Assembly: GCA_964017235.1 (NCBI GenBank)
Contig: OZ024933.1
Location: 60,184,255-60,248,254, forward strand
Source: Sabellastarte sp. h YS-2021
Taxonomy: Eukaryota; Annelida; Polychaeta; Sabellida; Sabellidae
DNA length: 64,000 nucleotides
Direction of reading: 5' to 3'
In this document: piece by piece, positions 1 through 64,000 of the stretch
Layout of the letters: the number at the start of each line of letters is the position of its first letter
Numbering within the stretch: position 1 is the stretch's first letter
Notes under the pieces: model-generated
The model's input: the letters and a program-made list of their open reading frames with translations, nothing else
What the model was told of the DNA's origin: nothing
Database searches by the model: none
Position numbers and translations under genes: made by a program

Positions 1-109
1 TGTTGGTTTCGGGCTGGTCGTTCCTTAGCAACATTGGATGCATGTCTTTTCTGTCCTGTCAGTTCACGTAGCGACTTCTCCCAAGTGTTATCTGGATAAA
101 ATCCAAAGG

Positions 110-700
110 TACGACATATCATAACATGTTAACATTTATTTGTTAGTTGCAAGCTGTTGCCCAAACAAGATTTCAATGTTAAAGGTCACCACGGCAAGGT
201 CAAAGGTCAACTCAAGGTCACAGTGTGACGTTACACACGTACACCCCCCAAACAATGTACCAATATCAGCATTCTACACCTTACACTTTGAGATATAGTC
301 TAGACAAGATTTTAAAGCTAAGGTCACTACAGCAAGGTAAAAGGTCACACCAAGGTCAAATCATGACAATGCACACCTACACCCCTTAAGCAATGTTTAC
401 AAAGTTTCAACTTCCTACTCCTTACAGTTTTTGAGGTATAGCCTGGACTAGAATTTCATACTCAATGTGACTACAGCAAGGCCAAAGGTCAAATCAAGGT
501 CACTCCATGACTATGCACATCTACACCCCCTCACCAATGTCCCTACCAAGTATCAAATTCCTACACCTTACGGTTACTGAGACACAGCCCAAACTAAGTT
601 TTCCTGCAATCCTGCTGCCCGCCAGCCCATCCAGACACCATGGGTGAAAACAATACCCCGACAGCCCTTAAGGACTGTGGGGTGAAACTGAGAAGATGGG
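110..700 (+). repeat. Element with ~140-bp internal tandem repeats, copy 1
   Basis: About three and a half diverged units lie in tandem. The anchor phrase 'aaggtcacYacRgcaaggt' recurs near 183, 321 and 464, giving a period of 138-143 bp. Each unit carries several AGGTCA words, a 'catgac..tgcacacctacaccc' block and a 'caacttcctacaccttac' block. The array runs into a terminal module near 630-685 that is shared with the copy at 3605-4387. The array plus terminal module is therefore the mobile unit. Tandem cores with a terminal hairpin are known in Helentron/HINE-like and pearl-type elements; this assignment is inference. Confidence 0.75.
638..690 (+). repeat. Terminal hairpin module of the tandem-repeat element (copy 1)
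   Basis: After 'acaccatgggtgaaaa', the sequence from about 653 (ataccccgacagccctt) is almost the reverse complement of what follows (aaggactgtggggt). It forms a hairpin stem of about 12 bp. The same module closes copy 2 at 4335-4387, which supports it being one end of a mobile element. Confidence 0.6.
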
Positions 701-1004
701 TCATGGTCCAACTTACATCCAATTAAATTTTGACAGTGATTCGATCACCATATTGATAGAAAAAATATCAAAGACCCAGGTTTTCGTATTTACTTATTAT
801 CGAGCTATTTAAAAAGAAATTATACATGCCTTGGCAGAGGTATGCACTCTCCAGGTGCTCTTGTTATTATTTAGATTAATCAAATTCCTGGTTCACTTCT
901 GTTAATAACCTTAATTGCAACATCATTGTTTACAGTAATGAATTTGCCTTTATTATAGTAACGATACATTCCTTACAAATCTTTATCTTTCTTAAAATGT
1001 TACT

Positions 1005-1288
1005 CACTAGCGGATCCAGGGGGAGTGGGGATTCACGGGGTTCGAACCCCCCCTTGAAAAATAATGTAAAGGGGTTCAACCCAAAGTGCAAAATTATTTC
1101 TTGAGGGTGGTGCTAAATTTACAGGAAATGCACTATATGTTTACCAAAAATTCATTTTTTTCCCGGGGGGCATGCCCCCTGACCCCCTTAGTTATAATAC
1201 ATCTGATGTGAACCCCCACCTTACTCAATGTGAACCCCCACCTTACTTGATGTGAACCTCCACCTTACTTAAAGGCTGGATCCGCCCC
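1005..1288. mobile_element. Non-autonomous DNA element (MITE-1), copy A
   Basis: Ends are inverted: 'gcggatccag' at 1010-1019 and 'ctggatccgc' at 1276-1285. A 7-bp direct repeat TGTTACT flanks it (998-1004 and 1289-1295). The interior has a G run, a C run, 'ggggcatgccccctgacccc' and three tandem 'gtgaacccccaccttact' units of about 24 bp. A second copy lies at 28714-29010. Short imperfect TIRs and a 7-8 bp duplication suit a hAT-type MITE; the superfamily is inferred. No ORF. Confidence 0.75.
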
Positions 1289-1449
1289 TGTTACTTAATT
1301 TCTGTTAAAATTATACATTTATCAATTTACATATTTAAATGTATTTAGGTAAAAATCAATTTTTAAAAATCACTACAATTATAATTCAACAAACTGCTGG
1401 TGAGTTTTATTGAAGTGATTAATTGTAACTGTTCAGCCAATGTAGTTTG

Positions 1450-1518
1450 TTAAAGAGTGAAAGGCCAAAGTTGGGGTTTTGTGTCCCATTCAACAGCCAG
1501 TGTTACAGAGTGAAGTTC
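1450..1518 (-). repeat. SINE-B tail fragment
   Basis: 'aaagttggggttttgtgtcc..ttcaacagccag' matches the 3' tail of the fuller SINE-B copy at 16293-16449. The tRNA-like head is missing. Similar tail fragments occur near 7405-7440, 26530-26610, 30150-30195 (opposite strand) and 38075-38125. Confidence 0.55.
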
Positions 1519-1922
1519 ATCACCTACCTTTAAATTTATCAAAGGTAAGCAATATTTATAAACAGCACTTGCAACAATGAGGTATAATTTTACAATGAAA
1601 CTAATTTACAAAGTTTAATTATCAAAAATTCAGCCGACAAAATTTCACTGGGTAAAGAGTTTCATTAAGTGATAAAGAAAACCACCTAAATTTTACTTTA
1701 GAAATCACCCAAATATTGCCTACACATTACTGCACATTAATTTCGCATTTAGTTGAACTTCATTGGGCAACAAATTTTATATGTATGGTAAAGCAAAAGT
1801 TTGGTTCTAACTGGGTTTGTGCCACAATTGTACTGCTTTAGCATTGAGCAATTCATCACCCAATAAAATGTGGCGTCTAGATCTGGAGTAAAACCCTCAG
1901 AACAAGTCTTATATTTACATGA

Positions 1923-2240
1923 ACAGGGTCTGTATTCACAAAGATTCTTAGAATATTTCTTAGAATAACACTTAAGTCTAAGAAAAATTCTATGCCAAGA
2001 ATTTTTTTTCTTATTCTTAGAATAAAATCCTATTCACAAAACAATTCTTAGCTAAGAATAATTCTAAGAATGGAAGTAAAAAGAAATGTAATGCAATTCT
2101 CAGAATTTTTCTGAGAGAAAGTGAAATTCTAAAAATCTTAGAGAATACAGATATTTTAGAAGTCAGAAATTTTTTAAATAATATAAAGAGGCTGTATTTC
2201 ATTACAGTATGCACAATGAAATTCTAAGAATAAAAATAGC
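1923..2240. repeat. Cluster of TTCTTAGAAT-type palindromes
   Basis: It opens with 'gtctgtattcacaaagattc', then carries about a dozen copies or near-copies of ATTCTTAGAAT / CTTAGAATTC words on both strands up to about 2160. Stretches of the same word family flank the TIR element at 4410-4902. It probably represents a non-autonomous element whose body can fold in many ways. Clear TIRs and a target duplication were not resolved. Confidence 0.5.
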
Positions 2241-3029
2241 ATCAGAAATGCCCGTACCCCACAGGCTGGGGAAATAGTTTTCAACGCCATGAGATATAGA
2301 AGTAGTGAAACAGTCGGTGTTGATTCTAGGAATTTCAAAAAGTGGGGGCGATCCCCCGGACCACTGCACAAAATGAGGGGGAGGGGCTAAAAATTCTGGG
2401 GGACGATTTTATGATAAAGTTTAAACTAATGAAAAATACTTTTTCAGTTTACTTAGACATTTTTAACAGTGGATTTCTATTAATTAGTGATCAAGGCCAC
2501 TTGGCTACCCAATAAGTAGTGGTTATGAAAATCTGTGACCTCATTAATATTAATGAGTTGTCCGTGAATTTTGATCTTCAAGTAAAATATTTTCTACACA
2601 TACATTGTTGGGATCCGTGCAGTGTTTCGATTTTCCAGATCTCTCGTCTTTTTGCTTAATATATTTCCCACATCGCCTTGTGTACTACGCGTTCTCATAA
2701 TTCGGTCATCACAGACTCAAGAAAATCCGCGTTTGTAGGTGAATTTATGCCCGATCCCGCGCCCTAGAAGCAACTCTTTGTAACAGTATACAGATTGGGA
2801 TACTTTTACAGCAGTGTCAGTGTCCAAACAATGTTTAAGTAGAAAAAATAACATCTAAGAGAAAGAAATTGCATGTAAAGACTAAGTATTAAAACAAGAC
2901 AATTCAGTAAACTAAAGATGAAGCTGTAAAATTTTTTAACTGGAAAATAGCTGTCAATGGATTCTATAAATATCACAATTATGTAAAAGTACATACAATA
3001 ATCAGTTGCAGCAATCCATATCCTTACAG
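2241..3029. other. No recognised gene
   Basis: AT-rich DNA with only short stop-bounded frames. I see no coding signature or repeat shared with the rest of the window. A monomer remnant of the AGGTCA-rich tandem repeat begins near 3030. Confidence 0.5.
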
Positions 3030-3082
3030 TTGCCGAGATATGCCAGGACAATATATTGTAGGTCAAGGTCAAATCAAGGCAG
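3025..3082 (+). repeat. Solo fragment of the ~140-bp tandem repeat
   Basis: 'ccttacagttgccgagatat', then 'ggtcaaggtcaaatcaaggc', matches part of the units at 3605-4320. It then runs into unrelated sequence, so it is an orphan or truncated monomer. Confidence 0.65.
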
Positions 3083-3604
3083 GGTTCAAAATTAGCGCCG
3101 ATCCAACAGACAGAAATGCGTTCGGGTTGAAAACATTAAGACCCTACCAGTCTGTTTGTCCTAGAAGCTGTAAGATGGTTATACATGCACATTTCGCACA
3201 GATGAATTATGATTTGCATGTTTTCGATATTGTTCAACCATACCAAAGTGACCTCGTACATTTGTGTGAAGATTTTAGACTTCTCCAATTTTGATATTCA
3301 TTTGTATGGTCGAATTATGGTTTGAATGTGTTGAATATTACCCATACATACAGATGTGGCAATAACTGCTTTTATGTGGAGTTGGGGCAAAACCTGTGGC
3401 TCACTTGATGCAATACCATGCGTTACAATGGGAAGTAGCAAAAGTAAAATGCTTAAATTCTAATATGACTTTAACAGTGCTTAATCTACATCAAAAGACG
3501 CCCAAAAGTGCAACAACCAGGATTAAAGTAAAAAAGAAATAAAAGATACCAGAGAAATAAATAGTATCAGATATCCCTGTGGAGAGATAAAATAGCATAA
3601 GATA

Positions 3605-4387
3605 TGCAAGATCTAAGGTCAACTCCAGGTCACATCATGACACTGCACACCTATAACCCCCCACCAATGTCCCTAAAAAATATCAACTACCTACACCTTA
3701 TGGTTTCTGAAATAAAGCCCAGACAAGACATTATAGGTCAAAGTCACTACGGAAAGGTCAAGGGTCAAATCAAGTTCACACCATGACATTTTACATCTAC
3801 ACACCCTAGCCAATGTCCCTACCAAGTATCAACTTCCTACACCTTACAGTTGCCGAGATATAGCCCGGACAAGATTTTATAGGCCAAGGTCACTACGGCA
3901 ACGTAAAATGAAAGTCACGCCATGACTTTGCACACCTACACTGCATAACCAATATCCCTTCCAAGTATCAACTTCCTACACCTTACAGTTGCCGAGATAT
4001 AGCCCCGACAAGATATTTTAGGTCAAGGTCATTACGGCAAGGTCAAAGGTCAAATCAAGGCCACACCATGACTTTGCACACCTACACCCCCTAACCAATG
4101 TCCCAACCAAATATCAACTTCCTACACCATATGGTTTCTAAGATATAGCCCGGACAAGATTTTCAAACTCAAGGTCACTATGGCAAGGTCAAAGGTCAAA
4201 TCAAGGTCACACCATGACATTGCACACCTACACCCCCTAACCAATGTCCCTACCAAATATTAACTTCCTACACCTTACGGTTTCTGAGATACAGGCCCGG
4301 ACAAACTTTTTCCCGCCACCTGCCGATCCGGACACCATGGGTGAAAAGAATACCCCGACAGCCCTTAAAGGCTTTGGGGTAAAAACC
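3605..4387 (+). repeat. Element with ~140-bp internal tandem repeats, copy 2
   Basis: About five units with anchor phrases near 3740, 3880, 4020 and 4168, a spacing of roughly 140-148 bp. Several units contain AGGTCAAAGGTCA, the direct-repeat-1 arrangement of nuclear-receptor half-sites. The array ends in the same terminal hairpin module as copy 1 (4335-4387, from 'acaccatgggtgaaaag' to 'ggctttggggta'). Shared array plus shared end means this is a repeated element, not local satellite expansion alone. Confidence 0.75.
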
Positions 4388-4409
4388 ATTCTTAAAAATT
4401 CTAAGAATA

Positions 4410-4902
4410 GGTTAGACCGAGTTTCTGTCCCGTCGCCAATTGCTATTGATATACTGATGGACACAATGGTGAGGGACAGAGCTCACATGTACTTGTTTTT
4501 TGTGTAAATCTCTAACTGTGGGAAATTATTTCATTTATTTTAAAAAGTAATTATTCTGTCTATGTAGCTGTATCCGGTTTACAGTACATATGCTGTTTAG
4601 CTAAACTGCTTTTACAAGCAAGGAATTTCTGTTATAGATAACTATGTACTGTTGAAGGTTAATTTGTTCACATTTTAAAAACAGGTTGAAATACATGCAT
4701 GCCAGTTTGATTGGCATTTAAATATTAGTGAACGGCACATAAACATAAATAATTCAAATAACACTTTATACCTGTTGTAATATGTGTAGAAATATGCCGT
4801 TCAAAATTTATGCAGAAAACAAGTACATGTGAACTCTGTCCCTCGCCATTGTGTCCATCAGTATATCAATAGCAATTGGCGACGGGACAGAAACTCGGTC
4901 TA
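4410..4902. mobile_element. DNA element with ~90-bp terminal inverted repeats
   Basis: Positions 4413-4500 (starting gaccgagtttctgtcccgtc) reappear as a nearly perfect reverse complement at 4815-4900. About 315 bp of unrelated non-coding spacer lies between. It sits in TTCTTAGAAT-type sequence. 'taagaata' lies just outside both ends (4402-4409 and 4901-4908) and may be an 8-bp target duplication, but the word is common here. Family not assigned. The ORFs read from it are TIR shadows. Confidence 0.8.
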
Positions 4903-5477
4903 AGAATAAATGTGATTCTAAGAAAAATTGTTTTAAAAATACCGATTACAAAATTTGCTGGGTTACAAAATTTACTGCCTGGTAAGTACTCACAAAGTAC
5001 TTTGCTACTACCAGTAAATGCCGACCCATTAGTGAACACCCTTAGTATATTTGTTTGTAGTTCAAGAACATGTTTCTATTTCTTTAAAAAAGGGGCAAAA
5101 CCCTGGTACGTACTTCTGTTTGGTCTAAAAATTGCCAAGAACAAACTCTTTGTTAAAATGTTACCATACTTTCAAACAAATGAAACGTATTACAATTATT
5201 AATAGTACTGTAAAGTAGGTCCTATGATAATCTGGTTGCAGGATATATACGTAGTAATCCAAAGCAGTTTATATAATTTAAACTTCAAATATTAACCATA
5301 GTATGTGCGTTTTCTAACAGATTGCAAGTAGTACCACGATACGAGTGACCATATCTGGATTACCATGTCTTATCTGGGAGAAACCTTGGTGAGTCCCACA
5401 ACCTGATTGTTGGGGTGGAAGTACCTTTTGTTAAAAGTGAATCTTACCATATGACGTCACGATAACAATGGCACTGA

Positions 5478-5789
5478 ACAGCAAAGACGCTGACAAGCAA
5501 AAATGTGACATCTCTCCGTGTTGATGGAAGTTTTTTTCCTGGTGGACACTGTCAGAATCTGTTTAAACCACAACCGACCTGTCCTCTAACCAACGTGGAA
5601 ATAACAACAGTTAACATATATCAAAGACAGCAGGGCACGTCTAGTTGGTTTAACATCAGAACGCCCTGTGGATTAACTCAGAGAGGAATAATATTAAATA
5701 GAAATGAGTGCGTTAGTTTCATACGATCTTGTTCTAGAATCATAAGATGTAGAGTAGATACTGTTCCAGATAAATGTTCCACAAACTAA
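5478..5789 (+). CDS. Cysteine-containing ORF, possible terminal exon
   Basis: A frame open from 5478 (after a stop at 5475) to a TAA at 5787-5789 encodes about 103 residues. Its C-terminal ~70 residues hold spaced cysteines in a pattern C-P...C...NEC...SC...RCRV...DKC. It has no ATG at its beginning, so it would have to be an exon; no strong splice acceptor stands out, though 'gaacag' at 5477-5482 is possible. An AATAAA overlaps the stop, which suits a 3' terminal exon. The spacing loosely resembles a galactose-binding (SUEL-type) lectin domain: CP-x-x-I near the start and C-x-V...DxC at the end. That likeness is weak and I would not name the gene from it. Confidence 0.3.
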   Translation, partial: TAKTLTSKNVTSLRVDGSFFPGGHCQNLFKPQPTCPLTNVEITTVNIYQRQQGTSSWFNIRTPCGLTQRGIILNRNECVSFIRSCSRIIRCRVDTVPDKCSTN

Positions 5790-6049
5790 TAAAAATTATT
5801 GCATAAAATGTCTAAAGATTTGGGCGCAGGAGCTGTTTCCTCACAGTGCACCTAAAATTAGACAGAACCTATAATAATTATTGGCTGTGTATACACAAGT
5901 ATAATATTTTAAATATATGTATCATTGATAGAAGATTTTTAAATAAATTATAGTCTGTCATAGTTTTCAGCCCCGTGCCCCATGCATTCCATGTAGAAAG
6001 CTGTCAAAGGCTTTAGAAGAGTTATGAAAACAGAATGGACACCAACTTG

Positions 6050-6172
6050 ATGACAAGGGCAATAATTCTATTTCTGGATTTAGTGTGCCTCAAACTAACG
6101 GCCCATGTTTATGGCACACATTTGTGCAGAAGTTTAACGTCAGAGAGTCAACGTGTTTGCTTAATTGTGTAG
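6050..6172 (+). CDS. Short ORF with signal-peptide-like start (doubtful)
   Basis: ATG at 6050 opens a 40-codon frame. It begins with a basic residue followed by a hydrophobic stretch (AIILFLDLVCLKL) and two cysteines, then stops at 6172. The overlapping frame 6085-6294 also has several cysteines. A secreted-peptide first exon is possible, but no donor site or matching downstream exon was found. It may be chance. Confidence 0.15.
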   Translation: MTRAIILFLDLVCLKLTAHVYGTHLCRSLTSESQRVCLIV

Positions 6173-6299
6173 AATCTACCAATTGGAATGTGCAATATGA
6201 CAATTCTATTGGAAAGTCTTGTGACCCATTAAAAAGTGGCATATTCAACAAGAAGTGCATCACTCTCACCATGACAAATTTAACCTCTTTGTGATACAA

Positions 6300-7018
6300 A
6301 AAAGTTGCAAAAGAAAAAAAAAGTCTCACTGGAAACCAAGAAGGGTGCATTATGAGACATGTGAGGCACAAAAAAATTCAAAGGATATGATTGTGCATGT
6401 GAAACACAAATCAATCCACATCCTTCTATCGTATGGACGTCGATTTGATTCAGGACAAAACACAGTCAGAAACTCTGTAGTGAATTAATTGCTTATTTAA
6501 CAGTACAAAGCAGAATCATTTTCACCACCTTCGCCATTTTGACATAACCAACAACATGATAAATTAGTTAGTTAAGGCCTTTTCACACATTCATGGAAAG
6601 GGTAACAAAATTTTATCGCCCTGATTTTCTTGAAAATTGAAGAAAAAAAAATATATGAATACATATATTAAATATGGTAAGGAAAGTAAGAATAAACAAC
6701 AGCAGTAATTTATAGACTGATTCGAATTAAATATTTTTTTAAAATATGGCCATTAATATAATAGACAATACAGTGTGATTTGTTTTTCTAAAGTAATAAT
6801 GTATTTATCACTGAGACATAAGGTAATGAATTGTCCTCACATAGTCAGTTGGGTTTCTGTAATCCTTTTACACAATATGTACCACACAATGTACACAAAG
6901 AGGACTGTGTCTTAATTTAACCAATGGATTAAAATGCTAGTCACTTATAAATAGTCCATTGTGTGTATATTTATAGCCTTATACTGTTAAGATTAATTCT
7001 CACATTTATATTTCGACA
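6300..7018. other. No recognised gene
   Basis: AT-rich sequence with short A and T runs. I see no coding, SINE or TIR signature. Confidence 0.45.
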
Positions 7019-7019
7019 A

Positions 7020-7232
7020 TCATTTGAGTTGTCTCACCAGAAGCTGGAGTTGTAACCAAGTCCTATCCCTGAAGTACCTCTTGGACAATGCAATTGCACC
7101 ACTGCCTAGCACATTGTACTGGTACAGGTTCAAGGACTTTGGGTGCAAAATACGGTCACCCATCCAAGCACTACCAAGACAAATACTCATCATGCTGCGC
7201 CACAACTGATGAAAGTCCGGAGACAAAAACAA
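7020..7232 (-). mobile_element. 5S-rRNA-like SINE or pseudogene
   Basis: On the minus strand the segment contains 'tagtgcttggatgggtgacc', which matches the conserved internal control region of 5S rRNA ('tacttggatgggtgaccg'). It is followed by unrelated body sequence. The plus-strand side ends in an A-rich run at 7226-7246. A 5S head attached to a non-5S body is how SINE3-type elements are built. Divergence is high. Confidence 0.5.
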
Positions 7233-7257
7233 AAAAAAAAAAAATAAAAAAGTGATC

Positions 7258-7380
7258 GGTAGAAGTGCGAGCTCTTTCGAGGCTCGTGCTTAAAAATATA
7301 TCACTCATGAAGATTAACAATATAATACTCGTGCTTCGCACTCATATGATATTGTTATCTTCATTTGTGATATAATTTTT
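7258..7380. repeat. Two hairpin-forming inverted repeats
   Basis: A small hairpin 'agtgcgagc..ggctcgtgctt' lies at 7264-7291. It is followed by a larger one in which 'atatcactcatgaagat' near 7300 pairs with 'atcttcatttgtgatat' near 7355, around the loop 'gtgcttcgcac'. The outer stem spans about 40 bp per arm with mismatches. This is typical of a palindromic non-autonomous element. No ORF. Confidence 0.6.
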
Positions 7381-7384
7381 TTCT

Positions 7385-8215
7385 GTATATGTCATTTGGG
7401 AAGTTTTCCTATTTTACATCCCGTTCAACAGACAGGTCCTCAGTACTTATAGTGTTTGTACCACAATAATTTTAAACAGATCCAAAAGCATTAAGTTAAT
7501 CTTACATTTTGTAAACTATTTAACAGATTTGGTACCTTTTCAGGAAAAATGGCGAATGGGATCAAATTCACAAACCCATGACTTCATAGGTGGGACATGA
7601 GTGTGTTGTTATAACACCCACAATATATGTCATTCTGTTTTGTGCTATTGTAAATATCATAATATAATAATTTCAGTATACTACAGCCCGATGTAAGGCT
7701 AGGTCATTCTCTCTGAACTGTATAATAAAGTGGTAGCCTCGGGCTCTTTTGTGGATCATTTTACACCCCACTACCAAAACATAAAAGAAAAGGGGTCCCT
7801 AACCCCCATTTTGATCAAGTCACATGATCTTGCTTGTTTTTTTTCTTCTGTCATAAATTCAGGTTATTAACTTTACTCTCATCGATTGGGTCTTGAAGAC
7901 ATTGTCAATATTATGGCTGTCTCTAAGAAAATGGTAATTTGCCCACAGGGAGGGGGTATTATACCCTGTATAAAAGAGAGAAAGGACTTGTTGTTTTGAT
8001 GTGTCTTGGCTTTCATGTCACTTATGTCGGCAGTTCTGATAAGAATATAATTTCAAGGAACTATAAGTCCAACTTTGGTTCAGTAGAATGTTGTAGCAGC
8101 TTAGTTTTTTTAAAATGAACAACAGAATTTGAGATCTGAAAGAGAAATATGGGATTTTTCCGCAAATTAAGGATTTTATTTGTATCCAGAGTTCTGTTGC
8201 ATATGATCCATATCT
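7385..8215. other. No recognised gene
   Basis: Apart from a SINE-B tail scrap near 7405-7440, I see no element or coding signature here. Confidence 0.4.
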
Positions 8216-8219
8216 TTAC

Positions 8220-8375
8220 CAAAATGTAATCACTTCTCCCTTTTGCCAGGCTCTACCCACAAAAGGAAATTCAGAAAAAAAGGCCGTCAATCACTTTTGG
8301 AGTTATTACCAACAGGTAAACAGACGGACAGGCAGACAAACATTCCAGAAACAACCTCCTGGTGAAAATAAATGT
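8220..8375 (-). repeat. Interspersed repeat R1 fragment, minus strand
   Basis: 'ggagttattaccaacaggta' followed by a 'gacggacaggcagacaaac' block is the reverse complement of the opening of the R1 repeats at 36955-37330 and 38180-38600. Only the first part is present. Confidence 0.4.
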
Positions 8376-8784
8376 TAAACCTGCTCCATAATATGTAACT
8401 TAAATACTTATGTTTATGAACATATTTTATGCTAACAACACCAAGAGTAACAATTATTTCACGAAACCTGAATTACATTAACATATAACTAAATGTTTCA
8501 ACCACCTCAGAAAGACTACCTATGACGTCAGCAACTTAAACAAATATTCCAATTGATACAAAAAAAAAAAATTATAAACACACATTTACTCGTCACCTTT
8601 GCCAATATTATCAGCACTCTCAATATGAATAAGTGCTTCTATTTGGGCTTTGTGGATATAAACTAGGGGGAGTGATACAAATGTAAGTTTTTAATGTAAT
8701 GTACACACATAAAATATCATACAGATTGCCCCTTTAGAGTACTCTCCGAGGTCTAGTAGTTTAATTATCTATTTGGTTTTTTTC

Positions 8785-8975
8785 GTCGCTTTCAACACTG
8801 TACAGGTCATATCACGATGGGTAGTTGGAAGGGCAGAGGAAACCAGTACATACAGTTGGTCAAGGTTCTGTACTGTAAACTGCTGACCGATGACAAGCAA
8901 CTACCAGCTTTCCCACTTCAGGCCTTTCCGGGAACCGAACCCTGGCCTCAGAGGTGGGAAGCGAGAGTGTTACGA
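8785..8975 (-). mobile_element. SINE-A copy, minus strand
   Basis: It contains the body of the family in reverse, such as 'tggtcaaggttctgtactg' and 'ggtcatatcacgatgggtag', and ends with the reverse of a tRNA-like promoter region ('ggaaccgaaccctggcctca', 'gaggtgggaagcgagagtgt'). The better-preserved plus-strand copy at 41629-41857 sets the structure. The 152-residue ORF starting here is an artefact of the SINE plus the adjoining microsatellite. Confidence 0.8.
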
Positions 8976-8989
8976 GAGTTGAGAGGTCT

Positions 8990-9245
8990 AGTAGTAGTGG
9001 TAATAGTAGTAGTAGTAGTAGTAGGAGTAGCAGCAGTAGTAGCAGTAGGAGCAGTAGTAGTAGTAGGAGGAGGAGGAGTAGCAGCAGTAGTAGCAGTAGT
9101 AGTAGTAGGAGGAGGAGTAGCAGCAGTAGTAGCAGTAGGAGCAGTAGTAGTAGGAGGAGGAGGAGGAGGAGGAGCAGTAAGAGGAGTAGCAGTAGGAGTA
9201 GTAGGAGTAGTAGCAGGAGGAGCAGCAGCAGTAGTAGTAGAGAGC
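8990..9245. repeat. (TAG/GAG/CAG)n trinucleotide microsatellite
   Basis: About 255 bp of uninterrupted triplets, mostly TAG with interspersed GAG and CAG, directly abuts the SINE-A copy. Every frame is open in at least one direction, giving poly-Leu, poly-Ser, poly-Val or poly-Thr pseudo-proteins that should not be annotated. Confidence 0.9.
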
Positions 9246-9406
9246 AAAATTGATATAAATCCTCTAATGCGCTAAAGTCCAAGAAGGGATAATCCACGGA
9301 CAGACATGGGACAATATCCAAAACGAATTAGTGAAAGAGTTTTCTTGTTAAACTTTCTGCTTATACACACTACCTTCATACTGGACATCTAAATATCCTA
9401 GATATA

Positions 9407-9830
9407 TCAACTCATACTTACTCTGTCAGTTAAAAACCAGGCGGCAGAGGTCATAACCCAGAAAACACCCACCATGGAGGGATGACTATGATGTCGGTGT
9501 GCCAATCTAATCAGGTATGTCTTGAGTTGGATCTTGAAAGGGGAGTTGACCTGTTGGGATCCAACAATTAGTGGAAGCCTATTCCATTCAAGTGGTGCAG
9601 ACATGGCAAAACCACACCCTGCTATTGCTTCTTTTGTAACGACTGAGGAAACTGATAGCCTATGTTCATGAGTGAGGCTGCTAGAATTGACTAGAGGTGA
9701 CATATAGCAAGGTTAGGAGAAATTGATGGCCTTAAAAGTAAGGAGGTCATATCTGAAAAGGATACAATGTGAAATGGGAAGCCAGTGGTGTTTCTTCAGA
9801 TATGCTGTGACACAATTCATTATATCCAAC
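9407..9830 (-). pseudogene. Non-LTR retrotransposon RT C-terminal fragment (CR1/L2-like)
   Basis: The minus frame 9703-9407 contains a G-x-A-x-x-x-x-x-P-x-x-WNRLP segment followed by a 'FKIQLKTYLIRLA' helix. This is the hallmark of the extreme C-terminus of CR1/L2/Jockey-like reverse transcriptases (R-x-F-x-x-x-AP-x-LWN-x-LP ... F-K-x-x-LKTYLF). The catalytic domain is absent, so this is a severely 5'-truncated copy. Sequence up to about 9830 is likely more of the same element with frame breaks. It cannot make an active enzyme. Confidence 0.65.
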
Positions 9831-9970
9831 CACTGGAACCACAACCAAATGTGCACAACAAAAAGATATTAAATAATTTAAAACTTCTGGCGTACTGAAT
9901 GCCACAGTGTACACAATTTACTGACAAACGTCTGGCACTACATCAGTGAATGAGGTGTTACACAAAACAC

Positions 9971-10209
9971 AGGGGCCATGGTGAAGGCAGTGGTAACACA
10001 CTGGCCTCCCACGTCTGAGGGCAGTGGTTCAAACCCCAGACCTTATGTGAGAAAGTTGGTAGTTGCTTACCGATGACCGACAGTACAGAACCTTGACCAA
10101 CTGTATGTACTGGTTTCCTCTGCCCACAAAACTACCCATCGTAAATGACCTGTACACTGTTGGAAGCGATGTAAAACTGCAAATAAATAGGTAAATAAAT
10201 AAATAAAGA
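9971..10209 (+). mobile_element. SINE-A copy
   Basis: Starts 'aggggccatggtgaaggcag' and carries an A-box-like region followed by a B-box-like 'ggttcaaaccccagacc'. The shared body follows ('cagaaccttgaccaactgta', 'ctggtttcctctgcccacaa'). It ends in a (aaat)n tail at about 10180-10209. It is a tRNA-derived pol III retroposon. No protein. Confidence 0.85.
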
Positions 10210-11315
10210 AGTTACATAAAACACATACGCATGATGTTCTCAGTACTGCATGTGGTGTATCTCAGCATTAGTTGCTGAGCAAGAATGTAGAAAAGTCTCA
10301 TACATCGCCCGTCTCAAAATGTTTATAAATTGGTAACAATTGTTTTAGTGGTAACAAAAATAGTAATACCAGTTTTTCATATTGTTTAGTGTAATATATA
10401 AAACTACATAAATATGATCTTTGGAAAGACTATGTGGCCGAGAAATCAGGGAGACAGCTCTGGGACAGGGAGGTTTCTATCTTGCTTGAACTCTGTCAGT
10501 AACCAGTTAACAAGGCTGAGTAAAAATCCTGTAATGAAGCTTTGCACTGGGAATATGTCCTTAGTCTCCAGTAATTGGGGGCTTTCAAATGGCTGAATTA
10601 CATGCAGTCCCAAGGCATACTTTATTGTGTATCTGTTTTTTTCCTGCATCTTGGACTTCTCTCAGGTGCTTAGTGATGACGTAGGAGTGTCTGCATACTG
10701 GTAACGAGTAAGTGTAGTATATTTCAAAATGGCATGTGAGTGCATATATGCTTTTATGCTAACATGTGACTGTGCATATGAATGACTGCATATATTTTAT
10801 AGTCACATGGGATTATGTCTGCTTTGCTTTAGTGGGCAGTTCCACAATGCCGAGTGAGGTGTAAACCTACCTCCTGATTGGAAAAAAAACTATAACCTTC
10901 ATGAATCGTGGGTGAATTACAAATAGGTTTCTGATGGGTTTCCGAGGGTGGTTGTGGATGGTTATCAATACTATCTGACTGGCTCTCATAAAAATTGCGA
11001 TTATTTTCCATCCCTCCAGTTGGTTCTTGAAAACGCTCCGATCAGTTCCTGATTATTCCTGAATTGTTTACAAATGTTGTGACACCTTATACGATCACTA
11101 AGATCGACTTAAAATAAGCAAGATTCTTTTACAAATGTTAAGATAGCTTTGTATATGGGTTCCCGAAAGCAAGATCTGATAAGGATTGGCAACAGTTTAT
11201 GACAATTTCAAATAGTTTAAAATCCTTTGGGAGACAACTAACTGATTTCTGAACACTCCTGAATGTTCCCAATCCAAAGCTGCCAGTCCTGCGTCAGTCC
11301 AAAACTCCCAAACAT
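10210..11315. other. No recognised gene
   Basis: The 60-67-residue frames at 10414-10649 have no recognisable motif. The rest is AT-rich. I find no SINE, TIR or RT signature. Confidence 0.4.
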
Positions 11316-11316
11316 C

Positions 11317-11745
11317 CCCATTGTGGTTTCTAACTAGAATGCATAGAGAGGGAGCACAGCCCTTAGTCAATAGTTGGTTTCTACACCTATTTTTTACTGT
11401 CCTGGATCGAAGTATCCAAAATTTTTACTGAAATCCTGATCAAACTTAGGTACATAATAGAAAATACTGGGAGACTTTTCTATATTTTGTTTGCCAAGCA
11501 ATTTGAAAATTGATAAAAGAAGTATATACCCATTCCCATTGTGGTTTCTAACTAAAATGCATAGAGAGAGCACAGCCCTTCACCAATTAGTTGGTTTCTA
11601 CACCTATTTTACTGTCCTGGTATCCAAAATTTTACTGAAATCTGGATGAAATAAATAAGGTATATTATAGAAAATATTCGGAGAGTTTTCTATATTTTGC
11701 CAAGCAATTCGACAATTGATAATAGAAGTATATACACATATACTA
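11317..11745. repeat. Tandem duplication, ~218-bp unit
   Basis: 'cccattgtggtttctaacta' starts at 11317 and again at 11535. Both copies continue through 'atgcatagagag', 'ttggtttctacacctatttt' and 'ttttctatattttg' to 'agaagtatata'. The second copy has several small deletions, so the duplication is not recent. Confidence 0.85.
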
Positions 11746-11899
11746 AAAATGACCCTATCTCACAGTGATGAAAGATTCCTTCCAAAACTCCTCCTGGATC
11801 CAGTGATCCAGAAAGTCAAACCATCTACTCCTTGTACCATTATCAACAGATCCTAGAAGTTTCATCAGGTTATTATTGTCAGGTTATTTTGAAGACAGA

Positions 11900-12110
11900 G
11901 AGACAGGCAAACAGACTAACTGACTGACTGACTGGCGAACCAACCAACCAGCCAACCACCCCCCCCCAACCCAACCAACTAACCAACCATTGCGAAAAAA
12001 ACATGCCCTCCTTGGGGGATAAAAATAAGCTTAAAAGAGAAGAAAGATTGAGTTCAAGTAGTGCTAAATAATCAGACAAAACAGAAGAAAAGACAAAAAA
12101 AAAAAAAAAA
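11900..12110. repeat. Low-complexity block
   Basis: A tetranucleotide-like (gact)n/(aacc)n stretch at about 11918-11990, a short C run, and an A run near 12096-12113. The 87-residue minus frame here reads through low-complexity DNA only. Confidence 0.6.
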
Positions 12111-12114
12111 AAGA

Positions 12115-13498
12115 CTAACACATTTGAAACTGCAGACTCCATTTGGTCCTTTTTTGATTAAACTAAAATGGATGTTTGACATTTCAACTTGAGAAGGGAG
12201 GGAAGGAAAGTGAAATAAGCCTTTAGGCGAGATTTCATTTAGTCTTTTAAACTTATTGCAATCACCTTGCTTCTGATAATATATATAAAAAAAACAACAT
12301 AAAATCTAAATGTCACAAAAATTCAATTTGATCTCTGAATAACTGTTGGTTCATTCAGTCCAATAAGGAGAGGGCAGCTAGCATGAAATAACTTCTCTCA
12401 TATTTTATAGGACAATGACTCGGGTAATGTATCTTTTTTAAACTTTCACGAGAGTGCAGACAAAAAAGTATAATGTTAGTACATAGGAGGAGTGAACAAA
12501 TTTAAAGATACACTTTGTAAATAGAAAGTTTACAACACAATACACATTAAAGGCTTTGATAAGCCTTCAGGTCCTGCATGCTTTAGAACTTATATTCTAT
12601 CTCATATACACACTATGCAACAAAGCAATTACATGAGATGCAGGCCTGCTTATCATAGGCTTAGTTGTATTTTAGTTGTACTGACAATACATATTGTATA
12701 ACAGAACTATCCATCAATGCAAATTATAACTTGTGCTGTGATAAAAGAATTGGTAGATTGAAAATGTCATAATTCCATTTGTGGCTGTTTGTTTTTGCTT
12801 GCTTTCTTTATTAATTTTTTTTTGTCTTAAGACCACAGGAGAATGAAATGGAATGTACTGCCTTTCTCAACTATACAATGCATCATGAGTGATCTGATAC
12901 CTAAATAAATTAACCTATAGGAACGATATCAAAGATAACTTTGTTGTCGTGTTAATATGCTTGGGTAAAATCAACGTTTGTAAAGGTTTACATTACATAG
13001 CAACCATAGAAGATGGAGCATCACACAAACAAAAACAGATTAAAATCTATTGATTAATTGAGCTCACAACTTCCTGGCTATTTCTTGATCACACATTATT
13101 TACATTATCTCTATTGAATCGTACAACTCCCCAAACTCAACGTTTCTTTTTACAGAAGCAATGTTTTGATTGAGGCAAGCATAAAAGGCTATCAAATGTC
13201 TAGTAAACCTCGGACACAAGAAATCTACAATAGTGGCGTGAGGCCATTCACACGTGACCAGGCAGCACTTCCGGTTGACCTACCACTCACAATAGAGTGA
13301 CGTGGTTCTTCCGTTTTCTCTTTAGCTCCAAGTCAATTCACCCTAACCACTTTTTAACTGCACACATTTTTCCATAAAATCTCCATCCTGGATAATTTAT
13401 CTGCTTTAGATCAGATTTCAAAGACGAAAAGAGAAAAAAAACTCTGATACTTCTATCATAAGTTTGATTGATATTAGTAAGTACCAACAAAAAAGACA
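12115..13498. other. No recognised gene
   Basis: AT-rich and without a persuasive ORF or repeat. It could be intronic or intergenic; the sequence does not decide. Confidence 0.4.
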
Positions 13499-13501
13499 AA
13501 A

Positions 13502-13560
13502 TCTACTACTACTACTATTACTACTACTACTACTGCTACTACTACTACTACTACTACTAA
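13502..13560. repeat. (CTA)n microsatellite
   Basis: About 58 bp of CTA triplets with three interruptions (tta, cta-ctg). Confidence 0.9.
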
Positions 13561-13599
13561 GCTTGATATATGGCATGCGCTTCCATACAAATTTTAAGA

Positions 13600-14850
13600 A
13601 TGTTTATTCTTGAAGTGGATAACGATCTTCCCAAGAACGGCAGAAGAGTGAGGAAGATAGAAGTTCCCACAGACAGTGTTTCTAAATTTGTGCTGGGGCA
13701 TTTGAGCAAGTGAAATTGAGGAAGATACACAGAAACAAAGAGAGGAGGCCAGGAGGGAGGAGGTCTACAGGAAGGACAAACAACAGTAACACAGAAAAAG
13801 ATACATGCACAGAGGCTGACGGAGAGTCAGGCACATCTCAGTCGTACTCAAGATATAAGAAGGGACACATGACCAACATATCCCCAGATAGCATTCCGCC
13901 GTCGGACCGACGTTGGCTATTGGTCGCATGGTCGGCAGATTTTGCCGACGTTGGGCCGACGTTGGCTTGCCAACCAACACTCTGGTTGGATGTCTCTATA
14001 TTTTGCCGACGTTGGGCCGACGTTGGGCCAACATTGGGCCGACGTTGGCTTGCCAACCAACACTCAGGTTAGATGTCTATATTTTGCCAACGTTGGGCCA
14101 ACGTTGGTCCAATGGCGGATTTTTATTCAAGATGGCGGCGAGCAATAATAGGGGATTTGGGGAAACTTAGAAAAAAATAAAAATCATATTTCAGTGAGCC
14201 CACAAATTTTAACTAACCATTTAATAATTTTAGACATAAAAATAATATTCTCATTAAAAATTCACACTACAAAAGTTATCAATGAACATCATCTGATTGG
14301 CTGATGCTATACATAGAATATAATTTTTACCGGTGGCTTGCCGACGTTGGGTCAACGTTGGCCCGACGGTCAAAAAGCCGTTGGCCCAACGTCGGCAGCC
14401 AACGTCGGACCGACGGATGTGTCGACGTTGGGCCAACGTCGGTCCGACGGCGGAATGCTATCTGGGTCTATCTGACGGACTCAGATAAGTAGACAATTGT
14501 GGACTTTGTCAAGGACCATGAGGAGTTGTATGACAAGACTAATGAACATTTTAAGGACAATGCAAGGGAGGAGTATCTCTGGAGAAACTCATCAACAGTC
14601 GATAACTGTCTGTAAAGGTGTGCAAGACCAGATTTGACTCTCAGAGGATATGTTACGGCAAGCTCCTGAAATCCAAGTCTGGACAGGCCCCAAAAGAGAT
14701 GATGGAAAGGCAGAACTGGATACAGGATAATTTTCAAAAGGAGAGCAGAGGAACATGGTCATCAGCCCAAGAAACCACAGCAACAGACACATTCATGAAG
14801 CTCAAGTTGAAAAACACTTCAAATTGTTCAAAACTTATTAGATTATAAAC
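13600..14850 (+). pseudogene. MADF-like (Myb/SANT-type) protein pseudogene, split by a MITE
   Basis: After the MITE at 13883-14466, the frames read 'YLTDSDK', then 'TIVDFVKDHEELYDKTNEHF' and 'EEYLW' (14467-14585). Then, in another frame, 'VCKTRFDSQRICYGKLLKSK' and 'APKEMMERQNWIQDNF' (14615-14740). This order (acidic start, ELYD, short helix, LW, then W/F-x-S-x-R-x-x-YGKL) is that of MADF DNA-binding proteins, many of which accompany Harbinger-type transposons in aquatic animals. There is an in-frame TAG after YLTDSDK and at least one frameshift near 14585-14615. Upstream basic frames (13710-13880) may be its N-terminal side but are not conserved enough to prove it. A non-functional copy. Confidence 0.6.
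13883..14466. mobile_element. MITE built of CCGACGTTGG-type palindromes
   Basis: The ends are long inverted repeats: 'cccagatagcattccgccgt' at 13883 and its reverse complement ending at 14466, extended by further paired 'cggaccgacgttggc' sequence. The interior holds many copies of GCCGACGTTGGGC on the left arm and the reverse on the right, so the arms can pair at many registers. It is GC-rich compared with its surroundings. Flanks share only 'TC', so a 2-bp duplication is possible. No transposase. It splits the MADF-like pseudogene. Confidence 0.85.
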
Positions 14851-14854
14851 TTAA

Positions 14855-16279
14855 GAAAAAAATTTAAATTTTTCATAAATAACTTATATAAAAGAAATGC
14901 ATTAAGAACTTAGGAAAAAAGAAGTTTTGGGATTAAAAACTTAGGGAAAAAATATTTTTGGATTAAGAACTTGAAAAAATTTTGGTTCTGAACTTTTGCC
15001 ACCCTTTTACACTCATCAGGGCTAGTAGGGCAGCACAAGTATTTGTCCTGGAATTCAGCAAGTAGGATAGCTCGGTAGACCTGAGGGACGAATTTACAGA
15101 TGGCCAACCAGCCAGTGATACTGCAAGGAGGTGTAGGTCTCCCCTTTTGTCAGGTGTCTCAGTGTTATTGCCAGTTTCAATCCAAATTCTAAGGACTTCC
15201 TAAAATTGGTGATTGACTTTTTGATGCAAGGGTGTATGCATTCCTTGAGGAGGTAAAAAAGGCAGGTGGCATCCTATGGCTTGTCGGGGTTTGATACAGC
15301 TGGTCTGTTAGGGGTTTATGGCTTTTCCTGGTAGTTTCCTGTCTTGTCACAGAGAAAATCATCCAGATTCCAAGTCAGGTCAGGATCTTGATCCATAAAA
15401 GCCGGGATGTGCTACGTCCTGTCAGGGAGATGTAACCGACCCAACATTTCCGCATGCTTTTTTCTAGATGTGTGTCCCTGACTTTTGCAACTGAGCCTCA
15501 AGTCATAGTGTCGGTTGTAGGGTCAAAACCTCAGGGTCAAAAAAGTCTGAATTATTTAAAATCTTTTGTTAATGGAGTGGGTCTCCGGCTAATCACAGGA
15601 AAAGAAATTTCTACACTGTCTCAGAAAGCCAAAAACTAACACATTTGTTGTCGACAGTATGTACATTAGGTATTCACCAACATATCCCCACTAATTATGA
15701 ATGTTATAATGTTACGCACACCCTTTAACCTTTCCAACCTATGGATGCTTTTATAAGCAAATGAACCCATAAATTAGCACAATAAATGCTATTTACTCAC
15801 TAAAACATGATATTGCCAGATACTGCTGCTTTACTGATTACTGAGTTCAGTTGTTAGAATGAACATTCACCATTTTATCTTTATCATAGTTCTAAATCGT
15901 GTATCAAATGTGTGAGTCCTAAACATCTGAAATACTCTAATTCTGCTATTATGAACTTGACTTCTGGAATGACCTAATTTGTGCTCAAGAACACAATCTT
16001 GTCTCTTGTTTGATCAATCTTTACAATAGTGAAATTTGGTGGTATGGTCACTTGTAATTGTAGACGTCTACAGAAAATGTATAATATGTTTAAAAACCTT
16101 TGCCAAGTGCTCACAAATGATCAGTCTAGTCTTAACTGCCTTACAAGGGATCTTTTGGGTCAATCTTTTGTGGTCCTGTCTTGTCCCCTAGTCATCTTTC
16201 TCCCAGAGAAGATTAATCATACAAGCATGTTGTCTAATCTACTCTGCTTGAAAAGAGTAACTCACTAGGTCTTTTGATT
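14855..16279. other. No recognised gene
   Basis: Short imperfect A-rich repeats ('ttaagaacttaggaaaaaa'-like) lie at 14885-14990. The rest has small ORFs without motifs. The frames at 15454-15639 and 16029-16268 are not supported by any recognisable domain. Confidence 0.4.
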
Positions 16280-16292
16280 GATCGTGAATGTG

Positions 16293-16449
16293 TATTGGGT
16301 CAAAGTTGGGGTTTTACGTCCCGTTCAACAGCCAGGGTCATATTGGGACAGGTCCTCAGAATTGCCACTTGTGGGACTCGAACCCACAGAGGTGACAGCC
16401 TATGATTGGATGCCAAACTTGCTAACCACTAGGCCACTGAGGACCTTAC
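16293..16449 (-). mobile_element. SINE-B, full copy with target duplication
   Basis: On the minus strand it opens with a tRNA-like head: 'gtcctca', A-box region 'tggcctagtggttagca', and a perfect T-arm-like 'tgtgggttcgagtcccaca'. It continues through 'tgaggacctgtcccaatatg' into the tail 'aacgggacgtaaaaccccaa'. The 13-bp direct repeat GATCGTGAATGTG flanks it at 16280-16292 and 16450-16462, which proves retroposition. It is not a working tRNA gene: extra bases separate the T arm from the acceptor complement. Confidence 0.85.
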
Positions 16450-16819
16450 GATCGTGAATGTGGTATTGTGATATAACCAAAATATCCAAACATGATTTAT
16501 CTCATAGCCTACAATCTGCAAAGATTTAGAAAAAAAATATTTAATTAGCATAGGCCCTCAACAGTTCTTATAAAAATCTCTCCATTATCTCTACCCTTCA
16601 CTACTTAACACAATCACAGTTACACAAGGTTGCCAATACAAGAATATTGCACGCCTCTATTTAACAAAAAACTAATACTGTTGTTCCACTTTTGAAAGTT
16701 ATCACAAAGACCTAGCCAATTTGGAACACAGGAAGCTGCTATGGGTGCTATTCGTGAAAAGGGCAGTCAGAAATATAGATCTTATGCTTTGATCACACCT
16801 ATTATTATTATTTACAAAC

Positions 16820-17200
16820 TTTCACATGGCTTAAGTTTGATGTTTTGAGGATGGGCTTGATGAAACACAGGAGCCTTAAGTTTTCGTCTGAAAGATGCCA
16901 CTGTGTGGGCAAATAGTACAGCAAGTTGGAGGCTGTTCCAAAGTCTGGGTCCATCGTTTGCAAAGAATCTGTCAAAATGAATTTTAGACGTATGAATCCT
17001 AGGGTTAAAGGCAGGAACAACTAATTATTTCTTTGTATCAACAGCTCGTCTGGTACTGACAGTGTAATACTTTATATATTCATGGAAGTACTGTTGCAAA
17101 CAAGATAAACCAGATAATTGGATATGAGGGTTGCAGTTTTGAAAGAGATTCTTTCTTTAACAGGGAGTTAACGTAGAATCTTCAGTACTGGTATAATGTT
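16820..17200 (-). pseudogene. Second non-LTR retrotransposon RT C-terminal fragment
   Basis: On the minus strand, a frame from about 17110 to 16815 reads 'YYTVSTRRAVDTKK', then 'VPAFNPRIHTSKIHFDRFFA', 'DGPRLWNSL' and 'VASFRRKLK'. This follows the C-terminal tail pattern of CR1/L2-like reverse transcriptases: R-x-F-x-x-x-x-P-x-LWN-x-L, then F-x-x-x-LK. One in-frame stop falls after 'DTKK'. The catalytic domain is missing. It is a 5'-truncated copy distinct from the one at 9407-9830. Confidence 0.6.
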
Positions 17201-17429
17201 GGTCAACTTGCGACCTCATCCTTATTGACCATTACAAACAGTCACATAGCATCATAAAGATAGGTCGTAACATAATAAAAATAGGTTGTAACTGATGTAC
17301 AACTGACTGACTGATAGAGTGCTTGCAAAGGCCTTTAAGCCTGTTTAATATTTTGGACGAGAATCTTCCATCTCTGTGATCACGCTGTAAACCTATATGA
17401 TGAAATGTATCACACAGCAAATCCAGTTA

Positions 17430-18208
17430 TCCTCATGACTACAGTATTGGGGTAATCAGAAAGCACCTTGACAACAGTGAACAGTAAGCTAGAAAATACC
17501 TAAACAGAATAGAACTTCAGTAAACGCATTTGCATCTACCAGTTTGAGTAAGCGACATTTAATGGGGCTTAAGAAGTCAGCCTCTACCCTTTAAACCTTT
17601 ATAAATAGAATATTTGAAGCATGTGTGTATTTTATCTAAAATGTATATGTTTATGTGTTTCATTGATTTAGAATATTACCTACCATTTGGCAAAAACATT
17701 TTATTTTTTTCAACGAATCGCCAGGTAAAACATATTACTCTTTCCATGACATTGTGGAATAACTTCAACGACATGTTGTGAAAAAACTTTGGACCAAATA
17801 CACGTCCTCTTTGTATGTAAAAAATGGTAAAATTACTCCATGAGCTACAGTGCCTTTCAGAGTGCTTTACAGGAGTGAGAGTTATTTGTCGTTGGTGGCA
17901 ATATACAATTTCCTTTGTGTCTGGCTATAGTGCAAGATTGTTATATATGAGCATGATGTCGCTTGTTAGTAATCTGGGTAAAGCTAGTTTCCGGTGAAAT
18001 ATTGTGTGGTGTTTGTGTCATTTCGGCCAAATTCTTCTTAGGAAGTTTGTAGTATTGTAATATATTTAATGCTTCAATTTTATACTTGCATAAATTACAA
18101 ATGTATCCCTAACCTTGTTTTTTCTATTAATAATAGTTAAGGTGCTGTCCTCAGGAGCTAGTTTAAAAGGCCTCACAGAGCTGTGTCTTTATGCTATTGT
18201 TATGTATT
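17430..18208. other. No recognised gene
   Basis: AT-rich with no motif-bearing ORF and no recognisable element. Confidence 0.4.
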
Positions 18209-18210
18209 TA

Positions 18211-18515
18211 TACTCAGCGCAATATCTCCATATACTATAGGACTCAAAGCGCTATATAACCAATCCAACTGTACAGGTACAACCCCAACTCACAAGTAAC
18301 TCACATTCCCCTAACTGGAAGACAGAGGCTCAAGGATGACCATTTATCAACGTCCTTGAGGTTCTTTAACCTGCCACTGGGGATAGGACCCAATGACAGA
18401 GGACCGCCATTTTAAGTGGTCATCCAAGCCACTATGTATCTGCCTGTACCTGGTATTGAACCCACGTCCTCTGAGTTCCTAGACAAGTGTGTTACCCGCT
18501 AGGCCACAGTGGCAG
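18211..18515 (-). mobile_element. SINE-C copy, minus strand
   Basis: Read on the minus strand it has 'ctgtggcctagcgggtaaca' (A-box region), 'cgtgggttcaatacc' (B-box region), then a body 'agatacatagtggcttggat', 'gaccacttaaaatggcggtc', and a tail 'agcgctttgagtcctatagt'. Related copies are at 20758-20995 and 40353-40585. The body also occurs behind a 5S-like head at 26841-26990. Confidence 0.8.
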
Positions 18516-20757
18516 ATATATATGCTAGTATATATATATTTATGTTAACTGTTAATAGTACTAATGCCCCTTTCGTATTACAGGTGGTATGTCCCATGGT
18601 TACATGTGTTCGGCAGCTGCAGAACCCGCCTCGCAGGTGGTATAATTCGCGGTTACAGGCATTTGGTGAAACGCCCCTGTCCTTCAACTACGGTTCGAGA
18701 TTTGTATAGAATTTTGTGACACACTGGGGAAACATCCAATAGCTTAACTCACCTTATGTCACTGTATTACACCGAAAGATGACTGAATCACAACCTTATG
18801 TACACTGTGGACCACAGCTTTGGTTACAGTAATAAGAAATTCATATGCACATGTGCTAAATCATCTGCGCTTGCCTACGGTACCAAATTCAGAGCCGGAA
18901 ATTTAGGATGCACAAGGTAATAGAAGGTTCACCACTGACTCACAAGTTTGCAAACGGACGTCAGACAGTGATCCAAGGATAGGGACGTTTTATCAAACAC
19001 TGGTCACCACAGGTGATATCACCTATAGTGTGAAAGGGATATTAATTTATTTTTATCAATAGAAGTATAAAAATTAATATAAACCCTGACAAAAATATCC
19101 ATGCGAGATACTCACTAAAAGCTGTGTCACATTTATCCGTTCAGATACTTAATGTTATTGCTGGCATCAGAGTGAAGAAATATGAGTAGATACACATGTT
19201 TCAAAAACTTACCAAAAGGGAAAGACTTCCTTACTTTCAAGGTATATTATGCCTAAGTTCAGGCTACAATAATATTGTCTTTTTGGGCCATATGTGCAAA
19301 AGAGAATAGCAAAGAACAGCACAACTAGTTTAATTTAGTATCAAAGTCTATATATCTAAGCAAAGCTAATGCTGAGTTTAAGCCAAGTTTACCCCTTTTG
19401 TGAATGTGGCCACAAAACTACACCGAGCCTCCTTCTCACTGAAATATCGACGTTTCAGATGGCAACAAAATAAAGATACTTTAACTCACTTGTGCACAGT
19501 TTCTTGTCTCATTTAAACTGGCCCATTTAATAACCCCCCAAAAAATAATAATCAGAGTCGTTTGTCTGGGGAAATATGAAAGCCCCTTAAGTGATGGGTA
19601 GGTCAAGCTGTCACAGAGGAACGAGAGTTATTTGCTGTTGGTGTTCATAGCTTATTTCCAGTATGTCTAGATGTCATGGAATATTGCAATAAATGGACAA
19701 GATCCCACTTGTTGGTAACAAGGAAATAGAGGGGGGTCTAAGTAAATCACAAAACAGTGTCTTGGTTTGGTTAGAGTGCATGCAACTGAAGCAATAAAAT
19801 CTTTAGTATCTTTCTACCTAGTTCACACTTTCCCATGCTGGAGTCAAGACCTTCAACTGAATATGCTCATCTTCTTTAATTTCTGGTTCAATTTGCTTTG
19901 TATTTGGGTAGGACCCAGGTACAACACAACTCGAGAAACCTTTAGCATTAAGAAAAAAAACTCCCATAAGCCTTCATTAACTCTACATAAAAATACACAC
20001 ACTGGAGGGGGTGAAAGGGTAAGGTTGGGATTGATATCCTGAACAGCTTGTGCTCCAATACATACTAACCAAATATAAAGTGTCTCTTTCATACTCATTA
20101 GGATCAAGCTGTCAAGTGGAAAACAAATATGTATGGACACGACCATACAGAAAGATGTGACTGGGGCATTAGTGTACATGACCACTCAGATTGTGGATTA
20201 GGCTTGAATTTATATTTTTTATCAAAAAGTTTAAATAAAAATGCATTATCCTTGAATGAACGTAATTTAATTATTTGCTGTCTGACGAAGCAGTTTATAG
20301 TGTATCCTGCTCAGTTAAGCCTTAGTGCAAAGGTTGGTAGATCCTTGAAAATAGTGGAGGGCACATCTGGCATCCAGAAAATCCACGTACAATCCTTAAA
20401 AATGGATACAGTGTTTCTGTATTTTGTTGTTGATATTACATTACTTTACTGACATAGCATATTAATGGAATAATCTGCCATCTATCATTTTTACCCCAAT
20501 TACTTGCATTTAATTATTTTGCTAGTATGCAAATGATTCTGAAATATTGTCAATTTATATTTTATTTGCAACCAATGTTATTTAACTTTGAGAAAGTGAC
20601 ATGTAAGTCCAATAGGACTGAATGAAGAAAAAATCTGTTTATTTTTGTAGTTATATTTTAATGCTTGTCAACGTTTACATAAATATGTTATGCTATACAT
20701 GAATTTGTACACTGGATGTTGCTGATTCAAGTCAGATGGTATTTTGATGTAACTTCA
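18516..20757. other. No recognised gene
   Basis: The frames at 18509-18709 and 19767-20452 lack recognisable domains, splice context or repeats. One 66-residue plus frame (18509-18709) follows SINE-C directly and may hold a short exon after 'ttcgtattacag' at 18570-18581, but nothing confirms it. Confidence 0.35.
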
Positions 20758-20995
20758 TACTCAGCATTATATCTTCTTGTACTACAGGACCGAAAACACT
20801 ATTTGACCCTTCCTATCTGCGCAAGTACACCCCAAGCTCTGTAGTTTCTTTAGCCGCTACATGGGATAGGACGCAATGATAGAGGAATGCCGTTTTAAGC
20901 GGTCATCCAAGCCACTATGTATCCACCTGTACCTAGGTTTGAGCCCATATCCTCTGTATTCCTAGGCGCATTTGTTACCCATTGGACACAATGTT
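20758..20995 (-). mobile_element. SINE-C copy, minus strand
   Basis: Shares 'gcggtcatccaagccactatgtatc'-type body (written here in two parts: 'gcggtcatccaagccac', 'tatgtatccacctgtacct') and the reversed B box 'aggtttgagccc' with the copy at 18211-18515. It is more diverged. Confidence 0.75.
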
Positions 20996-20999
20996 CGGA

Positions 21000-23160
21000 A
21001 TGATCAACTTACACTTCTGGAGCTAAGGAGAAGCAATAAACATTATAGCAACAAACCTATATTTATATTGGCGCTAAACTGATTTATTAACCTGAACCAG
21101 ATCACAACTAAATTACAACTGCACATGCTAAAGTGCAGTAACACTTATGTTCTCTGGAGTTCCATCTGCCTGGTAAAATGTGATCTATTCTACAGGAGGG
21201 TAAACTTAGTTACTCTCACTGATTATACGTTACTTTAAGTATCTTCTATGCCATGAAATCATGAAATAAAACGCCTACAATCTGGCTTATTTGTGATCAG
21301 GTAATGGGGAATTGCTATCAAACTCTGTTTCGATATCACAGGTTTTGATATGAACATATTTTATCTTAATGACAGTCCATGTAACTGAATCGATCATTTT
21401 ATATCTGTGTGATCCAGGGACGGAAAGATATTTCTGTTCTAGGAATATCGATACAGTTATTTGAGTTTTCAAAACAAATCCCCTGATGGAAATGTGTAAA
21501 TGGTAAATTTGATTAAACTATGGATCTTGTCTTTTATATGGGCCACCTTATCATTGATATAATCAATATCTTATAGTCATTTAAAGTCTGTCAGTTAGAG
21601 GTGATGTAACTCAAAACCTTTATTCAAAGTCACCACACAATGTTATGGTGCTGTTCAGGTGACCTGATGTCAGTCCTAATATTAGACTATCATAGATTAG
21701 ATACTGTATAAAAATTATAGTTTTACTGCAATGGCCATGTTGGTATAGCCATTTTTAATGTTTGAAAGTCGCCGCACTTTTTGTATTTCATTAGGCCTCT
21801 GGTAGAGGAGTGATAGGTCACTAAAATTGCAGGATACCACTAAAGCTGAATATCATAACATAGTCTATGATATACCATAAAACCATTAAACAAAGTAAAA
21901 TTATATGTTGAGTTGTTTTATACGGGTCCAGATAGACAAATATAACTGAATTCTAACACAACAATTTAAATGTGGTTGAAGGCCTTGCTCTGCAGGAAAC
22001 CAAATTCGTCACATAAGGCTAATATCCTATTTCACAGTAAACCTGAGAGAAGCTGCAAAATGTTTGAAAGAAACAAAGTGGGGCTTAAGGGATTTGAAGA
22101 GCATTGGTTGACATAAATAGAAATTCCCAGATCCCACATTGGCTAGAGATGTTCCTTTGTCACCTTGAAAATGACAGGCGAGATGATGTGTAAATCCATG
22201 AGATAACCCCAAAGTAATTTGTCATCGGAGACACATAAACTGTATTATGTTGGTCACAGATGGAAATCTGCTTATAAGCCTGTAAAAAGATATCTGAAAA
22301 ATTATTGTGGAAACTTAGAATTGCAAGGTAATTATATGCAATATAAAATGTTGGGTATGTCTTCACACAATTTTTGTTACAACTTTAACTATTTTAAAAT
22401 TATTTTATTAATTTCTACCATGAGTGGTATTTTTTTGATAAAAAAATATGATGAATACATCCCATAAGTAAGACTTTGTGCTGGACAAAAACGGGGATAT
22501 GTTTCCACAATGCAATAACTGCCCCAGATCCGGGTATCCCCATCTTAGTATTTACCAAACCGGAAGTAGCAGTAACAGCAAACATCGTGGTTGGTGTAAC
22601 CATTTTTGTCTGATGGAAATGTGAAATATCTGTGAAAAAAAAGAAAACTTTATTTCCTGGACAAAAATAAAGTAGATTAAGTTTAATATATGTCAATTGT
22701 AATAGTTTTACCAATGTTTTCAGTTAGGGATAGTTTTGATGCTCTGTGCTCAGTTTGTCAACAAATAGTGTCATCCCATTTTCTAGTATCCTGTTTGTCT
22801 GTCACCATTTTACCAATAAGTAATAGATTATGTGACTTATATTTGGATCTTGGGAAAAAGTATAACATATTTTATGCACTGTTTATTCATTATAGAATTG
22901 CACAACTTCATCTCGAAAACTCTACTCGCTTCGCATTTCATATTGTATCGTAATTCATCCAACTTCCTCAATTTTACAGCCATAAATAAAAAAATCACAA
23001 TAAGGTCATTTTTAAGGCCATAAATAAAAAATCACAATAAGGTCACTTATCATCTTGACACAATGGCTCGATATCCACATTATCAGTCACAGTGAGTTTG
23101 ATGTATTTAGACAATGGATCTGGACTTTGTCGCATTAGTTAGCTGGACTATCTTTGCATC
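21000..23160. other. No recognised gene
   Basis: AT-rich. A sequence near 22155-22250 ('gagataaccccaaagtaattt', 'gtcatcggagacacataa') resembles 33100-33175 ('gataatccggcagtaatttg', 'tcaccagggaatcg'), so an old interspersed repeat is probable. No coding evidence. Confidence 0.4.
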
Positions 23161-23204
23161 AGTTGGCTAGGATATGTGCAAATTGGCTAGGTAAACTATG
23201 AGCA

Positions 23205-23510
23205 CATCAGTTAGATGTGCTATGTAAGCCTCGTGTGAGAAGAGTATGTATATCTCATATGAATAGACTATGTACACACCAGGTTAGTGGACTATGTACA
23301 CTTCATGTAAATCGACTATGTACATCTCATGTGAGTAGACTATGTATGGACCCGATAAGTAGACTGTGTACACATCGTGTGAATAGACTATGTGCCCATC
23401 ATGTGAATACACCACGTACAGATCATGTAAGTAGATAGACCATGTACACGCCATATGTGGGTAGACTATTTACACATCATGTTAGTAGACTATGTACACT
23501 TCATTCATTC
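23205..23510 (+). repeat. 24-bp minisatellite
   Basis: About twelve imperfect units of the type 'agactatgtacacatcatgtgaat'-like sequence (core 'gactatgtacac' then 'catgtgaata'). Because 24 is a multiple of three, one frame stays open and repeats the octad R-L-C-T-H-H-V-N (23217-23438). The frame has no flanking gene structure and is best treated as a repeat. Confidence 0.85.
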
Positions 23511-23514
23511 AGAG

Positions 23515-25180
23515 AGGAAAAAAAACAGTTGTTGTGGCAAGTTCTAAAAGGAACTGTGACAGTGGAGTAGGTCCTTATTCAACATTGAATTGCTTAAGCA
23601 TTAACAGCAATAAAAGAGCATGCTACGATAGTTTGATATTTATTCCTTCCATCAATAATACATTTACAAATACATCAGGAATGTACAAAAATATAGATAT
23701 TTTCCACTCAAAATTACAAGTGAAAGATGTTTTGATACCTTCCCAAAGTTTCTATTTATCCCAAATAAATCTCTCTAAATATAAAACAACGGAGTGAAAA
23801 ATAAATCATCTAATGAAACAGTAAATATCAATAAAAGAAATAATATTATGCAACCGTATGAAACCCGTATTAGAACATTCCAGTTTTTCATTCAGCACGT
23901 ACCAAATCGAGATGCTGAGAAGATCCCAAGACCACAATATCATGCAGAGTAATTAGCAAAGTAAGCAGAAAGTCATTGTTCCTAAGTCAGATTTCCACTG
24001 AAGAAATTTGGATATTCATATGATATCTGAATATTAATATTATTTGACTTAACTACACCCCTCCCTTATATATACCCAATTGGGTATTTATTTGTGTATT
24101 TTCATAATTTTCACTGATACAGCATTGCTTGCATCTGGTAACAACATTCAAGACAATATTCAAACAATTAGACATAATCAATACACTGTATACCGATAAC
24201 TCTCAAAGTTGGTCAACATCCATTCGCCAAAAATATATTTAAAAACTTAATCCAACTTATAGAACACATGTAACCAAAAAGGTTATATATTTTTTTCAAC
24301 GAGTATATTCTGTATAAACCCCAACAGATGACAACACTTACATAATATGAGATGCTTTAGACACTGTGTCAAGATTTATTACCCCAGGATGGATAAACCC
24401 ATATCTTCCAGTGGACCATAACTTCTGATACAGCCATCTCCTGCATCTTATATTCTGTTCACTGTTCCAAAGAATCTAATTAAAATACATTTTATTGCAC
24501 AATGACTCCGAATGCCCATAAGATACAACTAATTAAGACTTTTGAAATGATAAACATGGTGTATATATATCAGAAATATTTGAAACATTAATATAGGTTT
24601 TTAAATATTTCACGTGGGAACAGTAGTGACCATGTTGCAAAAAGATGGAGCTCCAATAAAAGCCATATGACTATCTTAACTGTTATAGTCCTGCTATACT
24701 TGTATGTAAAAATAGTCATGTGATTAGATAATAAAAACTAAAAACAATGGTACTGAGGTACAATAACTAGTATTTAAAAAATTATTTTTTTATTATAGGA
24801 TCCTATGGTATCTTTAACTCCAACTAAGAATACAGTCATAATAGATTGAAATTAAACTATTAGCTTTACAGACTCAGCTTGAACTCCACAATAGAAAGTA
24901 TACAAAATTACACCTACACAAGATGCAAACTTGAATACATTGAAACCTGGTGGAACTTGAGAGATTTCAGAAAAAATGCTTATTACATTATGTTAGAGTA
25001 ATCCTACTCTATTGTGTGTTGATAAAGAGACACAAACAGCCCTTTTAAATGGGTAATATATATGTGTCCTTACAGCAAATATGTAGCAACTGACAATAAT
25101 ATCATTGCATGGAATGTGAAAGTAACTAGACAGGTTGGGTATTAATGTTGCATATGTTTATGTAGGCAGCAGGCACTGAG
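23515..25180. other. No recognised gene
   Basis: The 101-residue frame at 23492-23797 runs out of the minisatellite and shows no domain. The rest is AT-rich with no element ends seen. Confidence 0.4.
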
Positions 25181-25184
25181 TGAC

Positions 25185-25880
25185 TTCTTTTTATCTCCCA
25201 CCTGTGGCCGAAGGCCGTGGTCGGGAGATTATAAAACGCCTTCCGTGCGTGCGTCCGCGTGTGCGTCCGTCCGTTATGTTTTTGCATAAACCTTAATATC
25301 TCATTCATTTATGAAAATATCTTCACCAAATTTGCAGGGAATGTTTATGGCTATAAAAATCTGTCTCTGAAAAATTTTAGCCTCATTTTGAAAAACAAAA
25401 TGGCCGCCATATTACATGTTTAATGTCAAATGGGGTTATCCAATTAAAAAGGCCTTATATCGCCTCAAATATTGCTCCTACAGGTTCGGAATGTGAAAAC
25501 AACTTATAGGAAGTCATGGCCTGGGAATCTTTTCCAGGTGTTGAATTTGACCTCTGACCCCTGCTTCAAGGTTAAATGAGGTCATCACATTAAAATGTCC
25601 TTATTTATCCCTTATTATTGGTGCTATGGCTTCAGAATATAAAGACATACCATCAAAAGTCCTGGCCTTCAAATGTTTTGCTTGAGAAAAAGTTTGGCCT
25701 TATCTTGAAAAACATAGCCTATTATTTAAAAATCATTAAGATGTTCTAAAACTTGAAATATTGCAGCTAGGTTCATCAAATATGCACATAATATATATGG
25801 CTAGGAATGTTTGACTCCTTCTTCAATGTCAGGTTGGGTTATCTTACTACAAAGGCCTTATATCTCCTTTAGTTCTCCAT
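25185..25880 (+). repeat. Old interspersed repeat with 'gtgcgtgcgtccg' start
   Basis: It begins near 'ttttatctcccacctgtggc' and continues 'cgggagattataaaacgcct', 'tccgtgcgtgcgtccg', 'catttatgaaaatatcttca'. Two later stretches repeat its theme ('aaaggccttatatcgcctca' near 25450; 'aaaggccttatatctccttt' near 25852). From general familiarity such sequences are interspersed in lophotrochozoan genomes. No ORF; family not named. Confidence 0.4.
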
Positions 25881-25884
25881 TATT

Positions 25885-26838
25885 ACTGATTCTAAGGCGG
25901 GAGGTAACCGCTGCAACAGTGGCCTTGTTTGAATTATGAAGCTTACTTTTCTGCTGGATGTTGTTGGCTAGAGTGCCTTGAAGAGTCCCAGTTAGGTGTC
26001 ACCCTTGAGGTAATTTAATAAAATAGACAAATCTAATGTAGCGGCAAAAATATCTAAAATATCACATAAACAACACCTGGCGAAGTAATAGTTATTTGAA
26101 ACAGCACACCAAAAGTTTTAGTTTTCACCTACTTTCTTTGCATTCGAGCCTTGATTGTACCCATTCCTATACATTTGCAACCGCAATTCTCATTTGTCAA
26201 GTGGCAAAAATGGCCGGAATATACATCTTTACAAAAGTTAGCTTAGTCAATAACCAATAACCAAAAAAAATGTCAATTTCAAGAATTGTAGTTTCATGCC
26301 AGTTAAATACTGTATTTATCATATTAGAATCATTTTATTTTCAACCTGTGAAGTCTGTCCAATCATGGATTACTACTATAGTAACTTAATCGAATGTTGG
26401 AATTTGCATAACTGGGCGTAGTTATAATGTTGACAGACATGACAGATGTGAAAAATCCTGATGTCATGCCTGTCTATTATGTCTTCTCTTGTGATAAATT
26501 GTTTGACACTGACCTATTTTGGGTTGTTTTCAAAGTAAAATTGGGGTTGTAAATAAAAGTCAACAGCCAGGGTAATATTGGGACAGCAACCCCCCCTCCC
26601 CCCAGCCCTGCCACTTGTTTGGGTTTCTTTCAAGTCATTGTACATGTCATATAATGTTGTTGAAGGTATTGGGAAAAAAGCTGAAGTTGATGCTAATGTA
26701 CACATCAGTCATTTGCATGCAACTACCAACTATGCCATTTAAGACTGGGACAAAGACTGATTTTACTGAGCAGTGGCAAAGTGTTTGAATAGGTACTGAA
26801 CAATCTCAATGATACGTGGTATAATGCTTTAAATTAGA
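25885..26838. other. No recognised gene
   Basis: Contains a decayed SINE-B tail on the minus strand at about 26530-26610, with a C run. Otherwise nothing recognised. Confidence 0.4.
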
Positions 26839-26840
26839 AT

Positions 26841-26990
26841 AACCTATGTGGTGTAGCTTGAGCACTTCCTACCTGAACATTGAAGTTAAGCAGCATTGGG
26901 CTTGAATAGTACTTGGTTGGGTGGCCGTCTGAGCTATGGTTCAGATATTGGTGGATACATAGTAACTTGAATGGTTATTTGTGACCCTGT
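26841..26990 (+). mobile_element. 5S-headed SINE carrying the SINE-C body
   Basis: Positions 26868-26935 match 5S rRNA ('gaacattgaagttaagcagc', 'agtacttggttgggtggccg'). The next segment 'ggtggatacatagtaacttg' then 'aatggttatttgtgaccctg' resembles the SINE-C body ('agatacatagtggcttggat..gaccactta'). It is therefore a 5S-promoter SINE rather than a plain 5S pseudogene. It is diverged in the A box and unlikely to be active. Confidence 0.6.
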
Positions 26991-26994
26991 CATA

Positions 26995-27990
26995 ATATGA
27001 CCAAAGCAGGGTACTAAATTAACCAGTCAGTCAAATTCTCTAAAATACGACTGGGAAACTCTATTTGTACTCATGTGGGGATATTATCAATGTAATTTTT
27101 CAATGATAACAATGATCACGAATTTCTATAATTTTGATTAAATATTCAAGAAAAAATTGGAAAAAAAATCCCCGATGTTTTTGCTCCCAAAGCAAGGAAT
27201 CACCATAGCCCATCTGCTTTCATCAACAGCAGTTCATATTTGTATTTGTGGGCAAAGTCCTTATGACAATAACATAGACAAGACATTAGGCATAATGTGA
27301 AACGTAGCATCTCTTTGTGAGACACTTTTAAGTTGATTTACTTCATATTTACCCTTCGCAAAGTCAAAATGTGAGATGTTTAGTCAAATTTATGGCTTTT
27401 AAAGTTGTTTTATTCGAATATAAGCCATTTAAAATGGTAAAATCCAGATGTTTCTCTGGGACCACTTCTTAACAATGATCTAAAGTTTTTGCTACTATAA
27501 CTAAATGAAAAGTACAATACTGGTATTCTGTTATACCCGTGTTCCACTGTTGTGAGTCTGCCTTCACTGATCCCTAGTATATGGTCAGGAGCCAAATTGT
27601 GGAGGTTGTAGATCGTTTCACTCATGAAGATTCTGAGTCAAACAATCTTGGTGTACTATTGAAAAATATGAAACATACTTAAAAACCTTTGAGAGTGAAC
27701 ATTTCTGCCTTAGTTATTCATGACCAAATATTTTTGATTGAAAGTCTTTTGTGGCTTATCTTTATCATGCTATGGCTTGTCTTTATGGCGATATGTCTTA
27801 TTTTTACGTTTTCAGTCTAGTTTCCTACACTAATTTGTACAAATTTGAGAGTACATGTAGTAGTCTTCTCCAATACGAAAACTTCTAGGATTCAGTTTAT
27901 TTAGTGTTTTAAGTCAAACCTAGTACCATTGTATTGGCTTGGTGTATGTACTTTAGTAGTGTTTTAAGTCATAGTTTTTATGTATCAGTA
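26995..27990. other. No recognised gene
   Basis: AT-rich. The minus frame 27410-27625 has no recognisable domain. Confidence 0.4.
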
Positions 27991-27992
27991 AT

Positions 27993-28172
27993 ATTGTGGT
28001 GGGTAGTTAGAATGGCAAAGAAAACCATACATTTGATAAAGGTTCTGTATTGTAAACAGATGGCCAAAGTCCAGCAACCGCTAGATTTCACGCTTGAAGT
28101 CAGACTGGGATTTGAACTCTATTTTAAGACGTGGGAGGCAAGTGAGCCACCACGGCATCTTTGTGGCCCTCA
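27993..28172 (-). mobile_element. SINE-A copy, minus strand
   Basis: Carries the reversed SINE-A body ('ggttctgtattgtaaacaga') and the reversed promoter end ('gggatttgaactc', 'gacgtgggaggcaagtg'). It is more diverged than the copies at 9971 and 41629. Confidence 0.7.
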
Positions 28173-28437
28173 GTTACTTATAAGAGTCTGCTAATTATTC
28201 AAAATTGACCTCTTGCACGGGACATATCTATATGATATGTCAGTTTTAATGCCCTTTTCCAAATGTATCAGACGTAGCAGCCAACCCCCGATTGAAAGAT
28301 CTTACAACAATTGTGAAAGTGGAACAACAGTGTCAACAACATTAACTTACTACATTGTTTAAAGACATTTCAAGCGGACAACTAGGGTTTAGAACAAATA
28401 CCTGGTGTATGTACTAGTGACAGCACAAACTAATCTG

Positions 28438-29065
28438 TCACTTGCTCCCTTTTCATTGGCTCCAATCCCCTTCTCGTTAGCATAAATTTGCATGTACCAA
28501 TGTGCAAATACACATTTACATATAGCAGTGAAGATGGGGTTTTTACCTGCACAGATAAAGTATCTTATGGATACCTGTCAATGTTCCTTTTTCATTGGCT
28601 CCAGTCCCCTTATTGTTATCATAAATTTGCATGTACCTATATACGAATACACATTTACATATAGCAGTGAAGATGGGGTTTTATCTGCACAGATAAAGTC
28701 TCTTGTGGATACTCACTAGCGGATCCAGGGGGAGGGGGGGGGGGTTCAGGGGCTTTAACCCCCCCCCCCCCCCCCTTGAAAAATAATGTAAAGGGGTTCA
28801 ACCCAAAGTACAAAATTATTTCTTGACAGTGGTGTTACATTTACAGGAAATGCACTCTATTTTTACCAAAAATTAATTTTTTTCCAGGGGGGCATGCCCC
28901 CCGACCCCCTTAGTTATAATATGTCTGATGTGAACCCCCACCCTACTCAATGTGAACCCCCACCTTACTCGATGTGAACCCCCACCTTACATAAAAGCTG
29001 GATCTTCCCCTGTGATACCTGTCAATGTTTCCTTTTCATTGGGTCCAGTCCCCGTATTATTGCTT
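28438..29065 (+). repeat. Three-unit tandem repeat (~139 bp), interrupted by MITE-1
   Basis: The word 'ttcattggctccaRtcccc' recurs at 28452 and 28591. After subtracting the MITE, it recurs at 29035 with the same ~139-bp spacing. Units share 'cataaatttgcatgtacc', 'acatatagcagtgaagatgg' and 'ctgcacagataaagt'. A more diverged piece appears near 29320-29390. Confidence 0.8.
28714..29010. mobile_element. MITE-1, copy B
   Basis: Matches copy A (1005-1288) from end to end: 'cactagcggatccagg', the G and C runs, 'ttgaaaaataatgtaaagg', 'ggcatgccccccgaccccc' and three 'gtgaacccccaccYtact' units. It interrupts the phase of the surrounding ~139-bp tandem repeat. The flanks 'ggatact' and 'tgatacct' are the two ends of a duplicated 'gatacct'-like target. 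Confidence 0.8.
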
Positions 29066-29069
29066 CACA

Positions 29070-31060
29070 TTGACATATACCCATCTCAAACCAATGCTCC
29101 AGCATAAAAACACGTATTATATATGAAATATTAGAAACAAACCTTAAATCTGAAGAAATTGCACACTTTTATTCCATATTTTTGTACATTTGGGAACTTT
29201 GATTGCAATTTGGTTGAGATGAAACTGCCATGTTTTGGTTCTTCAGCCCTTTCTTCAGAATCATGGAATCAGAAGAGTTTTGCAATGGCAGTCTCCTGAT
29301 CTTCATGTTTTTTATACCAACCCATCCCCAATATATATATTTGATAGTGAAGATAGGATTTAACATGTACAGATACAGTATCCTGTGGATAGTCCTTTTC
29401 AAAATGATGTGGCTTAAGGTTGACATACAAAATGAATGATTACAAGTTTTTTCCTTGATTTCAAAAATGTGTCATTTACTTCATAGGAAAAATAACCAAT
29501 TAATTACCCATACACATTTTTGGATGGGTTTTGATAAATTTCTACATGAAACAAACCCCCTTGACTGACACATGACCACTTAACATACAGGCTTACAAAG
29601 CTATATTTTTGACAGTGAAAGCCAGACAGACTAAATGTTGTATTTGATGTTTATTTATTTTGTGTCAAGCTGCTGAATGGGCCAATTTACTAAACTAAGC
29701 AGCAACTGATGTAATGAATTCTCCTTTGATCCTGAATATCTCATTACAGAATTTGACCTTGTCGGAAGGGTGGGGATAGGATAGCAGACAGTTATTCACA
29801 CACACAGGTCAATAACTTTGTAGCTACAATTTTTTAATGAAAAGAAGCCCAGGCCTTCTGTACATATTGCCCTGCATATGTGCATTTGTGGTTTATGTAA
29901 ATAACTTCTATTTACGGCGATGAAACAAAGTCGAATATAAATGAGTCTTTTTGTGATGCCAGACCAAACACCTAACTTGTTACACAGAAATACATTTTTA
30001 AACCAAATATACCAATAGGTTCAAGCTTGCATTTATTGCTTGTCTCCTCTTTTAAATAATTCAGGGTGTGTAAAGAATTAATTTGTCAAGCACTAGTATA
30101 CAAATATTTTTCTGTTGTACCATTCAAGATTTAGCATCCAACACTGTATATCCTGGCTATTGAATGGGACGTCAAAACCCCAAGTTTGACTCTGTCCAAC
30201 ACTGTGTTTTATCTTGGAGCATCTAACTTAATAACAAATGCATTTTCTTTTCATTTACTAAAGCCAATATTACCAAAGGTGGCACAATTTACAATATTTT
30301 AACATTAAGTTTTATTGTTTAAAACATCTAAAATTCTGATTACCAAAGGAGTGTAGCCAACGTTTGAAATCACACTCCATACCCACTGAAAATATACAAT
30401 AATATTAGTCTACTTTCTGGTACTGGCGCAAGTAGGTGAAAACATTACATTTTACCTTTCATTCAATGAAGTAAAAGCAGTTTAGTTAAATTTTAATCAT
30501 AATTAAATTCTTATCCTTCTTTATGTCCTGGTTAATTACTGTAGATTTAGTTGTTTTCTTATTTTTCTGTCACACATCATACATTATATTAACAAGTACA
30601 ATACAATTATTTCAACACCCAGCCAATGTAAAGACTGCTCAGACAGTTAATACGTTAACATTAACACTACGTTAACATTTGCACTTTAAAATATATGTTG
30701 CAATGGCAACAGTTTCATGGACATCATTTATACTCTTTCACAAAGCAATTTATTTAAAACACAGTACCATCGACACTGTATAAGTTGAAATTTTCACTAG
30801 ACATTAATTTTAGCTTTTGTAGCTAATGAGCTTGCATTGTGTGAAAATTAATTTAGAGTGCAATCTCTATCTGTAGTAATATCTGAAGTAGAAACTAGCC
30901 ATTAATGTGAATTAATCCTAGTGAATATCTTAAAAAAATTAAGAATTGGTGAAAGTTTCTTCTAGCTAAAATTTCTACTTGTACAGTAGTTATAACATTT
31001 ATACAGCAGTTGGCAGACAATATTGAGAAGGTTATAGAATACACATGTATTTTTTATACT
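29070..31060. other. No recognised gene
   Basis: AT-rich. Contains a SINE-B tail scrap near 30150-30195 in plus orientation ('gaatgggacgtcaaaacccc'). The frames at 29169-29439 are short and domain-free. Confidence 0.4.
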
Positions 31061-31066
31061 TTCTTC

Positions 31067-31339
31067 CTACGGATCCACGCCACTTTCCCGCCTAAACTTG
31101 GCAGCATAACTCCATATTAGGAAGGGGTGCATTGGTCTTTTATCTCCATCATTCTGGTTACTGTCTGCGCAGCTATGAGATCTGGCGTCACGCACGTAAA
31201 TAGACCCTCTGTCCTCATGCTTGTTTCTACCTCCGGGGCGAATTTTCGTGCAATAAATGTATGCATAAATGGCAGCTAGTATTACTACTAGGCCTCCCAA
31301 CACCGCTGACGTCACAAGAAGCACGTGACCTAAATGCAT
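31067..31339 (-). CDS. Small single-pass membrane protein or terminal exon
   Basis: A 90-residue minus frame starts with ATG at 31339 and ends at 31067. Residues about 6-30 form a hydrophobic segment (VLLVTSAVLGGLVVILAAIYAYIY). A hydrophilic, charged tail follows, with one cysteine in the tail and basic residues just after the membrane segment (a stop-transfer pattern). The tail is richer in GC than the neighbouring DNA, which suggests real coding sequence. A splice acceptor-like 'atttag' overlaps codon 3, so the frame may be the last exon of a larger type I receptor rather than a complete gene. I do not recognise the family. Confidence 0.4.
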   Translation of the reverse strand: MHLGHVLLVTSAVLGGLVVILAAIYAYIYCTKIRPGGRNKHEDRGSIYVRDARSHSCADSNQNDGDKRPMHPFLIWSYAAKFRRESGVDP

Positions 31340-31344
31340 GATTT

Positions 31345-34300
31345 ATTTATTTTTTTGGGGGGGCCAGAAATAAACCTGGGGTGGTTTATATGTAACGCCC
31401 TTGGCAAAGATGGCAATACTATTGTAGTGTGTTAACTCTATCAAGAGAATTTATTAATTTATTATTAGTTCTCCAACAGTGTGCAAAATGCTCAATTCAA
31501 TGAATGGGAAGCCATTTAATGCTATGTACCACACTGTTTATGATTGACCACTACTGCTCATATTTAAGGGCTAGTGCTTGTTTGTCGAAAAGTGCAGTGG
31601 AGGTATGTGTAAAGGTTGTTCTGTGACAAATTGATTCATTCATTTATCCTTGTGGTAGAATCAAAAATACAACCAAAATGCTTAGAGTTAGAAAGTCATT
31701 GTATTCTATATATGCATATATGGTTATAATCCCAGTTAATACTTAATATAAGCCATCACATGGCTTATAATCGGCATTAATAAAAATGATTAAAAATCAA
31801 TACACAAAAAAACACCATCCTTTGACAAATCTAGTGCTATATCTTAAATATAAAGTAATTGGCAGACCATACAATTTTACATATTGTGTAATAATTACTC
31901 TTGAATTAGCTGAAGTAGCTGAAAATTCGTTTATGGAGTTGTCTGCAGAGATTACATTCCCAGCAAGCAATCTCAAACTGGCAATGTAAACGTTAAAGCT
32001 AATAAAAGTAGGCAGATATTAATCCATTCTCTGTAACATTTTTACTGCATCCAAGACTGGAATTCCTCTTTTTATGATTTTTATGAGTTATCCATTAATA
32101 TCTTTTATGATTCATAGTATGATTCCAAAAAAGAAATAGAACAGTCTATGTTTGTTTAAGAACAGAAACATGTCTCTGCCTTTTTGCAAGATTCAGGTGA
32201 TATCCTATTTATAAGCAACCAGATGCTACCTACATAGTCACAATATATGAGCACATTAAGCAAGATAATTCTTGTACATTTTACAATCATTTTTATCTTT
32301 TATCCTTTCAAATATATTGCTTGTCGTGAATGTATCTAAAAGGAAATAAAATATAGACTCAGTTCATGAGCAAAAACATAAGTTCTACACAAAGGTTGAC
32401 TATTTTGAAAAAATTTTTATAGTTCATTCTTTTACAGAACAAGTCTTTTTGTCAAGTAACACAAGCACAAGAAAGTCTGACTTTCTTCCAGATTAAGCTG
32501 ATGTCCAATTTTTTGTGCAATAAAATGCCACGTATACAATTCTTATATTTGACAAGGTTGAAGAATGTTAAAATTCTTGTACACTTTATAATTGTTCTGT
32601 TGTTGTAAGTATCATTTTAACTTCTGTTGTGTTATTCATCATATAATATCCATTAACAAATACACAACCCTTTACTTTGTTTATCAATGGAAGTACTTGT
32701 CCCAGGAACCATAACTGTATAACAGATAATACTGATGACTCCTTACACAGTTATTAATTTGGATAACATTAGGAAATAGATTTCTTGTCCATATTCGTGT
32801 GTTGAAATGTTCTATTCCTGAAAATATTAGGTTTTTGCATCCACATAGATGTATAAAACAATCTTTGTTTATGCACAGGAATTTAAATCAAAGGAAGTTT
32901 AACTTAGTGTCTAATTAAGGTGGTATCCCATTTCTTAGCAAGCTGACACCTCGGGTGTAAATGTGTCAGTTAGATTAAGCGAGGCTTGGTGACTACTTTT
33001 CTCTCCATGAATTCACACTCAGAGAAATAAAGGTCCACAATATATTCCTTCTTATTTTTATTCTGCAACTAATCTCTTGTTTTCATCTTGAGAATGGCAG
33101 GTGCTATTCTGGTTAAGCCCCTTAGATAATCCGGCAGTAATTTGTCACCAGGGAATCGTCTGGCTTGATTTATAAGCTAAACATATTGTTCCTGACAACC
33201 TTTTCTACTACACATAGTGTAAGAGTACACAGAAACAAGACTGGAAGGGTACCAAGTAATTATTCTGGATCATTTATCCACGAGGCTGTCCCAATGATTA
33301 CATAACTCTAAGTTGGATGCATTTGTTTAAACCTGATGCCATTATTAATATCAAGTCTGGAAAAGAAGTAACTTATTCAAATACAAAGAATATTTATTGT
33401 TAGTTCGATCAGTAACATGCAGTTGTGTTTGTTGATTGTATTTTGAGTGTAGCATCTAGTAAACATGTTACCATAAATGCAGGTTGTAATTCCAATTGAT
33501 GATTCAAACAAAATATCAGAATAAAATTATTATAAAGACAAGTTCCTCTGTATCACTTTTCTAAAAGATAATACTTCATCTTTATAATTGAATTCACATC
33601 CTTTTTTTCATTCTTTTGTTTCGAATATCGAGAGAAGTCATCTTACGTCCATGCATTTACAAAATAATCCACGAATTACTTGGATGTTATTATTTTGCTT
33701 TCAGAAAGTTATCATCGCAACCCATATATACATGTGTATATATTTATCCTGTAAAATCTTATCTTGTTTCCAGCCATTTTCAGCATAATATTCCAGCACC
33801 TATTTTTCCTAATATTTTGCTGTCCAAAAACACAAGACAGTGCTTTTGTATCTTTTTTTTTGCTTTTGAAGTTTATTCTCTGCAAACGCCCCCACTACAA
33901 TGAAGCAATTATGTGGGGGTATTGTGACTGAGACACTTCCATAGAATCACCTTTTTGGGAAATCCTTGCTAAATCTCGTCTGCCACTTTCCCGCCAAATT
34001 GATCATCATATATCTCCTGTAAAACACATAAAATAACTGCTGAAGTTTTGTGCGCAAACTTTCTGTCCCCCTCAATCAATGAAAACTAGTCTTGCAGAAG
34101 GCTGAAGTGTGCTCTTATTTTTAAATCTGTGCACGAGACATTTAAAACCAAATTTAACAGCAAAGGTCCTATACACTCTACTCTGTAAAAATAAAGAAAT
34201 GAACGGATTAATTAAAGAAAAAAAGAAAAACAAACAAATAAACAAATTAATATTTGAGCAGACCATCACTATTTCTAATAGTCACAAGTTGGACTGTGTG

Positions 34301-34938
34301 TACAGAAGTGAAAGTAAAGTGATTGTTTACCACACTTGATTACAGCAAGACAACTATTAGTTAACCCATATTAAATTCTATGCAAAGAAGAATTCTTGAT
34401 TGGGTAGCTTTGCTTACAGGCTGACATCTTTAAGGCATCTTGGGATGATACTTGTACCGGCTCCTAAAATGGTTTACCGAAAATTTCATTTGTATATTCA
34501 GTGGCGCACCAACAAAAACATTGGAACATTTCTTTGATATGACTAATTTGTTTTTAATATAGCCTTTTAACACATATCCTGTGTCCTATGAGGACACTGG
34601 AGAAAAGTAACACATGATGGGTGGTCCACATTCTACATTGTAAATAGCCAGGCATCAGAAAATAAGTGCAGTAAGACCTCTATGGTCTGAATGTTCTATT
34701 ATTATTTTAGGTTGGGACTGGTATTCAAACTCATAACCAAAGAAATGGCAGGCAAATATGTTGCCAGTACAACCATGTGCTACTTTAAAACATAGTGAAA
34801 AAAAATTATCATGTGTCATTTCAAACCTTTCATCTGTGTAAGTCTGAAAGGTTCCATTTCCTTAAAATACTAAATCGAAGCACAACGATAGTATTATGTG
34901 CCTGCTTGTGATTTGATTTATTTGTGTTCAATGTTACT
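31345..34938. other. No recognised gene
   Basis: A long AT-rich stretch. Only short frames without domains (31786-31989, 33588-33903, 34072-34339) and an old interspersed-repeat trace at 33090-33180 similar to 22130-22260. Possibly intron. Confidence 0.4.
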
Positions 34939-34939
34939 T

Positions 34940-35108
34940 TTAACACATTGTGTAGGTTACATCTGGACCGTTGGTTTTAAGGGCAGATGGAAACCAGAAC
35001 ATACTAGCTGGTCAGATTCTGCATTGTAAACTGTAGGCAACTACCATTTTTCTCTAATAGGATCCAGGGATTGAGGTAGGAGGCGAGTGAAATACCCACT
35101 GCATCACT
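34940..35108 (-). mobile_element. SINE-A copy, minus strand (decayed)
   Basis: 'tggtcagattctgcattgta' and 'aggtaggaggcgagtg' correspond in reverse to the body and promoter parts of the better copies. The B-box region is badly eroded. Confidence 0.6.
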
Positions 35109-35503
35109 GAATACATTAGCTTGTGATTTGACTATTATCTTGGAATGCTAATTGTGCTAACACCAATATCACAACATCTGCTCTTGCATCTTGCAATTAC
35201 CTTGCAATAACCAAACCTGTATATTCAATCTCTTCTGGCATTCCACCAATAGTCATCCACACAGTGGTCGATATATTGAATTTAAATTATATTAATAGTT
35301 TTAGATTATATTGTTCTTGGACCAGATTATTCAAAGTACACAAGAATTAATAATTGGAGTTTGCTATGTAAAATTTGTCGGAAAGTCTTGTTGACAAATT
35401 GTGTCTATTATCAGCCATTTTACTGCAAACCGGCAGTACCTGTTAACCTCTCTTTTGTAGACATACAGAAGCATTTGTCCTTGACTTTAAACAAAAAATG
35501 ACA

Positions 35504-36183
35504 GGGGCCGGATTCACAAACGGTCTCAAGTCTTAGCCAAATCTCAGCTGAGATTTTGCTCAAATCTGAGATTTTTGTCTCAGCTGAGATTCTGCTTAAG
35601 TTGAGATTCACAAAAGGAATCTCAGCTGAGACCAAAACCTCAGCCAAGTTATGAGTCTGGACCAATCAAAACTGATGTAACATTTTGTTGTGATTAGTAG
35701 AAAGCATTCACATTCATATTTTACCACTCTACCATATATACTCACATTTTAGAACATTTTCAATCAAGCAAAATGTTGTCTTTTTACTATAATTTGTACT
35801 GAAATTCATAAGAACTGATCATAACAGCAAAACAAGCCACTCATGTAAATTTATAATGTAAATGTTTACTGTTGTTTTTGTACAAACTCTTAATATATAT
35901 TCATATTTTGTGTTACAAGTTAAATAATATGTCATACTTCACTATTTTCATTTTGCTTTGTGACTTTTTATTACATGTACTCTATTTTATGAAAACTTAA
36001 GTCACCCCCTAGGCAATCTTAGATTTGATACCAAATCTGAGAAAAATCTTAGCCTGAGATCTTTTATGAATCCCGGCTGAGCAAAAGGTCTCAAATCTGA
36101 GAAAAATTTTAAGAAAAATCTTAGATTTGAGACCAAAATCTCAAACTTGAGACTTGAGACCTTTCGTTCGTGAATCCGGCCCC
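35504..36183. mobile_element. MITE rich in CTCAGCTGAGAT palindromes
   Basis: Terminal inverted repeats: 'ggggccggattcacaaacgg' at 35504 and a reverse complement 'cgttcgtgaatccggcccc' ending at 36183. Inside both arms, CTCAAATCTGAGAT and CTCAGCTGAGAT words recur in both orientations (35525-35640 and 36020-36155), around a ~370-bp AT-rich centre. No transposase and no clear target duplication. Confidence 0.8.
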
Positions 36184-36189
36184 AAGTGT

Positions 36190-36950
36190 TTACTGGTAAA
36201 TGGGTCTTTACTGGAAGTCCAGTATTATACATTAAAAACGGTTATACAACATCCATATGAAGTGAGAAATCCAAAGCAACAAAGCAATTCTAGCATTATA
36301 TTTATTACATTTGATAACATAATGGAAAGCTCGAATGGGCTCACGTTTTAAAAATTGTATAAAGGTAAAACTACTTTTCAATATTTGTTTGGTACACATT
36401 GACATTTGAGAAAGAGATAAAATATTTATAGGAGTATAATGAATTTTTCATTGACATTTACAAAAAATGATTTAACCTCTTCATTGCAAATGCCTCATTA
36501 TGGATGTACCACACAAGCATTTAGTATCACTCACAGTGTTGAAAATTCTACTGTAATTAGGAGAGTTTCATTGATATTTTTGTTTTTATCACACATAGAA
36601 AAAAAACTATAAATGTATTAAACCAAATGACACCTGCCAATATTAACACCTTCGAAAGAGAGAGAGGCGTTACCTTATCACCTCCATACAGGTTTAGCCA
36701 AACAACACAATATCATGTTGTTTTTGTTAATAAGGTGGAACATTTTGGGTCTATATTGTAAATAAAAAAGGAGGTAAAACATAGTAACTTACATGAACTG
36801 GTTAATTAAGCGATAATTTAGAACCCTGCTGGGTTGACATAACAAGAAGACATACTGTTACAGATACAATGGTGACCCAGTGGGTGTTGCCATGACACTG
36901 GTCACACAGAGCTGATGCCAATTGATTGCTTTCACTGATGACTATTACCT
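36190..36950. other. No recognised gene
   Basis: AT-rich, no domains and no repeat ends noticed. Confidence 0.4.
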
Positions 36951-36954
36951 ACAC

Positions 36955-37330
36955 CAGGAAGTTATGTTTTTGGGTACGTCCATTTGCCTGTTGGTTTGGT
37001 TGTCTGTGTTTGCAATAATTCAGATTGTATCCAACAGACCTTTCTGATGTTTTTTTAACAACAGGAAGAAGTTATTGTATTTTGGTAAGGATCCAGATAA
37101 CACTCTGGATACAAAGAAAAATCCAGAATTTTCAAAGGGTCTCTTTTCAATGACTGGAGTTTTGGTTGACATTATTCCAAAGGTAAGGAGCGGATCTTTG
37201 CTAAAAAAAATTACGTGGGCAGGGCTGGGCCAAGGGAGAAGTGACTACATTTTGGGAAAATTGGGATAATATTCTGGATACAAAAAAAAGTGGAAACACC
37301 CCTCAACCCTTCCCGGTGGAGGACTTTATG
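36955..37330 (+). repeat. Interspersed repeat R1, copy 1
   Basis: Shares blocks in the same order with 38180-38600: 'gttatgttt..', 'ttgcaataa', 'aaggatccagataacactct', 'aaaggtaaggagcggatctt', 'gggcagggctgggcc', 'agaagtgacta', 'attctggatacaaaaaaa'. The two copies are direct and about 1.2 kb apart. The frame at 37075-37269 comes from this repeat. Confidence 0.6.
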
Positions 37331-38179
37331 TCTCTTGACAGTCGACCATGTTTGCCAAGTTTAGTTCACCTTTTGCACTTTTGAAGATTTGAGAGTTTTC
37401 ATTAAAATTACTTATTCAAAGTATGATACATTGTAGGAATATTACCCAACAAATCATGATAAATATTCTTTACGCAGAATAGTACCATGATTCGAGGTCA
37501 TAAATGACAAAGGCAAAGCCAAAGAGGTTTAATACCTGGAATCATGATAAAATTATGTGTATGCTATGGTCTGGATGGTGATATTCTTTTTCCAAGAATA
37601 ATTTAAAATATTTTAACATTATTGATAATTACAAATTTTACAATAAAACAAGGCTGTTTCTTCTATTATACTTTGCAGTGGGTTATTGTCGGAACAGCCA
37701 AGATATATTGAAGGTAATAGTTTTGGTAATTTGAACTGGGGGTCCGTCCTACATGCTGATACTTTCCAATCCATATACAAGCTGTAGAATTCGTTCAAAT
37801 AAATATTAGTATTATTTGTTCATAATGTATTGGTTTTGGTGCAAAAAGGTCAGGTATTTCACACTTGTTCCAACTCTATTATCTGATCAAATGACCAGTC
37901 ACTCTTGGTGCGTTCGAGCCTAAAGGGTTTAGGGTTTTTTCTCAATTAAAGCTTTAGTGATTAGAGCCCCGTGGTTTATATATTTGTATTTATATTATTG
38001 TACAAACATAAATAATTGCAGAGTTGGTTCCGGAAAAGTTTTTAACTGTTCTATGTATAAGTGTTATATGTTTAAATTACGTCCCCTTTTATCAGCCAGG
38101 GTCAGATCAGGATAGGCTTTCAAGCAATCACACATGTAAACATGATCTGGATTTGAAGTACTCTCTGAATGGCACAATG

Positions 38180-38600
38180 TGCTTTTTGTCAGCTGTTGTT
38201 ATCTCCAGCTGGAGGCTATGTTTCAGTGTGCATTTGTTTATCTGTTGTTTGTTTGTCACTGTTCGCAATAACTCCAAAACATGAACAGGTCTTTCTTAAT
38301 TTTAAATGGGTATGGATTGACCAAAGGTGGTTACTTTTGAGAAAGATCCGGATCATATTCTAGATATAAAAAAAATCCTATAGTTTTAAAGGTCTCATTT
38401 TCAATGCAGTTTCAGTGACTTTGACCTCAATCCAAAAGTAATGAGCAGATTTTCCTGACAATTTTTGTGTGGCGAGGGCAGAGCAAAAGGAAGAAGTGAT
38501 TACTCTGTGGGGGAAAATCTGTGGAACGTATTTTGGATACCGAAAAAATCCTGAATCTTAGGAAACGTCCCACACTCCATACACTCTACCAGTGCTTTCT
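38180..38600 (+). repeat. Interspersed repeat R1, copy 2
   Basis: Diverged second copy: 'ggctatgtttcagtgtgc', 'gttcgcaataactccaaaac', 'agatccggatcatattctag', 'agtaatgagcagattttcct', 'gcgagggcagagcaaaagga', 'agaagtgattact'. The frames at 38024-38363 and 38521-38733 overlap it and are not genes. A scrap of SINE-B tail precedes it at 38075-38125. Confidence 0.6.
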
Positions 38601-39440
38601 AGTTTTACAAAGGCACTACAAAAAATGTGTGAATGTCAGGCGTAACAGAACCGTAGCCACAAGATCACAGAAGATTTTCCTTTGTTCTTCTAATTTCCAT
38701 AACCTGGATGGTAAACATGCCTACCTTATATAAATATACTATCCACTCATACCCTGGATAACATCTAATTTGTTTCATGCTTTGTCTTTGTTCTAAGTGA
38801 ATTATTAATAAGAGACAAATAACTTCAGTATCTTGATAGATGGAGACAGAAAATTCAACCTGTGCTCTGAAAATGTTTTTGTATTTGTAGAACTTCAGTT
38901 ATTCATTATAGTCTTGTTCTGGTGATACATAAGTGCATTTACTATCCATCACAGAAACAGGTAATATTTTGGCTCCCCAGCCCCACTTATTACCCACATT
39001 TTGCTTGAGTAAGTACAGAATTTTAGAAGATACCTCGGGGTTGGAGGGGGTATGAGTTATTCATTGAAAGTGTGCTAAGAGTTTAGCTAATATACTTAAG
39101 TATCCACATGTTTTTAAACCCAATTTCACTGCAAAACTTAAACACTCCTCTTGAACTGATAGTACGTCATCTGTATAAACTGTACTTCTTATATCTCTTA
39201 TCAATGTGTTATAATCTGAACCCAACCTAAACTTCAACCTTCAAATACATTCCGATGGAAGTCAAATAAAGAACTGTAGTGGATAGATGAGAAAACTAAA
39301 TGCTTCCCAATACAGATTAGTCTGAACACAATCTACACTTCAGCCATTTAGAAAATTTCAATATAAATTCATGAGTAGCGTTTTTCCTGCTTGACAAAAG
39401 GGACAAGGAAAGTTTGTGGTTACTTACACCATAGAGCTCT

Positions 39441-39920
39441 GGGTCGGTTTTACGAAAGACTTAACCTGGACTTAGACTTAAGTCAAGACTCTGTCTGTGG
39501 TCTAAGACTTGGAGGGTTTCACAAAGCTACGGAGTATGACTTTTGGCTGGGAGTGGGCTTAAATTTGGTAAATATAGGCTTAAATATGGCCACCTTGAAT
39601 TGTTCTCACTTTAAGCTTTGGGATGCCTAAAACTAAAGAATAAATATAGAGGACACCTCCCTAAATTAGTCTTTGGGAATTTTTATGTGGTTACATGGGT
39701 TTTCATTAAAAACAGCATTTTACCAAAGGTAAAATGAGTTAAAGAAAGGATATATGTCACCAGTAAAATATTTTGACCAGATATAAAGGGTCACATGACA
39801 TGGAAAACAACTGTGGTTATATGATAAGCTAGGTCTTAACTAAATCCCTTTTTCTGAAATCCATTTAAGTCCCTTCACTCAGTTAAGACAAAATACTCGG
39901 ATTTAAGTCCCTGACTTTGC
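39441..39920. repeat. Cluster of ACTTAAGTC-type palindromes
   Basis: Begins 'gggtcggttttacgaaagac' and contains repeated CTTAGACTTAAGTC, TAAGACTT and TTTAAGTCCCT words at 39459-39520 and 39835-39945 around an AT-rich centre. The layout parallels the elements at 1923-2240 and 35504-36183 (a 'TTYACRAAAG' entry, then many short palindromes in both arms). Precise ends not resolved. The frame at 39391-39630 is a shadow. Confidence 0.5.
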
Positions 39921-40352
39921 TTTATGTCCCTGACTTAGGTTATGTATTTTGAAGTTATGGTGTTGAATTTAATCAATATATATTGTGCATATATTTATGT
40001 TTTCCATAACTTTCCAACCAACACTTTTAAAAACATTTGACTAGAGTAACTAATAATCTTATCTGGGTTGGATAGTGTTTTTCTCCACAATTTAAACTAG
40101 TTGGATATGTGGAATATAAAAGATAGAGACATAGTAAACAAAATTTCCGAAATATAGGGTATATGTTATGATATTTGTTACAGTCTCAAGTACTGGTTAC
40201 TATAATAGAAAACTTATTCTTTCAGTTTATGCTTCAGTTATTACCACGAATTTTTCCTTCTGCTATTACTATATACTCAATTTTTGAAAGTTATGGTAAT
40301 ACTTTCTAGCACATAAAACATTGTAGAGATCTGTAGAAATGCCTTTTTTATT

Positions 40353-40585
40353 AGACACTGTGGCCTAGTGGGCAAAACACTCGCCAAGGAAGACAGAGAG
40401 GACCTAAATTCAATCCCAGGTACAACCAGAAGCATTGTGGCTTGGGCAACCATTTAAATACCCTCGAGGAGTGGAACAGTCACCACCCTGTGACTCTGTC
40501 TTTCAGACAGGGGAATGTCAGAAACTAAAACTTGGTTAGTAGTTATGCAGTTGGGATTTGGTCAAATGGTAATATAAAAAGGAGA
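40353..40585 (+). mobile_element. SINE-C copy, plus strand
   Basis: 'actgtggcctagtgggcaaa' (A-box region), 'taaattcaatccc' (B-box region), 'agcattgtggcttgggcaac' body and 'ctgtctttcagacaggggaa' follow the SINE-C order seen in reverse at 18211-18515. Confidence 0.75.
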
Positions 40586-40589
40586 CATT

Positions 40590-41610
40590 TCCCGGAGTGT
40601 ACATATGATGTAAAAGCAGAAATTGTACAATTTTCTACTATGTTTACTTCGTCCATCTATGTACATCCACATGCATGGATTTTTTATGAATAACTAATTC
40701 AGGCCCTATTACAGACAGAAAAAAAATGTTATTAGCAAACATCACACAGCCTTCAAAAGATATCTTCCTTGATGAGACATAGACAAAATAGAACACAGAC
40801 GCCCCTGGTAATGCATGATTAAACCCCGAGCCTCATTTGGGATCTCAGGCAGAAATTACCATATCTTCAGAAAATGGTAGCAAATTTACAACATCAGGAA
40901 GATAGGAAGTTGATTATTTAGGCTATCCATCAATCAACTTATCAACTGCAGTTTGTCTGACAAAAAATGACTGCTACTCCAGAAAAAAGTTATTTTAAAT
41001 GCATGGCTCACTAGGTGGTATATGTCCACATGATAGACAGTTGTGTGTTTGCTAGCACGCACACAGTTATTAAAAATGTATTATGGTATTTCTTTTGATC
41101 TGTTCAAACCCTTTGGAGGTACAATTGGGTTTAATATTCATTTTGGCGGATTGTATTATCCGTATAAGTTTTCATACTGATCACCAAAAAAGGGGAAAAT
41201 AAATTAACAGCACAAGCATAAATTAAAAATGATTATACATATACAGATTATACAGGTGATACATATGATCACTGAAGTGAAGAAGGACTTGACCCAGTTA
41301 GTATGTGGATTGTTGACCACTTAAGTTCTAAAGCAGTTAACGGCAGACACACAGTGACTTGGATTATCACTTAAATGATGATCCTGTATAACCGAAACTA
41401 GGTACTGGATGCGACCTTCAATTAGATAATCAAAATAAAGCTCGTAAAGGGAAATATACATCAAATTTTACACAATGAGTTAAACATGGTATCAGTTTCA
41501 GTTTTTTACACTTCACTAAATATATAGCATACTCTCTCATATGACACAAATTTGATGTATAACCTGAAGTAAATGGCTCATTTGTGTGCCTTAGAATAAA
41601 ATCAGTTATC
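40590..41610. other. No recognised gene
   Basis: AT-rich sequence with no domain-bearing frame. Confidence 0.4.
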
Positions 41611-41628
41611 AGACTAGTTGCAAAATTA

Positions 41629-41857
41629 AGGCGCCATGATGGTGCAGTGGTAACACATTCGCCTCCCACCTCTGAGGTCGGCGGTTCAAACCTCAGACCT
41701 TATGTGGCAAAGTTGGTAGATACTTACTGATGGTTGGCAGTTTACAGTACAGAACCTTGACCAACTGTATGTACTGGTTGCTTCTGGCCACAAAACTACC
41801 TGCCGTGATATGACCTGTACAGTGTTGAAAGGAAGGTCTAACCCCAAATAAATAAAC
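41629..41857 (+). mobile_element. SINE-A reference copy with 13-bp target duplication
   Basis: Head 'gcgccatgatggtgcagtgg' and 'taacacattcgcctcccacc', B-box-like 'cggcggttcaaacctc', body 'cagaaccttgaccaactgta' and 'ctggccacaaaactacctgc', tail 'aataaataaac'. AGTTGCAAAATTA flanks it perfectly at 41616-41628 and 41858-41870. It is the best-preserved copy of this tRNA-derived family here, and probably a fairly recent insertion. Confidence 0.92.
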
Positions 41858-41962
41858 AGTTGCAAAATTACTAAGTCATTAAATATATTTTGTTTAAAAG
41901 AATGTATTATGATAATGCAATTAATAAAATTACACAAACTTTGACAAGTATGATTAATAAAG

Positions 41963-42180
41963 TCACAAATTTATGAGAAATGTGATTAACTGAGTTTTAT
42001 ATGTACTGGGTGATGCCATCACTGGTATTTGAGGTGATGCAACAGCAGTGTGACAAGATTCCAGACCCTTATCAACCAGGCACAGATAAGTCACCACAAA
42101 TATGATAAATATGATAAGAAAGGAAGCAATAATGACAAATAAATAATCATCTGATACCACCATAGAAAACAACTTAACAG
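41963..42180 (-). CDS. Possible last exon of a single-pass membrane protein
   Basis: On the minus strand a good acceptor ('atttgttttacacag') ends at 42181. The following exon (phase 2) encodes about 72 residues to a stop at 41963: a short hydrophilic lead (VKLFSMVVSDD), a strong membrane segment (YLFVIIASFLIIFIIFVVTYLCLV), then a short Ser/Thr/Pro-containing cytoplasmic tail. No polyadenylation signal was checked with confidence and no upstream exon was found, so this is a candidate only. Family not recognised. Confidence 0.35.
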
Positions 42181-42454
42181 CTGTGTAAAACAAATATACT
42201 TAATACGGGATAAAGTAATTGCAGTACTTTAAATTACTTAAAAGTAGTTTAAAGTTTGTTAGGATTTATGCTAAGCTAACCATCCCATTGTATGATTCAG
42301 TAGTACAGTGGGTAGTCTACTCTCCATCAAATTCAGATGTGGATGATGACTATGAATTTTATAGTGGAAACACATCGAAAGCAACATATGATACACCTAC
42401 AGTTGATGGAACTACTTGGAAATATATAGCCATATATTATAAATAATTGCCTAA

Positions 42455-44490
42455 GATCCAGTGTACTTTTATTTCCCTGTCTAAATTAAACAATATCAAT
42501 GCTATAGTCTGAGTAGATTACTGTAAGCTACAGACTGGTGACCTTAGAGTGTTCAGTGACATACTTTCCACCTGATTGGAACTTGAGGGCTTAAAGGGAA
42601 AAATATATATATGTATCACAGAATACTGAATCAGGTCTGCCATTGATCTTTCGTTACAGAAGAGTATATTGATAGAACCTCCACGATTCACTGGATACTT
42701 GTATTAGTTAATGGCTATAATGCCCACTAATATTAATACAGTATTTTTGCACTTCAAAGTTGATTTAATTTTCCCTCGAATTTGTCTTACAGTGGTTCTT
42801 CTCAAGTTCATACTATTGCAGTAATCTGGGTTTATTAAACACCTGGGGCAGCTATAATTCAAAGGCTTTCCTGTAATATTCCACTGAAAACTTGTATTTG
42901 TAAATCTGTCAGTTGATGTACTTTCGTTACAAAAGTAATTTTAAATTCCTTCTTAAATTATCATATTTATAACTGCACATCTGGTTGAACTGGTTATGCA
43001 GTATAACATTTCACACTTTAGATTCACTCACTCACTCAACTCACTTTTCAATCATAAATGCACTCAACCTATTATATCAATCATTCTCTCACTCAGATAT
43101 TTACTCATTTGATCATTCAGTCCAAATTTACTGAAAACTGCTGTTTTTGAACGTGGTTTGTGATAGTTGCTCTATGAAACTGCCTCTTTCCATTACATTA
43201 ATACCAGCTAAACCCTTGTCACTAGTAAATAAGGGCTTGCATACTTGAACCCAGAAGGAAACAAAGGGGCAATCTTTAAGACTCCTGACACTCCACATAT
43301 TAGCAGGGGTGAAGTGGGTGTTGTCAGATTATTGTACTGTGCACATAAAGGCATTGATTTTCACTCTGCTATTTGTAAATACACCTGTAGTGGCACATGT
43401 GAAATGAATGTCAGCCTTGTTTAATAGGAAGCCATAAGTAAATACCATTACTCTGTCAGTTTCAGTAAACTCAAAATTAATTTAGACACACACCACATTC
43501 ATGACATCAAAGCAGCTGGGCCAAAAACAAGTAAACAAGATCATGTAAGGTTAGAGTAAAAATTCTATTGAACTGCAAGCCACATTTGGCTAAAAGATGG
43601 AATCCAAATTAACAGTTAATGATGGCATTTATAAAGCATCCATGACAGAGTATCTTTTCAACTCCCTGCTGAAGTCTGTATTAGTAAAAGTGTGAAAACT
43701 AACTGTGTGAAACAAGACTTTATCTAACAAAACACTAGTTGTTGCTTTTATGATCCATTCATAACATGCTATATCTCAAAATATACATTACTTACAAAAT
43801 TATATTGAAGAAAAACACTAAAAAATGGTTGTACAATCAAATGGTACATGTAATATTCTTGCATTTAATGTCATCATAATCTCACATACATTCAAAAAGG
43901 AAAACTCATTCTACCAACTCATTATTTTTTTGCAAATTCCATTAACTTTGATATCTTATTTTTAATGTGTAGAACATACGCCAAATACCTGAACAGCCAA
44001 ATGTCAGATAAAATAACCTTACTTATGATCATGCAGTATGCTAACATAGAGTGCCAAACAAAATACTTGCTGTCAGTTGTTTATTCAAATTTCAATAAGT
44101 TTAATTTCTAATTTAATCCATGTAAAATATATCAAATCCCCGTTCAGTTAAATGTCACATGAGATATCTTTGTATATAATTATTTTACATCAATCTTATA
44201 CAGTGCCAAACAAGTTACCTACAGCCAGTACTTTTCCAAATGTCGGTAAGAAGACGCATTTCTGAAACACAATATTCCAAATCCCTGAAAAATCAAATGT
44301 CACTCAAAATATCCTTGTCTATAATCCTACTGTAGTAGTAATCTTATACACAGCGACAAAGAAGATACTGTAGTTACTTTCATTCTTTCAACACGAAATC
44401 AGTTTAATTTCCTTCCATTTATATCACATATATAGCCACATTTCTGCTAAATATGTTCATTCCAAACACAAGAAGACTGTGCAGCTAATA
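42455..44490. other. No recognised gene
   Basis: AT-rich. No ORF above the length threshold and no repeat family member spotted. The phrase 'aatccctgaaaaatcaaatg' / 'atacctgaacagccaaatgt' recurs loosely near 43985, 44110 and 44280 with 'tcttatacagtgccaaacaa', suggesting a weak ~160-170-bp tandem repeat at about 43970-44360. Confidence 0.4.
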
Positions 44491-44497
44491 TATACTT

Positions 44498-44716
44498 CTA
44501 GCATTTTTTTTTATTATCAAGTTGTTTTATTACTTGTATCAGGAACTTAGAAGTTACACTACATAACTTACAGCCATACAGCCTCTTTTCATTTGCCACC
44601 TGTGTTAAGATGCTTACAAGCATTCTCTGTGCAGGAATTTCCCCATTGCACTGGGTTTCTACACAATAATTGATGACGTCATCCATGACAAAACCCTCGC
44701 CATAGCAATCCCACAA
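44498..44716 (-). CDS. 72-residue ORF, possible exon
   Basis: The minus frame 44716-44498 reads in a coding-like way (WDCYGEGFVMDDVINYCVET..., five cysteines in the first 60 residues) and remains open 24 bp further upstream to a TGA. I do not recognise it, and no strong acceptor site precedes it. It may be an exon or chance. Confidence 0.2.
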   Translation of the reverse strand: MWDCYGEGFVMDDVINYCVETQCNGEIPAQRMLVSILTQVANEKRLYGCKLCSVTSKFLIQVIKQLDNKKKC

Positions 44717-44857
44717 TTCACTAACTTTTATATGTTTTTTTCAGGTTTCTCTCTCACTGTATGTGTATAAATAGCATACATTTTTACAACCTGCATTCAT
44801 TATTGTGGTAAGTTGTTAATGTGCAAATCTGTGTATAAATTCACTATTGTGTTATAT

Positions 44858-44865
44858 ATATATGT

Positions 44866-44909
<44 letters not shown>
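44858..44909. repeat. (TA)n microsatellite
   Basis: About 20 TA units with one 'tgtg' interruption near 44863. Confidence 0.9.
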
Positions 44910-44911
<2 letters not shown>

Positions 44912-44913
<2 letters not shown>

Positions 44914-45055
44914 GAGCCCAACTTAGGAGTCATCCCATCTTAAGATGGGCTATAGCCCAACTTAGGATCCTAAGTTGGGTAGCCTATCTTAAGATGGGCT
45001 AAGCCCATCTTAAGATGGGCTAGAGCATATTAGCCCAACTTAAGATAAGTAAACT
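44912..45055. repeat. Cluster of perfect palindromes
   Basis: In under 100 bp: CCCATCTTAAGATGGG (44936), CCCAACTTAGGATCCTAAGT plus TGGG (44957), CTATCTTAAGATGG (44983), and GCCCATCTTAAGATGGGC (45003). Alternate arms can also pair with each other. It directly follows the TA tract. It may be the core of a foldback element; no outer TIRs are seen. Confidence 0.8.
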
Positions 45056-45059
45056 CAGG

Positions 45060-46745
45060 AATGATTTTAAAACTAAAATATAACTTTAACCAGCTATTTT
45101 AATAATAATTTATTATGTCACACTCCACTGGTGGTTTTAATCAAGAAATTGAATATAACTATGCTAGTTTATTTCAATACTTATATTTCAATCATACAGT
45201 ATATATTTGTGAAATGTTATTTAACATTTGCTGTGCTTATCACATCTGAAGATTTGGTAACAAATATTAGCCCAACTTATAATTTGCACACAGAATTTTT
45301 ATTTTTGAAATTTAAATATTATTTACTTATTTTTCTACTTAAATGTTACTTCTTTTACCTAATTATGCATTGATAGCATTAATGTTAATTCCCTTATTTG
45401 TTTCAAGACACTGCCTCAGTTAATCTGACAATTGGAGGGTCATTTGGTCAAAAGGTGTCTATTGTTCAACCATTGCTTTCAACTTGATTTGTTTCACTTG
45501 TGGGGAGTGATTAGGCAACTGGATTAGATTTTCATATATCTATTGTTTCAACAATTCTTTTAAGTTGATTTGTTTGACTATGTGTGTGACATAGTAACTG
45601 GATTAGTCTTAGAATTACCCCCTCATAGGTTTGATAGAATTAAATATATAAATATATATATTGTTTTGGATTGACAGAGAACAGTGAATATGAATTAATG
45701 TGGTCATGTATTTGTGTACTTGATGAATTTCGGGAATCCTGTCACGTGAGATTAAAATTAGTTTTATATCAGAAATGTAGGGAAAACATAAATATTTCAC
45801 ATGGAAAATTTTCTTTTAAAAACATAGCTTGAGCTAACTCCTTCAGCTGCTGATGTACTCTTTGCAGAGATTCACATTGTTAATTGGACTGGGTATTGTT
45901 GTGTTTTATAACTTCTTTTCTTTATTTTGCCACTGTGCTAAATATACAATGTCTCTTTTTCTAGATGGATAAAAAGTGAATAATTTCATTCCTTTTCTTA
46001 TTTATTTTTTTCAATCAATAATCTAGAGTCTCTATCTTGAAATAACAGATTTTTATTAATGCCTGCTTTGTTTAGTGAATTGCAATATGTCACCATGTTT
46101 GATGTTTAATGTCCCTTTTCCCTCATTTTGTTGAGTTTATGCAGTAACATTTGTTTGATGCTATAAAAATCCATTACAGGGTAGCTGGGTGAGACTTGGT
46201 TGATAATGTAATACGACACTCACAAAACAAAGCAATATCTGAATACAAATTTCCTAGCCCCTAATGGTTTCATAAAGCACTTCAAATATAATGTCAAATA
46301 TAAAAAAACATATTGTGATTATATTTGTTTTGTTTCATCAGAAATCATAAACGAGTAACCTTTAATTATGTACAAAAAAGGGACAGAACTGATTGTCCCT
46401 TGTTTAGTTGACATTTGCTTCGGGCAGCAGAAGCTACTTTGATATTTATACTGGTCCTATCTGTTTTTACGTGTGAACAATAGGAGTTCCTTTCAAGGTA
46501 CACTGAAATCCATGTCTAAATATAACAATTTACATGACGAAATTGTATGTCAGTGTTAGCTTGGCTCATCTTTTTTTTTTTTTTTAAATTCTGTGAATTT
46601 CTTCTTGATTAAATTTTCAACATTTAAAAATGTTTTGATGTTTTACATTATTTTAAATTAGTATTGTGTATTTAATTAAATTTGTATATATTGTTTATGA
46701 CACTGTACAACCAACCATTCAACAAACCTTCAACCATTCAACCAA
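45060..46745. other. No recognised gene
   Basis: AT-rich. A near-repeat 'caaccattgctttcaactt..gatttgtttcactt' / 'caacaattcttttaagttgatttgtttgac' (split here) occurs at 45468 and 45548, i.e. an ~80-bp tandem duplication. No coding evidence in the frames at 45131-45373 and 45615-45800. Confidence 0.4.
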
Positions 46746-46750
46746 CTCTC

Positions 46751-47440
46751 AGGGGCCACTGTGATGCAGTGGTAAAACATTCACCTCCTACCTCTGAGAT
46801 CAGAGTTGGATTCATGGTCTGACCTCATGTGGGAAAGCTGGTAGTTGCTTGCCATTGGTCAGCAGTTTAGGCCTCTCTTACATCCCGTTGTACATGTATA
46901 GACACGTAAGTGTGCTGCAAATATTGTTGAAAAATATGAACGCAGCCTGGTAGTGGGGTAGCAGAGATTTGCACTTGCAAACAATGTGTATTCTCCCAAC
47001 AACAGTGTCACTTCTTGAAGATCAAAGAACAAATTGCAACTAGCTACAGGTTGTACAGTGGGTTTATATACATGCAAGGTACACTTGAGTGTATCTTACA
47101 GTATGTCTAAACAATATAAATAATTGGGGAGAACCTACAACACTTGCAAGGAGAATGCACATGTGCAAGTCTCTTGTAAGTTACCCTTGAGGCATGGATA
47201 TGTTTGTAGATATCTTGCGTGCACGCAGGGAAAATGTGCATGCCAATTTTCATTGCAGGGCCTGTGCGACCTTGATATTTTGTTCTAAAATCATAAGTGT
47301 GCCTTGGGGGTCCCTTGCAAATCAGGCGATTTTTCTCTGTAACCAGGATGTACGTGCACGTACGATGGGATGTAAGAGAGGCTTTACAGTACAGAAGCTT
47401 GACTAACTATATGTACTGGTTTCCTCTACCCTTCTAATTA
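46751..47440 (+). mobile_element. SINE-A copy interrupted by a Harbinger-like MITE
   Basis: The first part (46751-46869) has the SINE-A head, promoter region and 'gtagttgcttgccattggtc'. The second part (47384-47440) continues exactly with 'tacagtacagaagcttgact' and 'actggtttcctctaccc'. Comparison with the copy at 41629-41857 shows the break falls inside 'cagtttacagtacag', so the empty site is known. Confidence 0.85.
46870..47383. mobile_element. Harbinger-like MITE (514 bp)
   Basis: Terminal inverted repeats RGCCTCTCTTACATCCC at both ends (46870-46886; 47367-47383). The trinucleotide TTA is duplicated on either side (46867-46869 and 47384-47386), as expected for PIF/Harbinger elements (3-bp TWA). 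The interior includes 'tgcaagtctcttgtaagtta', 'cacttgcaagg' and similar TGCAAG-rich words. No transposase. The frames at 46859-47077 and 47194-47406 are read from it by chance. Confidence 0.85.
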
Positions 47441-47984
47441 TAACTGATAATTGAAGGTTGACATGCAGGTGTCAACCCTAATCATTCCAGGGCTCCAAGG
47501 AATTTTAGTTTGACTGCCATTCACTAGTGGCTACTTTTGACACATGGCTACTTCTGATTGGCTACTAACTGGACCTCCCTGCTTTATAGTGAGGGCCCTT
47601 CGAATTTGAATTTGCAGTCGCATGGTTGCAGGACGTGAAATATATTAAGAATTTTTAGCCTGTGATTTTATGGAAAATGTTTAGTGTAACTTCACTCCTA
47701 CCCACAGCATAGCAGCGAGATGTAAGCAGAAGCAAGCAGTTAACTCTTATAATTTGCGGAATCAGGTTGAGATACCAACTGAATTACAAGTTAAAGCTGA
47801 CGATACTTTCTTGTACGAGTTCACAGCCGACAGCAGGTCAAGTACATTCTGGCTTTGAAAGTAGTGACACTGATATTTCCAGTACAGACTAGGGTACAGT
47901 TTTTTAAGAGTATTAACGGTTCTGATTCTGATTCACAGACCAAGGTTAAAGGATTTAAGGTTAAATAATCCGAGAGGGTATCTC

Positions 47985-48890
47985 AATCAAGACAGGGGTC
48001 TGATATTTTGGATCAATACTTTCATTAATGACAGAATTCTATCTCAGCTCGACGCAATAAGTAAGCGTTTAGATGCCATTGAAAATTCCTCTGCTTCTGT
48101 CAATAAGCTACATGCAGCCCCTAGGGGCAGAAAACATGCTAGCAAAACTGCTGATTCAAATCGCAAACCTTCAGCTGAAGGTTCAGTTCCTAATCTGGAT
48201 GTTGATTTTCCGGATTTGAAATCTATCAGACATGATAAACTTATTCAACAGCAAGTCGAGCAAGGCAGCTATCTGATTTACACAAGAAAGGTACTGACAC
48301 AAAAATTAAATCACAAAGGGGGGATGTTGACGTGTACATCAAACAATGTATCAAATGGCCACATGAGTATGTTTTGGCAGGAAATAATAAAGATCGAGTA
48401 GCTTACAACCACTTGAACATAACACAGTGGATGGCTGGGATTAGTAGAATTATGAAAGAGGGAAAATGTAACGAATCAAAAGATTGTATGCTTGATTATT
48501 TGATTGTGTTGCTTGATGACGCTAATGATTTTTCTTGGCAATCAGCTAAGGCCAGCCATGTTGTTCTGTTGTGTTGTATGGAGCAGGGGGAGATATCCAG
48601 TTGGTCAGAAACTGAAAAAAATAGACAGAGGCTAATACCCAGAGACATACCACTGGATACCAACCGTTTGCTCCACACTAGAAAAACAAAACAAAAAAAT
48701 GCAAGGTCAATCTCAATCCAAGGTCACGAAAAGCATGTCAGTTGTGTATTATAATGACGGTCTTGTTCTTATCAAAAGCATCATGATACTAGAGGTGTTT
48801 TATAAGCACATTTGCAGTACTTGCTTTGCTCATGAAGCCAAATTCTGTGCTCACAGTGCTGTTGAATGTAGACAGAAAATTTAAAAAAAA
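47985..48890 (+). pseudogene. DIRS gag-like ORF, broken
   Basis: One frame reads 'ILSQLDAISKRLDAIENSSA' (coiled-coil-like) to 'IRHDKLIQQQVEQ' at 48045-48265. After a frameshift it continues 'GDVDVYIKQCIKWPHEYVLA', 'LNITQWMAGISRIMKEG' and 'LDYLIVLLDDANDFSWQSAK' (48325-48560). A further shift leads to 'YKHICSTCFAHEAKFCAHSA' near 48805-48870, where C-x-x-C...H...C spacing suggests the zinc-binding end. The WPHEYV, QWM and DDANDFSW blocks are, to my knowledge, characteristic of the capsid-like ORF of animal DIRS elements. At least two frameshifts and a stop after 'ECRQKI'. It would package the element RNA when intact. Confidence 0.7.
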
Positions 48891-48894
48891 CGAG

Positions 48895-49734
48895 CTAGAC
48901 TGGGTATTGCCTTTGGCCACAGAGGCCCTGCCCAGGATACAGATATTTTTGTCTGGGTCAATTTGTGTTTTATAACTCTAAAATTATATACGACAAACAA
49001 ACTGCTGTTTCTCAATATGGTGCACCTCCCCATGTGTGGAAAAAGTGGCTCACTATTAGTAACATGTGCAAACCTGTACATCCAAGTCGTTCTTTTGTTG
49101 AAGTACTTAAAACAAGTGTCAGTAGACATGAACAAGTTTGTCCACCTTTGTCCAAAATGTCTAAGAGTGAAGCTAGCACATTGTCAAAAGTACAGGTTCT
49201 TAAGGTGTCTAAGAACTGGAATTCCTCCAGGAAAGGAAAGTCAACCCGTGCAAAAAATCTATACACTTTGACCCATTACCTGCACAAGTTCTTAAATCAT
49301 AAGTTATAAGCCTGAACAAGTACAAGTCATAATAGGTTTGCTCCCTTGACATAACTTGATACATAAGATTCTATTGTACAGCAAGGTGATAATCAACCTG
49401 TCGTTCAAACAGCTCATAAGGTCAAATCTAAGGTCAAATCTAATGGGCATAATAAGCCACAGGTAGAATCTATAGATGAACAATCACAGCAAAAGATTGA
49501 TTCAAAAATGTGTAGTGATTTAAACATGTCAGATGGCGTCAAACTTACACCATTGCCTGAGTGTACTATACAGTTGGGTTCGGATTTCAGAACTATGGAT
49601 ATTACACCACTTCAGGTATATACTGACTTACAAACTCAAAACTCAGGACTCACTGATCCTCTAATGCTTCGCAGAAGGGTACATGAATCATATCTTCCCA
49701 ATTAAATGAGAAGCTGGGTTCCAGTCCTACCAAT
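48895..49734 (+). pseudogene. DIRS gag-RT junction region, degenerate
   Basis: Fragments of frames such as 48965-49309 and 49508-49705 are hydrophilic, Ser/Lys-rich and break repeatedly. Their position between the gag-like and RT blocks makes them likely remnants of the same polyprotein. No catalytic motif seen. Confidence 0.4.
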
Positions 49735-50339
49735 CTCATTATTTCTAACAAGAGGCATTCCCTAGTGGATCATTGGGATGACCGGTTGGTGGATTTGGTG
49801 GAATTCAGATTTCCTTTGGACTTTGATAGATCATCGAATCTTATATCTACTGAAGAAAATCATAAGTCAGCTAAGGATTATGAAGAGCATGTCGAGCATT
49901 ATTTGCAGGAGGAAGTATAGTATGGGATCATATTGGGCCATTTAAAGGTAAACCTATTGATCTGCATGTGAGCCGCTTTATGACTAGAGATAAACCTGAC
50001 TCTCAATTGTGTTGCACTATAGTTGGTCTTAGTTGGCCTTGTGGTGCTTCTATTAATCCTGGGGTACAGAAATATATATGTCTTAAACGTAAGTTTGCTA
50101 TGACCTATCCCTTGGTAGATCACATTGTTAACAGACTGTTTCAGTTGAGATATGGTTCCCTTATCTATAAGATCCCCCTTTAGACTACTCAAAGTAGATC
50201 CTGGGGATATTGATCTCTTGGGCTTAAAATTGGGTGATTATTACATTGATCAATCAGTCCCATTTGGATTCAGACATGGATCTTTTTCATCCAAAAAGTG
50301 ACGGATAACATTTGATTTATTATGAATAAGAATAATTTT
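49735..50339 (+). pseudogene. DIRS reverse transcriptase, N-terminal part
   Basis: A frame reading 'VDHWDDRLVDLVEFRFPLDF', then 'GPFKGKPIDLHVSRFMTRDK', 'LSWPCGASINPGV', 'FAMTYPLVDHIVNRLF', 'GSLIYKIPL' and 'YYIDQSVPFGFRHGSF' matches RT motifs of DIRS elements: SRF-x-TR-x-K-P, DLSWP-x-GAS-x-N, LTYP-x-VD-x-I, and PFG-x-RHGS. There are stops at the 'EEV*YG' position near 49918 and after 'YKIPL', plus a frameshift in 'RHGS..FF' near 50285. A TGA stands where an Arg codon (CGA) would fit, the change expected from CpG decay. The domain is cut by the LINE at 50340. Confidence 0.8.
50322..50339 (+). repeat. Target-site duplication, left copy (18 bp)
   Basis: ATGAATAAGAATAATTTT, identical to 52952-52969. 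The pair brackets the LINE exactly: right of this copy begins LINE sequence, left of the other ends its A tail. The ATG of the long LINE ORF lies in this duplicated host sequence, not in the LINE. Confidence 0.95.
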
Positions 50340-52763
50340 TTAAATAAAATTAACATTCCATCTATTTCAGAGGACAGTAAGTTTTCTTGTGACCTTCCCA
50401 TTTCTTTGGAAGAAGTAAAGACAGCAGTCCAAAGTATGGCCAATAACAAATCTCCTGGCCCGGATGGCATTCCTACTGAGTTTTACAAAACCTTCTGGCC
50501 TGACATTGGCGAGTCAGTTTATAGAAGTTTTACACTTGCTTACGAGCTAGGTAAATTATGTGGTAGTCAAAAACAGGGTGTAATCACCCTTATAATCACC
50601 CCACTTTCTATCTTGAACACGGACTACAAAATTATTGCAAAAGTATTAAGTACCAGGCTAAAATCTGTTTTAAAGGAAATTATAAACCCAGATCAGGTAG
50701 GCTACATGAAAGAGAGACTTTGTGGGGAGAATACTAGACTTATTTCAGATGTGATAGAATATTGTACAATTAAAAATCTTCCAAGCATAATCTTATTGGC
50801 GGACTTCGAAAAAGCTTTCGATTCAGTAAAATGGTCTTTTTTGACACAGATCTTGGGCTTTTATGGCTTTGGACAAAACTTTAGAAAGTGGATCTCTATT
50901 TTGTATAAAGACTCTGAGAGTTGTGTGACAAACAATGGGTATTTGTCTTCATTCTTTAAACTGTCAAAAGGCATCAGACAAGGTTGCCCAATAAGCGCAC
51001 TGCTATTTTTGTTAATAGCTGAAATTGTAGCCATTGTTTTAAGAAGCTCCGAAAGGATACATGGCATAAATGTCAATGGGAAAAATATAAAATTCTGTCA
51101 ATTAGCTGATGATTTAACATTGTTTTTATCCAATACCCCTTCTGTCTTAAGTGCAATAGAAATTTTTGAAGAATTCTACAGATATGCTGGCTTAAAGTTA
51201 AATAAATCAAAAACTATTGCTTTTCTTTTAAAAACTGATCAGGAAAAGGTCTATCAAGATGACAACATTGGTATTCAATGGACATCAAAACCATTCAAAA
51301 CTTTAGGTGCATGGTTTTCCCCCGACATTGGTGAGTCCTCGCAGCTAAATATACAAGGTAAAATGATAACAATTAAAAAAATTTTAAATTCCTGGTCTGC
51401 TAGATGCCTTACCTTAAAAGGTAAGATTACTGTTATAAAGTCTCTGGTAATCCCACATATTCTGCAGCTTGCTTCTATTGTAACTTTTAGCCACAATCTG
51501 ATATCGGATATAGATAAAATACTGTTTGAATTCATTTGGAAAAAAAAACACCTAGTTTCAAAAAATACTTTACAGCTGTCTTACGACCTAGGAGGTTTAA
51601 AAATGGTATCTATCAACCACATTGTAGAAACAGCAAAAATCATGTGGGTTAAAAGGTTTTTCAGTGAAATAAATGCAAGTTGGAAAATCTTGGCATCAGA
51701 GCTGATGGGACTTGGAAAACATGTCTTGTTGAAAAAACAGTCTTTCAATAGTATCAAAAATAATGTGAAGACTATCTTCTACTATGATCTATTACGTATT
51801 TGGTTTCAATTTCTGATGAAAAATTTAAAAAATGTAGATAACGTGCTTCATGAGCCAATTTTTAATAATCCCCATTTCTTGGTGGGAAATCATCCATTAT
51901 CATCTCAGAATGTGAAAAATCCAGTGTTAAAGTGTTTCACTGTCCAGGACATTTGGGACAGTGATCATGATACTTTCAGATCTAGAAATTATATTGAAAA
52001 TTTTTATAACATTAGTTTGCCATATATGTTATACAATCAGGTTGTTAGATCAGTGTCATCTGTAATGAAGTTGATTAACAAATGTGGTAACAACATTGCC
52101 CTGGAAAGATGCTGTAATATTCCTGATAAGTGTCTGTCTAACATAAGCCAAATAAAAAGTTCAGAGGTTTATTCATATTTCTTAGCACTTGAGTATAAGA
52201 CACCAAAGAGTCAGGAAAAATGGATTGAAAACTACCCATTTCTTGAAAGTTTGGACTGGAAACCAGTGTATTTACTTCCAAATTTAATCCTAAATGATGC
52301 TTACCTGATCACCTTTCAATATAAAATACTACATAGAGTTTTTGCCTGCAATTATAACCTCTTTAAGTGGAATATTAAAAATTCACCTCTCTGTGACATC
52401 TGTCAAAAAATAGACAATCTTGAACATTATTTCTACTATTGCATAGACACAAATGTATTCTGGGTTCAAGTAAAGAGCTGGCTGAACCAGTTGTTATCTA
52501 TTGAATTGAGCTTGACTGTCTTGGAGATATTTTTCGGAGTCTTAAAGTTGGACCCAAAGGACTGGTATACAGTTAACTTTGTTATACTAATAGGGAAAAA
52601 ATTTATATCAAAGTGCAAAAAAAATAACAAAGAATTATTTTTTAACAATTTTCTGGAGTACCTAAATTGGATGTTAAGTTTAGAAGAGGGGGTCTACATC
52701 AGGCAGGGAAAATCAACAGCATTCTCTGCAAGATATAGCCTCTTGCAAGCACATTTTTTCTAA
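50340..52763 (+). CDS. LINE ORF2 C-terminal part: reverse transcriptase (open, 5'-truncated)
   Basis: About 807 codons without a stop. In order: 'ANNKSPGPDGIPTEFYKTFW' (RT entry motif, ~residue 40), 'LLADFEKAFDSV' (first catalytic Asp, ~residue 160), 'KGIRQGCPISALLF' (~residue 220), 'QLADDLTLFL' (catalytic LADD, ~residue 262), 'GLKLNKSKT', a long thumb/connection region, and a C-terminal zinc motif CDIC...EHYFYYC near residue 690. Its usual job is to nick-prime and copy LINE RNA. An in-frame deletion of about 15-18 residues removes the segment between 'GVITLI' and 'PLSILNTDYK' (near 50595) that normally holds a basic loop and NWR. With no endonuclease and no native start, this copy is not an autonomous gene. 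It lies in host DIRS sequence, with TSD residues MNKNNF before it. Confidence 0.92.
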   Translation, partial: LNKINIPSISEDSKFSCDLPISLEEVKTAVQSMANNKSPGPDGIPTEFYKTFWPDIGESVYRSFTLAYELGKLCGSQKQGVITLIITPLSILNTDYKIIAKVLSTRLKSVLKEIINPDQVGYMKERLCGENTRLISDVIEYCTIKNLPSIILLADFEKAFDSVKWSFLTQILGFYGFGQNFRKWISILYKDSESCVTNNGYLSSFFKLSKGIRQGCPISALLFLLIAEIVAIVLRSSERIHGINVNGKNIKFCQLADDLTLFLSNTPSVLSAIEIFEEFYRYAGLKLNKSKTIAFLLKTDQEKVYQDDNIGIQWTSKPFKTLGAWFSPDIGESSQLNIQGKMITIKKILNSWSARCLTLKGKITVIKSLVIPHILQLASIVTFSHNLISDIDKILFEFIWKKKHLVSKNTLQLSYDLGGLKMVSINHIVETAKIMWVKRFFSEINASWKILASELMGLGKHVLLKKQSFNSIKNNVKTIFYYDLLRIWFQFLMKNLKNVDNVLHEPIFNNPHFLVGNHPLSSQNVKNPVLKCFTVQDIWDSDHDTFRSRNYIENFYNISLPYMLYNQVVRSVSSVMKLINKCGNNIALERCCNIPDKCLSNISQIKSSEVYSYFLALEYKTPKSQEKWIENYPFLESLDWKPVYLLPNLILNDAYLITFQYKILHRVFACNYNLFKWNIKNSPLCDICQKIDNLEHYFYYCIDTNVFWVQVKSWLNQLLSIELSLTVLEIFFGVLKLDPKDWYTVNFVILIGKKFISKCKKNNKELFFNNFLEYLNWMLSLEEGVYIRQGKSTAFSARYSLLQAHFF

Positions 52764-52951
52764 TTTTCTAATTTATCCATATAATGAGTGAATATGTATG
52801 TGTATCTTCCTGTACAATTTATTTTCTCTTTTTGTTCTAATTATTGTCTGCTCACCTTTTGTATCTTTTTGAATATCTTTTTAGATCTATTGTACATCTT
52901 GTGTCATGCTGTTTTTCTGGCAATAAAAACAAATAAAAAAAAAAAAAAAAA
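50340..52951 (+). mobile_element. 5'-truncated L1/Tx1-type LINE (LINE-1 copy), recent
   Basis: Insertion of 2.6 kb into the DIRS RT. It begins within ORF2 just upstream of the RT domain and ends with 'ctggcaataaaaac', a polyadenylation signal and an A tail (52934-52951). The 18-bp perfect target duplication and a reading frame open for nearly 800 codons mark it as the youngest event in the stack. ORF1 and the endonuclease are absent, as usual for target-primed reverse transcription that stops early. Confidence 0.95.
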
Positions 52952-52969
52952 ATGAATAAGAATAATTTT
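52952..52969 (+). repeat. Target-site duplication, right copy (18 bp)
   Basis: Identical to 50322-50339. The DIRS RT frame resumes through it without loss. Confidence 0.95.
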
Positions 52970-53101
52970 CCTGACTTATACAACTATGTAGATGATTTAT
53001 GGTATTGTGGCTTACCTTGTAATATTTATAAGTCATTTACATTCTTATCTGATTTACTTCATCAGCTAGGCCTGAAGATTAATCACAAGAAACTAGTCGA
53101 A

Positions 53102-53116
53102 CCCTCTACATCATTT
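53102..53116 (+). repeat. Left junction repeat of the 9.1-kb insert
   Basis: CCCTCTACATCATTT here and CCATCTATATCATTT at 62249-62263 differ at two of 15 bases, and both encode the same P-S-x-S-F point of the DIRS RT. It looks like an aged target-site duplication around the entire block 53117-62248. Confidence 0.7.
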
Positions 53117-54070
53117 AATAATAATAAAAAATTAGTCTTGAGTGCATAGGCTATAAAATATACCCATAGCTCATACATGTTGGTTGATGCCTAGTGGTGC
53201 TAGTGAGTGCAGTTTAAAATATCCAGGACAGCTCATGTCTTCTTCTCAATCCTGTCTCATTGGGTCCAAACTTGAGTGTGCACCATTCTAGCACAGAAAA
53301 TTCCATGTGGGAAACTCTGTGATTGTCTGAGGTGAAATGTCTAGAAACTGGTGTGCTTCTACTGGGTTTAGGTTTAAGGCCTAAATTTCTGTGTTTGTAT
53401 ATCCTTTTTCTAAACTCTCTGCTCATTTCAACAACATAGATCATATTGCATTTTGAACATGTCATTAAATAAATAAAGTTATTTATTTCACGTGTAATTC
53501 TCTTTGGGAGATTAATGCATCGGTAAGTAGTATTGGTGAAGGTGCATGTGGCTTCAGATAGTTTCTTAATTAGTGGGCAATAGGTGCATTTGCCCAATCT
53601 CATATACAATTTTTGGGTTTGCGACTAGTTTCTTTAGGGTAATTAATTTCAACATTAGTGATTAAATCTCTAAGGTTGGGTAATCATCTATACCCTAGGA
53701 TTGGTAGCTTAGGAAATAGGTTACCACAGTCTGTGCTATTAGAAATAATATTCCAATTGCGTAGGATTAGTTTTCTAATGTCAGGATTTCTAGGATTGTA
53801 GTTAGTTTCCATTACTGGAATTTCATTTGTATCTTTACTCTTGATTTCCAATAGGTCATCTTGTTTGTATTTGTGGCTCTGTTATAATGTTTCTTTAAGT
53901 TTTTAATAGGGTATCCTCTCTTAAGGTAGAATTCTGTAGAAGACTCACAGACATGAGTTGTCCTGGATCTTTAAACTGCACTCACTAGCACCACTAGGCA
54001 TCAACCAACATGTGTGAGCTATGGGTATATTTTATAGCCTATGCACTCAAGACTAATTTTTTATTATTAC
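53117..54070 (-). mobile_element. Penelope-like element (PLE) fragment with inverted end copies
   Basis: On the minus strand it contains the C-terminal coding part of a PLE. Both edges carry the same sequence in opposite orientation: 53119-53232 is repeated as a reverse complement at about 53949-54066 (about 115 bp, few mismatches), reaching from 'ttattattaaaaaattag'-like ends through 'ggttgatgcctagtggtgct' to the last codons of the ORF. A 5'-truncated PLE flanked by an inverted piece of its own end is a known outcome for this order, whose terminal repeats may be direct or inverted. Confidence 0.8.
53214..53900 (-). pseudogene. PLE RT C-terminus plus GIY-YIG endonuclease, broken
   Basis: The longest clean frame (53609-53214, 131 residues) holds 'CTYCPLIKKL', 'CINLPKRITREINNFIYLMT' and 'CSKCNMIYVVEMSREFRKRI', then 'VSRHFTSDNHRVSHMEFSVL'. 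That is the zinc-binding CxxC and the GIY-YIG nuclease linked to Penelope reverse transcriptases, which cuts the target. The usual Gly of the 'YVGET' stretch reads V here (YVVEM), so the active site is damaged. Upstream frames (about 53890-53610) give 'YNPRNPDIRKLILRNW', 'RLPNLRDLIT' and similar PLE-type linker motifs, interrupted by stops and shifts. RT core motifs are not in the window. Confidence 0.8.
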
Positions 54071-54324
54071 CTGGCATGCTGGCAATCAAGACATCAAGAC
54101 ATGCTTTCATCTGTGTGAAAAGTTTTTACATTTTTGTGCTGGATATAACACCTTAAAATATGAATTGAATGTATATAAGGATGTATTTTTGTTTATAGAA
54201 CAGGATGGTGTAAGCTTTTGGAAGAAAATATATGTAAAATTTGAGCATAGCAAGAAAAGTTTTAAAGATTCCTTGGATTTAATATGAAGTGGCAATAGTA
54301 TTAAACACTATTCATTACACATGT

Positions 54325-54495
54325 AACTTGGTATGATAATTTATTTATCAATTAAGTTTTGTGTGTGGGAATTAAAATACCAAGCTAGACATTTGTTGTA
54401 TTCACGTCATTTGGCATACAAAGGCTCTTTAAATATAACCTGGTGTGGCAATTTATTTAACATTTAAGTTTGTGTGTGGGAATTAAAACTGGTAG
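54325..54495 (+). repeat. Duplicated leader segment in the LINE (~112-bp period)
   Basis: 'aacttggtatgataatttat' (54325) and 'aacctggtgtggcaatttat' (54437) each continue 'ttaagttt(t)gtgtgtggga' and 'attaaaa'. Promoter-type tandem units are common in LINE 5' leaders. Confidence 0.7.
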
Positions 54496-54697
54496 ACAGA
54501 GAAACAATCACTACTGTGTGACATTTAGTGACAATTCTGTTAGAATGTCAACTTGACCTGCTTCCTTTCTGACCACATTGATTGATGCTGAACATTGTTA
54601 TTCTTCTTGTTATATTATATAATACAAATATGGAACTGATTTACCCTTTGTGAAATACTTAGTCATCTCACAAAGCTGACTTTCAAATTTAAAATAT

Positions 54698-55978
54698 ATG
54701 GCCTATAAGAGGAATCGCAGTTCAGATTCTGAGTCAGATTTTTATTGCAAAAAAGTTAACCTTCAAACAACTTCAGAAAAAATAATAGAATTTGCTGAAA
54801 GGGAAAATATGTTGGAACAATCAGAGTCCAATGTACTTAGAGAAGAAGCTATCAATACTGTCAAAAATAGTGCTCCGGAGTGGTTTGGTGGTGTCTTTGA
54901 ATTTTTGTTGAAAGACTTGCAGTATCTGAGAAGTCAATCAACAGGATTACAAGCTTGTAATAAAAAGTGTGAAAAAATGCAGAACAGATAGAAAGACTGG
55001 AAAGAAGACTGACAGAGCTTGAATCTACAAATCTGAAATTGAAAGATCAAATAGAAAATTGGAAGATTACTCAAGAAGAAACAACTTGATAATCAAGGGA
55101 GTTCCTGAAACAGGACCAAATGAAAAGACAAAAGATATAGTTGCTGACTTCCTACAGAACAACCTCCTAATTGATGATAGTGTTGGGATTACAATTAGTG
55201 ACACTCACAGACTGGGTAAACCCCCTCATCTCATCTCTAAGCCAACAAAAGCACCAAGGGACATAATTGTGCACTTTCAAAAGTGGAATGGAGAGAGCAC
55301 TGGTCTGGAATAACCGATCAAAACTTAAGAACTCTAAGTTTATTCTGCCGGAGGATTTTTCACCTGCAACACAAGACAGAGTAAAGAAACTTCTGCCTAT
55401 CTACAAAGCAGCAAGATGAAATCCAGATGTGACCAGATGTCAACTAAACCGGGATGTACTTGTCATCAATGGCAAGAAGTTTACTGTGGATTCCATTGAC
55501 TCACTGCCTTATGGATTAAAGGATGTAAACCCATCAGAGTACCATTTTCAAAATGGGAGAGGAGTTGCCTTCTTTGGTAAATCCAGCTTTATGGGTAACT
55601 TTCATGAAAGTCCTTTTACTGAGAATGGGGTTACCTACAAAACAGTTGAGCATTACTATCAATGCAAAAAAGCTGGATATTTCAACTCCAAATCAGGTGA
55701 AGGCACTATCATACAGGATAAATGATTACGACGCAGAACTTTGGCAACCAGTTGCAAGACACACCATGTATAAGGCCTGCTTGCTGAAGTTTCAACAAAA
55801 TCCAATCCTAGGACTCAAACTGAAGAACACAAGTGGCATCATTGTGGAGGCTAATCCAAATGATAAACTGTTCTCTTGTGGACTATCTTTGCACCATCCA
55901 CATATACAACATCAGGAAAAATGGCCTGGAAAGAATCTTCTTGGAGAGATCCTGTGTCAAGTTCGTGACTCTTTATAA
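54698..55978 (+). pseudogene. LINE ORF1: coiled coil + L1-type RNA-binding domain + NADAR domain
   Basis: ATG at 54698 opens a lead region (MAYKRNRSSDSES...). A frame shift near 54990 precedes a coiled coil ('QIERLERRLTELES', 'LKLKDQIE'). Then 'EDYSRRNNLIIKGVPETGPN', 'VADFLQNNLLIDD', 'SDTHRLGKP' and 'PRDIIVHF' form the RRM-like domain of L1-type ORF1 proteins, which bind LINE RNA (55056-55290). After another shift: 'ILPEDFSPATQDRVKKLLPI', one TGA, and 'VLVINGKKFTVDSIDSLPYG' (CTD). It ends in a NADAR domain: 'VAFFGKSSFMGNFHESPF', 'KTVEHYYQCKKAGYF', a 1-bp shift near 55685, 'YKACLLKFQQNPILG', 'IIVEANPNDKLFSCGLSL', 'WPGKNLLGEILCQVRDSL'. NADAR/YbiA proteins act on ADP-ribose-type N-glycosidic bonds. 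Canonical WG of the 'D-x-x-WG-x-GL' motif reads FS here. At least three frameshifts and one stop: dead copy. Confidence 0.85.
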
Positions 55979-57866
55979 GACTTATCACCATAACTATTGT
56001 AAGCCAAATTAAATTGATTTATTATTAGCTTTCTATTAGTGATAACATTGTTACAAGTTCATTAGTTTAAAATATTTTTTTTGTTTCATTTTAAGGAAAT
56101 ATACATACTAATGTAACAGTTTTATAGATACTGTCTTGGCATGACAAACAATCGATATTGTTTTATAGATACTGTCTTGGTATGACATACAGTTGATATT
56201 GATGTTCCTCAAATTAATAATATTAATGTTGATAATATTAACTAATAAGATAATTTAGACCCTTATCAGTGCTTTATACTTTAACTGCAGTAAAACATTA
56301 AAGTTATCTTATGAACCTGCTAGAGACATTTTGAAAATGCTAATTGGGAATTGAGTGAGAAAGGATCTTAAAAAAAAGGTAGGGGGAAAGGAAAAAAAAA
56401 ATTTAAAATGGGAATTTTGTCAACTAAAAGGTGTATCAAATCTTTGTTGTGTAATATACAACACAGATTCTGGTAACTTTTATTGCATTAATGTTACGAC
56501 TTAACAGTATTTGCTATTAGTTAGCAATGATACTTTCTCTATGAAGCCTTTTTACATTTTATTGTTTTTATTATAAAATGGAAAAAGACAACTATGCTGT
56601 TATTAAAAAACAGATGTCATGAAATAATTACAATTCCTCTTCATTCTTTAAAAGTTTCTATAAAATATGGCATGAATTTCCTATACCTGTTTGTTTTAAT
56701 ATAGAAGTAAATTAATTAAGTAATGACAATAATTGAAATAACTGTAGTAATTGCAGTAATAATATTGTAATAGTAAAAGTTTGAACCATACATAATCCAT
56801 GTAACTATTTTTTAAACTGGTTCTAACTATTTGACTGTTGATGACAATACCTCTGATACGTTGTTTTAATATAGAAATAAATTGTATTAATTAAGTAATG
56901 ACAATTATTGAAACAACTGTAGTAATTGCGGTAGCTATATATTGTAATAGTAACTTTAGAATTTTGAACCATACATAATCCGTGTAACTATTTTTTTTAA
57001 AACAGGTTGTAACTTTTTGATTGTTTGGTGACAATAATTCTGATATGACTTATGTAAATGATATGACATATGTAAATGATATGACATATAAAACATCTAA
57101 TGGTTAGTGCATGGTAGGTTCTGTGACTAATAAACTCCAAACCTATTACCGAAGATAAAAATCAATGTGTTCTATGAGAGGCTATACTACTACATGGCAG
57201 TTTTGTGATGGACAAAATTAACATCAAGTATTTTTATATGGTGAGAAAATAAGCACTGAAAAGCTTTGTGTACTTTACCAAAAGTTTTAAACTTCTAATT
57301 TTTGAACATGCTAAAGAATCGATCTCATGAGAGTACTTATTATGTTAAGGTACGAAAAGAGAAATTGTTATGTTATCAAACTGTAGGCAATTTATATGTT
57401 ATAGAATTATAAATATAGTAAATAAAAATTTAAAGTAACATGGGAAACTTCATAACCAAATTTGTAACATTTTTCTAAATTTTACAGCTATGTTATTAAG
57501 ATAGTATATAATCTCCCATTCTCTTTAGAAATATCATAGAATTTTGCAAGCGATTGAGAATTTTACCACCTTAAAAGGCCTTTTTTATGTGTTTTATATC
57601 CAGTGACTGCCATTTTTTTTAAAAAAATGCTCTGTCTTCATGTTTTGTTCATTTGTGCATATTTTTTGCACAATCTACTTTGACACCATCAGCTGATCTA
57701 GTAAACCTCTTGGTATGTCAGTCACACATTAATAGTTTTTCATCCAAAATTGCTATTTTTTCTGCCTCTTTATTTATGTGTATGTACTTTATCATTGATG
57801 TCACTCCATATATTAAAACTTATTGAAAAACTCAAATTATCTTGAGATTTTTAAAATTATCATTTT
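55979..57866 (+). other. Gap between LINE ORF1 and ORF2, with a ~170-bp tandem duplication
   Basis: No coding signature in 1.9 kb. 'ttgttttaatatagaa' at 56691 and 56861 each begins a unit with 'attaagtaatgacaat', 'actgtagtaattgc', 'gaaccatacataatcc' and 'gtaactattttt' (to about 57035). A smaller duplication 'tagatactgtcttggYatga' is at 56124 and 56165. The gap is long for this LINE type; either it is a true feature or another insertion has decayed there. Confidence 0.6.
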
Positions 57867-59051
57867 ATGTCGATGATAGTTAGTGATCAATTGAAAATCT
57901 TGTCTGCAAACTGTCAGGGCTTGAGGGATCACACCAAAAGACTTGATGTCTTAAACTATTTTCTTCAGCTAAACCCGAATATAATTTGTCTGCCAGACAC
58001 CCATCTGACTGTTGATGACGAGAATCTTTTAAAATTGACATCTAATTGTAATTGCTTTATAAGTGGCTCAAGGACTAATGCACGTGGTGCTGCAATTTTA
58101 TTAAAAGAAAATTTTGCTCATAAAGTCATAAAATTTGTTCCAGATAAAGGTGGAAATTATATTTAGGTTGATATGGAAATAGAAAATATAAGTTTGAGAA
58201 TAATCAATATTTATGCACTAAATACTGACACTCCAAGTTTTTTTCAAACTATAGACAACCTCATTTCAGAAAATACATCAGATCATTTGATATTATGTGG
58301 TGATTTCAGTTTAATATTTGACTCAAATATGGACTGTTACAACTATGTCAGCATCAATAATCCAAGGTCAAGGTCTGTAATTTTGGAATAAATGCAAATT
58401 CATGAAGTAATAGATACTTATCGATACTTTCATCCAAACACAAAATGATACACATGGACACGAAGAAACCCAGTAAGGCAGGCACGCTTGGATCATTTTT
58501 TAGTGTCGCACTGCTTTATTGACCTAGTATGTAAATGTAAGATTATTCCAGGGTACAGGTCAGATCACTCTGTACATGAAGTAAATCTTAAGATAAACAA
58601 TTTCACACAAAGGAAAGGCTTATGGAAATTAAACTGTGATCTCCTGAAAAATCAGGATTTTATTAATTTAGTAAATGACACAATCCAGAGAACACGTCTG
58701 GAATTTATAGCACCAGTTTATGATCCTACTTTCCTTGAAACCACCTCTGATTTTGATGTAACTTTTACCACTGATGTTGATCTTGTTCTTGAAATGATTT
58801 TGCTTAAAGTAAGAGAAGCAAGTATTAAATATTCTTCATTATTGAAACGTGCAAGAAATGATCAGGAAAAGTCCTTGGTTAATCAAATTGAAGAACTTGA
58901 AAAAGATGAAAATAATCTGAGAATTGGAGATGAACTTGAAAAACTTAGACAACAATTAGAATCCTTAAGGGAGATTAAATTGAAAGGTCAAATGGTTCAC
59001 TCAAGGGCAAAGTGGTTACATTCAGGTGAAAAACCATCTCATTTTTTTTAA
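57867..59051 (+). pseudogene. LINE ORF2, apurinic-like endonuclease and linker
   Basis: 'LKILSANCQGLRDHTKRLDV' starts an exonuclease-endonuclease-phosphatase fold. 'NPNIICLPDTHLT', 'GAAILLKENF', 'LILCGDFS', 'WTRRNPVRQARLDHFLVS' and 'GYRSDHSVH' follow in order. This nuclease nicks the target DNA to prime reverse transcription. Two catalytic positions are changed: the usual QETHL reads PDTHL (Glu to Asp), and GDFN reads GDFS. In-frame stops lie at 58164-58166 (TAG) and 58389-58391 (TAA), and another near 58446. The linker after 58600 is coiled-coil-like ('LVNQIEELEKDENNLRIGDE') and ends at a frame break at 59051 ('GEKPSHFF'). Confidence 0.85.
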
Positions 59052-59053
59052 CC

Positions 59054-60361
59054 TTGAACGCAAAAATTTGCCTAGAGAATGGTGAAACCATAACAAATCA
59101 AACTGATATATTAAATCAGGTTAAAGATTATTATGGCAATTTATTCAAAAGTCAAGATAGCATACTTGAAGATGTCAAATTTGATGAAATCCTTAATCAA
59201 GATTTTGTTAAAAAACTGACAGGAAATCAAGCTCAACAATTAGAAGGACCTCTTGTTTTAAGTGAATTGAGTAATACTTTAAAGAATATGAAAAACAACA
59301 AAACCCCTGGTATCGATGGATTCCCTGCTGAATTTTTTAAAGTCTTTTGGGGACAGTTAAAGTTTATGATTTTAAGAGTGGCAAATTTTTATTTTCACAA
59401 AGGTAAATTCTCGGTTACCATGAGACAGTCTATCATAAATTGTATCCCAAAAGGTGATAAATCAAGACAATTCCTAAAAAATTGGCGTCCTATATTTCTA
59501 CTCTCTGTTCTGGATAAGCTTATTTCTTCAGCTATTGCTAATAGGTTGAAACAAGTTTTAGACACATTAATATCTAAAACATCTAAATATCTAAAAGGAC
59601 ATAATATAGGAGAATTGATAAGATTAATCTATGACTTGATGAGTTTTACTGAAAAACAAAAGATAAAAGGGTTATTGATGCTGATAGACTTTGTAAAAGC
59701 TTTTGATTCTGTATCTTGGAAGTTTTTATACAATGTGCTTGATTTTTTTGGCTTTGGTAAAGATTTTATTCATTGGATTAGAATTTTTAATACTGACTTT
59801 CATGCATCAGTAATACAAGCTGGCATCAAATCAGAATTTTTTAAAATAGAAAGAGGTTGCAAACAGGGTGACCCCATAGCCTCATATTTATTTCTCTTAT
59901 GTGGTTAGATTTTATTTTATCTAATTTGTCAAAATGTTGAAGTAATGGGTATTCAAGTTGGTCAAGAAGAAATCAAGCTCTCACAGTTTGCTGAGGACAC
60001 AACCATCATTCTTGATGGTTCTTATAGATCCCTTGAAGCAGCTTTGAATGTTATTGAGATATTTGGGAATATATCCGGTCTAAAGATGAATACCACAAAA
60101 ACCAAAGTAATTTGGATTGGGGACAAAAGACATAGTACTGACAAACTACCCATGTCATATCGTTTAGAATGGGGAACAACTACTTTCAATTTATTAGGGA
60201 TACTGTTCTCGGTGAATTTTGATGATATACCAGTTTTAAATTTTCCGCCACTTTTGGATAAAACAAGGAAGATTATAAATAGTTGGAAAAGAAGATCGCT
60301 CACCCCCTTGGGAAAAATAACAATTATAAAAACATTTATATTGTCAAACTTGTTAAACTAA
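59054..60361 (+). pseudogene. LINE ORF2, reverse transcriptase domain
   Basis: 'MKNNKTPGIDGFPAEFFKVF' (entry motif), 'RQSIINCIPKGDKS', 'LKNWRPIFLLSVLDKLISSA', 'LLMLIDFVKAFDSVSWKFLY' (first catalytic Asp intact), 'ERGCKQGDPIASYLFLL', then a TAG at 59906-59908. The frame resumes with 'LSQFAEDTTIILDG' and 'ISGLKMNTTKTKVIW'. The catalytic box FADD reads FAED, replacing one of the metal-binding aspartates, so the enzyme is dead even apart from the stops. Family placement with the L1/Tx1 group rests on the FADDTT-like box and the ORF1 type. Confidence 0.9.
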
Positions 60362-61665
60362 CTATTTATTTTGTGCTATTCCATCACCAGGCGACTCATA
60401 TACAAAAAATTTAAATACCTTACTTTTTAATTATCTTTGGGACACTAAGCCTGATAAAGTTAAGCGTAGCTGTGCAACACAAGACTATAGAAATTTTGGA
60501 TTGAGAATGGTTGATTTAAAGAGCCATATAAATGCAATAAAGCTTTCGTGGATAAGTAAACTAATTAAAAATAACCATAACCAATTTTCTACAATACTAG
60601 AAAATTTACTTTTACCAATTTCCAAGATCACAATACTTGGGTCAGACTGGTTAAAGGGTTTTAACAAAAAATATATAATCCATTCTGGAAAGAAGTATTC
60701 AGTGTTTTGATTATTTATTTGGAAAATCAGGCTATAACCAATACAAAAGAACTCCTTCTATCTCCCTTGTGGTTTAATCCAAAAATTTCAAAAAATAAGT
60801 TATTTCTTCCTAAATGGTTTAGCAATGGCATTACATTGGTCGGTGACATCCTCAATAACCAAGGAGAAATTCTAAGCCAAGTACAGCTTAAACAAAAATT
60901 TAAATTTCAAATAAACTTTCTTGAATATCATCATGTAAAGCTCAATATTAAAGATTTTCTAAAATGCTATGAAACTGTGACAGGAAGCTTTGATCAACCT
61001 CCCCAACCCAGTGTTCCTATGCACATTGCTTTTTTCATTAATAATAAAAATGGAACCAAAGGTATCTATCAAAATATTTCCGGTAAATTAAAACCGCTTC
61101 ATATGGAGTTTCAAACCAAATGGCACAATGAACTTGATGTAAACCTTGAAAATGCCTTGTGGCAATTTTTTTTAAACTGTGTTTTAAAGCTTCAAATGAT
61201 TCATATCATAAATGGTTCCAATACCAAATATTGCATCGTACCTTAGCAACCCAGAAACTCCTAAGCAAAATGAGCATGTCAAACTCACCTACTGGCTTAA
61301 GTTGTCAATCAAATATTGAATCGTTATGTCACCTATTTTACTTTTGCCCTAATTCAAAACAGCTATGGACCCAACTTGAAAACAAAATTAAGATTAGTAC
61401 TCAATTTACCGTAAATTTCAATCCCTGTGATGTCTTACTGGGTTACACTTTAGATAATAACAACTCTATTGCTATAAATGTCATATTGTTGGTAACTAAA
61501 GCATATATATATAAAACTTCAAGAATACTGAAAAAGTATTACATTAAAGATGTTATACAGCTTGCAGAAAGAACATATAATGAACAACATTTAGCTGCAA
61601 AATTAGATTATAAGGAACATAAATTTGAAAGGGAGTGGCATCAAATTAAACTTCTCTTTACTTAA
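60362..61665 (+). pseudogene. LINE ORF2, C-terminal region with zinc motif
   Basis: Two or three overlapping frames (60501-60710, 60707-61246, 61159-61665) carry the connection region: 'LRMVDLKSHINAIKLSWISK', 'FQYQILHRTLATQKLLSKMS', and a cysteine/histidine segment 'CQSNIESLCHLFYFCPNSKQ' similar to the CDIC...EHYFYYC motif in the 50340 LINE. Frameshifts near 60705 and 61170. Stop at 61663-61665. Confidence 0.8.
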
Positions 61666-62010
61666 TAAATAAAACTCCATTAAAATGTTTGGTAAATAAA
61701 AACCTAAAAGTCTCTGACTCTCTGTATAATACTTTAATTTTATGCTTCTTGATTTATGCAAATTTACATGACTGATGGTTGTACAGCACTTTTCCCAGTA
61801 CTTTTTGTGTTGTTTTTGTTTTTTTTTATTAAAAATAGGTGTGTAACAATTTCTCCATGGTATTAAATATACTTTTTTTTGTTTTATTGTAACATTATTA
61901 AAAATATTGTACACTGGGGATCTTGCCTGCCAGAGATCATCAGTTCTTTCTGTAAATGGCAGTTTTTGTTTGTTTCACATCAATAAAAAAATATGAAAAA
62001 AAAAATTTTA

Positions 62011-62135
62011 TTATTATTTTCTGTATATACCCACTCAAAAACACATGAGGTGGTAACACACTAAACTATAATCAATATAACCATATTATCATGCATTGTT
62101 CCCATTTTAACCATGATCATTTATCAAAAGGACAC
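62011..62135 (+). other. Unassigned segment before the ribozyme
   Basis: Lies between the 3' A-rich end of the LINE and the hammerhead motif. AT-rich, non-coding. Probably the same element as the ribozyme (a Penelope-type terminal repeat or a retrozyme-like unit), but no sequence match to the PLE at 53117-54070 was found. Confidence 0.4.
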
Positions 62136-62206
62136 TGCCTCTGATGAGACCTATACAGATTATGGTTGAAATATAATTATACCACTAATATAAATTGTAT
62201 CAGGCA
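62136..62206 (+). ncRNA. Hammerhead ribozyme motif (type I)
   Basis: Stem I: TGCCT (62136-62140) pairs perfectly with AGGCA (62202-62206). Core CTGATGA at 62141-62147. Stem II: GACC (62148-62151) pairs with GGTT (62164-62167), a G.U closing pair, around a 12-nt loop. Core GAA at 62168-62170. Stem III: ATATAATT (62171-62178) pairs with AATTGTAT (62193-62200), with one wobble. Then C17 at 62201, the expected cleavage position. All conserved core positions are present. Hammerheads are established components of Penelope-like terminal repeats and retrozymes, where they process element RNA. The segment lies between a LINE and the resumption of DIRS sequence. Confidence 0.8.
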
Positions 62207-62248
62207 ACTCACTGACTATCACTTGATTATTAGCTTTATAATTATTAT

Positions 62249-62263
62249 ACCATCTATATCATT
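62249..62263 (+). repeat. Right junction repeat of the 9.1-kb insert
   Basis: CCATCTATATCATTT, 13 of 15 identical to 53102-53116, placed exactly where the DIRS RT frame restarts. Aged target-site duplication, or the only remaining overlap of the two DIRS halves. Confidence 0.7.
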
Positions 62264-63010
62264 TGTATGCTTAGGTATTCTTATCAATACTGAAGATAGA
62301 ACTATGTCCATACTCCCTGATAAGTTGCAAGAAATACTACAGTCTTGAATGGCATAATAAAAGGTTTTGTTCAAAACGACAACTTCAGTTTGCTGGGATA
62401 ACTTTTTGTATTTTTGTAAGTGTGTAAAGCCAGCTATTGTGCTTCTAAATTGTATGCTGGCTTTGTAGAGAGACAATGTTAATAATGAAATCATATTCTT
62501 ATCTCAGAAATTTTCAAAGACCTTAACTGGTTCTCTTTATTCTTAAAATAGTTTAATGGAGTTGTATTTTATGGTGTCAGACCATTAACAGCTGATCTTT
62601 GTCTCGATGCTTGTTCAACAGGCTTGGAGTGTCTATGGTCGACAATGCTATGAGCTGCCCTTACCTAAAGATTTCAATAATTATACAATAGTCCACCCTG
62701 AGATGTTAAATATCCTACTGGCTCTCAAGATATGGGCTTATCAATGTACTGATTGGAAGGTTCAAATTCAATGTGATAATATGGCTGTGGTAGATGTTCT
62801 TGCTTCTGGCAAGACTAAGGACAAAGTACTAGCTACATGTGCCTGAAATATATGGTTATTATCCTCCCTGTATAATATCACCTTACAGGTAGATCATATA
62901 CCTGGTAGAGATAACATGGTGGCAGATTTGCTATCTAGGTTTAAGTTCGACCAAGAGTCTTATCTCAAACTTAGTCAACATATACCTTATCCTCATTGGA
63001 TATCCTCACT
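62249..63010 (+). pseudogene. DIRS RT thumb and RNase H
   Basis: 'FVCLGILINTEDRTMSILPD' begins where the RT was cut at 53116. After frame changes come 'CKCVKPAI', 'LLNCMLAL' and 'IFKDLNWFSLFLK', then 'GVYGRQCYELPLPKDFNN' and 'IVHPEMLNILLALKIWAYQC', 'VQIQCDNMAVVDVLASGKTK', and 'LQVDHIPGRDNMVADLLSRF'. These are the RNase H acidic positions (E in 'HPEML', D in 'QCDNMAV', D in 'DNMVADLLSR'). The RNase H removes RNA from the cDNA hybrid. Stops after 'LQEILQS' (62346) and after 'ATCA' (62844), and shifts around 62610, make it inactive. Confidence 0.85.
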
Positions 63011-63029
63011 GATTTGACATGTTTAAATT

Positions 63030-64000
63030 ATGGCATATAGTTGTAGGCACTCTTCCAGCTCAGCTCAGCTGACCACCAGGGCGTTTGCACATTTGTTTGA
63101 AGTCTTCAGGCCAGGTACTCAGAGAGATGTTACTCTAGCAGGTTTTATGACTTTCTTGATTTCCTGATGGCGGCTGGGCTGTCACTGTAACGGATACATA
63201 TTTCAGTACTTTTAACTTTCATGGAACATGTGCATACTCACAACTCAAAAGTAGCTCCAATCAGTAATTACATGGCCGCTCTTACAGCCTTTTTATACTG
63301 TACGATTTGCCTACTGCTGTCTTTAAAAATGACAAGATTCAATTATTTATTAAAGCACTCAAGTTGAACAGGCCTTTGTTCAACTTGAATGCCCCTATTT
63401 TAAAAGAGCAAACTCTTGTTCAGATTGTAGAGGTTTATAATCACCTAGAGCATCCTTACGTCTTTACCACTGTATATTTGCTGGCCTTTTTTTCTCATTT
63501 ATGAGATTGTCAAATATTCTCTCTCATACCAGAGCTCAGCATGATCACACTAAACATGTAGCTAGATGGGATGTTTTTTTTCACCTTCAGAAGCCATTGT
63601 TTTGTTGAAATGGTCCAAGACCAATCAATTTAGGGATAGGGTGCTACTAGCCCCCCTTTTCCCTAGCTCACCTCTATGTCCAGTCACAGCACTTGGAGCA
63701 ATGATTGCTCATATCATTGGATCTGATAATGATCCACTTTTTGCTACTTATGTTCATGATTCATTATTGCCATTAACAGATACCATGGTTAGAAAGCATC
63801 TTAAGAGGGTGCTTGCACTCATCGGCTTGCAAAATGATGGGTACACATTTCACACATTCAGAAGGTTTAGTTCCTCCTGGGGCTCCGATGGAAGCTACTA
63901 AATCTCAGGAGACATGGGTATCAGACACTGTCTGACGTTATATACATTCACACACCCCTGCTTCCTCGGCTCTCCTCTCAGCTTTTAGACAACAACTACT
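63030..64000 (+). pseudogene. DIRS tyrosine recombinase, broken and cut by the window end
   Basis: N-terminal SAM-like part: 'LTTRAFAHLFEVFRPGTQRD' near 63070. Then 'VAPISNYMAALTAFLY', 'LPTAVFKNDKIQLFIKALKL' and 'IVEVYNHLEHPYVFTTVYLL', and the catalytic half 'VLLKWSKTNQFRDRVLLAPL', 'LFATYVHDSLLPLTDTMVRK', 'GYTFHTFRRFSSSWGSD' and 'TWVSDTV..RYIHSHTPASS'. HxFRR carries the His and Arg of the tyrosine-recombinase active site, and the last block is the conserved end of DIRS recombinases. The enzyme would join circular cDNA to the target without a duplication. A Trp codon in 'VSDTVW' is TGA (63944 region); stops also occur near 63190, 63503 and 63899. Confidence 0.8.

Follow-up and report, generated by a model that had tools for sequence, protein, structure and literature searches.

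A NADAR domain of the YbiA family has been described in ORF1 of several Tx1 LINE families of Crassostrea gigas, drawn from Repbase, and in the Pol protein of Gypsy elements of Ectocarpus (PMC12477816, Genome Biol 2025). According to the available portion of that report, the role of the domain in retrotransposition is unclear, and the processing of RNA intermediates is suggested for the C. gigas and Ectocarpus elements alike. Within the literature searched, which lies outside most subscription journals, this is the only report found of a NADAR domain in a LINE ORF1. A paper on bivalve transposons lists Tx1 among the LINEs of these animals, and the word NADAR is absent from the part of its text that was accessible (PMC10294476). 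The ORF1-NADAR fusion is not new in print, and the element presented here fits the description of the C. gigas Tx1 elements as far as that description is available.

The locus lies in a 64,000-nucleotide stretch of DNA, hereafter the window, and is a degenerate copy of an L1-superfamily LINE, probably of the Tx1 clade. Its features, in window coordinates, are as follows.

54698..54991, plus strand: N-terminal part of ORF1, beginning at the ATG at 54698; no Pfam match at E up to 1
54979..55055, plus strand: ORF1 coiled coil, AEQIERLERRLTELESTNLKLKDQIE, in the next frame; recognized by eye and from sub-threshold Pfam matches, mostly to coiled-coil families
55047..55290, plus strand: L1-type RRM, RRNNLIIKGVPE block; LINE-1 ORF1p is the nearest PDB sequence
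55285..55548, plus strand: L1-type C-terminal domain (CTD), VLVINGKKFTVDSID block; no Pfam match on its own; in-frame stop at 55417
55567..55978, plus strand: NADAR domain of the YbiA type, ending with the ORF1 stop codon; lacks about 13 residues at a frame change near 55695
55979..57866, plus strand: AT-rich spacer (26% GC) with tandem duplications of 41 bp and about 185 bp
57867..61665, plus strand: ORF2, with APE-type endonuclease, L1-superfamily reverse transcriptase (RT) and zf-RVT; broken by stops and frame changes
61666..62006, plus strand: 3′ UTR and short A-rich tail, delimited by eye
54059..54069 (left) and 62006-62016 (right), plus strand: candidate target-site duplication of 11 bp, TTTTATTATTA; weak

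ORF1 and its NADAR domain

ORF1 spans positions 54698-55978 of the plus strand and specifies, in order, a coiled coil, an L1-type RRM, an L1-type CTD and a NADAR domain. The blocks named in the earlier note are all found, in the order and on the strand that it gave; the start of ORF1, which it had placed at 55059, is in fact the ATG at 54698, about 360 bases earlier, such that the span it claimed runs from the RRM to the end. The frames of ORF1 (coordinate modulo 3) follow the series 2-1-0-1-2, which amounts to four frame changes, and with an in-frame TGA at 55417 besides, this copy of ORF1 is dead. The earlier note had also raised the question of whether the fusion is in-frame. In the frame at 55420-55725, which is open and without a stop, the last part of the CTD runs on into the first third of the NADAR domain, and so the CTD-NADAR fusion is in-frame in the DNA as it stands, independently of any joining of frames.

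The NADAR domain is recognized both within single frames and across the frame change. The Pfam NADAR model (PF08719, cut-off 35.1) scores 79.6 bits (E 4.2e-22) in the single frame 55529-55978 and 25.1 bits (E 2.4e-5, below the cut-off by itself) in the frame 55420-55725, and it reaches 92 bits (E 6.4e-26) in P0001, the NADAR-bearing read-through translation in which these two frames are joined across the frame change. TIGR02464, the NCBIfam model for YbiA, gives 78.8 bits for the read-through domain, above its cut-off of 73.7, and 60.5 bits, under that cut-off, for the single-frame part alone. The E-values of the NADAR matches rule out a chance match to low-complexity sequence.

Structure prediction leads to the same family. 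An AlphaFold2 model of the CTD and NADAR domains has a mean pLDDT of 82.4, and at E≤0.001 a Foldseek search of the PDB returns only two entries, both of them NADARs: 8BAU (E 5e-8, TM-score normalized by target 0.67) and 2B3W, which is YbiA (E 1e-5, TM-score 0.58). This fold match is not independent of the sequence match, since the alignment from which the model was made consists of NADARs. In BFVD there are 38 matches at E≤0.001, including named NADARs of phages, giant viruses and animal RNA viruses. The presence of a YbiA-like NADAR at the C-terminus of an L1-type ORF1, as first proposed from the letters of the sequence, is borne out by profiles, fold and domain order, and the identification can be made with high confidence.

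The L1-type assignment of the upstream domains is moderate by score and is strengthened by their order and context. Pfam Transposase_22 yields 13.4 bits (E 0.098), below its cut-off of 22.4, and 13.3 bits on a longer read-through. When PDB sequences are searched with the RRM piece at E up to 5, only two matches emerge, both of them LINE-1 ORF1p (E 0.08); the coiled coil, RRM and CTD, read through, match the same two at E 6e-4, in an alignment that starts at the end of the coil and reaches into the CTD. The CTD piece alone gives no LINE match in the PDB, where its best hit, at E 0.006, is a designed repeat protein and no individual stretch passes, and the RRM folded alone has a mean pLDDT of 62.8 and no Foldseek match at E≤0.001. 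The L1-type RNA-binding domain proposed in the earlier note therefore stands by virtue of the PDB matches to LINE-1 ORF1p and not by virtue of the Pfam model, which stays under its cut-off.

Conserved residues can be compared by mapping the domain onto the reference structure 8BAU, the P. nicotianae NADAR, in which the chain number equals that of the paper plus two. The positions equivalent to E43, K50, Y84, W89, E125 and D130, the roles of which are taken from the available text of PMC11543638, are all kept. The catalytic Glu and Lys (E43 and K50) correspond to E77 and K84 of P0001, and the E125 position is E143 of P0001, i.e. the Glu by which the YbiA subfamily is defined (PMC11543638, PMC11125620), rather than Asp or His. 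NADARs of the DarT1-associated (BC4488) type have a catalytic Asp at this E125 position; in the LINE domain the Glu is present. Conservation of the E125 and D130 positions among the relatives retrieved is partly a matter of choice, as the search patterns selected for both.

Other positions have changed. Those equivalent to K75, G78 and R79, which in 8BAU contact the pyrophosphate or the adenine (in the case of G78 via its backbone), are occupied by E, S and Y, and they adjoin the approximately 13 NADAR residues that are missing exactly at the frame change near 55695. A single deletion would explain both the frame change and the missing residues; next to such a gap, decay and real divergence of the three positions look alike, and the changes may be decay. 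The R93 position is A and varies in relatives as well. The W133 position is F, encoded by TTC, whereas an alignment-based count finds W there in 160 of 160 relatives fetched from viral and genome contigs, the search patterns having required W or F at this position in the viral scan and left it free in the genome scan. Because TTC is two base substitutions away from TGG, the change to F looks older than the death of the copy. Taken together, the guanine-ADP-ribose hydrolase contacts K75, R79 and W133 of 8BAU, which do not define the superfamily, are replaced by E, Y and F. More broadly, 36 alignment columns show at least 90% conservation across 41 viral NADARs (drawn from the 80 fetched, the best 80 of 442); of these columns, the LINE domain keeps 25, differs at nine and has gaps at two.

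The sequence relatives of the LINE NADAR are phage and bacterial NADARs, in collections that included no eukaryotic one. The best identity is about 38% to phage NADARs (among the matches listed, 40 of 636 records) and 34% to plasmid NADARs (among the matches listed, 20 of 64). In viral contigs, among the best 80 of 442 matches, it is 38% across the domain and 43% for a partial match, and the best 80 of at least 554 matches in genome contigs reach up to 37%. With best identities of only about 34-43% among the matches listed, a recent transfer from bacteria or phages is unsupported. Mollusks have NADARs (PMC11125620). No second copy of the element was found in the viral_contigs collection with two NADAR queries, the first partly out of frame, and an RT query, or in genome_contigs with the P0001 query; these scans reach close relatives only, in collections other than animal genomes. 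A second NADAR is absent from the window at E 0.01. That the capture is peculiar to this locus is disfavored, because the fusion is already in print for the Tx1 LINEs of C. gigas.

Possible roles of the domain

The NADARs that have been tested, including YbiA-type proteins and a eukaryotic one, hydrolyze guanine-linked ADP-ribose in DNA (PMC11543638, PMC11125620). One YbiA from a myxobacterium shields cells against YarT, the transferase with which it is paired, while YbiA and phage NADARs that act as guanine-ADP-ribose hydrolases in vitro did not protect cells from DarT1 (PMC11125620), and so activity in vitro need not mean protection. An activity that ADP-ribosylates DNA at guanine N2 occurs in six edible clams, from one of which the enzyme CARP-1 was purified (PMC11209040); according to PMC11543638, removal by NADARs of the marks made by CARP-1 and pierisin is an assumption rather than a demonstrated fact. 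NADARs also reside in the polyproteins of animal RNA viruses, including bivalve picornaviruses, where they are proposed to remove host ADP-ribosylation (PMC9503650). LINE ORF1 proteins, for their part, self-associate and are thought to package RNA (PMC3905857).

When NADAR chemistry, clam ADP-ribosylation and RNA packaging by ORF1p are put together, the reading that we favor is a glycohydrolase carried on the ribonucleoprotein. In live relatives of this copy, the coiled coil would multimerize ORF1p, the RRM and CTD would coat the element RNA, and the C-terminal NADAR domain would travel with the ribonucleoprotein to where target-primed reverse transcription takes place. Acting as a ribosyl N-glycosidase, the domain could strip the bases of the element RNA or single-stranded cDNA of ADP-ribose or a similar N-ribosyl adduct, and the intermediate would thereby be protected from nucleic-acid ADP-ribosylation by the host. 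A use of the domain to counter host ADP-ribosylation of the RNA or cDNA, or else to bind such marks, was also raised in the earlier note and is possible. Catalytic activity in live relatives is moderately probable. The protective role is put forward tentatively, and the whole chain from domain identity through protection by a tethered glycohydrolase is given roughly one chance in three (about 0.35). The changes at predicted ADP-ribose-contact positions, seen in one dead copy, count against a glycohydrolase role.

The strongest rival, although itself unlikely, is that the domain is a reader or a structural RNA-binding module, which would bind RNA ends that bear NAD, ADP-ribose or another modification and would help to package or process the transcript. 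The altered ADP-ribose-contact positions suit such a module, as does the suggestion of RNA-intermediate processing made for the C. gigas and Ectocarpus elements (PMC12477816). The nematode protein SNA-3, which has three NADAR domains, is an essential trans-splicing factor that is inactivated by mutation of key residues; these mutations, however, match the residues that YbiA needs for its N-glycosidase activity (PMC9303266), and for this reason SNA-3 is no clear case of a non-enzymatic NADAR. Moreover, the Glu/Lys/Glu positions of the LINE domain are all kept together with W108 and D148, which a pure binder would not need.

Alternatively, the domain could clear soluble ADP-ribose-type signals or toxic NAD derivatives, produced by host immunity, from the vicinity of the ribonucleoprotein, rather than act on nucleic-acid adducts. 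A soluble substrate has been proposed on comparative grounds for many phage NADARs (PMC9503650), and phage and bacterial proteins are the relatives recovered here from collections without eukaryotic sequences. Tethering in cis to an RNA-binding protein suggests instead a bound substrate, and the same authors consider macromolecules the likelier targets where the NADAR belongs to a eukaryotic RNA virus (PMC9503650). This alternative appears quite improbable.

A similarly low probability is assigned to the idea that the element took up its NADAR domain a single time and gains nothing from it, the domain having persisted as a hitch-hiking neutral passenger. The copy is indeed dead and has lost about 13 NADAR residues, and 11 of the 36 highly conserved columns differ or are missing. 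Retention of the other 25 at only 31-43% identity to distant relatives nonetheless points to long constraint before the copy died, and the occurrence of the domain in several C. gigas families, as reported (PMC12477816), speaks against a passenger as well.

If a glycohydrolase tethered to the ribonucleoprotein is the correct reading, a NADAR domain on the RNA-coating ORF1p would link retrotransposition to nucleic-acid ADP-ribosylation. The guanine-ADP-ribosylating activity of clams is without a settled purpose in the available text of PMC11209040, and NADARs are the family known to reverse the bond that it makes. A more specific proposal is that the ORF1p of an invertebrate LINE clade is an eraser of guanine ADP-ribosylation, which would strip N2-guanine marks of the CARP-1/pierisin type from cDNA or RNA. 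This is very improbable in so specific a form, and no link between a LINE ORF1 NADAR and CARP-1 or pierisin marks was found in the accessible portions of the literature examined. Were it true, the fusion would represent a retrotransposon counter-defense, and DNA ADP-ribosylation by CARP-1/pierisin-like animal enzymes would restrict mobile elements. Through the fusion such an arms race becomes testable: does guanine ADP-ribosylation hold mobile elements in check, and are there elements that erase it?

The element and its surroundings

Downstream of ORF1 lies an ORF2 with the APE endonuclease and L1-type RT that characterize the L1 superfamily. Its endonuclease matches Exo_endo_phos at E 1e-4 (22.6 bits, just below the cut-off of 24.5), its RT matches RVT_1 at E 1e-18 and the zf-RVT match has an E of 4e-8. 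The nearest RT in the PDB is that of LINE-1 ORF2p (E about 2e-25, versus 2e-10 for R2). In the RT motif, FAED takes the place of the usual FADD.

The two ORFs are separated by 1.9 kb, which is unusually long for a LINE, and their GC contents differ (0.38 in ORF1 versus 0.31 in ORF2). The spacer may be a later insertion, or it may indicate that ORF1 and ORF2 belong to different elements. The ORF1-NADAR unit would then be an ORF1-only (HAL1-like) element or a lone gene that by chance resides upstream of another LINE, a possibility favored by the length of the gap with its tandem duplications and by the difference in GC. On the other hand, ORF1 and ORF2 share the same strand, occur in LINE order, are both of L1 type and are both decayed; the possible 11-bp duplication flanks the unit as a whole, albeit as a weak signal that about 4% of control stretches equal or surpass, in some cases because the control includes the site; and a NADAR domain in ORF1 has its precedent in C. 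gigas Tx1. Separate origins are thus rather doubtful, and ORF1 and ORF2 are likely parts of one element.

Non-coding tandem duplications are found around ORF1 at 56119-56201 (41 bp), 56691-57045 (about 170-185 bp) and 54321-54488 (spacing of about 112 bp), and these could be promoter-like monomers of the LINE.

Several other mobile-element remains occupy the window. A second L1-type LINE RT at 50316-52763 has an intact frame of 815 codons (RVT_1 E 2e-30; zf-RVT weak and below cut-off), with no endonuclease in the upstream ORFs listed and a long poly(A) tail near 52935-52952. Its RT is only 31-34% identical to that of the NADAR-bearing LINE, which places it in a different family, and a search of viral_contigs with this RT as query gave no second copies of the NADAR-bearing element. 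An inverted repeat of 122 bp at 53119-54069 (arms 53119-53240 and 53949-54069, 97% identical) encloses an ORF on the minus strand whose match to GIY-YIG is weak (E 0.002, below cut-off); this unit is perhaps a fragment of a Penelope-like element. Fragments at 62589-63901 look like the RNase H (RT_RNaseH E 0.0035, below cut-off) and, by eye and without a Pfam match, the tyrosine recombinase of a DIRS-like element, and an RT-like YVDD stretch near 52955-53115 may be the other half of this element, split by nested insertions. Near the start of the window, a satellite-like tandem unit of about 146 bp (75-83% identity) forms blocks at 145-687 and 3606-4384. Scans of the window for tRNAs and Rfam families returned nothing.

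Comparison with known systems

The best PDB match to the part of the fusion ahead of the NADAR domain is human LINE-1 ORF1p (2YKO and 2YKP), which has the same order of coiled coil, RRM and CTD. In LINE-1 ORF1p no domain is known to follow the CTD, the position at which the present protein bears its NADAR domain.

That domain has a common fold with the P. nicotianae NADAR (8BAU) and E. coli YbiA (2B3W), and it shares catalytic-type residues and the YbiA-type glutamate with 8BAU, the only one of the two on which residues were mapped. Both of these NADARs are stand-alone proteins, whereas the LINE domain is fused to ORF1p and is altered at ADP-ribose-contact positions, with F at the W133 position. 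The NADARs of animal RNA-virus polyproteins, such as that of yellow head virus, were found by fold and likewise reside within the own protein of an RNA-replicating element; they differ in belonging to RNA viruses and are 18-25% identical to the LINE domain in the structural alignments of the named entries.

An enzymatic domain in a LINE ORF1p is unusual, and a 2013 paper describes the esterase-type ORF1ps as unique among ORF1ps in having an enzymatic function (PMC3905857). ZfL2-1 ORF1p, which represents that type, similarly has an added enzyme domain after a coiled coil, but the enzyme is an SGNH esterase and there is no RRM (PMC3905857). The Gypsy elements of Ectocarpus are likewise retrotransposons with a YbiA-family NADAR; in contrast to the present element they are LTR elements with the domain at the N-terminus of Pol, for which blastp in that study found almost only bacterial proteins (PMC12477816). 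Apart from the broken state of the present copy and the RRM/CTD layout, which is described here for this copy, the system to which it can be likened by description is the ORF1 of C. gigas Tx1 elements, also a LINE ORF1 that carries a YbiA-family NADAR domain, there in several families (PMC12477816).
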